NCBI GenBank assembly: GCA_026391975.1
Contig: JAPLDB010000080.1
Location: forward strand, 1 to 43,681
DNA: 43,681 nucleotides
Reading direction: 5' to 3'
Source of the DNA: Bacteroidota bacterium
GTDB lineage: Bacteria > Bacteroidota > Bacteroidia > AKYH767-A > 2013-40CM-41-45
Below, piece after piece: positions 1-43,681 of this stretch. Under the pieces are notes generated by a model that did no database searches, had not been told where the DNA came from, and saw only the letters and a list, made by a program, of their open reading frames with translations. The position numbers and the translations under genes were made by a program. Position 1 is the stretch's first letter; every line of letters starts with the position of its first letter.

Positions 1-311
1 GAAGATAAAGGACAAAATAGATTAAGTTGGAAAAAACCACAATACTATGGTTTTTCAATAATTGCGAAGGGGCCCTAACAAATTTTACAAAAGAAAATTG
101 TTGATTGACGTTTTTTTACTTCAGGAATTTATTGTATAAGAGTATTTGTATGAGATACAGTATTTACCGGAAGAATTTTGAAGCAATAATAAAAGTAAAA
201 AGGGCACACCCTCGATACCAATTTAATCCCAACACAGAGAAGTCAAACAAAGTGAATGGTAATTACAAATCGTAAAATAAGAAGATTTTTATGCAAATTC
301 TATGCAAATGA
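1..311. other. Intergenic region, no gene seen
   Basis: I see no credible coding region on either strand. There is an 8-bp inverted repeat (32-39 with 48-55, AAAAACCA/TGGTTTTT) flanked by A and T runs, which could be a bidirectional terminator. An 8-bp direct repeat ATGCAAAT occurs at 291-298 and 302-309, just beyond the tRNA-Asn terminator. Direct repeats near the 3' end of a tRNA can be recombinase arm sites, but no integrase lies in the window, so this is only a remark. Confidence 0.5.
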
Positions 312-339
312 AAAGGGAGTCCTTTGCAGAACTCCCTTT
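312..339 (-). terminator. Intrinsic terminator of tRNA-Asn
   Basis: A perfect 9-bp stem (AAAGGGAGT at 312-320, ACTCCCTTT at 331-339) has a 10-nt loop. Read on the minus strand it is followed by TTTTCATTT. It lies about 20 nt past the 3' end of the tRNA. Confidence 0.75.
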
Positions 340-358
340 ATAACATTGATTATCAATG

Positions 359-432
359 CTCCCCCTCCTGGGCTCGAACCAGGGACCCCATGATTAACAG
401 TCATGTGCTCTAACCAACTGAGCTAAGGAGGA
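359..432 (-). tRNA. tRNA-Asn (anticodon GTT)
   Basis: A full cloverleaf can be drawn on the minus strand. The acceptor stem is TCCTCCT (432-426) paired with AGGGGGA (366-360), with one G-T pair, and the discriminator is G at 359. The D arm has GCTC/GAGC stems, the anticodon arm has CATGA/TCATG around the loop CTGTTAA (anticodon GTT), and the T arm has CCTGG/CCAGG around TTCGAGC. CCA is not encoded. A hairpin of 11 bp with one mismatch (439-449 with 454-464) sits immediately 5' of the mature tRNA in the precursor leader and may guide 5' processing. A consensus promoter lies about 110 nt upstream. Confidence 0.97.
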
Positions 433-540
433 ATGTTCCTTCTCTCTGTATTAACAGTGAGAAGATCATCCCGTCCCCGCTTCAATCTTTCCACTGTACA
501 GCGGAAATAAAGCACCTTAATCGTGATTTTTAAGGGACGG

Positions 541-570
541 CAAAAGTAAACAATCAATCCAAAGTAGCAA
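541..570 (-). promoter_or_regulatory. Consensus Bacteroidota promoter for tRNA-Asn
   Basis: On the minus strand TTG (570-568) is followed by exactly 19 nt and then TACTTTTG (548-541), a full match to the primary sigma-factor pattern TTG-N19-TAnnTTTG. Transcription would start near 536 and read a leader of about 100 nt into the tRNA. No protein gene lies between, so the tRNA is the likely target. Confidence 0.8.
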
Positions 571-677
571 GGGAAGTTTTTGATTATTTCAGCATATTGG
601 ATGGGCACTCAATCCGTTTTTTAACTTCGCGCGCTTTTAAGAATTCACCCCTCTAATCTTCAATAACATAATATATC

Positions 678-1601
678 ATGAGCCTCGTCGTAGTAGGAAC
701 AGTTGCTTTCGATGCCATCGAAACGCCATTTGGTAAAACAGACAAAATTATTGGCGGCGCAGCCACTTATTCAGGCACTGCAGCCTCTTATTTCACCAAA
801 GATATTAAGCTGGTATCAGTGGTAGGAGATGATTTTCCCAAGGAACAGATCGAGCAATTCCACCGGCATGGAATGAAAACTGAAGGTCTTCAGGTGAAGA
901 ACGGACAAAAAACTTTTTTCTGGAGTGGGCGGTACCACACAGATATGAATACCCGTGATACCCTTGATACACAGCTGAATGTATTGCTGGACTTTGATCC
1001 TGTAATCCCTGAATCGTACCAGGATTGCGAGTTTTTAATGCTCAGCAACCTTATGCCCAGCCTTCAGAAGAACGTATTGGATCGTTTGCGCAAACGCCCT
1101 AAGCTGGTTGTCATGGACACCATGAACTTCTGGATGGAAACACAGATGGATGCCCTGATGGAGATTATCGGACTTGTTGACGTTCTGACGGTAAATGATT
1201 CAGAAGCCCGTCAGCTCACCAACGAATATTCCCTGGTAAAAGCAGCGCAGAAGATCCTGAAGATGGGTCCGAAATATCTCATCATCAAGAAAGGTGAGCA
1301 TGGTGCATTGCTTTTTAATGAGGACCAGGTGTTTTTCGCTCCTGCATTGCCACTTGAGGATGTTTTTGATCCGACCGGAGCAGGGGACACTTTTGCCGGC
1401 GGTTTCATCGGATACATTGCACAAACAAAGGACATTTCATTCGACAATATGAAGCGGGCCATTATTTTTGGTTCTGCAATGGCATCTTTCTGTGTCGAGA
1501 AATTCGGACTGGAAAGACTCGTTGATTTAAAACAGGATGAGATTGAAGAACGTGTTCAGGAGTTTATCGACCTGGTGCAATTCGACATTGCACTTGTTTG
1601 A
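678..1601 (+). CDS. PfkB/ribokinase-family sugar kinase
   Basis: This is a cytosolic carbohydrate or nucleoside kinase of the PfkB family at the usual length (307 aa). The N-terminal glycine pair GG at residues 26-27 forms part of the substrate pocket. The C-terminal signature DPTGAGDTFAGG (231-242) supplies the anion hole and the catalytic Asp237. The NDSEAR segment near 173-178 and the preceding beta/alpha repeats fit the Rossmann-like fold. The substrate cannot be read from sequence; PfkB members use ribose, fructose-1-phosphate, adenosine and others. No pathway genes are adjacent. The start at 678 gives the canonical family N-terminus. The stop (1599-1601) directly abuts the stop of the convergent superoxide dismutase gene, so transcripts from the two must overlap. 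Confidence 0.93.
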   Translation: MSLVVVGTVAFDAIETPFGKTDKIIGGAATYSGTAASYFTKDIKLVSVVGDDFPKEQIEQFHRHGMKTEGLQVKNGQKTFFWSGRYHTDMNTRDTLDTQLNVLLDFDPVIPESYQDCEFLMLSNLMPSLQKNVLDRLRKRPKLVVMDTMNFWMETQMDALMEIIGLVDVLTVNDSEARQLTNEYSLVKAAQKILKMGPKYLIIKKGEHGALLFNEDQVFFAPALPLEDVFDPTGAGDTFAGGFIGYIAQTKDISFDNMKRAIIFGSAMASFCVEKFGLERLVDLKQDEIEERVQEFIDLVQFDIALV

Positions 1602-2333
1602 TCAAAGCCTTGAAGCTACATCATCCCAGTTCACCACATTCCACCAGGCATTTAAATAGTCTGCACGCTTATTCTGGTAATGCAGGTAATAAGCATGTTC
1701 CCACACATCAATCCCCAATAGTGGAGTTCCTTTTACTTCTGCAATATCCATCAACGGATTATCCTGATTTGGTGTTGAACAAATGGCCAGCTTTCCTTCA
1801 GGAGTTTTTATCAACCAGGCCCACCCACTGCCAAAACGCTTGAGTGCTGCCTCATTTAATAGTGCCTGGAATTTTTGAAAACTTTCGAATGAATTATTGA
1901 TCGCTTCTGCAATTTTACCTGTGGGAACTCCCCCGCCGTTGGGCTTCATCAGCTTCCAGAAAAATGTATGATTCCAGTGGCCTCCGCCGTTGTTGCGAAC
2001 GACAATCGGATACTTCGAGACATTTTTTATCAGTTGATCCAGGTCAGCATCAATATTATTTTCCTTCATGGCTTTATTCAGATTCGTTACATAGGCCTGG
2101 TGATGACGACTATGATGGATCTGCATCGTCAGTGTATCGATGTGTGGTTCCAGCGCTTCGTAGCCATATCCAAGCATCGGTAAACTGAAGAAATCATCGG
2201 TAAAACTTTCAGATAAGTTGTCTGTTTCATTTGCTGAAAAGGCCCTGGAAAGCGTCGGGAGAGCCATGCCGGCCAATCCTGCAAGGGTTATTTTCTTAAT
2301 AAACTGCCTGCGGTTGTTTTCGGTATTTTCCAT
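1602..2333 (-). CDS. Superoxide dismutase [Mn/Fe], exported
   Basis: Iron/manganese superoxide dismutase, converting superoxide to oxygen and peroxide. From the ATG at 2333 (243 aa) the metal ligands are His73, His122 (in GGGHWNH), Asp209 and His213 (DVWEHAYY). The Gln in NQDNPL (Gln190) and Gly at the position before the HWNH motif favour the Mn type over the Fe type, although cambialistic use is possible. The N-terminus carries twin arginines (RRQFIKK) followed by a hydrophobic stretch, which looks like a Tat signal, so a periplasmic or surface location is inferred. A TTG codon at 2351 would add six residues; ATG at 2333 is preferred. The gene is convergent with the PfkB kinase gene with zero spacing. 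Confidence 0.95.
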
Positions 2334-2503
2334 AATTAATGATTTTTTCAAAGATGAGGAATAAATTTAATGCAAAAAATGAAGAGTTGCTGATTTGAAT
2401 GATGATCAGCACACAATCGGCAAAGTATTGATATTTGTAAGGAATCATCAATTATCTTCACAACCCCAAACTCTATCTCTCGTTTTTAATCTTCGTACCC
2501 TCT

Positions 2504-5500
2504 ATGAAAACAATTTTTTGCAATTTTTTCTTTGCTGTATTATCGTTTTTCTGTGCATTTCATTCGAATGGCCAAATTCTCCTTAATGAAATTTGTTCTT
2601 CCAACAGTACCGTAATTGCAAATGACAATGGCGATTACGATGACTGGATTGAAATTTACAATGCCGGTAGCAGCGCTGTTAACCTTAACGGATACGGATT
2701 AAGTGATGATACGGCCAACCTGCGAAAGTTCATATTTCCTGATTATTCTCTTGGAGCCAACAGCAGGATTATCGTTTTCTGCTCTGATAAGAACCAGACT
2801 GAAATAGTGGATCACTGGGAAACACCGGTTTCATCAACAAACACCTGGAAATATTTTGTCGGAACATCCAACCCTGATACCAACTGGAGAAATAATTCTT
2901 TCAATGATGCCACATGGCTTTCAGGTGTTGGGGGAATCGGATTCGGCGACGGAGATGACAATACAACCATTGCAACATGTAATGCAGTAATGGTAAGAAA
3001 GCATTTCACCATTAGTGACACAGCAAATATTCTAAAGGCGATTTTTAATATTGATTATGATGACGGCTTTGTTGCATTTCTGAATGGTGTTGAGATTGCA
3101 AGGGCAAATGTTGGCATGACAGGTGATCGCCCGGCATACAATGTGGTAGCCAATAACTCGCATGAGGCGGTAATGTATCAGGGAATGAATCCGGAGGAAT
3201 ACATTCTTGATCCAGCAGTATTCAAAAGTATATTGAGGATCGGTGATAATGTTCTTGCTATACAGGTCCACAACACCAATCCCTCCAATCCTGATCTTTC
3301 CTGTATTCCATTTCTATCTTTCGGTATTCGCAACGGAGTACATACTTGGCCCAATCCGCCATCGTGGTTTTCTGCACAATCACCTGAGCATTTCCAGGCA
3401 CATTTTAAGTTATCAAGAACAGGGGAAACAGTAGATCTTACAAATGCCCTTTCGGTAATAGTGGATCAGCATACATTTACAGGACTTGATCTCGATAATT
3501 CAAAGGGAAGAATTCCTGATGGGTCAGTAAACTGGTGCTATTTTAAATACCCCACGCCCGGACTTACCAATAATTCTTCCACCTGTTATACAGGCTATGC
3601 TACGATTCCATTATTCTCTTTGCAAGCCGGATTTTATACAGGGCTTCATTGGCTTACGCTGACAACTACACAGCCAGCCGGGGTTATCAGGTATTCGCTT
3701 GACGGAAGCGATCCGAAAGATACTTCTCCGGTTTATACGGCTCCCATCCTGCTCAATGCAACAAAAATCATCAGGGCAAAAGTTTTTGCTCCGGGTTATT
3801 TGCCAAGCACTACGATCTCGAATTCTTATTTTGTGAATGAAAATATTCACCTGCCTGTTTTTACAATCAGTACAGACCCCTATAATCTTTACGATTCACT
3901 ATATGGTATTTATGCGCTTGGCCCCAATGCTGATACAGCCTATCCGCATTTCGGGGCAAACTACTGGCAGGACTGGGAACGACCTGCTGCCATTGAGTTT
4001 TATGATAAATCAAAAAACCGTCTTTTTAAATTCACAGGAGATATTTCCATTGCGGGAAATTATTCACAGGCAGCAGAACAGAAAAGTTTTGAAATTAAGC
4101 TGGGCGATAAGTACGGAACAGGATCGATACAATATTCTTTTTTTCCTGATAAACCTTATGTGAACAATACTGATGATATCGTTTTACGGAATGCCGGAAC
4201 TGATAATTGCCAGATGCACTACCGCGATCACCTGATGGAAAAAGTACTGAAAGGAACCCATGCTGATTTTATTGCACAGGATCCTGTTGTTTTATTTCTG
4301 AACGGGGAATTTTGGGGAATGTACCAGGTGGTTGAAAATGACAACAAGAATTTTGTGCAAACGAATTATGGGTACAAAAGCAATGAGATTGACTTCCTGA
4401 AAGAGTCGGGCAACATTGAAACAACCTGCGGAAGTGATACCGGTTTTTTCAACATGCTCAATTATTCGGCTACAGCCAATCAATCAACAGCAGCATTCTA
4501 CAATGCAATGAATGGCATGTTTGATCTGGAAAACATGACAGATTATTATGCTGCAGAAACATATTATTGTAATGAAGACTTCATCGGACCATGGACCAAC
4601 AACATTGTATTGTGGCGGCCATCGAGTCCAATAGGAAAATGGAAATACATTACAAAAGACCTGGATTTCGGGCTTGGGCTTTCAAGCCGTTTTGAGGATA
4701 ACATGCTGGATACTATTTTACATCCGACGGCAGCATGCTACAATGCACAGCTTTTATCAAACATGCTGTTGAATCCTACCTTCAAAAGATATTTTATAAA
4801 CCGGTATGCGGATCTGATCAATACTACTTTTCTTCCTTCTAACATGCTTCCTGTCCTTACGGCCATTCATGATTCAATGGCCTTTGATATGCCACAACAT
4901 TTTGCAAAATGGGGAATGACACAATTGGTTTGGGACAGGGAAATAAATAAAGCGACCGATTTTATCAACCAGCGCCCTGCCTATGCCCGAGATTATATTC
5001 AGTCTGAGTTCTCAATGACATCACAGGTTACATTAACGCTCAATGCAAGTCCTGCAGGCGCCGGCCGTATTCAGATCAGCACTGTTACGCCAACTACTTT
5101 GCCATGGAGTGGAGTTTATTTCAATGGGAATCCTGTAACGATCACAGCCATTCCGAACCCCGGATATACATTTGATCACTGGCTTTCCAATGTTGTGATC
5201 GGGGCCAATGATTACAATCAATCGACAACCTATAATTTCACATCTGCAGATCAGATCACAGCATACTTTACGGGATCTCCTGCAACGCCACTCATTACTT
5301 TCAGTGAAATAAATTACAATTGCGACAGCATCATCCACAGCGATGACTGGATTGAACTTCATAACTACGGAGCAACATCTGTGGATATTTCAGGATGGAA
5401 GTTTATGGATGAACAAGACAATCATGTTTTTGAATTTCCCGTAAATACTGTCATTGCTGCCGGCGGATATCTTGTAGTTGCAGAAGATCTGGCAAAGTTT

Positions 5501-7396
5501 TCTACAGCATATCCATCAGTCAGCAACGTAATCGGGTCAACCGGTTTCAGCTTTGCCAACACTGAGGAACTGTTGCATCTCTACGATTACAGAGATACAT
5601 TATATAAGTCTGTTTTTTATTCAGATCAGCTGCCATGGCCTGAAGCCGCAGATGGTAAAGGTTATACCTGTGAGCTGATTGATCCCAATGGGGATTTAAA
5701 CGATGGCAATAACTGGTTTGCAGGATGCCTGCATGGTTCGCCGGGTCGTGCATATTCTACAATTACTGCCAGCATTGGTAATTCAGGAAGTCTGTCTTTC
5801 TGCTCGCCCGGAAGCGTTTCGTTATCGTCAAATACCGGAACAGGTTATGCTTACCAGTGGTTGTTGAATGCTTCCGAATTGCCCGGACAAACAAACTCAC
5901 AGTATACAGCTGTTTCAAGCGGGTGGTATGCTGTGATGCTGGATTCATCCGGATGCCGCGCCACCGATTCGGTTTTGGTTTCTGCAATAACCATTTCAGA
6001 CCCTCTCGTTACAGCAGGCTCAAATTGTGGTCCGGGTGCAGTTACCGTTTCAGCCACAGGGGGCGGTGCCATTGTCTGGTATGATATTCCGAATGGAAAT
6101 ATTATTGGAAACGGAAATACTTTCACCACACCTTATCTTACATCATCCGTTACTTATTATGCAGTGTCTGACAGTGGAGGTTGTCAGAGTAGTTTCATTC
6201 CGGTCACTGCTTCAATTAATGAAATTACAGCTGCACCGGTTACTGCTGATGTTACCCGATGCGGTCCGGGAACAGTGACTATGAATGCCACTGATACAGC
6301 GACCGTTCACTGGTACGATTCCTTAACGGGGGGCAGTCTTTTGCAAACCGGTCCAACTTTTACAACGCCGGTATTGAATTCTACCACCACCTATTATGTT
6401 GAAGCAGGAACCAATTGTCCAAGTTCCCGGGTTGCAGTAAATGCAATTATCAATGTAGCCAACCCACCGGTAACAACAGATGGCAACAGATGCGGGCCCG
6501 GAACCATTAATTTGTCAGCAACAGCCACAGATCCTGTTTCCTGGTATGATCAGCCATCAGGAGGAAATTTTCTTGGAACAACATACAGCTTCACTACTCC
6601 CGTGATTTCAACTACTACAACTTACTATGCTGAAGCCAACAATGGTTGTGCAAGTGTGCGCGTTCCTGCAATTGCTACAATCAATTCGGTTACATTGCCT
6701 CCACAGGTGGTGTCATCATTCTCTTGCGGAACGGGAGATGTAACATTGACTGCTTCTTCCGCGGATCCGATTTCATGGTATGATGCTCCTGTTGCAGGAA
6801 ATCTTCTTGGCACAGGAAGCACTTTAACACTGACTGGCATAAGTATTACCACCATCGTTTACGCACTAGCAGGAACATTGTGTCCAAGTATTCGCATCCG
6901 CGATACTGCATTCGTGTATACACAACCTGTAATAAATTTAGGTACTGATATTATTCTCACATCACCGCAAACTGCAACACTTGATGCCGGTGCGGGTTTC
7001 GTGAGTTATCTGTGGTCAACGGGTGAGACAACACAAACCATTATTGTCAATTCAACAAATACCTATTCAGTAACGGCCATTGATGGAAATGGATGTAGTG
7101 CAACGGATGACATCATGGTAACGGTGTATGTTGGATTATCATCTATTCAATCCAATGGAATAAATATCTATCCGAATCCAGTCCATGATATCCTGACAAT
7201 TCAGTTACCGACATCCATGTCGGGAGAATCAAAATTGCTTAAGATGTTCGATGTTACAGGAAGGGTTGTTTTCACGGAATCATTGAGTGGATCAGGGTTG
7301 CATACTATAGATGTTTCTGCCTTCGCAAAGGGGGTTTACGTGATTACCCTCGACAGCAACAGCCAGCGGAGAGTGGTCCAGGTCATCGTCAACTGA
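2504..7396 (+). CDS. Giant secreted lamin-tail/CotH-kinase protein, T9SS type A cargo
   Basis: A 1630-aa cell-surface or secreted protein. The order is: signal peptide (1-24); lamin-tail domain (about 25-350) interrupted at about 100-290 by a beta-sandwich segment resembling galactose-binding jelly rolls; a chitobiase C-terminal/Fn3-associated domain (about 367-440); a CotH-type kinase-like domain (about 450-740) with EQKSFEIK around Lys527 and the acidic DLDFG motif at Asp719/Asp721; a repeat domain of the InlB B-repeat/Flg_new kind (about 842-924); a second lamin-tail domain (927-1020); one Ig-like domain and four CGPG...WYD Ig-like repeats (about 1085-1475); one further Ig/PKD-like domain; and a type A sorting domain (about 1550-1630, YPNP ... 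GVYVITL). CotH proteins are atypical secreted kinases in Bacillus spores. Activity here is an inference from motifs. The real passenger function is unknown. Confidence 0.9.
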   Translation: MKTIFCNFFFAVLSFFCAFHSNGQILLNEICSSNSTVIANDNGDYDDWIEIYNAGSSAVNLNGYGLSDDTANLRKFIFPDYSLGANSRIIVFCSDKNQTEIVDHWETPVSSTNTWKYFVGTSNPDTNWRNNSFNDATWLSGVGGIGFGDGDDNTTIATCNAVMVRKHFTISDTANILKAIFNIDYDDGFVAFLNGVEIARANVGMTGDRPAYNVVANNSHEAVMYQGMNPEEYILDPAVFKSILRIGDNVLAIQVHNTNPSNPDLSCIPFLSFGIRNGVHTWPNPPSWFSAQSPEHFQAHFKLSRTGETVDLTNALSVIVDQHTFTGLDLDNSKGRIPDGSVNWCYFKYPTPGLTNNSSTCYTGYATIPLFSLQAGFYTGLHWLTLTTTQPAGVIRYSLDGSDPKDTSPVYTAPILLNATKIIRAKVFAPGYLPSTTISNSYFVNENIHLPVFTISTDPYNLYDSLYGIYALGPNADTAYPHFGANYWQDWERPAAIEFYDKSKNRLFKFTGDISIAGNYSQAAEQKSFEIKLGDKYGTGSIQYSFFPDKPYVNNTDDIVLRNAGTDNCQMHYRDHLMEKVLKGTHADFIAQDPVVLFLNGEFWGMYQVVENDNKNFVQTNYGYKSNEIDFLKESGNIETTCGSDTGFFNMLNYSATANQSTAAFYNAMNGMFDLENMTDYYAAETYYCNEDFIGPWTNNIVLWRPSSPIGKWKYITKDLDFGLGLSSRFEDNMLDTILHPTAACYNAQLLSNMLLNPTFKRYFINRYADLINTTFLPSNMLPVLTAIHDSMAFDMPQHFAKWGMTQLVWDREINKATDFINQRPAYARDYIQSEFSMTSQVTLTLNASPAGAGRIQISTVTPTTLPWSGVYFNGNPVTITAIPNPGYTFDHWLSNVVIGANDYNQSTTYNFTSADQITAYFTGSPATPLITFSEINYNCDSIIHSDDWIELHNYGATSVDISGWKFMDEQDNHVFEFPVNTVIAAGGYLVVAEDLAKFSTAYPSVSNVIGSTGFSFANTEELLHLYDYRDTLYKSVFYSDQLPWPEAADGKGYTCELIDPNGDLNDGNNWFAGCLHGSPGRAYSTITASIGNSGSLSFCSPGSVSLSSNTGTGYAYQWLLNASELPGQTNSQYTAVSSGWYAVMLDSSGCRATDSVLVSAITISDPLVTAGSNCGPGAVTVSATGGGAIVWYDIPNGNIIGNGNTFTTPYLTSSVTYYAVSDSGGCQSSFIPVTASINEITAAPVTADVTRCGPGTVTMNATDTATVHWYDSLTGGSLLQTGPTFTTPVLNSTTTYYVEAGTNCPSSRVAVNAIINVANPPVTTDGNRCGPGTINLSATATDPVSWYDQPSGGNFLGTTYSFTTPVISTTTTYYAEANNGCASVRVPAIATINSVTLPPQVVSSFSCGTGDVTLTASSADPISWYDAPVAGNLLGTGSTLTLTGISITTIVYALAGTLCPSIRIRDTAFVYTQPVINLGTDIILTSPQTATLDAGAGFVSYLWSTGETTQTIIVNSTNTYSVTAIDGNGCSATDDIMVTVYVGLSSIQSNGINIYPNPVHDILTIQLPTSMSGESKLLKMFDVTGRVVFTESLSGSGLHTIDVSAFAKGVYVITLDSNSQRRVVQVIVN

Positions 7397-7493
7397 TAAG
7401 AAGCCTTTGGGATTTTTCGATTTTCTGTTTGCGTAATTGGATTATTCTGCCTTACTTTCATCGTTGAAATTAATTTCTAATTCAAATTTAACG

Positions 7494-8747
7494 ATGAAAA
7501 AACTTTACACACTTCTCACTTCAATTCTTATTTCTAATTTATTGGTCGCTCAGGTTGTTATTGACTGTAACAGCACGCGGTATGACGAGGAAATTTTCCC
7601 GAACATCATCACCACAAGTAATATTACCTTCGGTGCCAATAATGATTATCAAGGTACGAACACCATCCTAAAGCTTGATGTATATGAGCCCGATGGAGAT
7701 ACTGCGGCTTTCCGTCCGCTCATTGTATGGGTTCATGGCGGCAGTTTCGTAGGCGGATCAAAGGTGGATAATGACGTAGTCGGGCTGTGTCAGCGATTTG
7801 CAAAACGCGGATATGTTTGTGCATCCATTGAATACAGATTAGGAATTGCATTTCCTTACAACCAGACAAGTGCTACCAATGCCGTGTTTCTCGGAGTACA
7901 GGATACGAAGGCAGCGATTCGTTTCTTTCGCCAGGATGCAGCAACAACAAATACCTATAGAATTGATCCGGATATGATTTTTTGCGGCGGGAGTTCAGCG
8001 GGTGCGTTCTGTGCATTACACCTTGGATACCTCGACCAGCCATCAGAATTACCATCAACAATCGATACTGTTGCATTGGGAGGAATGGAAGGGACCAGCG
8101 GAAATCCGGGATATCCTTCAAATGTAAAAGCGATCCTTAATCTATGCGGTGCCATGGGTGATACTGCCTGGATGGTTCCTGGTGATATACCTGTTTGCAG
8201 CATGCATGGCACCGCTGATCAGGTAGTACCTTATGCAACTGCAATGCTTTACCTGCTAAACATATTTCCAATCATGGTTGTAGACGGAAGCTACTCTGTA
8301 AATGAACATGCCTTGCTGACAGGAATTGACCAGACCATGTATACATTCTATGGTGCACCGCATGTACCGTATGCAGGAGACGTTAATTACATGGACACAA
8401 CGGTTCACTTCGTGAGTAATTTTTTATACCGCTTCTTGGGTTGTTCGCCACGTGATCCTAATCCTGTGGCCAATACATGGAACACTGTTTCGGTAAATGA
8501 ACTGGCCGCTGATGTTTCATCACTTGAAGTTTTTCCGAATCCTGCATCTTCAGAATGTACTGTCCGCATTCCTAAAAATGCTTTGGGGGGAATGATCAAA
8601 ATGTATGATGCTGTCGGTCGCGAAGTATTTTCTGCTCCTGCTTCAACTTCAAACATGCAACTTCGAACTTCAAGCCTCTCCGGAGTTTACTTTGTGAAAG
8701 TTATTTCAGGGAATGAAGTGATGACGAAGGTGGTGGTTGTGGAATAA
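7494..8747 (+). CDS. Secreted alpha/beta-hydrolase (carboxylesterase-like), T9SS type A cargo
   Basis: From the ATG at 7494 this is a 417-aa protein with a clear signal peptide (MKKLYTLLTS...LVAQ); an upstream in-frame ATG at 7437 would bury that signal and is rejected. The hydrolase core shows the oxyanion HGG (81-83), the nucleophile Ser168 in G-S-S-A-G, and plausible Asp242 (HGTADQVVPY) and His290 (APHVPY), an arrangement like the BD-FAE/carboxylesterase group. Residues about 343-417 are a T9SS sorting domain (FPNP ... GVYFVKV). It probably deacylates a polymer or peptide-linked ester outside the cell, but the substrate is not visible. It lies 97 nt downstream of the CotH protein in the same direction and is followed by a strong terminator, so co-transcription is possible. 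Confidence 0.88.
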   Translation: MKKLYTLLTSILISNLLVAQVVIDCNSTRYDEEIFPNIITTSNITFGANNDYQGTNTILKLDVYEPDGDTAAFRPLIVWVHGGSFVGGSKVDNDVVGLCQRFAKRGYVCASIEYRLGIAFPYNQTSATNAVFLGVQDTKAAIRFFRQDAATTNTYRIDPDMIFCGGSSAGAFCALHLGYLDQPSELPSTIDTVALGGMEGTSGNPGYPSNVKAILNLCGAMGDTAWMVPGDIPVCSMHGTADQVVPYATAMLYLLNIFPIMVVDGSYSVNEHALLTGIDQTMYTFYGAPHVPYAGDVNYMDTTVHFVSNFLYRFLGCSPRDPNPVANTWNTVSVNELAADVSSLEVFPNPASSECTVRIPKNALGGMIKMYDAVGREVFSAPASTSNMQLRTSSLSGVYFVKVISGNEVMTKVVVVE

Positions 8748-8774
8748 AGAAAGAATCAATAATACATATGGAAC

Positions 8775-8808
8775 AACCGCTATGCCGAAAAGCATGGCGG
8801 TTTTTTTT
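8775..8808 (+). terminator. Intrinsic terminator after the hydrolase gene
   Basis: An 11-bp stem with one G-T pair (8775-8785 with 8792-8802) has the loop CGAAAA and is followed by eight T residues (8801-8808). Confidence 0.9.
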
Positions 8809-8943
8809 ATGAATTTTCTGACGAAATTTCACTCACAATTGGTCTGGCGTCCTGTTCAAATTTCATCATCCGCCATCCACCATTCGATATTCTTATTCTC
8901 TACTTTGCCACCTTATCAAACACCGCTCGTGCTTTGTAGTATT

Positions 8944-8976
8944 ACTTGTGACTTCTAACTTTTAACTTCTCACTTT
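8944..8976 (+). repeat. 7-nt tandem array abutting the permease start codon
   Basis: Four exact-length heptads with consensus ACTTnTn run from 8944 to 8971 (ACTTGTG, ACTTCTA, ACTTTTA, ACTTCTC). A partial fifth, ACTTT, runs straight into the ATG at 8977. The first unit with the preceding T reads TACTTGTG, one base from the TAnnTTTG promoter element. The rest of 8748-8976 holds only the terminator. Confidence 0.8.
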
Positions 8977-10401
8977 ATGTCCACCAACCACCGCGCCCTC
9001 CCCATCCTCATCTCCGTATTTTTCTTCTGGGGATTTGTTGCTGCAAGCAATGACATTCTAATTCCTGTGTTCAAGGAAAAATTAAACCTGGAGCAATGGC
9101 AGAGCCAGATGATCTCTTTCGCATTTTATGTGGCATATACTGTCGGGTCACTCATCTATTTTTTCTTATCACGCGCAAGTGGAGGGGATATTTTGAACCG
9201 CATTGGTTACAAAAACGGAATAGCGCTTGGGCTTGTTATTTCCGCACTTGGAACATTGTTGTTTTATCCTGCTGCAGAGACATCTTCGTTCGGTTTGATG
9301 ATCAGCGGACTGTTCATTGTCGGACTCGGATTTTCATTGCAGCAAACTGCAGCAAATCCGCTGGTAATTACCATCGGCAATCCGAAAAAAGGAGCACAAC
9401 GATTGAGTTTGGCCGGTGGCATCAATAATATCGGAACAACGATTGGTCCTGTGATTGTAAGTCTTGCCATCTTCGGATCAATTGCTGCAGGGCAAAAACT
9501 GGATTCACTAACATCTGTAAGAACGCCGTACTTGATACTTGGTGCGGCTTTCCTTGTTGTGGCTGTATTTTTCAAAATGTCTTCGCTGCCTAACCAGATC
9601 CACCATGAAGATGCTAAGGACGAAACAAATACCAAAAACCCATCGCGTAAAAGCGCACTAAGCTATCCGCAACTATGGCTGGGAATGATCGCAATTTTTG
9701 TTTACGTTGGTGTTGAAGTATCAACGGCTTCCAATCTCCCGGAATTCATGCGGCAGCACATCAACCTCAGCACTGACCAGGTGGCGCCTTATGTTTCATT
9801 ATTCTGGGCAAGTTTGATGATCGGCAGGTGGACAGGTGCAGTCGGAGCCTTTGATTTGAAAAAAGGAACAAAAGAGGTATTGAATTTCCTGATGCCTTAT
9901 CTGGCATTCCTTGTTTTTTTACTCGTAAATAAGCTTGCAAATCATGACCTCACACCATTTTATGTTTATGCATTCATCATTGTTGCAATCATTGTTGCAG
10001 ACATCATGAGTAAAGGAAATCCTTCCAGGCAATTGATTATCTTTTCCATTGGTGGAATTGCATCACTGTTCATTGGTATTCTTGCGGATGGAATGACAAG
10101 TGTTTACGCATTTATAAGCGTTGGATTATTCTGCTCTACACTCTGGCCTTGTATTTTCACGCTTGCAATTGCAGGTTTGGGAAAGCATACAAATGAAGGA
10201 TCAAGTCTGCTCATCATGATGATCATGGGCGGTGGCTTCATCAGCTTGTTTCAGGGATGGCTGGCATCGGATCATCTTCTAGGCATACAATGGAGTTATC
10301 TAACGGGCATTGCATGTTTTGCCTACCTTGGCTTCTACGGATGGCGCACGAGCGCAATTTTAAAAAAGCAGGGAATTGAGTACGATACGGCGAGAAGTTA
10401 A
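8977..10401 (+). CDS. FHS-family sugar MFS permease (FucP/NagP-like)
   Basis: A 474-aa inner-membrane transporter of the major facilitator superfamily with about 12 hydrophobic helices. The opening FFFWGFVAASNDILIPVFK is the hallmark of the fucose/galactose/N-acetylglucosamine:H+ symporter branch (FHS). Other branch-like segments are GLGFSLQQTAANPLV and GGINNIGTTIGP. Family members import one monosaccharide with a proton. The neighbours (ROK kinase, glycosylasparaginase) make N-acetylglucosamine the best guess, with mannose or glucose as alternatives. It is the first gene of a co-directional set that runs to 15924. The start codon directly follows a 7-nt tandem array. Confidence 0.9.
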   Translation: MSTNHRALPILISVFFFWGFVAASNDILIPVFKEKLNLEQWQSQMISFAFYVAYTVGSLIYFFLSRASGGDILNRIGYKNGIALGLVISALGTLLFYPAAETSSFGLMISGLFIVGLGFSLQQTAANPLVITIGNPKKGAQRLSLAGGINNIGTTIGPVIVSLAIFGSIAAGQKLDSLTSVRTPYLILGAAFLVVAVFFKMSSLPNQIHHEDAKDETNTKNPSRKSALSYPQLWLGMIAIFVYVGVEVSTASNLPEFMRQHINLSTDQVAPYVSLFWASLMIGRWTGAVGAFDLKKGTKEVLNFLMPYLAFLVFLLVNKLANHDLTPFYVYAFIIVAIIVADIMSKGNPSRQLIIFSIGGIASLFIGILADGMTSVYAFISVGLFCSTLWPCIFTLAIAGLGKHTNEGSSLLIMMIMGGGFISLFQGWLASDHLLGIQWSYLTGIACFAYLGFYGWRTSAILKKQGIEYDTARS

Positions 10402-10456
10402 ATCAGTTTATTGGTTGAATAGTTGATTTGAAAATCCGATGCTGCCTAATTAACAC
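10402..10456. repeat. Inverted copy of the 8-nt array and spacer
   Basis: Just after the permease stop, GTT recurs at 10406, 10414 and 10422, a strict 8-nt period and the reverse complement of the array at 10457-10504. Positions 10413-10427 pair with 10474-10488 (14 of 15 bases), so the whole spacer could fold into a long hairpin ahead of the ROK start. Confidence 0.65.
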
Positions 10457-10504
10457 AGTCAACCATTCAACTAATCAACTATCCAACCGACCAACCAATC
10501 AACT
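10457..10504 (+). repeat. 8-nt tandem array abutting the ROK kinase start codon
   Basis: Six octamers of exact length (10457-10504) follow the pattern n-n-[TC]-CAAC-[CT], e.g. ATTCAACT, AATCAACT, GACCAACC. The last, AATCAACT, ends at the base before the ATG at 10505. Confidence 0.85.
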
Positions 10505-11476
10505 ATGCACCAAATAGTCGCCGCAATTGACATTGGAGGAACAAATACAGTCATCGGAATTGTTGACAAGGAAGGCAACATTCTTTCGCGGGCTTCCATT
10601 CCTACTACCGACTATCCGAATCCTAAGGATTTGGTCGAAGTAGTTTCGAAAAAAATTTTGGATTTAATTGCATTTTGCCAACTGCCAACTGCAGGATTTG
10701 TGTTGGCCGGCGTGGGCATTGGTGCACCAAACGGCAACTATTTCTCCGGCACCATCGAGTTCGCTCCGAATTTAAAGTGGAAAGGAGTCATTCCTCTCGC
10801 AAAATATTTTTCTGACACACTCAACGTAAAAGCAGTTCTCACCAACGATGCAAATGCCGCTGCCCTGGGCGAGATGTATTTTGGCGGGGCAAGGGGAATG
10901 AAAGATTTTATATTCGTAACACTTGGTACCGGGCTGGGCAGTGGAATAGTTGTAGATGGTAAAATGGTGTATGGGCATGATGGCTTTGCGGGTGAGTTGG
11001 GACATATTATTGTGATGCAGCATGGACGGCAATGCGGATGCGGCCGAAAGGGATGTCTGGAGCAATATTGCTCTGCTTCCGGGATCGTGAAGACATATTT
11101 TGAAATTCTGAGAAGCGCCGGTAGCGAATCGCCCAAACTTATAGATTCAGAAAAGGTGGATGCGAAATATATTTTTGAAAAAGCAATGGGAGGGGATGAA
11201 AACGCTTTCTACGCTTTCAATTACACAGGCGAAGTGCTGGGGCTGGCGCTTGCAAACAGTGTGGCTTATACCAGTCCGGAGGCAATTTTTCTTTTCGGAG
11301 GACTGGCCCAGGCGGGAGAATTGCTTTTTAATCCCACTGTGATCTCATTCGAAAAAAACCTGCTTAATATCTATCGGGACAAAATAAAAATACTGCCATC
11401 TGCACTCCCTGAGAATGATGCACCAATACTTGGAGCGGCATCACTGATATGGAATGAACTTGCCCAACATTCATAA
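10505..11476 (+). CDS. ROK-family sugar kinase (glucokinase/N-acetylglucosamine kinase-like)
   Basis: A 323-aa cytosolic ATP-dependent kinase. The phosphate-1 motif DIGGT is at residues 9-13, the catalytic Asp115 is in TNDANAA, the second phosphate loop is GTGLGSG (141-147), and the ROK zinc site is His167 with Cys177, Cys179 and Cys184 (CGCGRKGC). The ExGH motif (Glu164, His167) is the sugar-binding pair of the family. ROK kinases act on glucose, N-acetylglucosamine, mannose or fructose. The neighbouring permease and glycosylasparaginase favour GlcNAc or mannose. Residues near 58-64 (CQLPTAG) are encoded by a 7-nt tandem array, probably a lineage-specific loop insertion. The gene lies 103 nt after the permease gene. 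Confidence 0.92.
   Translation: MHQIVAAIDIGGTNTVIGIVDKEGNILSRASIPTTDYPNPKDLVEVVSKKILDLIAFCQLPTAGFVLAGVGIGAPNGNYFSGTIEFAPNLKWKGVIPLAKYFSDTLNVKAVLTNDANAAALGEMYFGGARGMKDFIFVTLGTGLGSGIVVDGKMVYGHDGFAGELGHIIVMQHGRQCGCGRKGCLEQYCSASGIVKTYFEILRSAGSESPKLIDSEKVDAKYIFEKAMGGDENAFYAFNYTGEVLGLALANSVAYTSPEAIFLFGGLAQAGELLFNPTVISFEKNLLNIYRDKIKILPSALPENDAPILGAASLIWNELAQHS
10675..10695 (+). repeat. 7-nt array inside the ROK kinase gene
   Basis: Three consecutive heptads (TTGCCAA, CTGCCAA, CTGCAGG) lie within the coding frame and encode residues FCQLPTAG ahead of the conserved GIGAPNG segment. The CTGCC unit recurs in the array at 36862-36896. Confidence 0.6.
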
Positions 11477-11535
11477 TTTGTATATTCGTATGCGATTTGT
11501 TATTCGATGGGATAATAATTCTAACCAAACAATAC

Positions 11536-12510
11536 ATGACAACAAGAAGAACGTTTCTCAAATGGACTGCGCTCAGTGCAGCTTTGCTTTCAGTAAAGAA
11601 ATCTTCTGCCCGGAAAATTTCTTTTCCTGCCGGTGAAACAAAGCCAATTGTAATCTCTACCTGGAGACATGGAATTGAAGCCAATGCAGATGCATGGAAA
11701 GTATTGGCAGAAGGAGGAAGGGCGCTGGATGCGGTGGAGAAGGGTGTCATGAACACAGAGAATGATTTGAGGAATCAGAGTGTCGGCCTCGGGGGCATAC
11801 CTGATCGCGACGGCCATGTAACATTGGACGCATGCATCATGGATGAAAAAGGCAACTGCGGCAGTGTGTGTTTTCTGGAACACATTAAACATCCGATATC
11901 GGTTGCACGACTTATCATGGAGAAAACACCACATGTAATATTGGTGGGGGAGGGAGCACAAAAGTTTGCGCTTGACAATGGTTTTACACTGGAAAAATTT
12001 GACCGCACTCCAGAATCTGACAAGGCATGGAAGGAATGGTTGAAGAAATCAGAATACAAGCCGGTAGCCAATTTTGAAAATCATGATACGATCGGGATGC
12101 TTGCCATCGACAAAGCAGGAAATATTTCCGGCTCATGTACGACGAGCGGAATGGGTTATAAGATGCACGGCCGGGTGGGCGATTCTCCAATTATCGGAGC
12201 AGGATTATTTGTGGACAATGAAGTTGGCGGTGCATGCGCAACAGGTACCGGAGAGGAAGTTATCCGGATTTGCGGAAGCCATACGGTAGTTGAAATGATG
12301 CGCGCGGGTCATTCACCTGAAGAAGCCTGCAAAATTGCAGTAGAAAGAATTTCAAAAAGCCCGAAGAATATCAAGGAAATGCAAATTGGATTTCTGGCCG
12401 TCAACAAGCACGGTGAGTTTGGAGGATATGCATTGCAAAAGGGTTTTAACTATGCAGTGCAGTCTCAGGAAATAGACAACCAGTTGCAGGATGCAAAATA
12501 TTTGTGGTGA
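11536..12510 (+). CDS. N4-(beta-N-acetylglucosaminyl)-L-asparaginase (glycosylasparaginase), exported
   Basis: An Ntn-hydrolase that cleaves the GlcNAc-Asn bond left after N-glycoprotein breakdown, giving aspartate and 1-amino-GlcNAc. From the ATG at 11536 it has 324 aa. The precursor is expected to cut itself between Asp184 and Thr185 in the motif HDTIGM, freeing the nucleophile Thr185. The substrate pocket is represented by STWRHG (41-46), GRVGDSPI and GACATGTGE, all matching the well-studied Flavobacterium enzyme family. The N-terminus MTTRRTFLKW plus a hydrophobic stretch is a twin-arginine signal, so the enzyme folds first and acts in the periplasm. A longer start at 11497 would displace the Tat motif. 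The gene sits between a sugar kinase and cutC in a set with a beta-mannosidase, which fits N-glycan core processing. Confidence 0.94.
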   Translation: MTTRRTFLKWTALSAALLSVKKSSARKISFPAGETKPIVISTWRHGIEANADAWKVLAEGGRALDAVEKGVMNTENDLRNQSVGLGGIPDRDGHVTLDACIMDEKGNCGSVCFLEHIKHPISVARLIMEKTPHVILVGEGAQKFALDNGFTLEKFDRTPESDKAWKEWLKKSEYKPVANFENHDTIGMLAIDKAGNISGSCTTSGMGYKMHGRVGDSPIIGAGLFVDNEVGGACATGTGEEVIRICGSHTVVEMMRAGHSPEEACKIAVERISKSPKNIKEMQIGFLAVNKHGEFGGYALQKGFNYAVQSQEIDNQLQDAKYLW

Positions 12511-12580
12511 GTAATTGTTCTCAGCATATGAAGATAATGAATCCTTCATGATAAATTTTGACAATCCTTCTCAAAATATT

Positions 12581-12629
12581 TCTTTTGACTTTTAACTTTT
12601 AACTTTTGATTTATGACTTTTGACTTATG
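12581..12629 (+). repeat. 7-nt tandem array containing the cutC start codon
   Basis: Seven heptads of exact length run from 12581 to 12629, consensus ACTTTTG with variants (TCTTTTG, ACTTTTA, ATTTATG, ACTTATG). The ATG of cutC (12627-12629) is the last three bases of the seventh unit. The fifth unit supplies another ATG (12613) that opens a five-codon ORF, whose TGA (12628-12630) overlaps the cutC start as ATGA. Units preceded by G or A (GACTTTTG, AACTTTTG) differ by one base from the promoter element TACTTTTG. Confidence 0.85.
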
Positions 12630-13370
12630 ACAAGCCTCATCTTCGAAGCATGTGTAGCAAATATTGAATCTGCTCTGGCATCAGAAGCAGCCGGTGCCAA
12701 CCGTATTGAACTATGCAATGTACTTGGAGCAGGAGGGATTACCCCGTCATATGGTATTATTGAAAGGGTACAGAAACTTATTTCTATCCCAATGCATGTT
12801 CTCATCCGTCCCCGTGAAGGAGATTTTCTTTATAGCAATGAGGAATTTGAATCGATGATACGTGATATTGAAGTCTGCAAGGATTTGGGTGTTGCAGGAA
12901 TCGTAACAGCCATACTGAGGGAAAATGGCAATGTTGATCTGGAGAGGTGCCGCAAACTGGTTGCATGCGCCAACCCAATGTCAATGACCTTTCACCGTGC
13001 TTTTGACCTGACGGCTGATGCATTCACTTCGATGGAGGAGATCATTCAGATTGGGTGCAATCGGATACTGACCTCAGGACAACGTGCAACTGCTTTTCAT
13101 GGCGCAAGTTTCATCTCAGGGCTTATCAAGCAGGCGAACGGAAGAATCATTATAATGCCCGGAGGAGGAATAAATGAAAAGAACATTGCTTCTCTCAGAA
13201 AGATAACAGGTGCAACGGAATTTCATCTTTCAGCAAAAATGATCAAGCCAAGTAAAATGCTTTACAGGAATGAGTTTGTTACAATGAGCGGAGAAGAGGC
13301 CGATGAATATTCGCATGACATCCTGGATCCTGAACGCTTCAGAAAAGTGAGAGAAAATGCGATTGCCTGA
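12627..13370 (+). CDS. cutC: CutC-family TIM-barrel protein
   Basis: A 247-aa cytosolic protein of the CutC family at full length. Recognisable blocks are FEACVANIESA at the start, AGANRIELC, MHVLIRPREGDF (HVLIRPR), the central MTFHRAFD and the late GGGINEKN. The family was first named for copper tolerance, but its chemical role is not established; the conserved His, Arg and Glu residues in the barrel suggest an enzyme. The gene context is glycosylasparaginase upstream and an overlapping beta-mannosidase downstream (14-nt overlap, so translational coupling). This argues for a job in sugar metabolism here. No copper genes are nearby. The start codon is embedded in a 7-nt array. Confidence 0.9.
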   Translation: MTSLIFEACVANIESALASEAAGANRIELCNVLGAGGITPSYGIIERVQKLISIPMHVLIRPREGDFLYSNEEFESMIRDIEVCKDLGVAGIVTAILRENGNVDLERCRKLVACANPMSMTFHRAFDLTADAFTSMEEIIQIGCNRILTSGQRATAFHGASFISGLIKQANGRIIIMPGGGINEKNIASLRKITGATEFHLSAKMIKPSKMLYRNEFVTMSGEEADEYSHDILDPERFRKVRENAIA

Positions 13371-15924
13371 AACACCCCAAAATAATTCATCGTTCATTCG
13401 CGGACTCTTTCTCTCCTGCCTGAGGATTTTTATTCTGCTATTTACCGTTTCAGTTCAGGCACAAAACATTTCTGTTGAGCTCAGCTCTGAATGGCGATTC
13501 AAAAAAGCTGGTGATGCAGAATGGATGAATGCAAATGTTCCCGGGACGGTGCATACAGATCTTTTGCTGAATAAAAAGATACCTGATCCGTTTTTTGGAG
13601 ACAACGAAAAAAAGCTTCAGTGGATAGATACATGCGTATGGGAATATGAAACATGGTTTAATGTGAACGACTCAGTTCTTCAACGCAATCACGCTGAACT
13701 TGTTTTCGAAGGACTCGACACTTATGCTAAAGTATTTCTCAATGACCGGCTAATGCTGTCAGCCGACAATATGTTTCGCACCTGGATCGTCGATTGCAAG
13801 AAGTCCTTATTGAAAGAAAGGAATCATCTCCTTATTCGGTTTGAACCTGCATCCGTTAAAGGAAAGGCAGAAGCGAAAAAAATGCCCTTCAAATTACCGG
13901 GTGATGAGAAAGTATATACAAGAAAAGCACAATATCAATATGGCTGGGACTGGGGACCGCGGTTTGTGACCTGTGGAATATGGCGATCCGTAAAGATTAA
14001 TTTTTGGAATTCTTTTCGCCTGAATGATGTTCATGTCACCACAGAGCAACTTACAGATTCTGTTGCGCACCTCATTGCAGAAGTAAATCTGACGGTTGAA
14101 AAAGCGACATCAGTATTTTTCAAGGTATTGGTGGAAAATCAATCGCGGGATTCATTTTATTTTGATCGTACCATTCTACCGGATGAAAAAATAGTTAATC
14201 TTTTATTCGACATCAAGAAACCTAAACGCTGGTGGAGCAATGGCTTAGGCGATGCGTCAGTTTACAGAATTTCTGTCAGAGCCACAGACCCATTCGGTCA
14301 GTCGCAGGAAAGGAATGTTTCAACAGGATTGCGCACAATTCAACTTATTCAGGAAAGCGATGCAAGAGGTAAAAGTTTTTATTTTAAACTCAATGGAATT
14401 CCGGTTTTCATGAAGGGGGCCAACTGGATTCCTGCAGATAATTTTCTTCCGCGTGTTACCAAAGAAAAATACAGGCAGTTATTGCTTGATGCAAAGAATG
14501 CAAACATGAATATGCTCCGGGTTTGGGGCGGAGGAGTATATGAAGATGATTCATTTTATGACCTCTGCGATTCACTGGGGATCTTGGTGTGGCAGGATTT
14601 TATGTTTGCCTGTGCCATGTATCCCGGCGATACATCTTTTCTTGAAAATGTAGGTGAGGAGATTTCAGACAATATCATCAGGCTACGGAATCATCCATGT
14701 ATTGCATTGTGGTGTGGCAACAATGAAATAGATGAAGGGTGGAAAAACTGGGGGTGGCAGAAGCAATTCAGCTATTCCGAAAAAGATTCAGCAACGATCT
14801 GGAAAAACTACCTCAAACTTTTTCATGAAACGATACCTCAGAAAATTATTCAGCTTGATCCGACGCGGACCTACTGGGAATCTTCGCCTTCCATTGGCTG
14901 GGGGCATAAGGAGAGTTTATTGCAGGGGGATTCACATTACTGGGGAGTTTGGTGGGGCCTTGAACCTTTTGAAACATACCTCAAAAAAACAGGTAGGTTT
15001 ATGAGTGAGTATGGATTTCAGGGAATGCCTTCGATGAGATCAATCGAATCATTTACATCATCAGGTGAAAGAAACCTTAAGTCAGCTGAAATTAAAAATC
15101 ATCAAAGGCACCCGACTGGTTTTGAGACGATCGATCATTACATGAACGACCGGTATAAGCAGCCGAAGGATTTTGACAGTTATGTTTATGTTTCTCAGTT
15201 GCTTCAGGCTGAAGGAATGATTGCCGCAATAGAAGCGCACCGCAGTGCGAAGCCCTATTGCATGGGAACGCTTTACTGGCAACTTAACGATTGCTGGCCT
15301 GTGACAAGCTGGAGCAGTATTGATTATTCCGGTAGCTGGAAAGCATTGCATTACGCTGTCCGGGAAACCTATAAGAAATATGTAATCACGGTGATAGATA
15401 CAGCGCAGCTTTTCACTGTGCGTGTTACTTCAGACGATACAGCGTTTACCAAAGCAACCCTCAGGATATCGTCAATAGATTTTTCCGGAAATATTTTATG
15501 GAGGGATTCTGCATTTGCATATTTGTCTCAGGAGCAATCCACCCTCGTTTACAAATCCAATATTGCAGACCTGTCCTATGCGATCAATCCTTTTCGTGCT
15601 TTCATAAAACTGCAGCTTGTAAGAAACGGAGAAATTCTTGCTGCAAAAATTTATTATTTCAAAAAGCCCAAAGAGCTTTTACTGGAGAAACCGGCAATAT
15701 CATATTCGTTGACAAGGCAAGAGGGCGAAATTTTCATTTCGCTTTCGTCAAACACGCTTGCAAAGAATCTGTTTCTTGATTTGAAAGGCGGCGATGCACA
15801 TTTTTCAGAAAATTATTTTGACCTTATGCCTCTTGATACAAGAACAGTTTCTTTTCATTCAGCATTAACAGATGAAGAGATCAAGGAGAAATTAATATTC
15901 AGGTCGCTTTTTGATACTTATTAA
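13357..15924 (+). CDS. GH2 beta-mannosidase, exported
   Basis: An 855-aa glycoside hydrolase family 2 enzyme of the beta-mannosidase branch. After a signal segment (about 1-36, ending SVQAQ) come the sugar-binding jelly roll with VPGTVHTDLL, an Ig-like domain, and the TIM barrel. The acid/base is Glu457 in WCGNNE and the nucleophile is Glu551 in FMSEYGFQ. The branch markers WGGGVYEDD and YGWDWGPR are present. It removes beta-linked mannose from the non-reducing end, for example Man-beta-1,4-GlcNAc from an N-glycan core or mannan oligosaccharides. The start overlaps the end of cutC by 14 nt. The 3' end overlaps the convergent GT-C gene by 26 nt. Confidence 0.94.
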   Translation: MRLPETPQNNSSFIRGLFLSCLRIFILLFTVSVQAQNISVELSSEWRFKKAGDAEWMNANVPGTVHTDLLLNKKIPDPFFGDNEKKLQWIDTCVWEYETWFNVNDSVLQRNHAELVFEGLDTYAKVFLNDRLMLSADNMFRTWIVDCKKSLLKERNHLLIRFEPASVKGKAEAKKMPFKLPGDEKVYTRKAQYQYGWDWGPRFVTCGIWRSVKINFWNSFRLNDVHVTTEQLTDSVAHLIAEVNLTVEKATSVFFKVLVENQSRDSFYFDRTILPDEKIVNLLFDIKKPKRWWSNGLGDASVYRISVRATDPFGQSQERNVSTGLRTIQLIQESDARGKSFYFKLNGIPVFMKGANWIPADNFLPRVTKEKYRQLLLDAKNANMNMLRVWGGGVYEDDSFYDLCDSLGILVWQDFMFACAMYPGDTSFLENVGEEISDNIIRLRNHPCIALWCGNNEIDEGWKNWGWQKQFSYSEKDSATIWKNYLKLFHETIPQKIIQLDPTRTYWESSPSIGWGHKESLLQGDSHYWGVWWGLEPFETYLKKTGRFMSEYGFQGMPSMRSIESFTSSGERNLKSAEIKNHQRHPTGFETIDHYMNDRYKQPKDFDSYVYVSQLLQAEGMIAAIEAHRSAKPYCMGTLYWQLNDCWPVTSWSSIDYSGSWKALHYAVRETYKKYVITVIDTAQLFTVRVTSDDTAFTKATLRISSIDFSGNILWRDSAFAYLSQEQSTLVYKSNIADLSYAINPFRAFIKLQLVRNGEILAAKIYYFKKPKELLLEKPAISYSLTRQEGEIFISLSSNTLAKNLFLDLKGGDAHFSENYFDLMPLDTRTVSFHSALTDEEIKEKLIFRSLFDTY

Positions 15925-17347
15925 AAATCAAGCTGACAAAAACAAATGCAGCAGGAATTAAAAGAAGTACATCTGTATGGAGCAGGTACCGTATTTCCAT
16001 GTTTCGGTAAAAAAAGGAAAGATAAAAATACCATATGATCGGATAGCTCAATACGAAAAAGCCGAAACCCTTTTCGAAGAATTTGTTTTTTAGCCCCAGG
16101 AAAATACCATAAAAACCTAGTAAGATAAATAGTGTGCGAAAAATAAAAAGAAATGAGGAGATCAGTTTTACCGATGTACTCTTGTTTCCATATATACTAA
16201 ATTTAAAAAAACATTTTTGAAAGTTGCCAAGCGGAACTGTAAGCCAGTAGTGCAAGCCATTTTGTTTTCGTTGTTCATCCCTGAGCTCATTAAATATAGC
16301 AGCAATTGAAGAATCACAATTTATCGATTGGGCAACGGTTGTGGATCTGACTCCTTCCTGTACCATGAAATAACTGAAACCAGTGCCGCATGTGTTGCAG
16401 AGGACAGACACTGAATCCAGCAGTATGGAGTCTCTTTTAGATAAATATGATGCGGCCGGCCAGTTGACCTTTTCGCCTTGTATCAATGAGCGATAAACAG
16501 GAGTGTGGTCAGTTCGTACCGAATACACATAATCCATAAATGCCATATAATCTTTTGACCAGAACTTGCCGATATTTAAATCCTGTGAGAATATGATCCG
16601 GTCATGTAGAAAATAATTTCGTGCCGGCCACAAACCGTACGTGATCAATACGCCAAACCCGAAAAAGGCCATCACCGTTATTTTTCGTTTCAGATCGACC
16701 TTCTGAAAAAGATAGGCGATACATAAAAGCGGCAAAGCGAAAATGCACTGCAGCCTTATAAGAGCAGCAATCCCTCCGAAAACCCCGCTTAGAAAAGAAT
16801 TTTTTCCTGATATTAATCTCAATGAAAAAAAGACACTCATTAAAAGAAAGAACAAACTCGATGTTTCAGCATACAGTACAGGTGCCCACACAATTACAAA
16901 AGGATAAACTGCAAACAGGAGTGCGGCACTGTTTCCGAAAACTATTTTTTTTCTTTCATCTTTTTCTTTGACCGACATGAATGCAATTTGTTGTACAAGC
17001 CAGACACTAAAAACATCCATCAGTACCTGCAGGATCACCAGGAGTTTTGATGCAAGGATATAATTCTTGAATGTGAGCAGGTAAAATATTCCGAACAGGA
17101 AAGAGTATCCGGGCGGACGAAAGAACTTACCGTTTTCTATATCGGGATTAACCGTGTAAGTGCATGAGTTGGCAAGGTTAACAAATGAATTGAACCAGGT
17201 AGGGGTATCGCCCTGCGTAAAGTAATCAGCTTTTCCATAATAGATTTTCCCGCCATAGAAGACAAAAAACAAACGGAGCAGGATCCCCAATATGAGGATG
17301 TAAAAAAATGTTGAAGGCAAAGAAAGTTTTGAAACAATTTGCTTCAT
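15899..17347 (-). CDS. Multi-pass membrane glycosyltransferase of the GT-C/GT39 type
   Basis: A 482-aa integral membrane protein with many hydrophobic segments. The N-terminal helix is followed by a loop carrying Asp47 (QGDTPTW) and RPPGY (77-81), the layout of PMT/ArnT-like GT-C enzymes that use polyprenyl-phosphate sugars on the outer face of the inner membrane. The identification rests on topology and these loop motifs, so the acceptor and sugar are unknown. It is the last gene of a three-gene minus-strand set, nine bases after the methyltransferase. A GT2 polyprenyl-phosphate sugar synthase opens the set and could supply its donor. Its 3' end overlaps the beta-mannosidase gene. Confidence 0.75.
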   Translation of the reverse strand: MKQIVSKLSLPSTFFYILILGILLRLFFVFYGGKIYYGKADYFTQGDTPTWFNSFVNLANSCTYTVNPDIENGKFFRPPGYSFLFGIFYLLTFKNYILASKLLVILQVLMDVFSVWLVQQIAFMSVKEKDERKKIVFGNSAALLFAVYPFVIVWAPVLYAETSSLFFLLMSVFFSLRLISGKNSFLSGVFGGIAALIRLQCIFALPLLCIAYLFQKVDLKRKITVMAFFGFGVLITYGLWPARNYFLHDRIIFSQDLNIGKFWSKDYMAFMDYVYSVRTDHTPVYRSLIQGEKVNWPAASYLSKRDSILLDSVSVLCNTCGTGFSYFMVQEGVRSTTVAQSINCDSSIAAIFNELRDEQRKQNGLHYWLTVPLGNFQKCFFKFSIYGNKSTSVKLISSFLFIFRTLFILLGFYGIFLGLKNKFFEKGFGFFVLSYPIIWYFYLSFFYRNMEIRYLLHTDVLLLIPAAFVFVSLIFNKYQKAT

Positions 17348-17356
17348 ACTAAACTT

Positions 17357-18106
17357 TTATTTTTCTTTTCTGAATAACAGGATCAGAGAAATGCCAAACG
17401 GAAATGTTCCCCCCCTGCTCAGCCAGAAACTTTCACTTTTCATCAGACGAAAAAAAAGAAATGTAGAAATACTGCCACCCGAATAGGAAAAGTCAGATCC
17501 GCTCCCTTTTCTGTTCACAATAAAAGGAAAAATATTTGCGAGGATCCTTGTAAGAGCTACAGGTAAAAAAAGCAATGAATTAAAGTAGCTTTTAAAAATG
17601 ATTTCCCCACGGTGTTTCTCAAATAGTTTTTTTAATTCCTCCATACGATAACGCCTTTGGTGGTGGTTGATATCATCATGTTTGCTCCACAGGAATTCAA
17701 ATGCAGGTACTGTTATGGCAACCAGGCCTCCAGGTTTGCATACACGAATCATTTCTGCAACAGCTTTATAATGATCCTCAACATGCTCAATTACGTCAAA
17801 TGCAGTGACTAGTTCAAATTTTTTTTCGGGGAAGGGAAGTTCAGTGATAGAAGCCGGAATAAAATCGAGATTCAGTTTTTGTTTCACGAAATCACAACAA
17901 TCTTTTTCATATTCTACTGAAGTAACCGGGCCATAAGATGAAAGCCAGGTGGAAGTTTCCCCTGTGGCAGCTCCAACATTTAATACCTGATTATTGCTTC
18001 CGGAAACATTTTTTTTCAGCAAGGAGTTTATGATTTCTTTTCTTGCCCTGAACCACCAGTGATTTCGTTCAAGCTCAAAATATTCTTCATAATAGATTTT
18101 GTCCAT
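17357..18106 (-). CDS. Class I SAM-dependent methyltransferase
   Basis: A 249-aa protein with a Rossmann methyltransferase core: motif I VLNVGAATGE (41-50), the acidic residue after strand 2 (Glu65), FDVIEHV as motif II/post-II and PGGLVAITVPA as motif III. The opening YYEEYFELERNHWWFRAR is a frequent start of methyltransferases in cell-surface glycan clusters. A hydrophobic segment near 185-205 could touch the membrane. It shares one base with the GT2 gene (TAATG junction), so translation is coupled. A modifier of a lipid-linked sugar or of the glycan made by the flanking glycosyltransferases is the likely role. Confidence 0.85.
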   Translation of the reverse strand: MDKIYYEEYFELERNHWWFRARKEIINSLLKKNVSGSNNQVLNVGAATGETSTWLSSYGPVTSVEYEKDCCDFVKQKLNLDFIPASITELPFPEKKFELVTAFDVIEHVEDHYKAVAEMIRVCKPGGLVAITVPAFEFLWSKHDDINHHQRRYRMEELKKLFEKHRGEIIFKSYFNSLLFLPVALTRILANIFPFIVNRKGSGSDFSYSGGSISTFLFFRLMKSESFWLSRGGTFPFGISLILLFRKEK

Positions 18107-19047
18107 TATTGGCCTGATTTTGAAATGATTTTATCGATAACAAAAAGCGGGCGGTTGCGAACCTGATTGTAGATTCGAAGTACGTATTCTCCAATCAAGC
18201 CAATTGAAATAAGCTGAACTCCGCTGAAAAGAGTGATTGCAATAATGAGTGTGGTAAATCCTTCAGGCACATTTCCGAAAAACAATTTCTGAACCAATAC
18301 ATATACTATATACACAAAAGAAAGAAGGATAATCATTATTCCCAGACGCGAAATAAAGCGAACCGGGAAATCACTGAAATTGAATATGCCATTAAAAGCC
18401 AGTTCAAAAAGTTTTTTCCAGCCATATTTTGCTTCGCCTGCTGCACGTGCATCACGGTTGTATTCGAATCCGAATTGCTTAAAACCGACCCATGAGCGCA
18501 TTCCACGCAGGTAGCGGCTTTGCTCTGGCATCTGGTTCATATAATCGACAACTCTTCGGCTGATCATTGAGAAATCTCCGGAGTCTAAAGGAATTTTGAA
18601 GTTGGAAACGCGCTGCTGCAGGCGGTAATAAAACCAATAGGCTATTTTTTTTAATGAGGATTCTTTTCTGTTTTTCCGCACGGCATAAATTACATCATAT
18701 CCCTCTTTCAGTTTTTTATAAAAATCGAGTAAGAGCTCAGGCGGATCCTGCAGATCACCATCAATGATCATTACTGCATCCGTTCCTTTTGCAACGCTTA
18801 ATCCAGCCGTTACAGCAAGCTGATGTCCATGATTCCTTGAAAGAAGTAATCCGACAAACCTCTCATCCTCTGATGCTATTTTTTCGATTAGAAAGGCGGT
18901 TCTGTCACTACTGCCATCATTTACCAGTATTGTTTCCACCTTATAATCTGCGGATAGCATAACCTGCTTTAGCCGCCCGATTAGCAGGTCGAAGGCTTTT
19001 TCTTCATTGTATAGCGGAACTACTATTGAAACTTTAGGGTTGTCCAT
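18106..19047 (-). CDS. GT2 polyprenyl-phosphate glycosyltransferase (DPM1/GtrB-like)
   Basis: A 313-aa glycosyltransferase family 2 protein. The GT-A domain shows VVPLYNEE (9-16), VNDGSSDRT with Asp44, and the DGDLQDPPE metal/acceptor motif (Asp96, Asp98, Asp101). Two C-terminal helices (about 233-256 and 264-288) anchor it in the inner membrane with the catalytic domain in the cytosol. Enzymes of this form move a sugar from a nucleotide donor to undecaprenyl phosphate for later use by a GT-C transferase. The third gene in this set is such a transferase. The sugar cannot be read from sequence. First gene of the set; no full consensus promoter is seen upstream. Confidence 0.92.
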   Translation of the reverse strand: MDNPKVSIVVPLYNEEKAFDLLIGRLKQVMLSADYKVETILVNDGSSDRTAFLIEKIASEDERFVGLLLSRNHGHQLAVTAGLSVAKGTDAVMIIDGDLQDPPELLLDFYKKLKEGYDVIYAVRKNRKESSLKKIAYWFYYRLQQRVSNFKIPLDSGDFSMISRRVVDYMNQMPEQSRYLRGMRSWVGFKQFGFEYNRDARAAGEAKYGWKKLFELAFNGIFNFSDFPVRFISRLGIMIILLSFVYIVYVLVQKLFFGNVPEGFTTLIIAITLFSGVQLISIGLIGEYVLRIYNQVRNRPLFVIDKIISKSGQ

Positions 19048-19314
19048 GGAATTGGGTAAAAATACATTTATCTATTCATAGAACAAAGGCCTTAAAAATA
19101 AGCCGGCGTTCGTTTTTAATACCTTTAATCTCGTACAAGGCGAGAACGAAATGCCGCGTTACTTAAAATAGTGTTAGTGATAGAATGAAAAATTTGTAGG
19201 TTGGAGACCATTATTTACTGTGCTTAAAAATTACTGGCATCTAAATTCAGTCCGAATAGAAGTATAGTTATCCAAATGATGTGTGCCTACGCAACAAGTC
19301 AAACTGAATTGCTT
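19048..19314. other. Intergenic region, no gene seen
   Basis: This AT-rich spacer lies between the GT2 gene (minus) and the start of a possible gene remnant. It must hold the GT2 promoter, but I find no TAnnTTTG match on the minus strand. An imperfect inverted repeat around 19099-19160 (CGTTCG...CGAGAACG) is weak. Confidence 0.4.
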
Positions 19315-19500
19315 CTAATAATGCTTACTTTTTTGAAATGAACCATTCATTGGCTTCTTTATGGAACCTGGCCAATGATATATCTTAACCGGGTCCCCCA
19401 AACCATCAACTGATACGGCTTTTACCTCCCATGAACCCCCATTTATATGGCCAAAAAAATAATTGCGCAGTGGAAAAATTATCCTACTTTTGAACTCTTT
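19315..19500 (-). pseudogene. Possible remnant of an unrecognised gene (61 codons, no start)
   Basis: On the minus strand a frame stays open from just after a TAA (19503-19501) to a TAG (19317-19315). It has no usable ATG at its start, but the composition looks protein-like rather than random: it contains GGSWEVKAVSVDGLGDPVK and IYHWPGSIKKP. No family is recognised. A consensus promoter for the next gene on the plus strand lies within it, so if it was once a gene it has been cut short. It may equally be a chance open frame. Confidence 0.3.
19463..19492 (+). promoter_or_regulatory. Consensus Bacteroidota promoter for the CUB/PKD cargo gene
   Basis: TTG at 19463-19465, exactly 19 nt, then TACTTTTG at 19485-19492: a full match to TTG-N19-TAnnTTTG. 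Transcription would begin near 19497, giving a 5' leader of about 90 nt. Confidence 0.85.
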
Positions 19501-19586
19501 TTACAGAATTCCGGCACTAATTTATCCAAGTTATTACGCTCTAACACATCCAATAAAATTCATTAATAATTTATAATTTTAGAAAT

Positions 19587-22500
19587 ATGAGAACTAAAAA
19601 TTACTTTAAATCATTGTCAATAACCGTGTTTGCGCTGCTTCTTTTGGGCAGCTCCTTTAAAAGCAATGCACAAACGGTGACAGTTGGTACTACCACCAGT
19701 GTAAATACCACCACTGGTTACCCTTGTCCGATCCAGGACTTTTATTATGCCACCCGTGTACAGTTCCTTTATACTGCTTCTGAGTTGGCGGCAGTAGGAA
19801 TTACAAGCGGTGCAACCATTACAGAAATTGGATGGATTGTTCAGGCAACAGCAATTACAGGACATTTACAGGAAGATTATACTATCGCATTACTTAATAC
19901 AGCAGTAACAACGCTAAACTTGAGTTCATGGGAGCCTGGTGCCTCTACAGTTTATGGTCCAACCAATTATGCATATACCTCAGGTTATGCAGGTAATGTG
20001 ATGTTTACTACCTCGCCGTTTACCTATGCAGGGGGAAACCTCATTGTAGAGGTTTGTGGAGGATTGCCATCAGGGAATTATACACTTAATCCCGCGTGCG
20101 AAGAAACCGATGGCCTTTCATTTAATGGCTCTCACCAATGGAGACAGGACGTAGCAACCGGTTGCGGAACCGTTGATGCAACAGACGCCACTGTTCCTAC
20201 CACACGACCAGTATTGGTTGTTACATATATCGCTGGAGCGCCTTGTTCAGGAACCCCAACTCCGGGAAATACCAATGCGACAGCAAATCCTGTTTGTGCC
20301 AATACAAACTTCAGCCTGAGCATGCAGAATTTTACACTTGGAAGCGGCGTAACTTATCAGTGGCAGTCATCACCTGATGGTACTACATGGACTGACATTG
20401 TTGGTGCTACCAATTTTACAGCCACAACTTCTCAAGCCGGAGACACTTATTATCAATGTGTTGTCACTTGCGGCGGTGGTGGGACGGGAACTTCGAATCC
20501 TTTACTTGTAACTACCGGCCAATGCTATTATATGTGTTCTCAGGGAACAAATGTTACCCTTACAGATTCAGTTAATGCATTTTTTGATTCCGGAGGTCCA
20601 AACGGAAACTATTCACTCAACGAAAACTGTACTTTACTTATTGCTCCATCTTGTGCAGTTACGATCACACTGAATTTTTCAGCATTTAATGGAGGTTTTG
20701 GTGGAGTGATGAACGTTTATGACGGTCAGACCACTGCTGATCCTTTGGTATTGACTGCTTCAGGAAGTATTGTTCCTGCCCCTGTTACTTGTTCGTCAGG
20801 ATACATGTTGATCATCTGGACGTCTGATGCATTCAATGCAGCCAGCAGCGGATGGGCAGCCAACTGGACTTCTGTTATTGCAGCCAGCACAGCTCCGATT
20901 GCAACTTTTGGTGTAAGCACACACACACCACCTCTCAATGCAGGGGTTCATTTTTATGACTATAGTGGCGGTGGAGTTCCTACTTCATGGATTTGGGATT
21001 TCGGTGATGGTAATACTTCAACCCTTCAGAATCCAACGCATCCTTATGCTGCTCCGGGAACCTATTATATTACTTTGTATGCATTTTCGTGCACACAGTC
21101 TGATACTGCTTATGATTCAGTAGTTGTTCAGAATGCTCCTCAGGTAATTGTTTATCCTGATACGCTTTCTGCAACAGTACAATGCGGTGACTCAGCAGTA
21201 TTCGCGCTGACCGTTGTAAATCTGACTGGCGGAGAACTGGTATATAACACAACAGGAGCAAGTAATTCCAATGTGAAGATGCTTTCGATGAAATACGGAA
21301 CAGACTTGTTCGATGAATATCCTAAGACACTGGCCGCTATCAATTCTTTCTTTACAAACTATACACTTACTGAAACCAATACCAACAACGCTTCCACGCT
21401 GGCAAACCTGCTAGTAGGAAAAAATGTGTTGCTGATTCCTGAGCAGGAAACTGCGAATCCGGCGGTATTCAACAGTTTCACTTCTGTATTCAATATGTTC
21501 TTGCTGAATGGCGGAACGATCATTCAATGCGGTACAAGTGCCGGACAGGATTCAACACTCACCACTACAGGTTTATGGCACGGGAATTACGTAACGGATA
21601 TCGGAAATGGTTTTACAACCTTTAATGTAGACAGTATGTCTCATCCGATTATGGCGGGCATCTCAGGAAATCTGATCACTGCGCCTTCTGCAACGGATGT
21701 TATTAATTTTACTGATGCAGACAGGCATGTGCTTGCACAGTATCAGGGAGACGATGTTGTTTCCTTCAGAAATGTGAATAACGGTAAAGTGATTTATCTT
21801 GGATTTGACTATTACAACTCGAATGATGATACAAAGAAGATGATCGCCAATGCTGTGCAGTGGGGAGGCGAGAGCGGACTTCCTTCGTGGATTACTATGG
21901 ATATTACTACTGATACCGTTACTGCCGGTGACTCATCTATTGTTACTGTTGTATTCCATGCTAATGGAATTCCTGCAGGCACCTATTATGGAGTTATCGG
22001 GGTTACTACCAATGATCCGAATACTCCATATGTTGCTGTAAACTGCACAATGACTGTAGTTGGAGATCCGATCATTGCAATGTCGGAGACCTGCCTCACA
22101 TTTGATACAGTACTTGCAGGTAATAGCGACGTTCAGACATTTAACATTATCAATGATGGTTGCGACTCTCTAATAATTTCAAATTACCTGGCAAGCTCCC
22201 CTGAATTCACAGTAAGTGCTCCTACCAATATTTTATTACCGGGCACTTCAATGGTGGTTTCAGTTACCTTCCATCCGCTAACAGCAGGGGCATACAGCGG
22301 TACATTACTGATTCAAAATAATGATAACGATACCACCATCTGCCTGAATGGATTTGCAATACCGGCACCTGTAATAGATTCCATATTCAGTACGGTCAAT
22401 AAATTTGTTCCGGCATGTTCGGGAACCGACTCTACAACCTTCACAATTCATAATACAGGTGGTAGCAACTTGATATTCACAATTACAGGGGTTCCATCAT

Positions 22501-23678
22501 GGGCTACGATTTCTGCCAACAGCGGAACAATTGCGGCAGGAGATTCCCTGGTAATCACTGTTGTGATGAATTCCGGTACGATCACCGGTGGTCCTATCAG
22601 TGCTAACCTGAACGTTGCTTCCAATGATCCAATGGCTCCTAACAGACTTGTACCTTTAACTATGGATGTTGGTACGAATCCTTGCTTCACTATTAGCGGA
22701 GTAATTGATGCATGTACAGGTATTGCAACATTTACCTCTACAGTGATTGTAAATGCCCCTACAAGCTGGTCATGGGATTTTGGTGATGCAGGAACCGGCA
22801 ATACGGCCAACCCTACACACCAGTATGGAGAGCCTACAGGGACACAAATTAATGTAATGGCGATTGGATGTACTGCTGGTGGTTGCGATACACAATATGT
22901 TACGCTTACAATGCCACTTGTAACTGGCCCTGAAGCCGCTGCTTGCTTACCTGCTACACTTGATCCAAGTACCGGAGGAAGTTTGGGTATCGGAATAACC
23001 TTCGTTCAGTTAGGTAACATCAATAATACCAGCACAGGTTCAGCCAGTGGATATCAGAATTTCACTTGTAGTGATACAACAACCCTCAATCCAACAGATT
23101 TTTATACTTGGGTAGTGAGGACGGGTCAAACCTATGAGGAAACTGTTAAGGGTTATATAGACTTTAACAACGACGGAGCTTTTGATCCTATAACTGAATT
23201 GGTCTTTGAAGATTCTGCTGTTGTTTATAATCACACCGGACTGACTATTCAAATGCCAACAACTGCCGTAATGGGTGTTGCCCTGAGAATGCGTGTTGAA
23301 AGTGAGTATAGTGGAAACCCTGAGCCGGATGGCTGTGCAGACCTCTTGTACGGACAGAATGAAGACTATACTGTATTTATGGATACTAATTATCTCGTAA
23401 ATAAGATTAACCCATTCTCCTCTCCTGTTGGAATGTCAGTTTATCCGAATCCATTCAGTAAGAATGCAACTATCGAGTATTCAATTTCTTCATCTAAAGA
23501 AGTTACTGTTGAAGTGTTCAACCTTGTTGGAGAAAAAATACAACAGTTTGCCTCAAATGAAATTCAGGCAGCCGGCAAGCACACTTACATCTTTAACCAT
23601 GAAACACCGGGTGTATACTTTGTGAAATTAACGGTTGACGGAGAAAGTAAAATTGTGAAACTGGTACATGTTCAATAA
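19587..23678 (+). CDS. Large secreted CUB/PKD/GEVED protein, T9SS type A cargo
   Basis: A 1363-aa secreted protein. After the signal peptide (to about residue 29, SNAQ) come an N-terminal beta-rich region (30-220), an Ig-like segment (230-310), a CUB-like domain (about 313-425), a PKD domain (about 434-515, WDFGDGN), a BACON/Hydin-like Ig domain that starts near 520 and resumes at about 764 (GLPSWITMD), a choice-of-anchor D-like domain (828-930), another Hydin-like domain (930-1032), a second PKD (WDFGDAG), a GEVED domain (about 1180-1270, GYIDFNNDGAFD ... QNEDYTVF) and the type A sorting domain (about 1290-1363, YPNPFSKN). Residues about 556-762 form an inserted alpha/beta segment (KNVLLIPEQE, GGTIIQCGTSAG, GKVIYLGFDYY) that resembles ThuA/glutamine-amidotransferase-like folds. 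No catalytic function can be assigned. Strong promoter and terminator make it a single-gene unit. Confidence 0.9.
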   Translation: MRTKNYFKSLSITVFALLLLGSSFKSNAQTVTVGTTTSVNTTTGYPCPIQDFYYATRVQFLYTASELAAVGITSGATITEIGWIVQATAITGHLQEDYTIALLNTAVTTLNLSSWEPGASTVYGPTNYAYTSGYAGNVMFTTSPFTYAGGNLIVEVCGGLPSGNYTLNPACEETDGLSFNGSHQWRQDVATGCGTVDATDATVPTTRPVLVVTYIAGAPCSGTPTPGNTNATANPVCANTNFSLSMQNFTLGSGVTYQWQSSPDGTTWTDIVGATNFTATTSQAGDTYYQCVVTCGGGGTGTSNPLLVTTGQCYYMCSQGTNVTLTDSVNAFFDSGGPNGNYSLNENCTLLIAPSCAVTITLNFSAFNGGFGGVMNVYDGQTTADPLVLTASGSIVPAPVTCSSGYMLIIWTSDAFNAASSGWAANWTSVIAASTAPIATFGVSTHTPPLNAGVHFYDYSGGGVPTSWIWDFGDGNTSTLQNPTHPYAAPGTYYITLYAFSCTQSDTAYDSVVVQNAPQVIVYPDTLSATVQCGDSAVFALTVVNLTGGELVYNTTGASNSNVKMLSMKYGTDLFDEYPKTLAAINSFFTNYTLTETNTNNASTLANLLVGKNVLLIPEQETANPAVFNSFTSVFNMFLLNGGTIIQCGTSAGQDSTLTTTGLWHGNYVTDIGNGFTTFNVDSMSHPIMAGISGNLITAPSATDVINFTDADRHVLAQYQGDDVVSFRNVNNGKVIYLGFDYYNSNDDTKKMIANAVQWGGESGLPSWITMDITTDTVTAGDSSIVTVVFHANGIPAGTYYGVIGVTTNDPNTPYVAVNCTMTVVGDPIIAMSETCLTFDTVLAGNSDVQTFNIINDGCDSLIISNYLASSPEFTVSAPTNILLPGTSMVVSVTFHPLTAGAYSGTLLIQNNDNDTTICLNGFAIPAPVIDSIFSTVNKFVPACSGTDSTTFTIHNTGGSNLIFTITGVPSWATISANSGTIAAGDSLVITVVMNSGTITGGPISANLNVASNDPMAPNRLVPLTMDVGTNPCFTISGVIDACTGIATFTSTVIVNAPTSWSWDFGDAGTGNTANPTHQYGEPTGTQINVMAIGCTAGGCDTQYVTLTMPLVTGPEAAACLPATLDPSTGGSLGIGITFVQLGNINNTSTGSASGYQNFTCSDTTTLNPTDFYTWVVRTGQTYEETVKGYIDFNNDGAFDPITELVFEDSAVVYNHTGLTIQMPTTAVMGVALRMRVESEYSGNPEPDGCADLLYGQNEDYTVFMDTNYLVNKINPFSSPVGMSVYPNPFSKNATIEYSISSSKEVTVEVFNLVGEKIQQFASNEIQAAGKHTYIFNHETPGVYFVKLTVDGESKIVKLVHVQ

Positions 23679-23703
23679 AGAATAATCGGTTATCTAATAG
23701 AAG

Positions 23704-23734
23704 ACGGGCAATCGAAATGATTGCCCGTTTTTTT
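23704..23734 (+). terminator. Intrinsic terminator of the CUB/PKD cargo gene
   Basis: A perfect 10-bp stem ACGGGCAATC/GATTGCCCGT (23704-23713 with 23719-23728), loop GAAAT, followed by a run of seven T. Confidence 0.95.
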
Positions 23735-23785
23735 ATGCAAATGATTTAATGATAATTTTTCGTTTAGGATTCGTAATTTGCAGCA

Positions 23786-24118
23786 ATGAAATTTGAAAAG
23801 CATATTTTTATCTGTACCAATCAGCGCAAAGAAGGTGAGCGCAAATCTTGCGGCGAGGCATGTGGATTGGAACTGGTGAAGGCGTTTAAAAAGTCGATGA
23901 ATGAAAAAGGCTTACTGGGAAGGATGCGCGCACAACGTTCAGGATGTATAGATGCCTGCGATTTCGGACCGAGTATGGTCGTTTACCCGGAAGGCGTATT
24001 TTATGGAGGTGTTCAACCCGGGGACGTAGAACAGATTATTAATGAACACCTGATTGAGAACAAGCCTGTTCAGAGACTGATCATCGATTTTTCAAAACAA
24101 TTGCCTGCAAGTGACTGA
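23786..24118 (+). CDS. Thioredoxin-like [2Fe-2S] ferredoxin
   Basis: A 110-aa cytosolic electron carrier of the thioredoxin-fold ferredoxin family, related to NuoE-like domains and Shethna-type proteins. The cluster ligands are expected to be Cys10, Cys22, Cys54 and Cys58 (ICTNQR, SCGEAC, SGCIDACDFGP); Cys26 is an extra cysteine. The VVYPEGVFYGGV segment and the closing helix complete the usual length. Redox partners are unknown. The following gene overlaps it by 8 nt, so the two are translationally coupled. Confidence 0.9.
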   Translation: MKFEKHIFICTNQRKEGERKSCGEACGLELVKAFKKSMNEKGLLGRMRAQRSGCIDACDFGPSMVVYPEGVFYGGVQPGDVEQIINEHLIENKPVQRLIIDFSKQLPASD

Positions 24119-24458
24119 TCTGATACCGGAAAAATACCGTGATGATGAAGAGATCATCAGATTAACGGTAGAACAATTAATAAAGGATTTGGGATCCTTA
24201 AGTCCGGAATTCCTGTTTTCCGGTCAAAAAACAACCATGTTCGAGGAACTTGCAATCCAGGTCGCTGAAGTATTGGGCAAGATTCGCAAATCAAACCCTG
24301 CATTATTAAGGGTCCTTTTATACAAGGTTGATATTAGGGAAAGCGAGGTTTCAGGATCTGCAGACCCCAATTCGCTAAAAATCCTGGCTGAAAAGATCCT
24401 CCAACGCGAATTTCAGAAAGTCCTGACAAGACGTTTTTTCTCAGAAAAGGGCAAGTAA
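24111..24458 (+). CDS. Uncharacterised protein coupled to the ferredoxin
   Basis: 115 aa, largely helical by composition, with many charged residues and no signal peptide or membrane helix. No family recognised. The start is GTG at 24111, giving an 8-nt overlap with the ferredoxin frame. The overlap suggests fixed stoichiometry or a partnership with the ferredoxin. Function unknown. Confidence 0.75.
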   Translation: MTDLIPEKYRDDEEIIRLTVEQLIKDLGSLSPEFLFSGQKTTMFEELAIQVAEVLGKIRKSNPALLRVLLYKVDIRESEVSGSADPNSLKILAEKILQREFQKVLTRRFFSEKGK

Positions 24459-24549
24459 TTTGTGCTTGTAATTCCATGGTTTCTTAACAAAACTTTGACA
24501 TTTAGATGTTGTAACATTGATTATCTTTACATCAACTAAAGGAGTCAAT

Positions 24550-25068
24550 ATGAAACAAAATGAATTCAATGAAAAAGTATCAGAGGAATCCAGACCACTG
24601 ACTGGATTTGCGTTGAAGCTCACTCATAACATGGATGACGCAGAAGACCTTTTGCAAGAAACGATGCTGAAAGCATTTTCTAATAAGGAAAAATTCAGGG
24701 AGGGAACCAACCTGAAAGGATGGTTGTTCACCATCATGAAAAATATTTTCATCAACAAGTATCGTAGGGCGATGAAGAGCAAGATATTTAATGATGATAC
24801 AGACAACCAGTTTTATATAAATTCAGCCTCCAATACGACCAGCAATGATGGTGAAGGTGCATTGGTAATGAAGGACATCAACAATGCGATTGAGAAATTA
24901 TCCGACAACCTGCGTACGCCTTTCATGATGAGTTATACAGGCTATAAATACGAGGAAATTGCAGACAGTCTGAAAATTCCTCTGGGAACTGTCAAGGTGC
25001 GCATACACAACGCCAGAAAGGAGCTTATGAAGAACCTCAGCTCCTATGGTAGCGGACGAAGAAAGTAG
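24550..25068 (+). CDS. ECF-type RNA polymerase sigma factor
   Basis: A 172-aa sigma-70 family protein of the extracytoplasmic-function group. Region 2 spans about 15-75 (DDAEDLLQETMLKAF, the -10 recognition and core-binding helix, then FREGTNLKGWLFTIMKN). Region 4 spans about 108-160 with the helix-turn-helix YEEIADSLKIPLGTVKVRIHNAR. The ATG at 24550 is preceded by AAAGGAG, a Shine-Dalgarno match that is rare in this window and that excludes the longer frame beginning at 24517. No anti-sigma factor gene is adjacent, so its control is not evident. A terminator follows. Confidence 0.93.
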   Translation: MKQNEFNEKVSEESRPLTGFALKLTHNMDDAEDLLQETMLKAFSNKEKFREGTNLKGWLFTIMKNIFINKYRRAMKSKIFNDDTDNQFYINSASNTTSNDGEGALVMKDINNAIEKLSDNLRTPFMMSYTGYKYEEIADSLKIPLGTVKVRIHNARKELMKNLSSYGSGRRK

Positions 25069-25093
25069 AATGATAAGTTATGATTAGTAAGTG

Positions 25094-25124
25094 GCCGGTA
25101 TCAAAAGTACCGGCTTCTTTTTTA
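25094..25124 (+). terminator. Intrinsic terminator of the sigma factor gene
   Basis: A perfect 7-bp stem GCCGGTA/TACCGGC (25094-25100 with 25108-25114), 7-nt loop, then TTCTTTTTTA. Confidence 0.9.
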
Positions 25125-25210
25125 TTGTCATTGAAGTTGTCTTCTTACTGCATACTACGCAGGTAAATATAAAAACATCAAAACTAACAGGTTGATAAGA
25201 ATTCTTAATG

Positions 25211-25242
25211 TTGCCTAAATAATGACCGAAGTAGTATCTTCG
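25211..25242 (+). promoter_or_regulatory. Probable purQ promoter
   Basis: TATCTTCG (25235-25242) matches TAnnTTTG at all but one base. A TTG lies 21 nt upstream (25211-25213), 2 nt wider than consensus. It would give a leader of about 12 nt before the purQ ATG. Confidence 0.45.
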
Positions 25243-25259
25243 CATCAAAATTGAAATCA

Positions 25260-25952
25260 ATGAAATTTGGTGTAGTTGTTTTTCCCGGCAGTAATTGTGA
25301 TGAGGATATGGTTTATGTTCTTCGCAATGTAATGAAGCAACAGGTGGTTAAACTCTGGCACAAGGATCACAGTCTGCAGGGTTGCGATTTTATCGTGCTT
25401 CCCGGTGGGTTTTCATATGGAGATTACCTGCGCAGCGGCGCCATTGCCCGTTTTTCTCCTATCATGAAAGAGGTAATAGAGTTTGCCGGCAAAGGCGGTT
25501 ATGTTTTTGGCGTTTGTAACGGCTTTCAGATTTTATGTGAATCAGGTCTGCTTCCTGGTGCCTTGCTAGCCAACACGTCTCATCAATTTACCTGCAAGAA
25601 TATTTTTATTAAAGCTGAGCACAGTGATTCCCTGATCACTTCATCAGTGGATGCTTCCCGTGCTCTGAAAATTCCAATCGCACATGGTGAAGGAAATTAC
25701 TTCACTGATGATGCGACATTGCAGTCTTTGAAGGACAATGGACAAATACTTTTTCGCTATTGCGACAGTAACGGGAATGTCGTTGCCGAAAGCAATCCAA
25801 ACGGTTCACTTGAAAACATTGCGGGAATCTGCAATAGCACAAAGAATGTATTTGGAATGATGCCGCACCCGGAGCGGGCAGCAGACAATGAACTCAGTAA
25901 TACAGACGGAAAGGTTATTTTTGAATCGATCCTCAGCCTGGTCAAGGCCTGA
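25260..25952 (+). CDS. purQ: Phosphoribosylformylglycinamidine synthase subunit PurQ
   Basis: The glutaminase subunit of the fourth step of purine synthesis; it supplies ammonia to PurL with PurS as linker. 230 aa from the ATG at 25260 (a TTG at 25251 would add three residues). The class I glutamine amidotransferase triad is Cys86 (FGVCNGFQIL), His203 and Glu205 (PHPERA). The family block GGFSYGDYLRSG is complete. No purL or purS is nearby, so the small PurQ works with partners encoded elsewhere. It is convergent with the propeller cargo gene, with 30 nt between stops. Confidence 0.96.
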   Translation: MKFGVVVFPGSNCDEDMVYVLRNVMKQQVVKLWHKDHSLQGCDFIVLPGGFSYGDYLRSGAIARFSPIMKEVIEFAGKGGYVFGVCNGFQILCESGLLPGALLANTSHQFTCKNIFIKAEHSDSLITSSVDASRALKIPIAHGEGNYFTDDATLQSLKDNGQILFRYCDSNGNVVAESNPNGSLENIAGICNSTKNVFGMMPHPERAADNELSNTDGKVIFESILSLVKA

Positions 25953-25982
25953 AACTCTCTTCTGTAAGGGACTCTGTAAATA

Positions 25983-28925
25983 TCAGTATAAAATCAATTT
26001 CTTGCGGATGCTATTTATTCCCGAATTGATTTCGACGGAGTAAATCCCACGTGGCCATTTAGCTGCGGTTATAATTGTCATCTCGCTTGTAAGAACACAT
26101 CTAAAAACTTGCCTTCCAACAGCATCAAAGGCCTTGAGTTCACAGGTAGTTCCTGCAGCCTCTTTTGAAATAAAAACGGTAAATGAATTTTGAGCCGGAT
26201 TTGGAAACAAGATATAGGAATTTTCTCCGCCAATATTTTCAATTCCGGCAGCATCAAGCGTTACGTTCACACAGTCTGAATCACTACAGTTATTGATATC
26301 GGTGACTACAACACAATAAACTCCGTTCGTATCAGCTGTAATGCTTTGTGTACTTGCTCCGTTATTCCATAAATATGATGAGAATCCAGTGCTTGCATCA
26401 AGCTGGTATGTAACACTATTGGTAGAAACATCGGGTCCCAGGTCAATTACAGGTGGAGTATGTGTTGTGATCATACCAATAACGGAATCGCTGTCTGCAC
26501 AACTGCCTACAGAAGCGTATAGCATTACGGTAAATGTTCCTTCAGTTGTGTAAGCAATAATTGGGTTTGCATCAGTTGATGTAGATCCATCGCCGAAGTT
26601 CCATAAATAATTTGTGGCGTTGGTTGTAGCATTGGAAAAGTTCACTGTAAGCGGAAGGCATCCTGAAGTTAGGTCAGAACTAAAACTAACCTGCGGTGCA
26701 GCATTCACGCTCACATTGACGAAAACGGTATCATAACAGTTCAGCGCACTAACAGCAATCAGTCTTACCGAATAATTGTTTATAAGAGTATAAGCGTATG
26801 AAGGATTTGTCTGAGTGGAAGTGCCGGAGCCATCACCGAAATCCCATGAATAGCCAACTGCACCGGTGGTGGTGTTCGTAAAAACAAATGCATCGCCAAG
26901 GCAAACCGCCGGAGCGCTCGGTGTGAATCCCGCATCAGGCAGGGGATTTACCGTTGCCGTAACCGGAACCCTGTTGCTTGGACAGAAACCGCCCGTTCCT
27001 GCTTCAACATAAAAGATCGTTGTTGTTGTTACATTGGCAACGTAAGCACTGATGTTTCCCTGCAACATTGTTCCTCCTGTTGCTGAATCCCACCAACTGA
27101 TCGGGCTGCCTGATGAAGCCAGCAAGGTTACATTTCCTGGCCCACAGCGTTGTGCTGAAAATACAGTGGGTGGGGGAGTAACAGGAAATACATAAGCGGT
27201 TACCGCTATCCGGGAACTTGTTCCGCAAACGTTGCTTGCCTGAACATAGAATGTTGTGGTGTTTGAAATGGATGCCGTATAAGAAGATCCTGTGCCCAAA
27301 GAAACACCGCCTGCTGAACTACTGAACCAGTCAAGTGTATAAGGCGATGAAGCAGTCAAAGTAACCATTCCCGGCCCGCAGCTGGTATCGCCAATTGCTA
27401 CGGGAGCTGAAGGAAATGCATTTATGGTAATGGATGAATCCAGCCAGTTCATTGCAGGATAAACATCATTGTTATTTGATGTGAAACAATGGAAATTAAA
27501 TACACCACCTGCTAATGTATTGATGGTTGTTGTAAATGTATGGTTGGCAAAATCGGATGGAGCAAGGGTGCCTGTGAAAGTCTGGCCTAAAGTCTGATTG
27601 ATCGCTCCGGTAATTACAACAGTGTCGGGAAAAGTACTCACTGCAGTATCACCGAAGTTTCTGACTGTGATTGTGACCACAGCATTCGCGCTTCCGCAGG
27701 AACCGTTAGCAGGAGAAACCAACGCAGAAACGGTGGTATAGATTAGATGATTGTATAGTAATCCATTGCTATCAACTTTAATCACAAGGGCATCTTCATA
27801 GTTAAAACCAAAGCTGGCTGTATAGCCGCAAAGTATGTATCCGCTATCTGAAGTTTGCAAACCACTGTATGCATGGTCATGATTGTCGCCGCCGAAAGTA
27901 TATGCCCATGTTGAGTCGCCATTGACATTGGTTTTAACCAACCACTGGTTGGAAATAATTGCTGCATTACTTTGGGAAGTTCCGGTGACAATATATCCGC
28001 CATCGCTTGTGTTTTCCACTCTGTGAAAATCATCAGGTGAAGTGCCGCCAAATGTTTTGAACCATTGTACTGCTCCGGCATCGTCTGTCTTTACCAGATA
28101 ACCATCGTCGCCACCAACTCCCAATCCGTCTGTTGAACCGCAAATGATGAATCCTCCTGAGGCTGCCAGCTGAATATATTCGGCATTGTCATTAAAAGCA
28201 GTACCGATTCTTTGTGTCCAGAGCTGCCCACCTGTTGAATTTGTCCTGACCAGCCAGATATCTCCTGACCCTAAACCTCCGGTTGATGATGACTGACCAG
28301 CCATGATAAAATCGCCACCTGGTAAAATCTCTTTAACAGAATTGGCATCATCGTAACTATTACCGCCATATTTCATGCTCCAGGTTTGTCCTCCGTTGGC
28401 ATCGATCTTAACAAGAAAAGAGTTGTATCCCTGAGCACCGGTTCCGCTGTTGGTATATCCACACATTGCATATCCGCCATCAGCAGTCTGTATAATATCC
28501 TGTGCCCTTTCTTTCTGGTTTCCGCCATAAGTGAAATGCCACAATTCATTTCCATTGGCATCCAGTTTCATGTAATATGCATCTTCATCACCAAAAGTGC
28601 TATAGCTGGATGAATAACCGCACATCACAAATCCTCCGTCAGCAGTATTGATGATCTTGTAGAAAACATCCTTTTTACCTCCATTAAAGGACCGTGTCCA
28701 CATCGTATCGCCGTTTACAGTCAGGCGGACCACGTATGCGTCAGTATCATTGGCACTCCACTGTGAAGTGTAACCCGCACAAACGTAGCCTCCGGCAGGA
28801 ACCTCCTGGACACTTCGGAAAACGTCAGTATTGCTCCTTACAAATAGCTTTTCCCAGGTAATTTGTGCATTGCAATAATTGGAAAGGAAAAACGCAAGAC
28901 AGAGGATTCTGGCTGTTTTATTCAT
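25983..28925 (-). CDS. Secreted 7-blade propeller/Ig/PKD protein, T9SS type A cargo
   Basis: A 980-aa secreted protein: signal peptide (1-21, ...NCNAQ); seven repeats of the form 'TxDGGYxxxGxT ... VKxDxNGxxxW' (about 22-390) that should close a beta-propeller; a CARDB-like domain (393-500); two CGPG Ig-like domains (505-655); two PKD domains (660-820, WDFGDGS and WNFGDGS); one further Ig-like domain; and the T9SS sorting domain (about 901-980, FPNPAQNS). The head has the same plan as that of the 1488-aa gene upstream, so the two are paralogues. Binding or structural roles are likely; no enzyme motif is seen. The start codon lies only 18 nt after the terminator hairpin of the upstream gene. 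Confidence 0.9.
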   Translation of the reverse strand: MNKTARILCLAFFLSNYCNAQITWEKLFVRSNTDVFRSVQEVPAGGYVCAGYTSQWSANDTDAYVVRLTVNGDTMWTRSFNGGKKDVFYKIINTADGGFVMCGYSSSYSTFGDEDAYYMKLDANGNELWHFTYGGNQKERAQDIIQTADGGYAMCGYTNSGTGAQGYNSFLVKIDANGGQTWSMKYGGNSYDDANSVKEILPGGDFIMAGQSSSTGGLGSGDIWLVRTNSTGGQLWTQRIGTAFNDNAEYIQLAASGGFIICGSTDGLGVGGDDGYLVKTDDAGAVQWFKTFGGTSPDDFHRVENTSDGGYIVTGTSQSNAAIISNQWLVKTNVNGDSTWAYTFGGDNHDHAYSGLQTSDSGYILCGYTASFGFNYEDALVIKVDSNGLLYNHLIYTTVSALVSPANGSCGSANAVVTITVRNFGDTAVSTFPDTVVITGAINQTLGQTFTGTLAPSDFANHTFTTTINTLAGGVFNFHCFTSNNNDVYPAMNWLDSSITINAFPSAPVAIGDTSCGPGMVTLTASSPYTLDWFSSSAGGVSLGTGSSYTASISNTTTFYVQASNVCGTSSRIAVTAYVFPVTPPPTVFSAQRCGPGNVTLLASSGSPISWWDSATGGTMLQGNISAYVANVTTTTIFYVEAGTGGFCPSNRVPVTATVNPLPDAGFTPSAPAVCLGDAFVFTNTTTGAVGYSWDFGDGSGTSTQTNPSYAYTLINNYSVRLIAVSALNCYDTVFVNVSVNAAPQVSFSSDLTSGCLPLTVNFSNATTNATNYLWNFGDGSTSTDANPIIAYTTEGTFTVMLYASVGSCADSDSVIGMITTHTPPVIDLGPDVSTNSVTYQLDASTGFSSYLWNNGASTQSITADTNGVYCVVVTDINNCSDSDCVNVTLDAAGIENIGGENSYILFPNPAQNSFTVFISKEAAGTTCELKAFDAVGRQVFRCVLTSEMTIITAAKWPRGIYSVEINSGINSIRKKLILY

Positions 28926-28942
28926 GGTAAAATGGTTTTTTC

Positions 28943-28983
28943 AAAAAGAAAAAATAACCCCGTCTTATATGGGACAGGGTTAT
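28943..28983 (-). terminator. Terminator hairpin between the two propeller genes
   Basis: On the minus strand an 11-bp stem with one G-T pair (28983-28973 with 28964-28954) is followed by TTTTTTCTTTTT. It lies between the stop of the 1488-aa gene and the start of the 980-aa gene. Confidence 0.85.
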
Positions 28984-28997
28984 GGTTTGTTTCGTTA

Positions 28998-31900
28998 TTA
29001 TTCGATAATTATTCGTTGGGTATGAACATCCTTTTCACCCAATAAACGGAGGAAATAGATGCCCTTTGCCACATCCGACAAGTTCAATTCCTGATTTTTC
29101 AAACCGGAAACATTTCTTGACATAATAAGTCTTCCTGTATTGTCGACAACATTCAGTAATCTGAAATCAGATGACAAAGGCAGAGAAACCGAAATATTAC
29201 CGCTAGAAGGGTTTGGAATCACACTTACAACACCTGGCTGATCAAGATTGTTTATACCAACCATAAAATCCAGGTAGGTGCAATCACTGTTTGAGCAGTT
29301 ATTTGCATCAGTTATTGTTACACAATAGCTTCCACTCACACCAATCACAGTAACCGTTTGTGTTGTTTCCGTTGTTGACCAGAGATAAGAAGAGAATCCT
29401 GCCCCTGCATCAAGAGTATAACTTGTGTTACCTGTATGAATTGTATCAGGTCCAATGGAGACAGATGGCAATGTGTTTACAGTTGCATTGGCAGCTACCT
29501 GCTGACTTGGACATGCAATTCCCGCAACAGCATAATAAACTGCGGAGGAAGTAAGTGATGGTGTAGTAAATGAATTGCCAGTTCCAACAATAGTTCCCTG
29601 GTCATCATACCACGTGATAGGATCAGCAGCAGTTGCGCTGAGTGTCACAGTTCCTGATCCGCAAACGCTGTCACCAATTGTAACAGGATCAGCGCTTACA
29701 GGATTCACAGTAGCAAATGCCGGAACCTGATTGCTTGCACACTGATTCATAGCTACTGCATAGTACGTAGCACTTTGCGTAAGGACAGGTGTAGTAAAGC
29801 TATTCCCGGTACCAACAATAGTTCCCTGATCATCATACCATGTGATAGGGTCGGCAGCAGTTGCCGTCAACGTCATACTTCCAGATGTACAAACACTGTC
29901 ATTTGTAGTTACAGGATCTGCGCTTGCAGCCTGCACATTGATGGTTGCTGCAACCTGCTGGCTGGGGCATTGTGTTCCTGCCACAGCATAATAAATCGTA
30001 GTTGTTGTGAGGACAGGGGTTGTGAATGAGTTTCCTGTTCCAACCACATTTGCCTGGTCATCATACCATGTAATAGGGTCTGCGGCAGTTGCAGTAATTG
30101 TTCCTGTATTGTTAGCACAGATGTTGTCGTTTGTGGTAACAGGATCTGCAGATGTGTTTGCGATAACAGCATCAACAGTATCTCTCGGACTAGGGCAGGC
30201 CAGCGTTGTTTGTGCGTAATATGTTGTAGTAGATGTCAGCGATGGAGTAGTAAAAGGTGAACCTGTTCCTACTAAATTTCCACCTACAGGAGCATCAAAC
30301 CAATAGATTGTGTCACCTGCAGTTGCAGTAAGGGTAACCGTTCCGGGGCCGCAGTTGAAATTTGATGATGCCACCGGAGGAAGGTTTTCTACAATTGTTG
30401 CTGTTACAGCCACACGTGCACTGCTGCATGTTCCATCAGTTGCTTCTGCATAATAAACAGTTGTTGTTGTAAGAGAAGGTGTCGTGAAGTTGATCCCCGT
30501 TGAAATGATTGCTCCGCCTGCAGCAACATCATACCAGTTTACAGTATTTGTAGAGGTGCCGGAAAGTACCACGCTGCCCGGACCACAATGCGAAGCATCA
30601 ACTCCGATCGGATCGTTGATGGTGGTAATGAATGCGTTGACAGGCGTGCGTGAACTAACGCAAGTGCTTTGTGCTTCTGCATAATAAGTGGCATTGGCCG
30701 TCAATACAGGCGTTGTAAATACCGGACCGGTGCCAACCTGGTTTCCACCGATGGCTGCATCAAACCATAAAATGTTGTTGATGGAAGTTGCAGAAAGGTT
30801 CACTGATATTGGACCGCATGCTGTTGCATCAGTACCGACAGGAGCTGTTGCACTGTTAATGATTGCCTGAACAGGAATGCGGTTACTTGGGCAGATAATT
30901 CCTGCCTGCACGTAATAAGTAACTGTTGAGTTCAGGAATGGAGTGTTGAAAGGGCTGCCTGTTGCAACCAGATTTCCACCAACAGCAGCATCATACCAAT
31001 ATACCTGATCAGCCGCAGCCGCAGTGAGTGTTACAGAACCCGGACCACAACGATTTACATCGGCAGTAACCGGATCAGTTGAAACCTGTTCAATGATGGC
31101 CTGGACTGCAATACGGGGAGAACAACCTCCGACTTCAATGTAATAAGTAGTGGTTGTATTCAAAGACGGAGTTGTATATGTACTACCGCTAGCAAGCAGG
31201 TTTCCTCCGACAGCTGCATCATACCAGTCAATAGTTCCGGATGAACTTGCAGTAAGTGTTACCGGTCCGTTTCCACATCTTGTAACGTCAAAGGCTGAAG
31301 TATTACCTGTTCCAATTGTTGCAGTGGCAGGAATCCGATTGCTGACGCAGTTTTCATACGGAACAAAGATGTACCAATCGTAGAAGTAGTAATAGTAATT
31401 AAGGTTTCCCGCTGTTGGAGCATAGATCTCAATCGTTTGCGAAACATCATAGTTGCTGTAGTTGGCACCGCTGTTATTTCTGTACAACTGGCCGCTGCCG
31501 GCTCCCAGTACAAGTTTTAAATCATTGGCTTGTGGTACATCAAAATTCAAGTAAACACGTTGTGCGCCAACGGCAAGGTCATAAGTTCCTGTCTGAAGGA
31601 TGTTGTTGTTAACGTCCTGCAGCTCTATGGTTCTGTTTCCGGCAGTATTGGCATAAACCAAAACAGAAATCAGTTTGAATTGCTTTCTGGCATCAAATGC
31701 AAGGCCAAATGTGCCATTGAGGTAACCACCGTTACCGATTGCATTACTTGTTGCTCCGACTTTATTTCCTTTTCCCTTTTGATTTTCCGCATAATAAGTG
31801 GTGGTGGTATTAATTGAAGGAGTGGTAAAGGAAGCGCCGCTGCCCACCATTGTTCCGACACCGTCATACCAGAATAATGAATCATTTGCGGAAGCACCCA

Positions 31901-33464
31901 ATCCAAGCGCTGCAGGTCCTGTACATGCGATCGCAGAAGTTGTTGTGGGATCAGGAGAAGCAGTAATTACGGTAAGTGTAGATGTAATCGTATCATTTGT
32001 ATAGGAGATATCTCCATTGCGGTGAATGGTGTATGCTTTCAATGAATAAGATCCCGGAGTAAGGGAATTAAACATCAGCGGGCTGAATGTGAATGAAACC
32101 GATGTGCCGGGGGCAACAGAACCGATCATAGTATCCTGGTATGTTTGTGTTCCACCCGGACCGGTTGCTGTGAGGTAACAAACAACATTTGATTCATTGG
32201 TGCCGCCATAATTTGTGAGCAGCAGCTTAATTGGGGAACCCGAGCTCGAACAGATAATATTTGTTGGTGCTTCAATACGGTCAACTGCGAGGTCTTTTGT
32301 AACGCCACCGCCGGGACCTATTTTTACAAGTCCGAAGTTTAGAATGTTTGCCTGATTCCGATAATAACCGAAGAAAGCATATCCGCCGTCACTTGTTTCA
32401 ATCCCCCGGTATGAATGGTCATGGTAAGATGTTCCGTAATTTTGTGTCCATTCTACAATTCCGTTTACATCCATCTTTACAGCAAAATAGTTTGGATTGG
32501 TCAATCCATAACTTCTTGTAATGCCTGCCATGATATAGCCGCCATCGCTGGTGGGTTCAATGGTTTTTCCTCCGTCTTTTTTAGTTCCTCCGTATGAATG
32601 TGCCCATAAGCTGTCTCCGTTTGCGTCAGTGCGAACAACCCAAAGGTCCGTTTCTCCAAGTGCATCAGTGGTTGTGTCGGCGTCACCGCACATAATATAT
32701 CCGCCGCCTGGCGCATTCTGAACATAATGCGCTTCGCATAAGTGCCCTGTCGCAAAAGTTTTATGCCACTGTTCTGTACCACTTGAATTTGTTTTCAAAA
32801 GGTAATATGCGGAAGTGCTATCATAGCTATAAGATTGTCCGGCAATGATATATCCGCCATCCGGGGTGATCTGAAGAGAGTTACCAATTTCATAACTGCC
32901 ACCACCCAGATTCTTTTGCCACTGAAGGACTCCTGATGAATTGGTTTTGATAAGCCAGATATCGTAATAGCCGGTACCATTTGTATAATTGATCCCAACG
33001 CAGGCATAACCGCCATCTGCTGTTTGTACAACAGCTTCTATTTCCTGAAGGCCAGTGTCACCATAGGTTTGTGTCCATTGTGTATTGCCGTTTGCATCGG
33101 TCTTAACCAGATATCCGTCGTTATTCCCGGCACCGTATGAATTGGTGAAGCCGGCAATGATGAATCCGCCGTCACTGGTAATTTTTACCATGTTGGCGAA
33201 GTCAAACTGCGTTCCACCTTTGGATTTTTGCCATTGCTGGTTTCCGTATGCATCTGTCTTTACCAGCCAGATATCATTTTGTCCATTGCTGTAAGTGGTT
33301 GTTCCGCCTACCATGATAAATCCGCTGTCTGCAGTTTGCTCCATCCAGCGCCCGTCTTCATCGAAGGCGCCACCATATTGATTGTTGAATGTAATCTGTG
33401 CTGAGGTTTCATTGCTGAAAAAAATTGCAGCCACTACAGCCAGTGATAAAAAAAGTTTTTTCAT
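28998..33464 (-). CDS. Secreted 7-blade propeller with nine Ig-like repeats, T9SS type A cargo
   Basis: A 1488-aa secreted protein: signal peptide (1-22, ...ETSAQ); seven 'DGGY' blades (about 23-385); a CARDB-like domain (388-500); nine Ig-like repeats of the 'C-G-P-G ... WYD ... TTYY' type (about 503-1320); one further Ig-like domain (GPDTIHTGNTSYTLDAG); and the T9SS sorting domain (about 1410-1488, IPNPSSGN). The first Ig repeat is split by a foreign domain at about 560-702 that contains NRTIELQDVN and a run of tyrosines (YYYYFYDWY). Ig repeats seven to nine share ADPITWYDDQ and VGTGNSFTTP almost unchanged, a sign of recent duplication. A TACCTTTA element sits 29 nt upstream of the start. 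Likely an extended adhesin or matrix protein; ligand unknown. Confidence 0.9.
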   Translation of the reverse strand: MKKLFLSLAVVAAIFFSNETSAQITFNNQYGGAFDEDGRWMEQTADSGFIMVGGTTTYSNGQNDIWLVKTDAYGNQQWQKSKGGTQFDFANMVKITSDGGFIIAGFTNSYGAGNNDGYLVKTDANGNTQWTQTYGDTGLQEIEAVVQTADGGYACVGINYTNGTGYYDIWLIKTNSSGVLQWQKNLGGGSYEIGNSLQITPDGGYIIAGQSYSYDSTSAYYLLKTNSSGTEQWHKTFATGHLCEAHYVQNAPGGGYIMCGDADTTTDALGETDLWVVRTDANGDSLWAHSYGGTKKDGGKTIEPTSDGGYIMAGITRSYGLTNPNYFAVKMDVNGIVEWTQNYGTSYHDHSYRGIETSDGGYAFFGYYRNQANILNFGLVKIGPGGGVTKDLAVDRIEAPTNIICSSSGSPIKLLLTNYGGTNESNVVCYLTATGPGGTQTYQDTMIGSVAPGTSVSFTFSPLMFNSLTPGSYSLKAYTIHRNGDISYTNDTITSTLTVITASPDPTTTSAIACTGPAALGLGASANDSLFWYDGVGTMVGSGASFTTPSINTTTTYYAENQKGKGNKVGATSNAIGNGGYLNGTFGLAFDARKQFKLISVLVYANTAGNRTIELQDVNNNILQTGTYDLAVGAQRVYLNFDVPQANDLKLVLGAGSGQLYRNNSGANYSNYDVSQTIEIYAPTAGNLNYYYYFYDWYIFVPYENCVSNRIPATATIGTGNTSAFDVTRCGNGPVTLTASSSGTIDWYDAAVGGNLLASGSTYTTPSLNTTTTYYIEVGGCSPRIAVQAIIEQVSTDPVTADVNRCGPGSVTLTAAAADQVYWYDAAVGGNLVATGSPFNTPFLNSTVTYYVQAGIICPSNRIPVQAIINSATAPVGTDATACGPISVNLSATSINNILWFDAAIGGNQVGTGPVFTTPVLTANATYYAEAQSTCVSSRTPVNAFITTINDPIGVDASHCGPGSVVLSGTSTNTVNWYDVAAGGAIISTGINFTTPSLTTTTVYYAEATDGTCSSARVAVTATIVENLPPVASSNFNCGPGTVTLTATAGDTIYWFDAPVGGNLVGTGSPFTTPSLTSTTTYYAQTTLACPSPRDTVDAVIANTSADPVTTNDNICANNTGTITATAADPITWYDDQANVVGTGNSFTTPVLTTTTIYYAVAGTQCPSQQVAATINVQAASADPVTTNDSVCTSGSMTLTATAADPITWYDDQGTIVGTGNSFTTPVLTQSATYYAVAMNQCASNQVPAFATVNPVSADPVTIGDSVCGSGTVTLSATAADPITWYDDQGTIVGTGNSFTTPSLTSSAVYYAVAGIACPSQQVAANATVNTLPSVSIGPDTIHTGNTSYTLDAGAGFSSYLWSTTETTQTVTVIGVSGSYCVTITDANNCSNSDCTYLDFMVGINNLDQPGVVSVIPNPSSGNISVSLPLSSDFRLLNVVDNTGRLIMSRNVSGLKNQELNLSDVAKGIYFLRLLGEKDVHTQRIIIE
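29480..30170 (-). repeat. Three near-identical Ig-domain repeats in tandem (about 225 bp each)
   Basis: Within the 1488-aa gene three consecutive units of about 225 bp encode the same core (ADPITWYDDQ ... VGTGNSFTTP), with matching nucleotide blocks around 29580-29640, 29800-29860 and 30020-30090. The other Ig repeats of the gene are more diverged. Confidence 0.75.
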
Positions 33465-33492
33465 AGGTTTTTAGTTGAAAGATTTTCGGTCG

Positions 33493-33500
33493 TAAAGGTA
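33493..33500 (-). promoter_or_regulatory. Possible -7 element of the 1488-aa cargo gene
   Basis: On the minus strand TACCTTTA (33500-33493) matches TAnnTTTG at seven of eight bases, 29 nt ahead of the start. No TTG is found at the right spacing. Confidence 0.35.
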
Positions 33501-33688
33501 GGAATCGTCCTTGAGAAAGGGACAGGATATTTGCGAATATCTTTCACAAAGTGGTGAATGGGGGCGGTATTGAGGGCATGGTACTAAAATCATAGGTCAT
33601 GATACAGGTTTTGATGAAAGCCAACGGATAAAATCGGCTCAAATGGGCCATCAGCTGAATGGACAAAGGCCACTAAAAGAAAACGATT

Positions 33689-33696
33689 TACCTTTG
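33689..33696 (+). promoter_or_regulatory. Possible -7 element of the lipoprotein gene
   Basis: TACCTTTG (33689-33696) is a full TAnnTTTG match that ends five bases before the ATG at 33702. No TTG lies 19 nt upstream. If used, the transcript would begin at or next to the start codon. Confidence 0.45.
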
Positions 33697-33701
33697 AAAA
33701 G

Positions 33702-34109
33702 ATGAACCGCTTTGGACTGATCCTGATTTTTTCTGCCTCTCTGACATTTGAAGCATTGTTGTTATTTTCATCCTGCTCTCCGAAAGCAATGAGTACATCG
33801 AATGATGAACCCAATAAAGAACTTCCTTCAATTGTTTCTTTGTCACCATCTGCTTTTCGCTGTGAGGCAAATGTAATTGGACTGGATTCTTTACGATCAA
33901 CATTATTAATCAGGAAAATTATTCAGCAAGGCGCCGCTCTATTTTATTCAGTGGGAATCGGGGATACAATTCATGCAAAGATTTATACTTATCAGCGAAA
34001 CAACCTTTCAATGGATTTAATAACGGAATTAGTGATAGAAGAAAGGCTAAAATTAAATTCCGAAATACCTGATTTTATTATCAGGCAAATTATTTCCGAA
34101 AAAAAATAA
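33702..34109 (+). CDS. Small putative lipoprotein, function unknown
   Basis: 135 aa. An N-terminal Arg-containing hydrophobic segment ends in LFSSC (Cys25), a relaxed lipobox, so attachment to a membrane by lipidation is inferred. The rest (for example SLRSTLLIRKIIQQGAALFYSVG) matches no family I recognise. It is divergent from the propeller gene and 75 nt ahead of the VPS10-like cargo gene. Confidence 0.65.
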   Translation: MNRFGLILIFSASLTFEALLLFSSCSPKAMSTSNDEPNKELPSIVSLSPSAFRCEANVIGLDSLRSTLLIRKIIQQGAALFYSVGIGDTIHAKIYTYQRNNLSMDLITELVIEERLKLNSEIPDFIIRQIISEKK

Positions 34110-34184
34110 ATCAGGAGGAGGCGTTCTTCCCTCGCGAGAGAACACCATTTTTCCTATCTTTCGATCCTCTTAAAACTCCATGCA

Positions 34185-36968
34185 ATGAAATCAAAACTAC
34201 TTCCTGTAATTTTTTTCCTGTCATTTTTAAGTCTCGGGTTTCTATTTTCAAAAAAGGAAAACAGGGCACTCGTCTCTAAAAAAGTGTTTGCAGATGCTGC
34301 CATGTCTGATGAAGGTGATGATGCTGCATCTAGATACCTGTGGGAGATGATGAGACTGGCAGATCCGGCAACGGGAAAAATCCCTGATCACATTAGGGCA
34401 AGAGAATTGGAGTTTGCAAAAGATCTTCCTAGGCTTGTTTCACTGGCGCCATCAAATGCACGGCTGACAGGAAATTTCATTCCCCGTGGTCCATGGAACC
34501 TGGGTGGAAGAACACGAGCACTTGCGATTGACGTTACAAATGAAAATATCGTGTTTGCAGGAAGTGTGAATGGAGGATTATACCGGTCAACGGATGCTGG
34601 GGTAAGCTGGTCAAGGGTATCACCGCTGAATCAGAATCCGGCAATCACATGGATAGAACAGGATAAAAGGCCGGGGCATACTTTAACGTGGTATTATTCT
34701 ACAGGCGAAGGATATGGCACTTCTGCCAGCGCCTCAGGTGCATTTTACCTCGGGAATGGAGTTTATAAATCGAATGACGGAGGCCTTACCTGGAGCCTGC
34801 TTACTTCCACATCATCCGGAACCCCGCAAACCTTCGACAACGTGTGGGATGTTATCTGGAAAGTACGATGCGATATTTCTGATACAACAAACAATACCGT
34901 GTGGGCTTCATGTTATGGACTCGTATATAAAAGCACCAATGGCGGAACTACATGGGGCGCTGAAAGAGGCAACACAGTAACATCGTCTTACTTTACAGAT
35001 GTAGAACTTACCACAACCGGGGCAGTTTACGTAACAGAAAGCAGTGATGGTGCTCAAAAGGGAATATGGAGAAAAGATCCGGTGAATGCCTGGGCCAATA
35101 TTTCACCTCCGGGATGGGACACATCAACATACAACCGTGTTGTGATAGGCATCAATCCATCCAATGAAAATGAAGTTTACTTTCTCGCAGAAACTCCGGG
35201 TTATGGAAAAATGACAACCAATTTTTTAGGTGATGAAGAATGGAACAGTCTGTGGAAATACACTTACATTTCCGGTAACGGAACAGGAGCGGGTGGTGCA
35301 TGGCAGGATTTGTCAATCAATATTCCATACCCCGGATTGCAACTTGGAAATTTTAATTCACAGGGTGGATATGATCTGGTTGTTCGCGTGCATCCGAATG
35401 ATCCGAACATCGTTTACATCGGCGGGACAAATTTATTCAGGTCTACAACGGGTTTTACTGATTCACTTCACACAACAGAAATGGGTGGCTATGATCCGGC
35501 TTCCACGATTCCTTTTTATGCAACCTATCTGAATCATCACCCTGACCAGCACAACATTTGTTTTCTGCCTTCAGATCCGGATGTTATGTATCAATCAAAT
35601 GATGGCGGAGTTTACAAGACTTTAAATGACAGGGATTCCGTTGTTGTATGGCAATCGCTGAACAACGGCTATGTAACCGGGCAATTTTATACAGTGGCTC
35701 TTGATCATGGAACGACAAATGACAATATTGTGATCGGTGGAGTTCAGGATAATGGTACGTGGTTTACAAATTCCCTTTCGCTGACTACACCGTGGGCGCA
35801 GCCGGGTTTTGGCGATGGTTCATTCTGTGCCATTGACAATGGGCACAATTACTATTACATGAGCCGTCAGCAAGGGAAAACCGCAAAAGTTCAGCTGGAT
35901 GCAAATGGAAATGTGCTTGGCTTCCGCAGAATAGATCCGATCGCAGGTTCAGGATATTTATTCATCAATCCATTTATTCTTGATCCGAATAACAATGACG
36001 TGATGTACATGGCTGCAGGAACAAAAATCTTCCGGAATGATTCTCTTTCTCAGATCGCACTTACAGGTGCATGGGATACTATTTCTACAGGATGGTTTCA
36101 ACTGCCCGATACCATTGCACAGGCGGCGACGTCAGTCACAGCACTGGCAGTAGCTCCATCAAATTCATCAGTATTGTATGTTGGTACGAGCAAGCGAAAA
36201 GTTTACCGTGTTAACAATGCAAATACTGCTTCACCGGTGATGACAGACATTACGTCAAATCTTTTTAACGGAGGTGCGAATACATCATGTATTGCAGTAG
36301 ACCCCGCAGATGCCAACAAGGTGATCGTGGTATTTTCCAACTACAATATTTACAGTATTTATTATTCAGTTGATGCAGGAGTCACGTTTACAAAAAGTGC
36401 CGGCAATCTTGAGCTCAACCAGGGAGGCAGTGGTGCTGCACCAAGTATCCGATGGGTGAGTATTGTTCCAACAGCGAATGGCAATGTTTATATAGCAGGA
36501 ACAAGTGTGGGCATTTACGGGACCAATTTGCTGAATGGACTGAATACGGTATGGACAAACCTCTCTCCTAATGAAGTAGGTTATATGGTTGTAGATATGA
36601 TTGATGCGCGGGGGAGTGATGGTTATGTGGTAGCGGGCACGCATGGAGCAGGGGTGTTCAGTGCGAATATTACTGATACGTTGATGACGGGAACTCTTGT
36701 ACTTTCTGAAAATGATTTTGGAATAAGTGTGTATCCGAATCCGGCGGATCAGTTGGCAATGTGCATCCCGATAGCCATCGGGAGGCAGTTTGCAAGAAAT
36801 ACAAAAGCGGAACTCAAAGTTTTTGATTCCACTGGAAAACTAATTTTGAAGCAGCAATTAATTGCCGATTGTCTGCTGCCTACTGCTTTCTGGCCGTCCG
36901 GTGTATATTTTATTTCAGTTTCTGAAGGAGAGAAAAACCATGTGAGGAGATTGGTGGTGCAGCATTGA
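34185..36968 (+). CDS. Secreted VPS10/BNR (Asp-box) propeller protein, T9SS type A cargo
   Basis: A 927-aa secreted protein. It has an N-terminal hydrophobic signal (to about residue 22), a pro-like segment, and then a long propeller region (about 100-830) with repeated Asp-box motifs: STDAGVSW, SNDGGLTW, STNGGTTW, SVDAGVTF. These resemble sortilin/VPS10 or BNR-repeat propellers such as those of glycosidases and photosystem-assembly factors. No sialidase arginine triad or catalytic motif is evident. The C-terminus (about 845-927, YPNPAD ... GVYFISV) is a type A sorting domain. That domain is unusual: it contains an 18-bp palindrome and a 7-nt tandem array within the coding frame, giving an atypical CIPIAIGRQ and LIADCLLPTAFWPSG. 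Confidence 0.87.
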   Translation: MKSKLLPVIFFLSFLSLGFLFSKKENRALVSKKVFADAAMSDEGDDAASRYLWEMMRLADPATGKIPDHIRARELEFAKDLPRLVSLAPSNARLTGNFIPRGPWNLGGRTRALAIDVTNENIVFAGSVNGGLYRSTDAGVSWSRVSPLNQNPAITWIEQDKRPGHTLTWYYSTGEGYGTSASASGAFYLGNGVYKSNDGGLTWSLLTSTSSGTPQTFDNVWDVIWKVRCDISDTTNNTVWASCYGLVYKSTNGGTTWGAERGNTVTSSYFTDVELTTTGAVYVTESSDGAQKGIWRKDPVNAWANISPPGWDTSTYNRVVIGINPSNENEVYFLAETPGYGKMTTNFLGDEEWNSLWKYTYISGNGTGAGGAWQDLSINIPYPGLQLGNFNSQGGYDLVVRVHPNDPNIVYIGGTNLFRSTTGFTDSLHTTEMGGYDPASTIPFYATYLNHHPDQHNICFLPSDPDVMYQSNDGGVYKTLNDRDSVVVWQSLNNGYVTGQFYTVALDHGTTNDNIVIGGVQDNGTWFTNSLSLTTPWAQPGFGDGSFCAIDNGHNYYYMSRQQGKTAKVQLDANGNVLGFRRIDPIAGSGYLFINPFILDPNNNDVMYMAAGTKIFRNDSLSQIALTGAWDTISTGWFQLPDTIAQAATSVTALAVAPSNSSVLYVGTSKRKVYRVNNANTASPVMTDITSNLFNGGANTSCIAVDPADANKVIVVFSNYNIYSIYYSVDAGVTFTKSAGNLELNQGGSGAAPSIRWVSIVPTANGNVYIAGTSVGIYGTNLLNGLNTVWTNLSPNEVGYMVVDMIDARGSDGYVVAGTHGAGVFSANITDTLMTGTLVLSENDFGISVYPNPADQLAMCIPIAIGRQFARNTKAELKVFDSTGKLILKQQLIADCLLPTAFWPSGVYFISVSEGEKNHVRRLVVQH
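36766..36783. repeat. Palindrome inside the sorting-domain coding region
   Basis: TCCCGAT and ATCGGGA (7 bp, perfect) flank the loop AGCC. It is encoded as CIPIAIG, a segment not expected in a T9SS sorting domain. This looks like a small repetitive palindrome that has entered the gene in frame. Confidence 0.6.
36862..36896 (+). repeat. 7-nt array inside the VPS10-like gene
   Basis: Five heptads in a row (TTGCCGA, TTGTCTG, CTGCCTA, CTGCTTT, CTGGCCG) are related to the CTGCCAA array in the ROK gene. They encode the stretch before the GVYF motif of the sorting domain. Confidence 0.55.
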
Positions 36969-36973
36969 TTCTG

Positions 36974-37312
36974 TCAGTACTTGGTAATGGATTCAGGCAC
37001 GTCGTTGATGTAGTAGTAAACCGGCAATCCTTTCGACATTATCAGTTCCTTCTCTTTTAAAACCCCTGGGCTTTCTCCAAGAATGAGAATGGCCTCGCAT
37101 GCATTTATTACAGCAAGAGATATTTCCATGGTGGCTTTGTAACGATCAGTAATGTTTGCTTTCTCCAGCACAGGTATGGCTGCATTCATACCGATAACCG
37201 GAATATGCCCGCGCTCAAGCAAGAGTGCCGCTGCGGCATTCATGGCGTCCAGATTTGATTTGCATTGCTCTTCTGTTGAGGCTGAATAGGGTCCTGCTAC
37301 ACCGATAATCAT
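36974..37312 (-). CDS. DUF4406-like small protein
   Basis: 112 aa from the ATG at 37312; a longer frame from 37348 would include the promoter. It opens with IIGVAGPYS and continues with a HIPVIGMN segment and EAILILGESPG, the layout of DUF4406 proteins, which share a fold with nucleoside 2-deoxyribosyltransferases. The catalytic Glu of the transferases is not obvious. It may bind or cleave a nucleotide, but function is unproven. Its stop is 5 nt from the stop of the convergent cargo gene. It is divergent from the aldehyde dehydrogenase gene. Confidence 0.75.
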   Translation of the reverse strand: MIIGVAGPYSASTEEQCKSNLDAMNAAAALLLERGHIPVIGMNAAIPVLEKANITDRYKATMEISLAVINACEAILILGESPGVLKEKELIMSKGLPVYYYINDVPESITKY

Positions 37313-37329
37313 ATCATTTAATTTGAATA

Positions 37330-37357
37330 CAAAAGTAACAATGCACATTCAATTCAA
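37330..37357 (-). promoter_or_regulatory. Promoter of the DUF4406-like gene
   Basis: On the minus strand TACTTTTG (37337-37330) is an exact -7 match. TTG lies at 37357-37355, spacing 17 nt instead of 19. The leader would be about 12 nt. Confidence 0.55.
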
Positions 37358-37362
37358 CTCCG

Positions 37363-37370
37363 TACTTTTG
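37363..37370 (+). promoter_or_regulatory. -7 element of the aldehyde dehydrogenase gene
   Basis: TACTTTTG (37363-37370) is an exact -7 match that ends four bases before the ATG at 37375. No TTG is seen 19 nt upstream. It lies back to back with the promoter for the divergent DUF4406-like gene, so the two upstream halves overlap. Confidence 0.5.
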
Positions 37371-37374
37371 TTTC

Positions 37375-38820
37375 ATGACTGAAAAAATCCTGAATTACAT
37401 CAACGGAGAACTAATTGAGCCCGTTGGCAAAACATACCTTGATAATATCAATCCTGCAACCGGAGAGGTCTATTCTCTCATTCCTGATTCTGATGAACGC
37501 GATGTGGAACTGGCTGTGCTGGCAGCGAACGCGGCTTTCCCTGTTTGGAGTAATATGCCGGTGGCGCAGCGATCAGATATCCTCCTGAAAATTTCAGCCC
37601 TGATTGATAAAAACCTTGACCGCCTTGCATTGGCAGAAAGTATTGACCAGGGGAAACCTTTGTGGCTTGCAAAGTCGGTTGACATACCAAGAGCACGGGA
37701 CAATTTTCATTTCTATGCAACAGGTGCAATTCACCTGGCAACTGAAGCGCATGCCATGGGAAATTCTGCCATTAACTATACACTCCGACAGCCAATCGGC
37801 ATTGCAGGATGTATTTCACCGTGGAATCTTCCATTGTATCTGTTCACATGGAAGATAGTTCCTGCACTGGCATCAGGTAATTGCGTCATTGCAAAGCCAA
37901 GCGAAATTACACCGATGACTGCATTTCTTCTCGCTGAACTTTGTCGTGAGGCGGGATTGCCAAAAGGTGTTTTGAATATTGTGCATGGCTTGGGTCCGAA
38001 GGTGGGCGCTGCCATCGTATCCCACCCGGAAATTCCGGCTATCAGTTTTACAGGAGGAACAAAGACAGGTGAGTGGATCGCAAAGACTGCCGCTCCTATG
38101 TTTAAAAAGTTGTCACTCGAGCTCGGCGGAAAAAACCCCAACCTCATTTTTGCAGATTGCAATTTTGATGAGGCCGTTAAAACCGCTGTGACAGCTGCAT
38201 TCAGTAATCAGGGAGAAATCTGTTTATGTGGTTCCCGCATTTTAATTGAGAAAAGTATTTATGAAAAATTCAAAGAAGCATTTCTTAAAAGAGTTTCAAC
38301 CCTGAAAGTTGGTGATCCATTGAGCGACGACAGCAGGATGGGAGCCATCGTGAGTAAGCCGCACATGGAGAAGATTCTAGCTTACATCGAACTGGCTAAA
38401 CAGGAAGGCGGGAAATTGTTGGCCGGAGGAAAGCAATTACAGCTCAGCGGAAAAAACTCAAAGGGGTATTTTATTGAGCCAACTGTATTTGAAAACCTTG
38501 CCTATGATTGCCGCACGAACCAGGAAGAAATTTTCGGCCCGGTAGTTACGCTTACGCCATTTGAAACAGAGGAGGAAGCGTTGATGATGGCGAACTCTAC
38601 GCAATATGGTTTGGCGGCAACGGTGTGGACAGAAAATTTAAAGCGTGCACACCGCGTTGCCGCGAAACTTCACAGCGGAATAATATGGATCAACTGCTGG
38701 CTGCTACGGGATCTGAGAACCCCGTTCGGAGGGATGAAGAATTCGGGTGTTGGCAGGGAAGGTGGATTTGAAGCGCTAAAATTTTTCACAGAGGAAAAAA
38801 ATGTGTGCATCAAACTTTAA
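37375..38820 (+). CDS. Aldehyde dehydrogenase, 2-aminomuconate/2-hydroxymuconate semialdehyde type
   Basis: A 481-aa NAD-dependent aldehyde dehydrogenase, full length. Catalytic residues are Asn151 (SPWNLPLY), Lys174 (AKPSE), Glu249 (LELGGKNPN) and Cys283 (NQGEIC). The closing block INCWLLRDLRTPFGGMKNSGVGREGG-like (W-x-x-RDLRTPFGG) is characteristic of the class that oxidises 2-aminomuconate semialdehyde in kynurenine breakdown, or 2-hydroxymuconate semialdehyde in catechol breakdown. No other gene of those pathways lies in the window, so the substrate is inferred from this motif alone. Other muconic or short-chain aldehydes are possible. Confidence 0.9.
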   Translation: MTEKILNYINGELIEPVGKTYLDNINPATGEVYSLIPDSDERDVELAVLAANAAFPVWSNMPVAQRSDILLKISALIDKNLDRLALAESIDQGKPLWLAKSVDIPRARDNFHFYATGAIHLATEAHAMGNSAINYTLRQPIGIAGCISPWNLPLYLFTWKIVPALASGNCVIAKPSEITPMTAFLLAELCREAGLPKGVLNIVHGLGPKVGAAIVSHPEIPAISFTGGTKTGEWIAKTAAPMFKKLSLELGGKNPNLIFADCNFDEAVKTAVTAAFSNQGEICLCGSRILIEKSIYEKFKEAFLKRVSTLKVGDPLSDDSRMGAIVSKPHMEKILAYIELAKQEGGKLLAGGKQLQLSGKNSKGYFIEPTVFENLAYDCRTNQEEIFGPVVTLTPFETEEEALMMANSTQYGLAATVWTENLKRAHRVAAKLHSGIIWINCWLLRDLRTPFGGMKNSGVGREGGFEALKFFTEEKNVCIKL

Positions 38821-38876
38821 TCGAAAGAGTTCCTCGCGACTTTGTCCCAAGGACTCCTTTCGGAGCTGCTGGGATG

Positions 38877-38952
38877 CCACCAATTTCACGAATTATCACA
38901 AATCGTTGTTATAATACACGAATCTTTTCGTGGCAATTAGTGCAATTCGTGG
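38877..38952. repeat. Imperfect inverted repeat with about 10-nt periodicity
   Basis: Positions 38877-38899 pair with 38930-38952 in inverted orientation (18 of 23 bases). Each arm is itself built of about 10-nt units around AATT and CAC/GTG. A perfect small hairpin CACGAA-TCTT-TTCGTG sits between them (38917-38932). It lies between the aldehyde dehydrogenase stop and the terminator of the next minus-strand gene, and no credible gene overlaps it. Confidence 0.6.
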
Positions 38953-38993
38953 CAAAATACCTCGCAGCTCTGCTGCCCGGTTATTCATTTGCA

Positions 38994-39023
38994 ATAAAAA
39001 AACCACATCAATCATGGATGTGG
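38994..39023 (-). terminator. Intrinsic terminator of the type B mini-cargo gene
   Basis: On the minus strand CCACATC/GATGTGG (39023-39017 with 39009-39003) has a 7-nt loop and is followed by TTTTTTT, 27 nt past the stop codon. Confidence 0.85.
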
Positions 39024-39049
39024 CTTGGTAAAATTATTAATAGCAGATT

Positions 39050-39475
39050 TTATCGAAGCAACGTAACTGATCCGGCTTTTGGATGTTTGCCGAAACCTTT
39101 GGCGAAAACTTCATAAACATACACTCCGTTTTCAACCGGCTCGTTGTTGTATTTTCCGTTCCAGTGTTCACCCGGATTTGTGGAAGAATAAATTACTTCT
39201 CCCCAGCGATTGTAAATGAGCATTTTGTAATTCTGTATGCCTTCGCCCTTCACTCCGAATGAATCATTGATACCGTCATCGTTAGGCGTAAATGCACTAG
39301 GGATAAAAATACTGGTTGGTGGAATGACTTCAGCATAATTGGATGTGCTGACGATATTATTGTTCCCGCTCTGGTAGGCAGTGATACGGTATACTTTGTT
39401 TGGCAAAATATCCTGTGCCTGAGAGGCAAAGGAAATGGCAAGCAGCATTGCTAATGTAAATGTTCTCATATTCAT
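39050..39475 (-). CDS. Miniature T9SS type B (CHU_C) cargo protein
   Basis: 141 aa from the ATG at 39475 (39469 is also possible; 39493 would lengthen the signal peptide without need). The signal peptide ends near residue 21 (SFASQA). Residues 56-141 are a gliding-motility-associated C-terminal domain: IFIPSAFTPNDDGINDSF, the YNRWGEVIYSS block, W-NGKYNNE and GVYVYEV. Only about 34 residues lie between signal and sorting domain. Type B domains direct proteins through the type IX system to the cell surface. A passenger this short is unusual; it may be a stand-alone surface peptide or a spacer component. Confidence 0.88.
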   Translation of the reverse strand: MNMRTFTLAMLLAISFASQAQDILPNKVYRITAYQSGNNNIVSTSNYAEVIPPTSIFIPSAFTPNDDGINDSFGVKGEGIQNYKMLIYNRWGEVIYSSTNPGEHWNGKYNNEPVENGVYVYEVFAKGFGKHPKAGSVTLLR

Positions 39476-39662
39476 TATTGTGTGTGCCTGCAAAATAGGG
39501 GTGTGGAAAAAGCCCTATGGCTTTAACAATAGCAAAACGTTACAATTGTAAGATTTTAGCAAACGGCGCTTGAAATAGGGTTTCCTGCCTAAAAAAACCT
39601 GCTTATAAAAAACAATTTCGATCTCATGAGTGTTGAAGGTAGCGTAAGAAAAAAATGATGCT

Positions 39663-39670
39663 TACTTTTG
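39663..39670 (+). promoter_or_regulatory. -7 element of the bacilliredoxin gene
   Basis: TACTTTTG (39663-39670) is an exact match, 22 nt before the ATG. No TTG stands at the expected distance upstream. Confidence 0.5.
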
Positions 39671-39692
39671 CAGCCTTAAAAATCAAATAAAA

Positions 39693-40109
39693 ATGCCATA
39701 TCCTGAATATATCTGCACTCCCATGCGTGAAGAACTGGTCGCATCGGGCTTTGAAGAGTTAAAAAGTCCTGATCAGGTTGACCAGGTTATCCCAAACAGC
39801 AAGGGAACAATGCTGCTTGTTTTGAACTCAGTTTGTGGTTGTGCAGCCGGAACAGCCAGACCGGGGGTGCGCATGTCGCTACAAGATGGAAAAAAGCCTG
39901 AAAAGCTGGTTACTGTGTTTGCAGGGCAGGACCTTGAAGCAACCGCTCAGGCCAGAAAATACACCCTTCCTTATCCGCCATCTTCACCTGCAATAGCTTT
40001 GTTTAAAGACGGCAAACTGGTGCATTTTATCGAGCGTCATCACATTGAAGGACGTTCAGCGCAAATGATTGCTGACCACCTGAAGGCGACATACGAAGAG
40101 TTTTGCTGA
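39693..40109 (+). CDS. BrxA/BrxB-family bacilliredoxin
   Basis: A 138-aa cytosolic thioredoxin-fold protein of the YphP/YqiW family. The active site is Cys48-Gly-Cys50 (NSVCGCAAG). The family blocks VTVFAGQD and YPPSSPAIALFKDG follow, and HHIEGRSAQMIADHL closes the fold. In Firmicutes such proteins remove bacillithiol from protein cysteines; some Bacteroidota also use bacillithiol-like thiols, so the same role is possible. A C-terminal cysteine (Cys138) could act as a resolving residue. The stop abuts the rseP stop with no gap. Confidence 0.92.
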   Translation: MPYPEYICTPMREELVASGFEELKSPDQVDQVIPNSKGTMLLVLNSVCGCAAGTARPGVRMSLQDGKKPEKLVTVFAGQDLEATAQARKYTLPYPPSSPAIALFKDGKLVHFIERHHIEGRSAQMIADHLKATYEEFC

Positions 40110-41432
40110 TCAGTTAATCACGTGTTTCCAGATGTCATTCCCGATGGTGAAAGCCATCAGGGCTAAAAGAATGACCATTCCGGTAACCTGGGCCCGTTCC
40201 ATAAATTTATCAGAGAATTTCCTTTTTGTCACGGCTTCAATCACGAGGAATACTACGTGACCTCCATCCAGTGCAGGAATAGGAAGTATATTCATGAAGG
40301 CCAGTATCATGCTGAGCAAACCTGTTATTTTCCAGAACCAGCGCCAGTCCCACACACTACCATAAATCGTAGCAATTCCAATGGGACCCTGTAATGAGTC
40401 GCTGGCTTTTGCTTTTCCTGCAAATATCTGTTTCAGCCCTTTGATGTTTCCGATGATCGCTTCAAAAGCATCAGCTGTGCCGATTGACAATGCCGTACCG
40501 AATGAGTAGGCAGTCATCGGGTATTTGCCGAGATCCATTTTAAAATATACACCGATAATTCCCGAATCACTTACCAGTGGCTGGAATTGCAAAGTGTCGG
40601 CACCACGCAAAACAACTATTGATACTGCTTTTCCGGTATTCTCTTTTATGATCTTGCGTGCACCGTCAGGGGAGGCAGTCCGTTTTTCATTTACGGTAAT
40701 GACCTTATCATCTTTTAAAAGGCCTGCAGCCGCTCCGGGTTTCCCTGCAACAGTGCTGTCAATGATGAGGCTGGTCTGGTTGGTGCTAAGAAAAAATCCT
40801 TTGCCGCTTTTCGTTACGTCAAAATAAAAATCAGCCGGAACAATCACGTGAACGGTTTGTCCGGCCCGGTCAACGGTAAGGTCGCATCCAAAAATAACTT
40901 TTGATGAGAGCAGCTCTTCAAATCTTTCGAATGGTTTGCCATTGATGGCTGTGATTTTGTCACCTGTTTGCAGGCCCAGTTTTTCAGCAAGCTCAAAAGC
41001 AAAAATGCCATCATTCACATCTTTATTGGCAAGGTATTCCTTGTCGTAATGAAGGAGACTTGCAGTGTATATAAATATGCCGAGAAGCACATTCATAGTA
41101 ACGCCACCAATCATAACAATCAACCGCTGCCACGCAGGCTTACTACGGAATTCCCATGGTTCAGGAGGCAGTTTCATGGCTTCTTTGTCCATGCTTTCGT
41201 CGATCATTCCGGATATTTTCACATATCCTCCCAAGGGAAGCCAGCCCAATCCGTATTCAGTATCTCCTCTTTTAAATTTAAAAAATTTAAATCCCCAGGC
41301 GTCAAAAAACAGATAGAATTTTTCCACACGAATACCGAAAGCGCGTGCTGCCAAAAAATGCCCCAGTTCATGCAGGGTTACCAAAATAGCAAGCCCGAAT
41401 ATTAATTGGGCAGCCATGACTAATCCGTTCAT
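40110..41432 (-). CDS. rseP: Site-2 intramembrane zinc protease RseP
   Basis: 440 aa, an integral inner-membrane metalloprotease. The zinc motif HELGH is at 21-25 in the first helix and the third ligand site LDG at 388-390 (PIPALDGGH) in a later helix. Two PDZ-like regions (about 130-205 and 205-290) lie on the periplasmic side and the MNVLLG loop follows the first pair of helices. RseP cleaves anti-sigma factors or remnant signal peptides inside the membrane. In other Bacteroidota it often follows dxr; here an FkbM methyltransferase gene lies between. The leader contains a 20-bp palindrome right after the promoter element. Confidence 0.95.
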   Translation of the reverse strand: MNGLVMAAQLIFGLAILVTLHELGHFLAARAFGIRVEKFYLFFDAWGFKFFKFKRGDTEYGLGWLPLGGYVKISGMIDESMDKEAMKLPPEPWEFRSKPAWQRLIVMIGGVTMNVLLGIFIYTASLLHYDKEYLANKDVNDGIFAFELAEKLGLQTGDKITAINGKPFERFEELLSSKVIFGCDLTVDRAGQTVHVIVPADFYFDVTKSGKGFFLSTNQTSLIIDSTVAGKPGAAAGLLKDDKVITVNEKRTASPDGARKIIKENTGKAVSIVVLRGADTLQFQPLVSDSGIIGVYFKMDLGKYPMTAYSFGTALSIGTADAFEAIIGNIKGLKQIFAGKAKASDSLQGPIGIATIYGSVWDWRWFWKITGLLSMILAFMNILPIPALDGGHVVFLVIEAVTKRKFSDKFMERAQVTGMVILLALMAFTIGNDIWKHVIN

Positions 41433-41451
41433 CCTTAATTTTTTTTAGATG

Positions 41452-41471
41452 CCTGCCTGCCGGCAGACAGG
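41452..41471. repeat. 20-bp GC-rich palindrome in the rseP leader
   Basis: CCTGCCTGCC/GGCAGACAGG, nine of ten pairs matching around the centre CCGG. Its base composition is unlike the AT-rich surroundings. It lies between the rseP -7 element and the start codon and could form a cruciform or an RNA hairpin in the 5' leader. It resembles REP-type palindromes. Confidence 0.7.
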
Positions 41472-41473
41472 TG

Positions 41474-41481
41474 CAAAGGTA
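41474..41481 (-). promoter_or_regulatory. -7 element of rseP
   Basis: On the minus strand TACCTTTG (41481-41474) is an exact TAnnTTTG match. The leader would be about 36 nt. No TTG stands 19 nt upstream. Confidence 0.5.
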
Positions 41482-41501
41482 GCAGAAGTTATTCGAAATT
41501 C

Positions 41502-41522
41502 GTTAACTGTTAATCGTTAAAC
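41502..41522 (+). repeat. 7-nt tandem array downstream of the FkbM gene
   Basis: Three heptads GTTAACT, GTTAATC, GTTAAAC. The same family of units occurs in the opposite orientation at 42422-42449, on the other side of the FkbM gene. Confidence 0.65.
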
Positions 41523-41525
41523 AGG

Positions 41526-41624
41526 ATGACAAACCATTATAATTATTTAATGGGCGGAAGAGAAAGTTTGCGAAGAGGGGGCAAACTTTCTCTTCCGCCA
41601 TGGTACATTATAGTAATTTGTCAT
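41526..41624. repeat. 99-bp hairpin element with terminal inverted repeats
   Basis: The outer ends are ATGACAAA (41526-41533) and TTTGTCAT (41617-41624). The inner part is a perfect 19-bp stem (41553-41571 with 41581-41599) around a 9-nt loop. The segments between are partly complementary AT-rich sequence. No credible coding region is present. The form fits a short palindromic mobile or REP-like element. Confidence 0.75.
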
Positions 41625-41626
41625 TT

Positions 41627-41649
41627 CTCTCTCGTCTCAGGCGAGAGAG
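41627..41649. repeat. Small hairpin next to the FkbM stop
   Basis: CTCTCTCG/CGAGAGAG (41627-41634 with 41642-41649), a perfect 8-bp stem with a 7-nt loop, 31 nt past the FkbM stop on the minus strand. No T run follows, so it is not a typical terminator. Confidence 0.6.
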
Positions 41650-41679
41650 GAATCTCTCGAAATGTGCCACTACAAATCG

Positions 41680-42408
41680 TTATCCTGTCTGTGCAACGAA
41701 GTAATATTCTGTATTCTGGTTAAAGCAATCAGTAAATTGACTTTCTGAATAGGCAGATTTTTTTTCCAGCCAGTTTTGCAAAGAAAAAATCTTATAGCCG
41801 CACTGAGATAGAAAAGCAAATAACTCGCCCGGTTTTGTCCCGTAAAAATCACTGGCGCCCAAACCACATTCAAAAACAACGATTGGTTTACATCGTTTTA
41901 AAAGATCAGCGGCTCCTTTCAATACTCCGAATTCACCGCCTTCAACATCAATTTTTATAAAATCAATTTGCGCTGAGGAAGGTATGAGATGGTCGAGTGA
42001 TTCAACTTTTACATGTAGTTCCTGCACATCAGGATTCTGTACTTCGTATTTTCTTTTTTTGATCCCGCTGAAGGCAGGAGCATTTTTCACGTAGTTAAAT
42101 GTCGTTTCACCGGGTTGATCACTCAATGCAAAAGGGAAAATTTCACAGTGGGATGAATATTTTATTTTGAGTGCATTGTAAAGATCAGGAATCGGTTCAA
42201 AGGCATAATGTTTTCCTGATGGCGCATGTTTCATGATAAGGTCAAGGATTTCCCCCTTGTGGCAGCCTACATCAATGGCGTTTGAATTTATTTTCAACGA
42301 CTTTGCGATGACATCTTTTGTCAGCCGGTCGTACTTCAGGTTTTTCGTAAGATCCAGGTGAAGCGCATTGAGGGTTTTGCGTATTGTATCTTTGATCAAC
42401 TCTTTCAT
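41680..42408 (-). CDS. FkbM-family methyltransferase
   Basis: A 242-aa SAM-dependent methyltransferase. Motif I is AIDVGCHKGE (44-53), the acidic FEP motif is at 70-72, and the family block DFIKIDVEGGE is at 149-159, followed by VLKG and VVFECG. FkbM enzymes methylate hydroxyls of polyketides, sugars or surface glycans. It starts 22 nt after dxr and is flanked on both sides by inverted copies of a 7-nt array, with a hairpin element past its stop, so it may have been inserted between dxr and rseP. Confidence 0.9.
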   Translation of the reverse strand: MKELIKDTIRKTLNALHLDLTKNLKYDRLTKDVIAKSLKINSNAIDVGCHKGEILDLIMKHAPSGKHYAFEPIPDLYNALKIKYSSHCEIFPFALSDQPGETTFNYVKNAPAFSGIKKRKYEVQNPDVQELHVKVESLDHLIPSSAQIDFIKIDVEGGEFGVLKGAADLLKRCKPIVVFECGLGASDFYGTKPGELFAFLSQCGYKIFSLQNWLEKKSAYSESQFTDCFNQNTEYYFVAQTG

Positions 42409-42421
42409 AATTTTGTCTTCC

Positions 42422-42449
42422 GGATAACGATTAACGGATAACAGTTAAC
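42422..42449 (-). repeat. 7-nt tandem array spanning the dxr stop
   Basis: Four heptads on the minus strand (GTTAACT, GTTATCC, GTTAATC, GTTATCC) encode the last dxr residues LTVIR plus the stop and run to within 13 nt of the FkbM start codon. Confidence 0.7.
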
Positions 42450-43603
42450 TTTTTTTCAATCCACTCTTTCGCTTTTATCCGCGTTTCGTGATCAGTATGA
42501 ATATAATCTTCAAGGGTAGGATGTTCGATAAATTTAATCGCGGACATACACTCTTCTATCAGGTCACTCATTTCAAGGAAGCCGATTTGATCTTTCAGAA
42601 ATGCTGCGACGGCAATTTCATTCGCTGCATTCAATATGCAAGGAAGGTTACCGCCTTTTTGCAATGCCACGATAGACAGGGCGAGGTTGCGGAAAGTGGT
42701 GCTATCCGGTTTTTCAAAAGTGAGAGATGAATAATTGGCAAAGTCAAAACGAGGAAATGTTGATTTCAGCCTATCCGGATAACCTAATGCATACTGAATT
42801 GGAAGTTTCATATCAGGCAAGCCCATCTGCGCTTTCATGCTTCCATCTCTGAACTGAACGATGCTATGTATGATGCTTTGCGGATGGATGATGACATCTA
42901 TCTGATCTGGTGTAAGGTGAAACAGCCATTTAGCTTCTATCATCTCAAGCCCTTTATTCATCATGGATGCGGAGTCGATGGTGATCTTGGCCCCCATATC
43001 CCAATTGGGATGTTTGAGTGCTTGTTCTTTTTTTACTGTAGTCAGAAAAGCTTTGTCTTTTCCCCTGAATGGTCCGCCAGAAGCGGTGAGGTAAATTTTT
43101 TCAATCGGGTTATTCCATTCGCCTGCAAGGCATTGAAAAATGGCGGAGTGCTCCGAATCAACAGGATAGATATTGACTGCTTTTTCTTTTGCAAGTGCGG
43201 TAACGAGTTCTCCTGCAACCACAAGGGTTTCCTTATTTGCGAGTGCAATTTGTTTCCCTGCATTGATGGCAGCAAGTGTAGGTTTCAGTCCTGCAAATCC
43301 GACTACGGCAGTAAGGACCATATCAATGGTTTCCATTTCCATAACCTGGGAAAGGGCAGCGTCTCCGGCAAAAACTTTGATCGGGAATTTTTCAAGTGCG
43401 GTTTTAACCTGATGATATTTTTTCTCATCAGCGATTACAACAGCATTCGGTTGAAGTAATATGGATTGCTCAATCAGCAGGTCAGCATTGCTGTTGGATG
43501 TTAGCACTTCAACCGAAAATTTTTCCGGGTGTGAAGCGATCACCTCAAGTGCTTGCGTCCCGATGCTTCCTGTACTTCCGAGTATTGCGATGGATTTTTT
43601 CAC
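42431..43603 (-). CDS. dxr: 1-deoxy-D-xylulose 5-phosphate reductoisomerase
   Basis: Second step of the MEP isoprenoid pathway: NADPH-dependent conversion of DXP to 2-C-methyl-D-erythritol 4-phosphate in the cytosol. 390 aa from GTG at 43603, whose product begins KKSIAILGSTGSIG as the family normally does. A longer ATG frame (43648) would run through the promoter. The NADPH motif is GSTGSIG (9-15), the metal ligands Asp149 and Glu151 are in DSEHSA, and ASGGPFR and DSASMMNKGLE are complete. The extreme C-terminus (LTVIR) is encoded by a tandem 7-nt array. Confidence 0.96.
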   Translation of the reverse strand: MKKSIAILGSTGSIGTQALEVIASHPEKFSVEVLTSNSNADLLIEQSILLQPNAVVIADEKKYHQVKTALEKFPIKVFAGDAALSQVMEMETIDMVLTAVVGFAGLKPTLAAINAGKQIALANKETLVVAGELVTALAKEKAVNIYPVDSEHSAIFQCLAGEWNNPIEKIYLTASGGPFRGKDKAFLTTVKKEQALKHPNWDMGAKITIDSASMMNKGLEMIEAKWLFHLTPDQIDVIIHPQSIIHSIVQFRDGSMKAQMGLPDMKLPIQYALGYPDRLKSTFPRFDFANYSSLTFEKPDSTTFRNLALSIVALQKGGNLPCILNAANEIAVAAFLKDQIGFLEMSDLIEECMSAIKFIEHPTLEDYIHTDHETRIKAKEWIEKKLTVIR

Positions 43604-43619
43604 GTTGGCAGATGGTTGG

Positions 43620-43648
43620 CAAATGTACCCTAAATTATATTTCTGCAA
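43620..43648 (-). promoter_or_regulatory. dxr promoter
   Basis: On the minus strand TTG (43648-43646), 18 nt, then TACATTTG (43627-43620): an exact -7 element with spacing one short of consensus. The leader would be about 12 nt to the GTG at 43603. Confidence 0.7.
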
Positions 43649-43681
43649 TAATTATGTATAATTAGTATTTACGATTAATAT

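Follow-up and report, generated by a model that had tools for sequence, protein, structure and literature searches.

In the literature searched here, cargo of the type IX secretion system (T9SS) carries its own C-terminal signal, and a conserved pair of proteins, one of which is the signal for the other, would depart from that. For type B cargo, the accessible part of one study reports that the C-terminal domain (CTD) together with its shuttle is enough to secrete GFP and to place adhesins (PMC12618676), and a review states, in its accessible part, that about 100 residues are insufficient for secretion and that more than 200 are needed (PMC10202324). PorP-like barrels hold type B proteins, according to the available sections of PMC9143113, and small CTD proteins are known, among them PorA (246 aa) and Fjoh_0547 (112 aa) in the available sections of PMC7712824. 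We have analyzed a short type B gene in a window of 43,681 nucleotides from a Bacteroidota genome, along with its homologues in related genomes. The comparison shows that a single cargo gene has been divided, within a fibronectin type III (fn3) domain, into two conserved genes, the smaller of which carries the sorting domain.

The short gene lies on the reverse strand at 39050-39475 (stop codon included) and encodes 141 aa which, from translation, domain matches and homologues, comprise a signal peptide, an fn3 F-G hairpin and a type B sorting domain, all on the same strand. The predicted Sec signal peptide, residues 1-21 (39413-39475), was read from the sequence and the homologue alignment as MNMRTFTLAMLLAISFASQAQ, with a putative cleavage site assigned by eye. 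The equivalent of fn3 strands F and G, recognised from alignments and from fold comparison of a fused homologue, occupies residues 28-52 (39320-39394), and the sorting domain residues 57-139 (39059-39307). The latter has a fold like that of T9SS substrate CTDs and matches both PF13585, CHU_C (residues 57-139, E 3.5e-19, 69.2 bits against a cut-off of 27) and TIGR04131 (residues 58-139, E 8.9e-16, 57.8 bits against a cut-off of 35). About 35 residues separate the putative signal peptide from the CHU_C match, so that the original prediction of a signal peptide and a type B sorting domain with little between them is borne out. As in other type B cargo, there is an N-terminal Sec signal peptide and a C-terminal sorting domain above cut-off; in place of a passenger of its own the protein has these residues, which amount to fn3 strands F and G only.

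A terminator-like hairpin with a T tail (39026-39000, reverse strand, 10 pairs, z -2.2) lies 3' of the gene, in agreement with the expectation that the gene has its own terminator. No sigma-70-type promoter was found for it, an absence that carries little weight in this phylum. The divergent neighbour on the forward strand (39693-40109), mentioned for context only, encodes a bacilliredoxin of the BrxA/BrxB family (TIGR04191) and accompanies the short gene at 10 of the 11 loci from family f1. Elsewhere in the window are a gene for a BNR/sortilin-like protein of 927 aa with a type A sorting domain (34185-36968, forward strand) and one for a 124-aa protein (36974-37348, reverse strand) with weak matches to DUF4406 and DUF7768, below cut-off. 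The genome of the window has a T9SS, as seen from an SprA_N match in a 2,423-aa frame and from four PorP/SprF genes, all of them outside the window. It contains 18 type B matches, among which only the gene in the window is a short complete frame. A 197-aa frame on contig C44 and a 316-aa frame on contig C168 are both open at the 5' end near a contig edge, and the remaining matches are long frames or 5'-open frames at contig edges. The view that CHU_C domains usually end large proteins thus holds in this genome, where 17 of the 18 matches are other than short complete frames.

The proteins at 80 loci found among genome contigs are nearly all long, and 2 of the 64 that were read are short with a start of their own (L019, which is the same record as G048, and L073). 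The second of these, a 144-aa type B protein from Cryomorphaceae (L073:4001-4372), differs in its linker, shows no evident fn3 strands F and G and, as its sequence reads, is another, independent tag-only protein. A 118-aa frame in G526 was set aside, since a contig end cuts it and its shortness is only apparent.

The short protein is widely conserved. Matches at E <= 1e-25 were found in 37 of 61 related genomes, own genome included, an orthologue is present in all 10 other genomes of the window's family, and orthologues occur in at least 13 families. The search for homologues of similar length in other Bacteroidota therefore succeeded, with stop-to-stop lengths of 140-209 aa among the 55 short frames collected. 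Each of the 29 relatives that were read is short and carries a signal peptide and the same stretch of ~30 residues ahead of the sorting domain; a decayed remnant was to be recognised by homologues that are all long and by decayed sequence upstream, and that test fails. Across 30 aligned homologues the signal peptide is kept and seven passenger residues, Y29, R30, A33, S43, S45, N46 and P52, are invariant. Passenger and sorting domain are equally conserved, with mean pairwise identities of 47% for the hairpin and 50% for the CTD. To judge from these sequences, the short gene is neither a decayed remnant nor an isolated oddity, and orthologues of conserved length without decay support the earlier suggestion that it is a functional, maintained unit. 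The short proteins form one clade in the tree (support 92/79). Because of this, a single ancient split is the simplest history, and the count of 32 split genomes out of 32 given below does not represent 32 independent events; the split probably happened once.

The identity of the conserved residues ahead of the sorting domain can be read from a second gene. At five loci, four of which belong to other families, a gene for a giant PKD-repeat protein comes after the short gene in the same orientation, in one case with a small gene in between. Four of these giants are without a sorting domain in Pfam and NCBIfam, and their C-termini end in the middle of an fn3 domain. A search with the C-terminal tail of another genome's giant detected the giant of the window genome on a different contig from the short gene (C163:10927-16713, 1,929 aa from its ATG). 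This protein has a signal peptide and PKD repeats followed by fn3 domains, the last of which stops after strand E. No type A or type B CTD was found by Pfam and NCBIfam in it or in those four giants. All 30 giant C-termini read at the best loci stop at one point inside the fn3 domain. In a further 20 loci, 11 stop at that point, 8 are fused, and one (G057:C13) runs on and was left unclassified; three giants of family f18 carry a different tail.

The fused relatives continue for ~125-150 residues past the break, with fn3 strands F and G and then CHU_C. When the consensus of 29 fused sequences is aligned with those of 56 giants and 55 short proteins, it equals the giant plus the short protein, with the break in the E-F loop. 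Strands F and G, with which a fibronectin type III domain ends, make up the passenger of the short protein, and the two pieces together equal one domain of the fused relatives, as is expected of a split fn3 domain. The earlier idea that the gene is a remnant of a larger one was right in part: the short gene encodes the C-terminal end of a larger cargo, now detached, but what is left of that cargo survives as a separate conserved gene (on C163 in the window genome), so that the pair is a split gene rather than a product of decay.

Structure models are in accord with this reading. AlphaFold2 modelled a fused homologue (the tail from L094) with a moderate pLDDT of 64.5 and placed strands on either side of the break. 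Complete fn3 domains of known structure align with residues 105-208 of this model (86 residues at 2.2 A, Z 11.5), and the predicted split point falls within this single domain. Pfam did not call the last fn3 domain of the fused fragment, although fold comparison did detect it, and a PDB sequence search with the fused tail gave nothing at E <= 0.01. The model of the short protein (pLDDT 76.1) resembles T9SS substrate CTDs (NucA, Z 8.4; PorZ, 8.3; RemZ, 7.9), a match of fold only, as Streptococcus protease domains score as high or higher.

The distribution of the two pieces was surveyed in 346 genomes of the class, the same draw being used for the short and the giant-tail queries. On the basis of the best match per genome, the giant tail is present at E <= 1e-25 in 53 of them, split in 32 and fused in 21. 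A separate short gene is found in all 32 split genomes and in none of the 21 fused ones, in searches limited to 7 and 11 scored candidates per genome, which may have missed some. The table behind these counts holds the best giant match of each genome plus single second loci (G377, split; G398, a fused paralogue beside a split giant; G042, fused), the lower giant matches in the same genomes being mostly left unclassified. A 33rd short gene, in G407, precedes a giant that is broken by indels and whose tail ends at the same fn3 point. Family f102 contains both states, with G425 split and G493 fused. Among the 42 genomes of the order, 32 have both pieces and 7 have neither (G020, three genomes of f5, two of f3 and one of f2); the discordant genomes, G004 with a short gene but no strong giant and G038 and G040 with a giant only, are all 79-85% complete. 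A profile search of 296 genomes of the phylum with the short alignment (E <= 1e-30, 13 candidates per genome) was of little use for distribution.

The two genes are adjacent in 17 genomes, with the short gene first in all except G581, where the giant is first. The two genes are separate in families f1 and f4, although G006 (f1) has one adjacent and one separate pair. Family f4 also has two CTD-less giant matches and a single short gene in all six genomes checked; the tails of both giant groups were read in three of these six, and where read they are homologous and share the same fn3 end point. At four f4 loci (L138, L139, L140 and L151) LamG-like giants come after the short gene, and their ends resemble, by eye, type A sorting domains. 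Several families have, next to the giant locus, a gene of ~480 aa with a 'YYTLKSRL'-like motif (L253-L267, L271, L272, opposite strand; L142:4698-6146; L275).

Immediately upstream of the group-1 giant, a gene for a small secreted fn3-like protein is present in all 15 loci checked in f1 and f4 (L253-L267, with a further locus at L142:7025-7492) and in the own genome (L201:343-855 on C163, forward strand). In G046 it sits between the short gene and the giant, and the three group-2 giants checked lack it upstream, as do those of G398 and G425. Two members that were searched gave no Pfam or NCBIfam match. The encoded protein is a possible third component.

We consider it likely that the short protein and the giant are a two-gene, split type IX cargo, in which the short protein completes the fn3 domain of the giant and supplies the sorting signal in trans. 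Both proteins would enter the periplasm by Sec, where the F-G hairpin of the short protein would complete the broken fn3 domain of the giant; the resulting joint would be equivalent to the fn3-CHU_C arrangement in which ordinary type B cargo ends. Export of the pair, with the signal given in trans, and its retention at the surface would then fall to SprA together with a PorP/SprF-like shuttle. Physical complementation, piggyback export and the surface location of the pair are what we infer. More speculative, and held only tentatively, is a broader scheme in which the short protein is a reusable small tag that docks on CTD-less giants by completing their fn3 domain, one tag serves the two giants of f4, the upstream fn3-like protein may guard the open domain in the periplasm, and export requires assembly, as it does where strands are complemented in other systems.

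The main competitor of this split-cargo reading, which we regard as rather unlikely, is that the split is old and its halves have diverged, so that the short protein leaves by itself, perhaps to cap a PorP/SprF-like barrel, and the giant remains periplasmic or takes another route. PG1035 offers a parallel, being a type B protein held by PorP-PorE, for which the authors speculate on a PorP cap in the accessible part of their paper (PMC9143113). According to the available text of PMC12618676, secretion needs no more than a type B CTD and its shuttle, so the short protein could be exported on its own; the accessible parts of that study and of the review (PMC10202324) differ on this point, and both leave room for sorting in trans. 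Evolutionary distances also lend this competitor some weight. A partial Mantel test gave no signal of specific co-evolution, with a partial r of 0.20 between the hairpin and the truncated fn3 domain, given the upstream fn3 domains, and of 0.53 between the hairpin and those upstream domains, given the truncated one. However, each half retains its share of one fn3 fold and neither decays faster, the mean pairwise identity of the truncated domain (39%) being set beside 40% and 42% for its two complete neighbours; both pieces are absent together in the 7 of 42 order genomes; and core residues would be expected to lie exposed both on a lone F-G hairpin and on an fn3 domain that lacks these strands.

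The f4 genomes, in which one short gene accompanies two giant matches (6 of 6), raise a further alternative, namely that the short protein acts in sorting as a general adaptor or competitor with many clients beyond the giant, since one adaptor may serve two clients. We think this improbable: the two client groups are homologous with the same fn3 end where read, and an unsystematic look met no other type of client. The related suggestions that the protein competes for or fills the sorting route, or belongs to the attachment complex, account neither for the conserved fn3 F-G strands nor for the matching CTD-less giant. Some assemblies do break these genes, as with the indels in the giant of G407 and in G385, where the last frame is short in the assembly, and the split could be ascribed to a remnant or to an artefact of assembly or frameshift. 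This we hold to be barely credible, because the same break with a separate short frame recurs in 32 genomes, the halves are unlinked in families f1 and f4, and in most adjacent pairs the short gene lies ahead of the giant, an order that a frameshift cannot give; for the group as a whole it is refuted by these observations.

If the split-cargo reading is true, counts of T9SS cargo that rely on the signal miss the giants, the T9SS exports assembled complexes, and there exists a natural split domain that is open to direct tests of sorting in trans. Short 'tag-only' T9SS proteins in annotations likewise gain a concrete partner to look for.

Among described systems, SprB and the other T9SS type B cargo share the sorting domain, and the fused relatives of the pair are ordinary members of this class with fn3-CHU_C ends. 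Unlike them, the pair has its signal and its passenger in two genes, the passenger being without a signal of its own. The PG1035-PorP-PorE complex of P. gingivalis is likewise type B, with PG1035 held at the surface by the PorP barrel; PG1035 is ~50 kDa with a passenger of its own, whereas the short protein has 141 aa and no large passenger, and the accessible part of the paper describes no split-cargo partner (PMC9143113). PorA and Fjoh_0547 are short CTD-bearing proteins like that of the window, the latter compared by description, and PorA, which the available text reports only in Porphyromonas, has a FimH-like N-terminal domain (PMC7712824). The short protein, with ~35 residues before its CTD, has no room for such a domain. 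No precedent for a small, split or trans-acting T9SS signal as a separate protein was found in the open-access literature searched. In the donor-strand complementation of chaperone-usher pili, an incomplete Ig-like fold is completed by a strand of another protein; by analogy, the short protein would donate two fn3 strands and also carries the secretion signal. Engineered fibronectin type III domains that have been cut in two can reportedly reassemble by fragment complementation, whereas the split here is natural, lies in the E-F loop and is tied to a sorting signal. The pair is a variant of T9SS type B cargo and, if sorting in trans is proved, would be a new kind of cargo.
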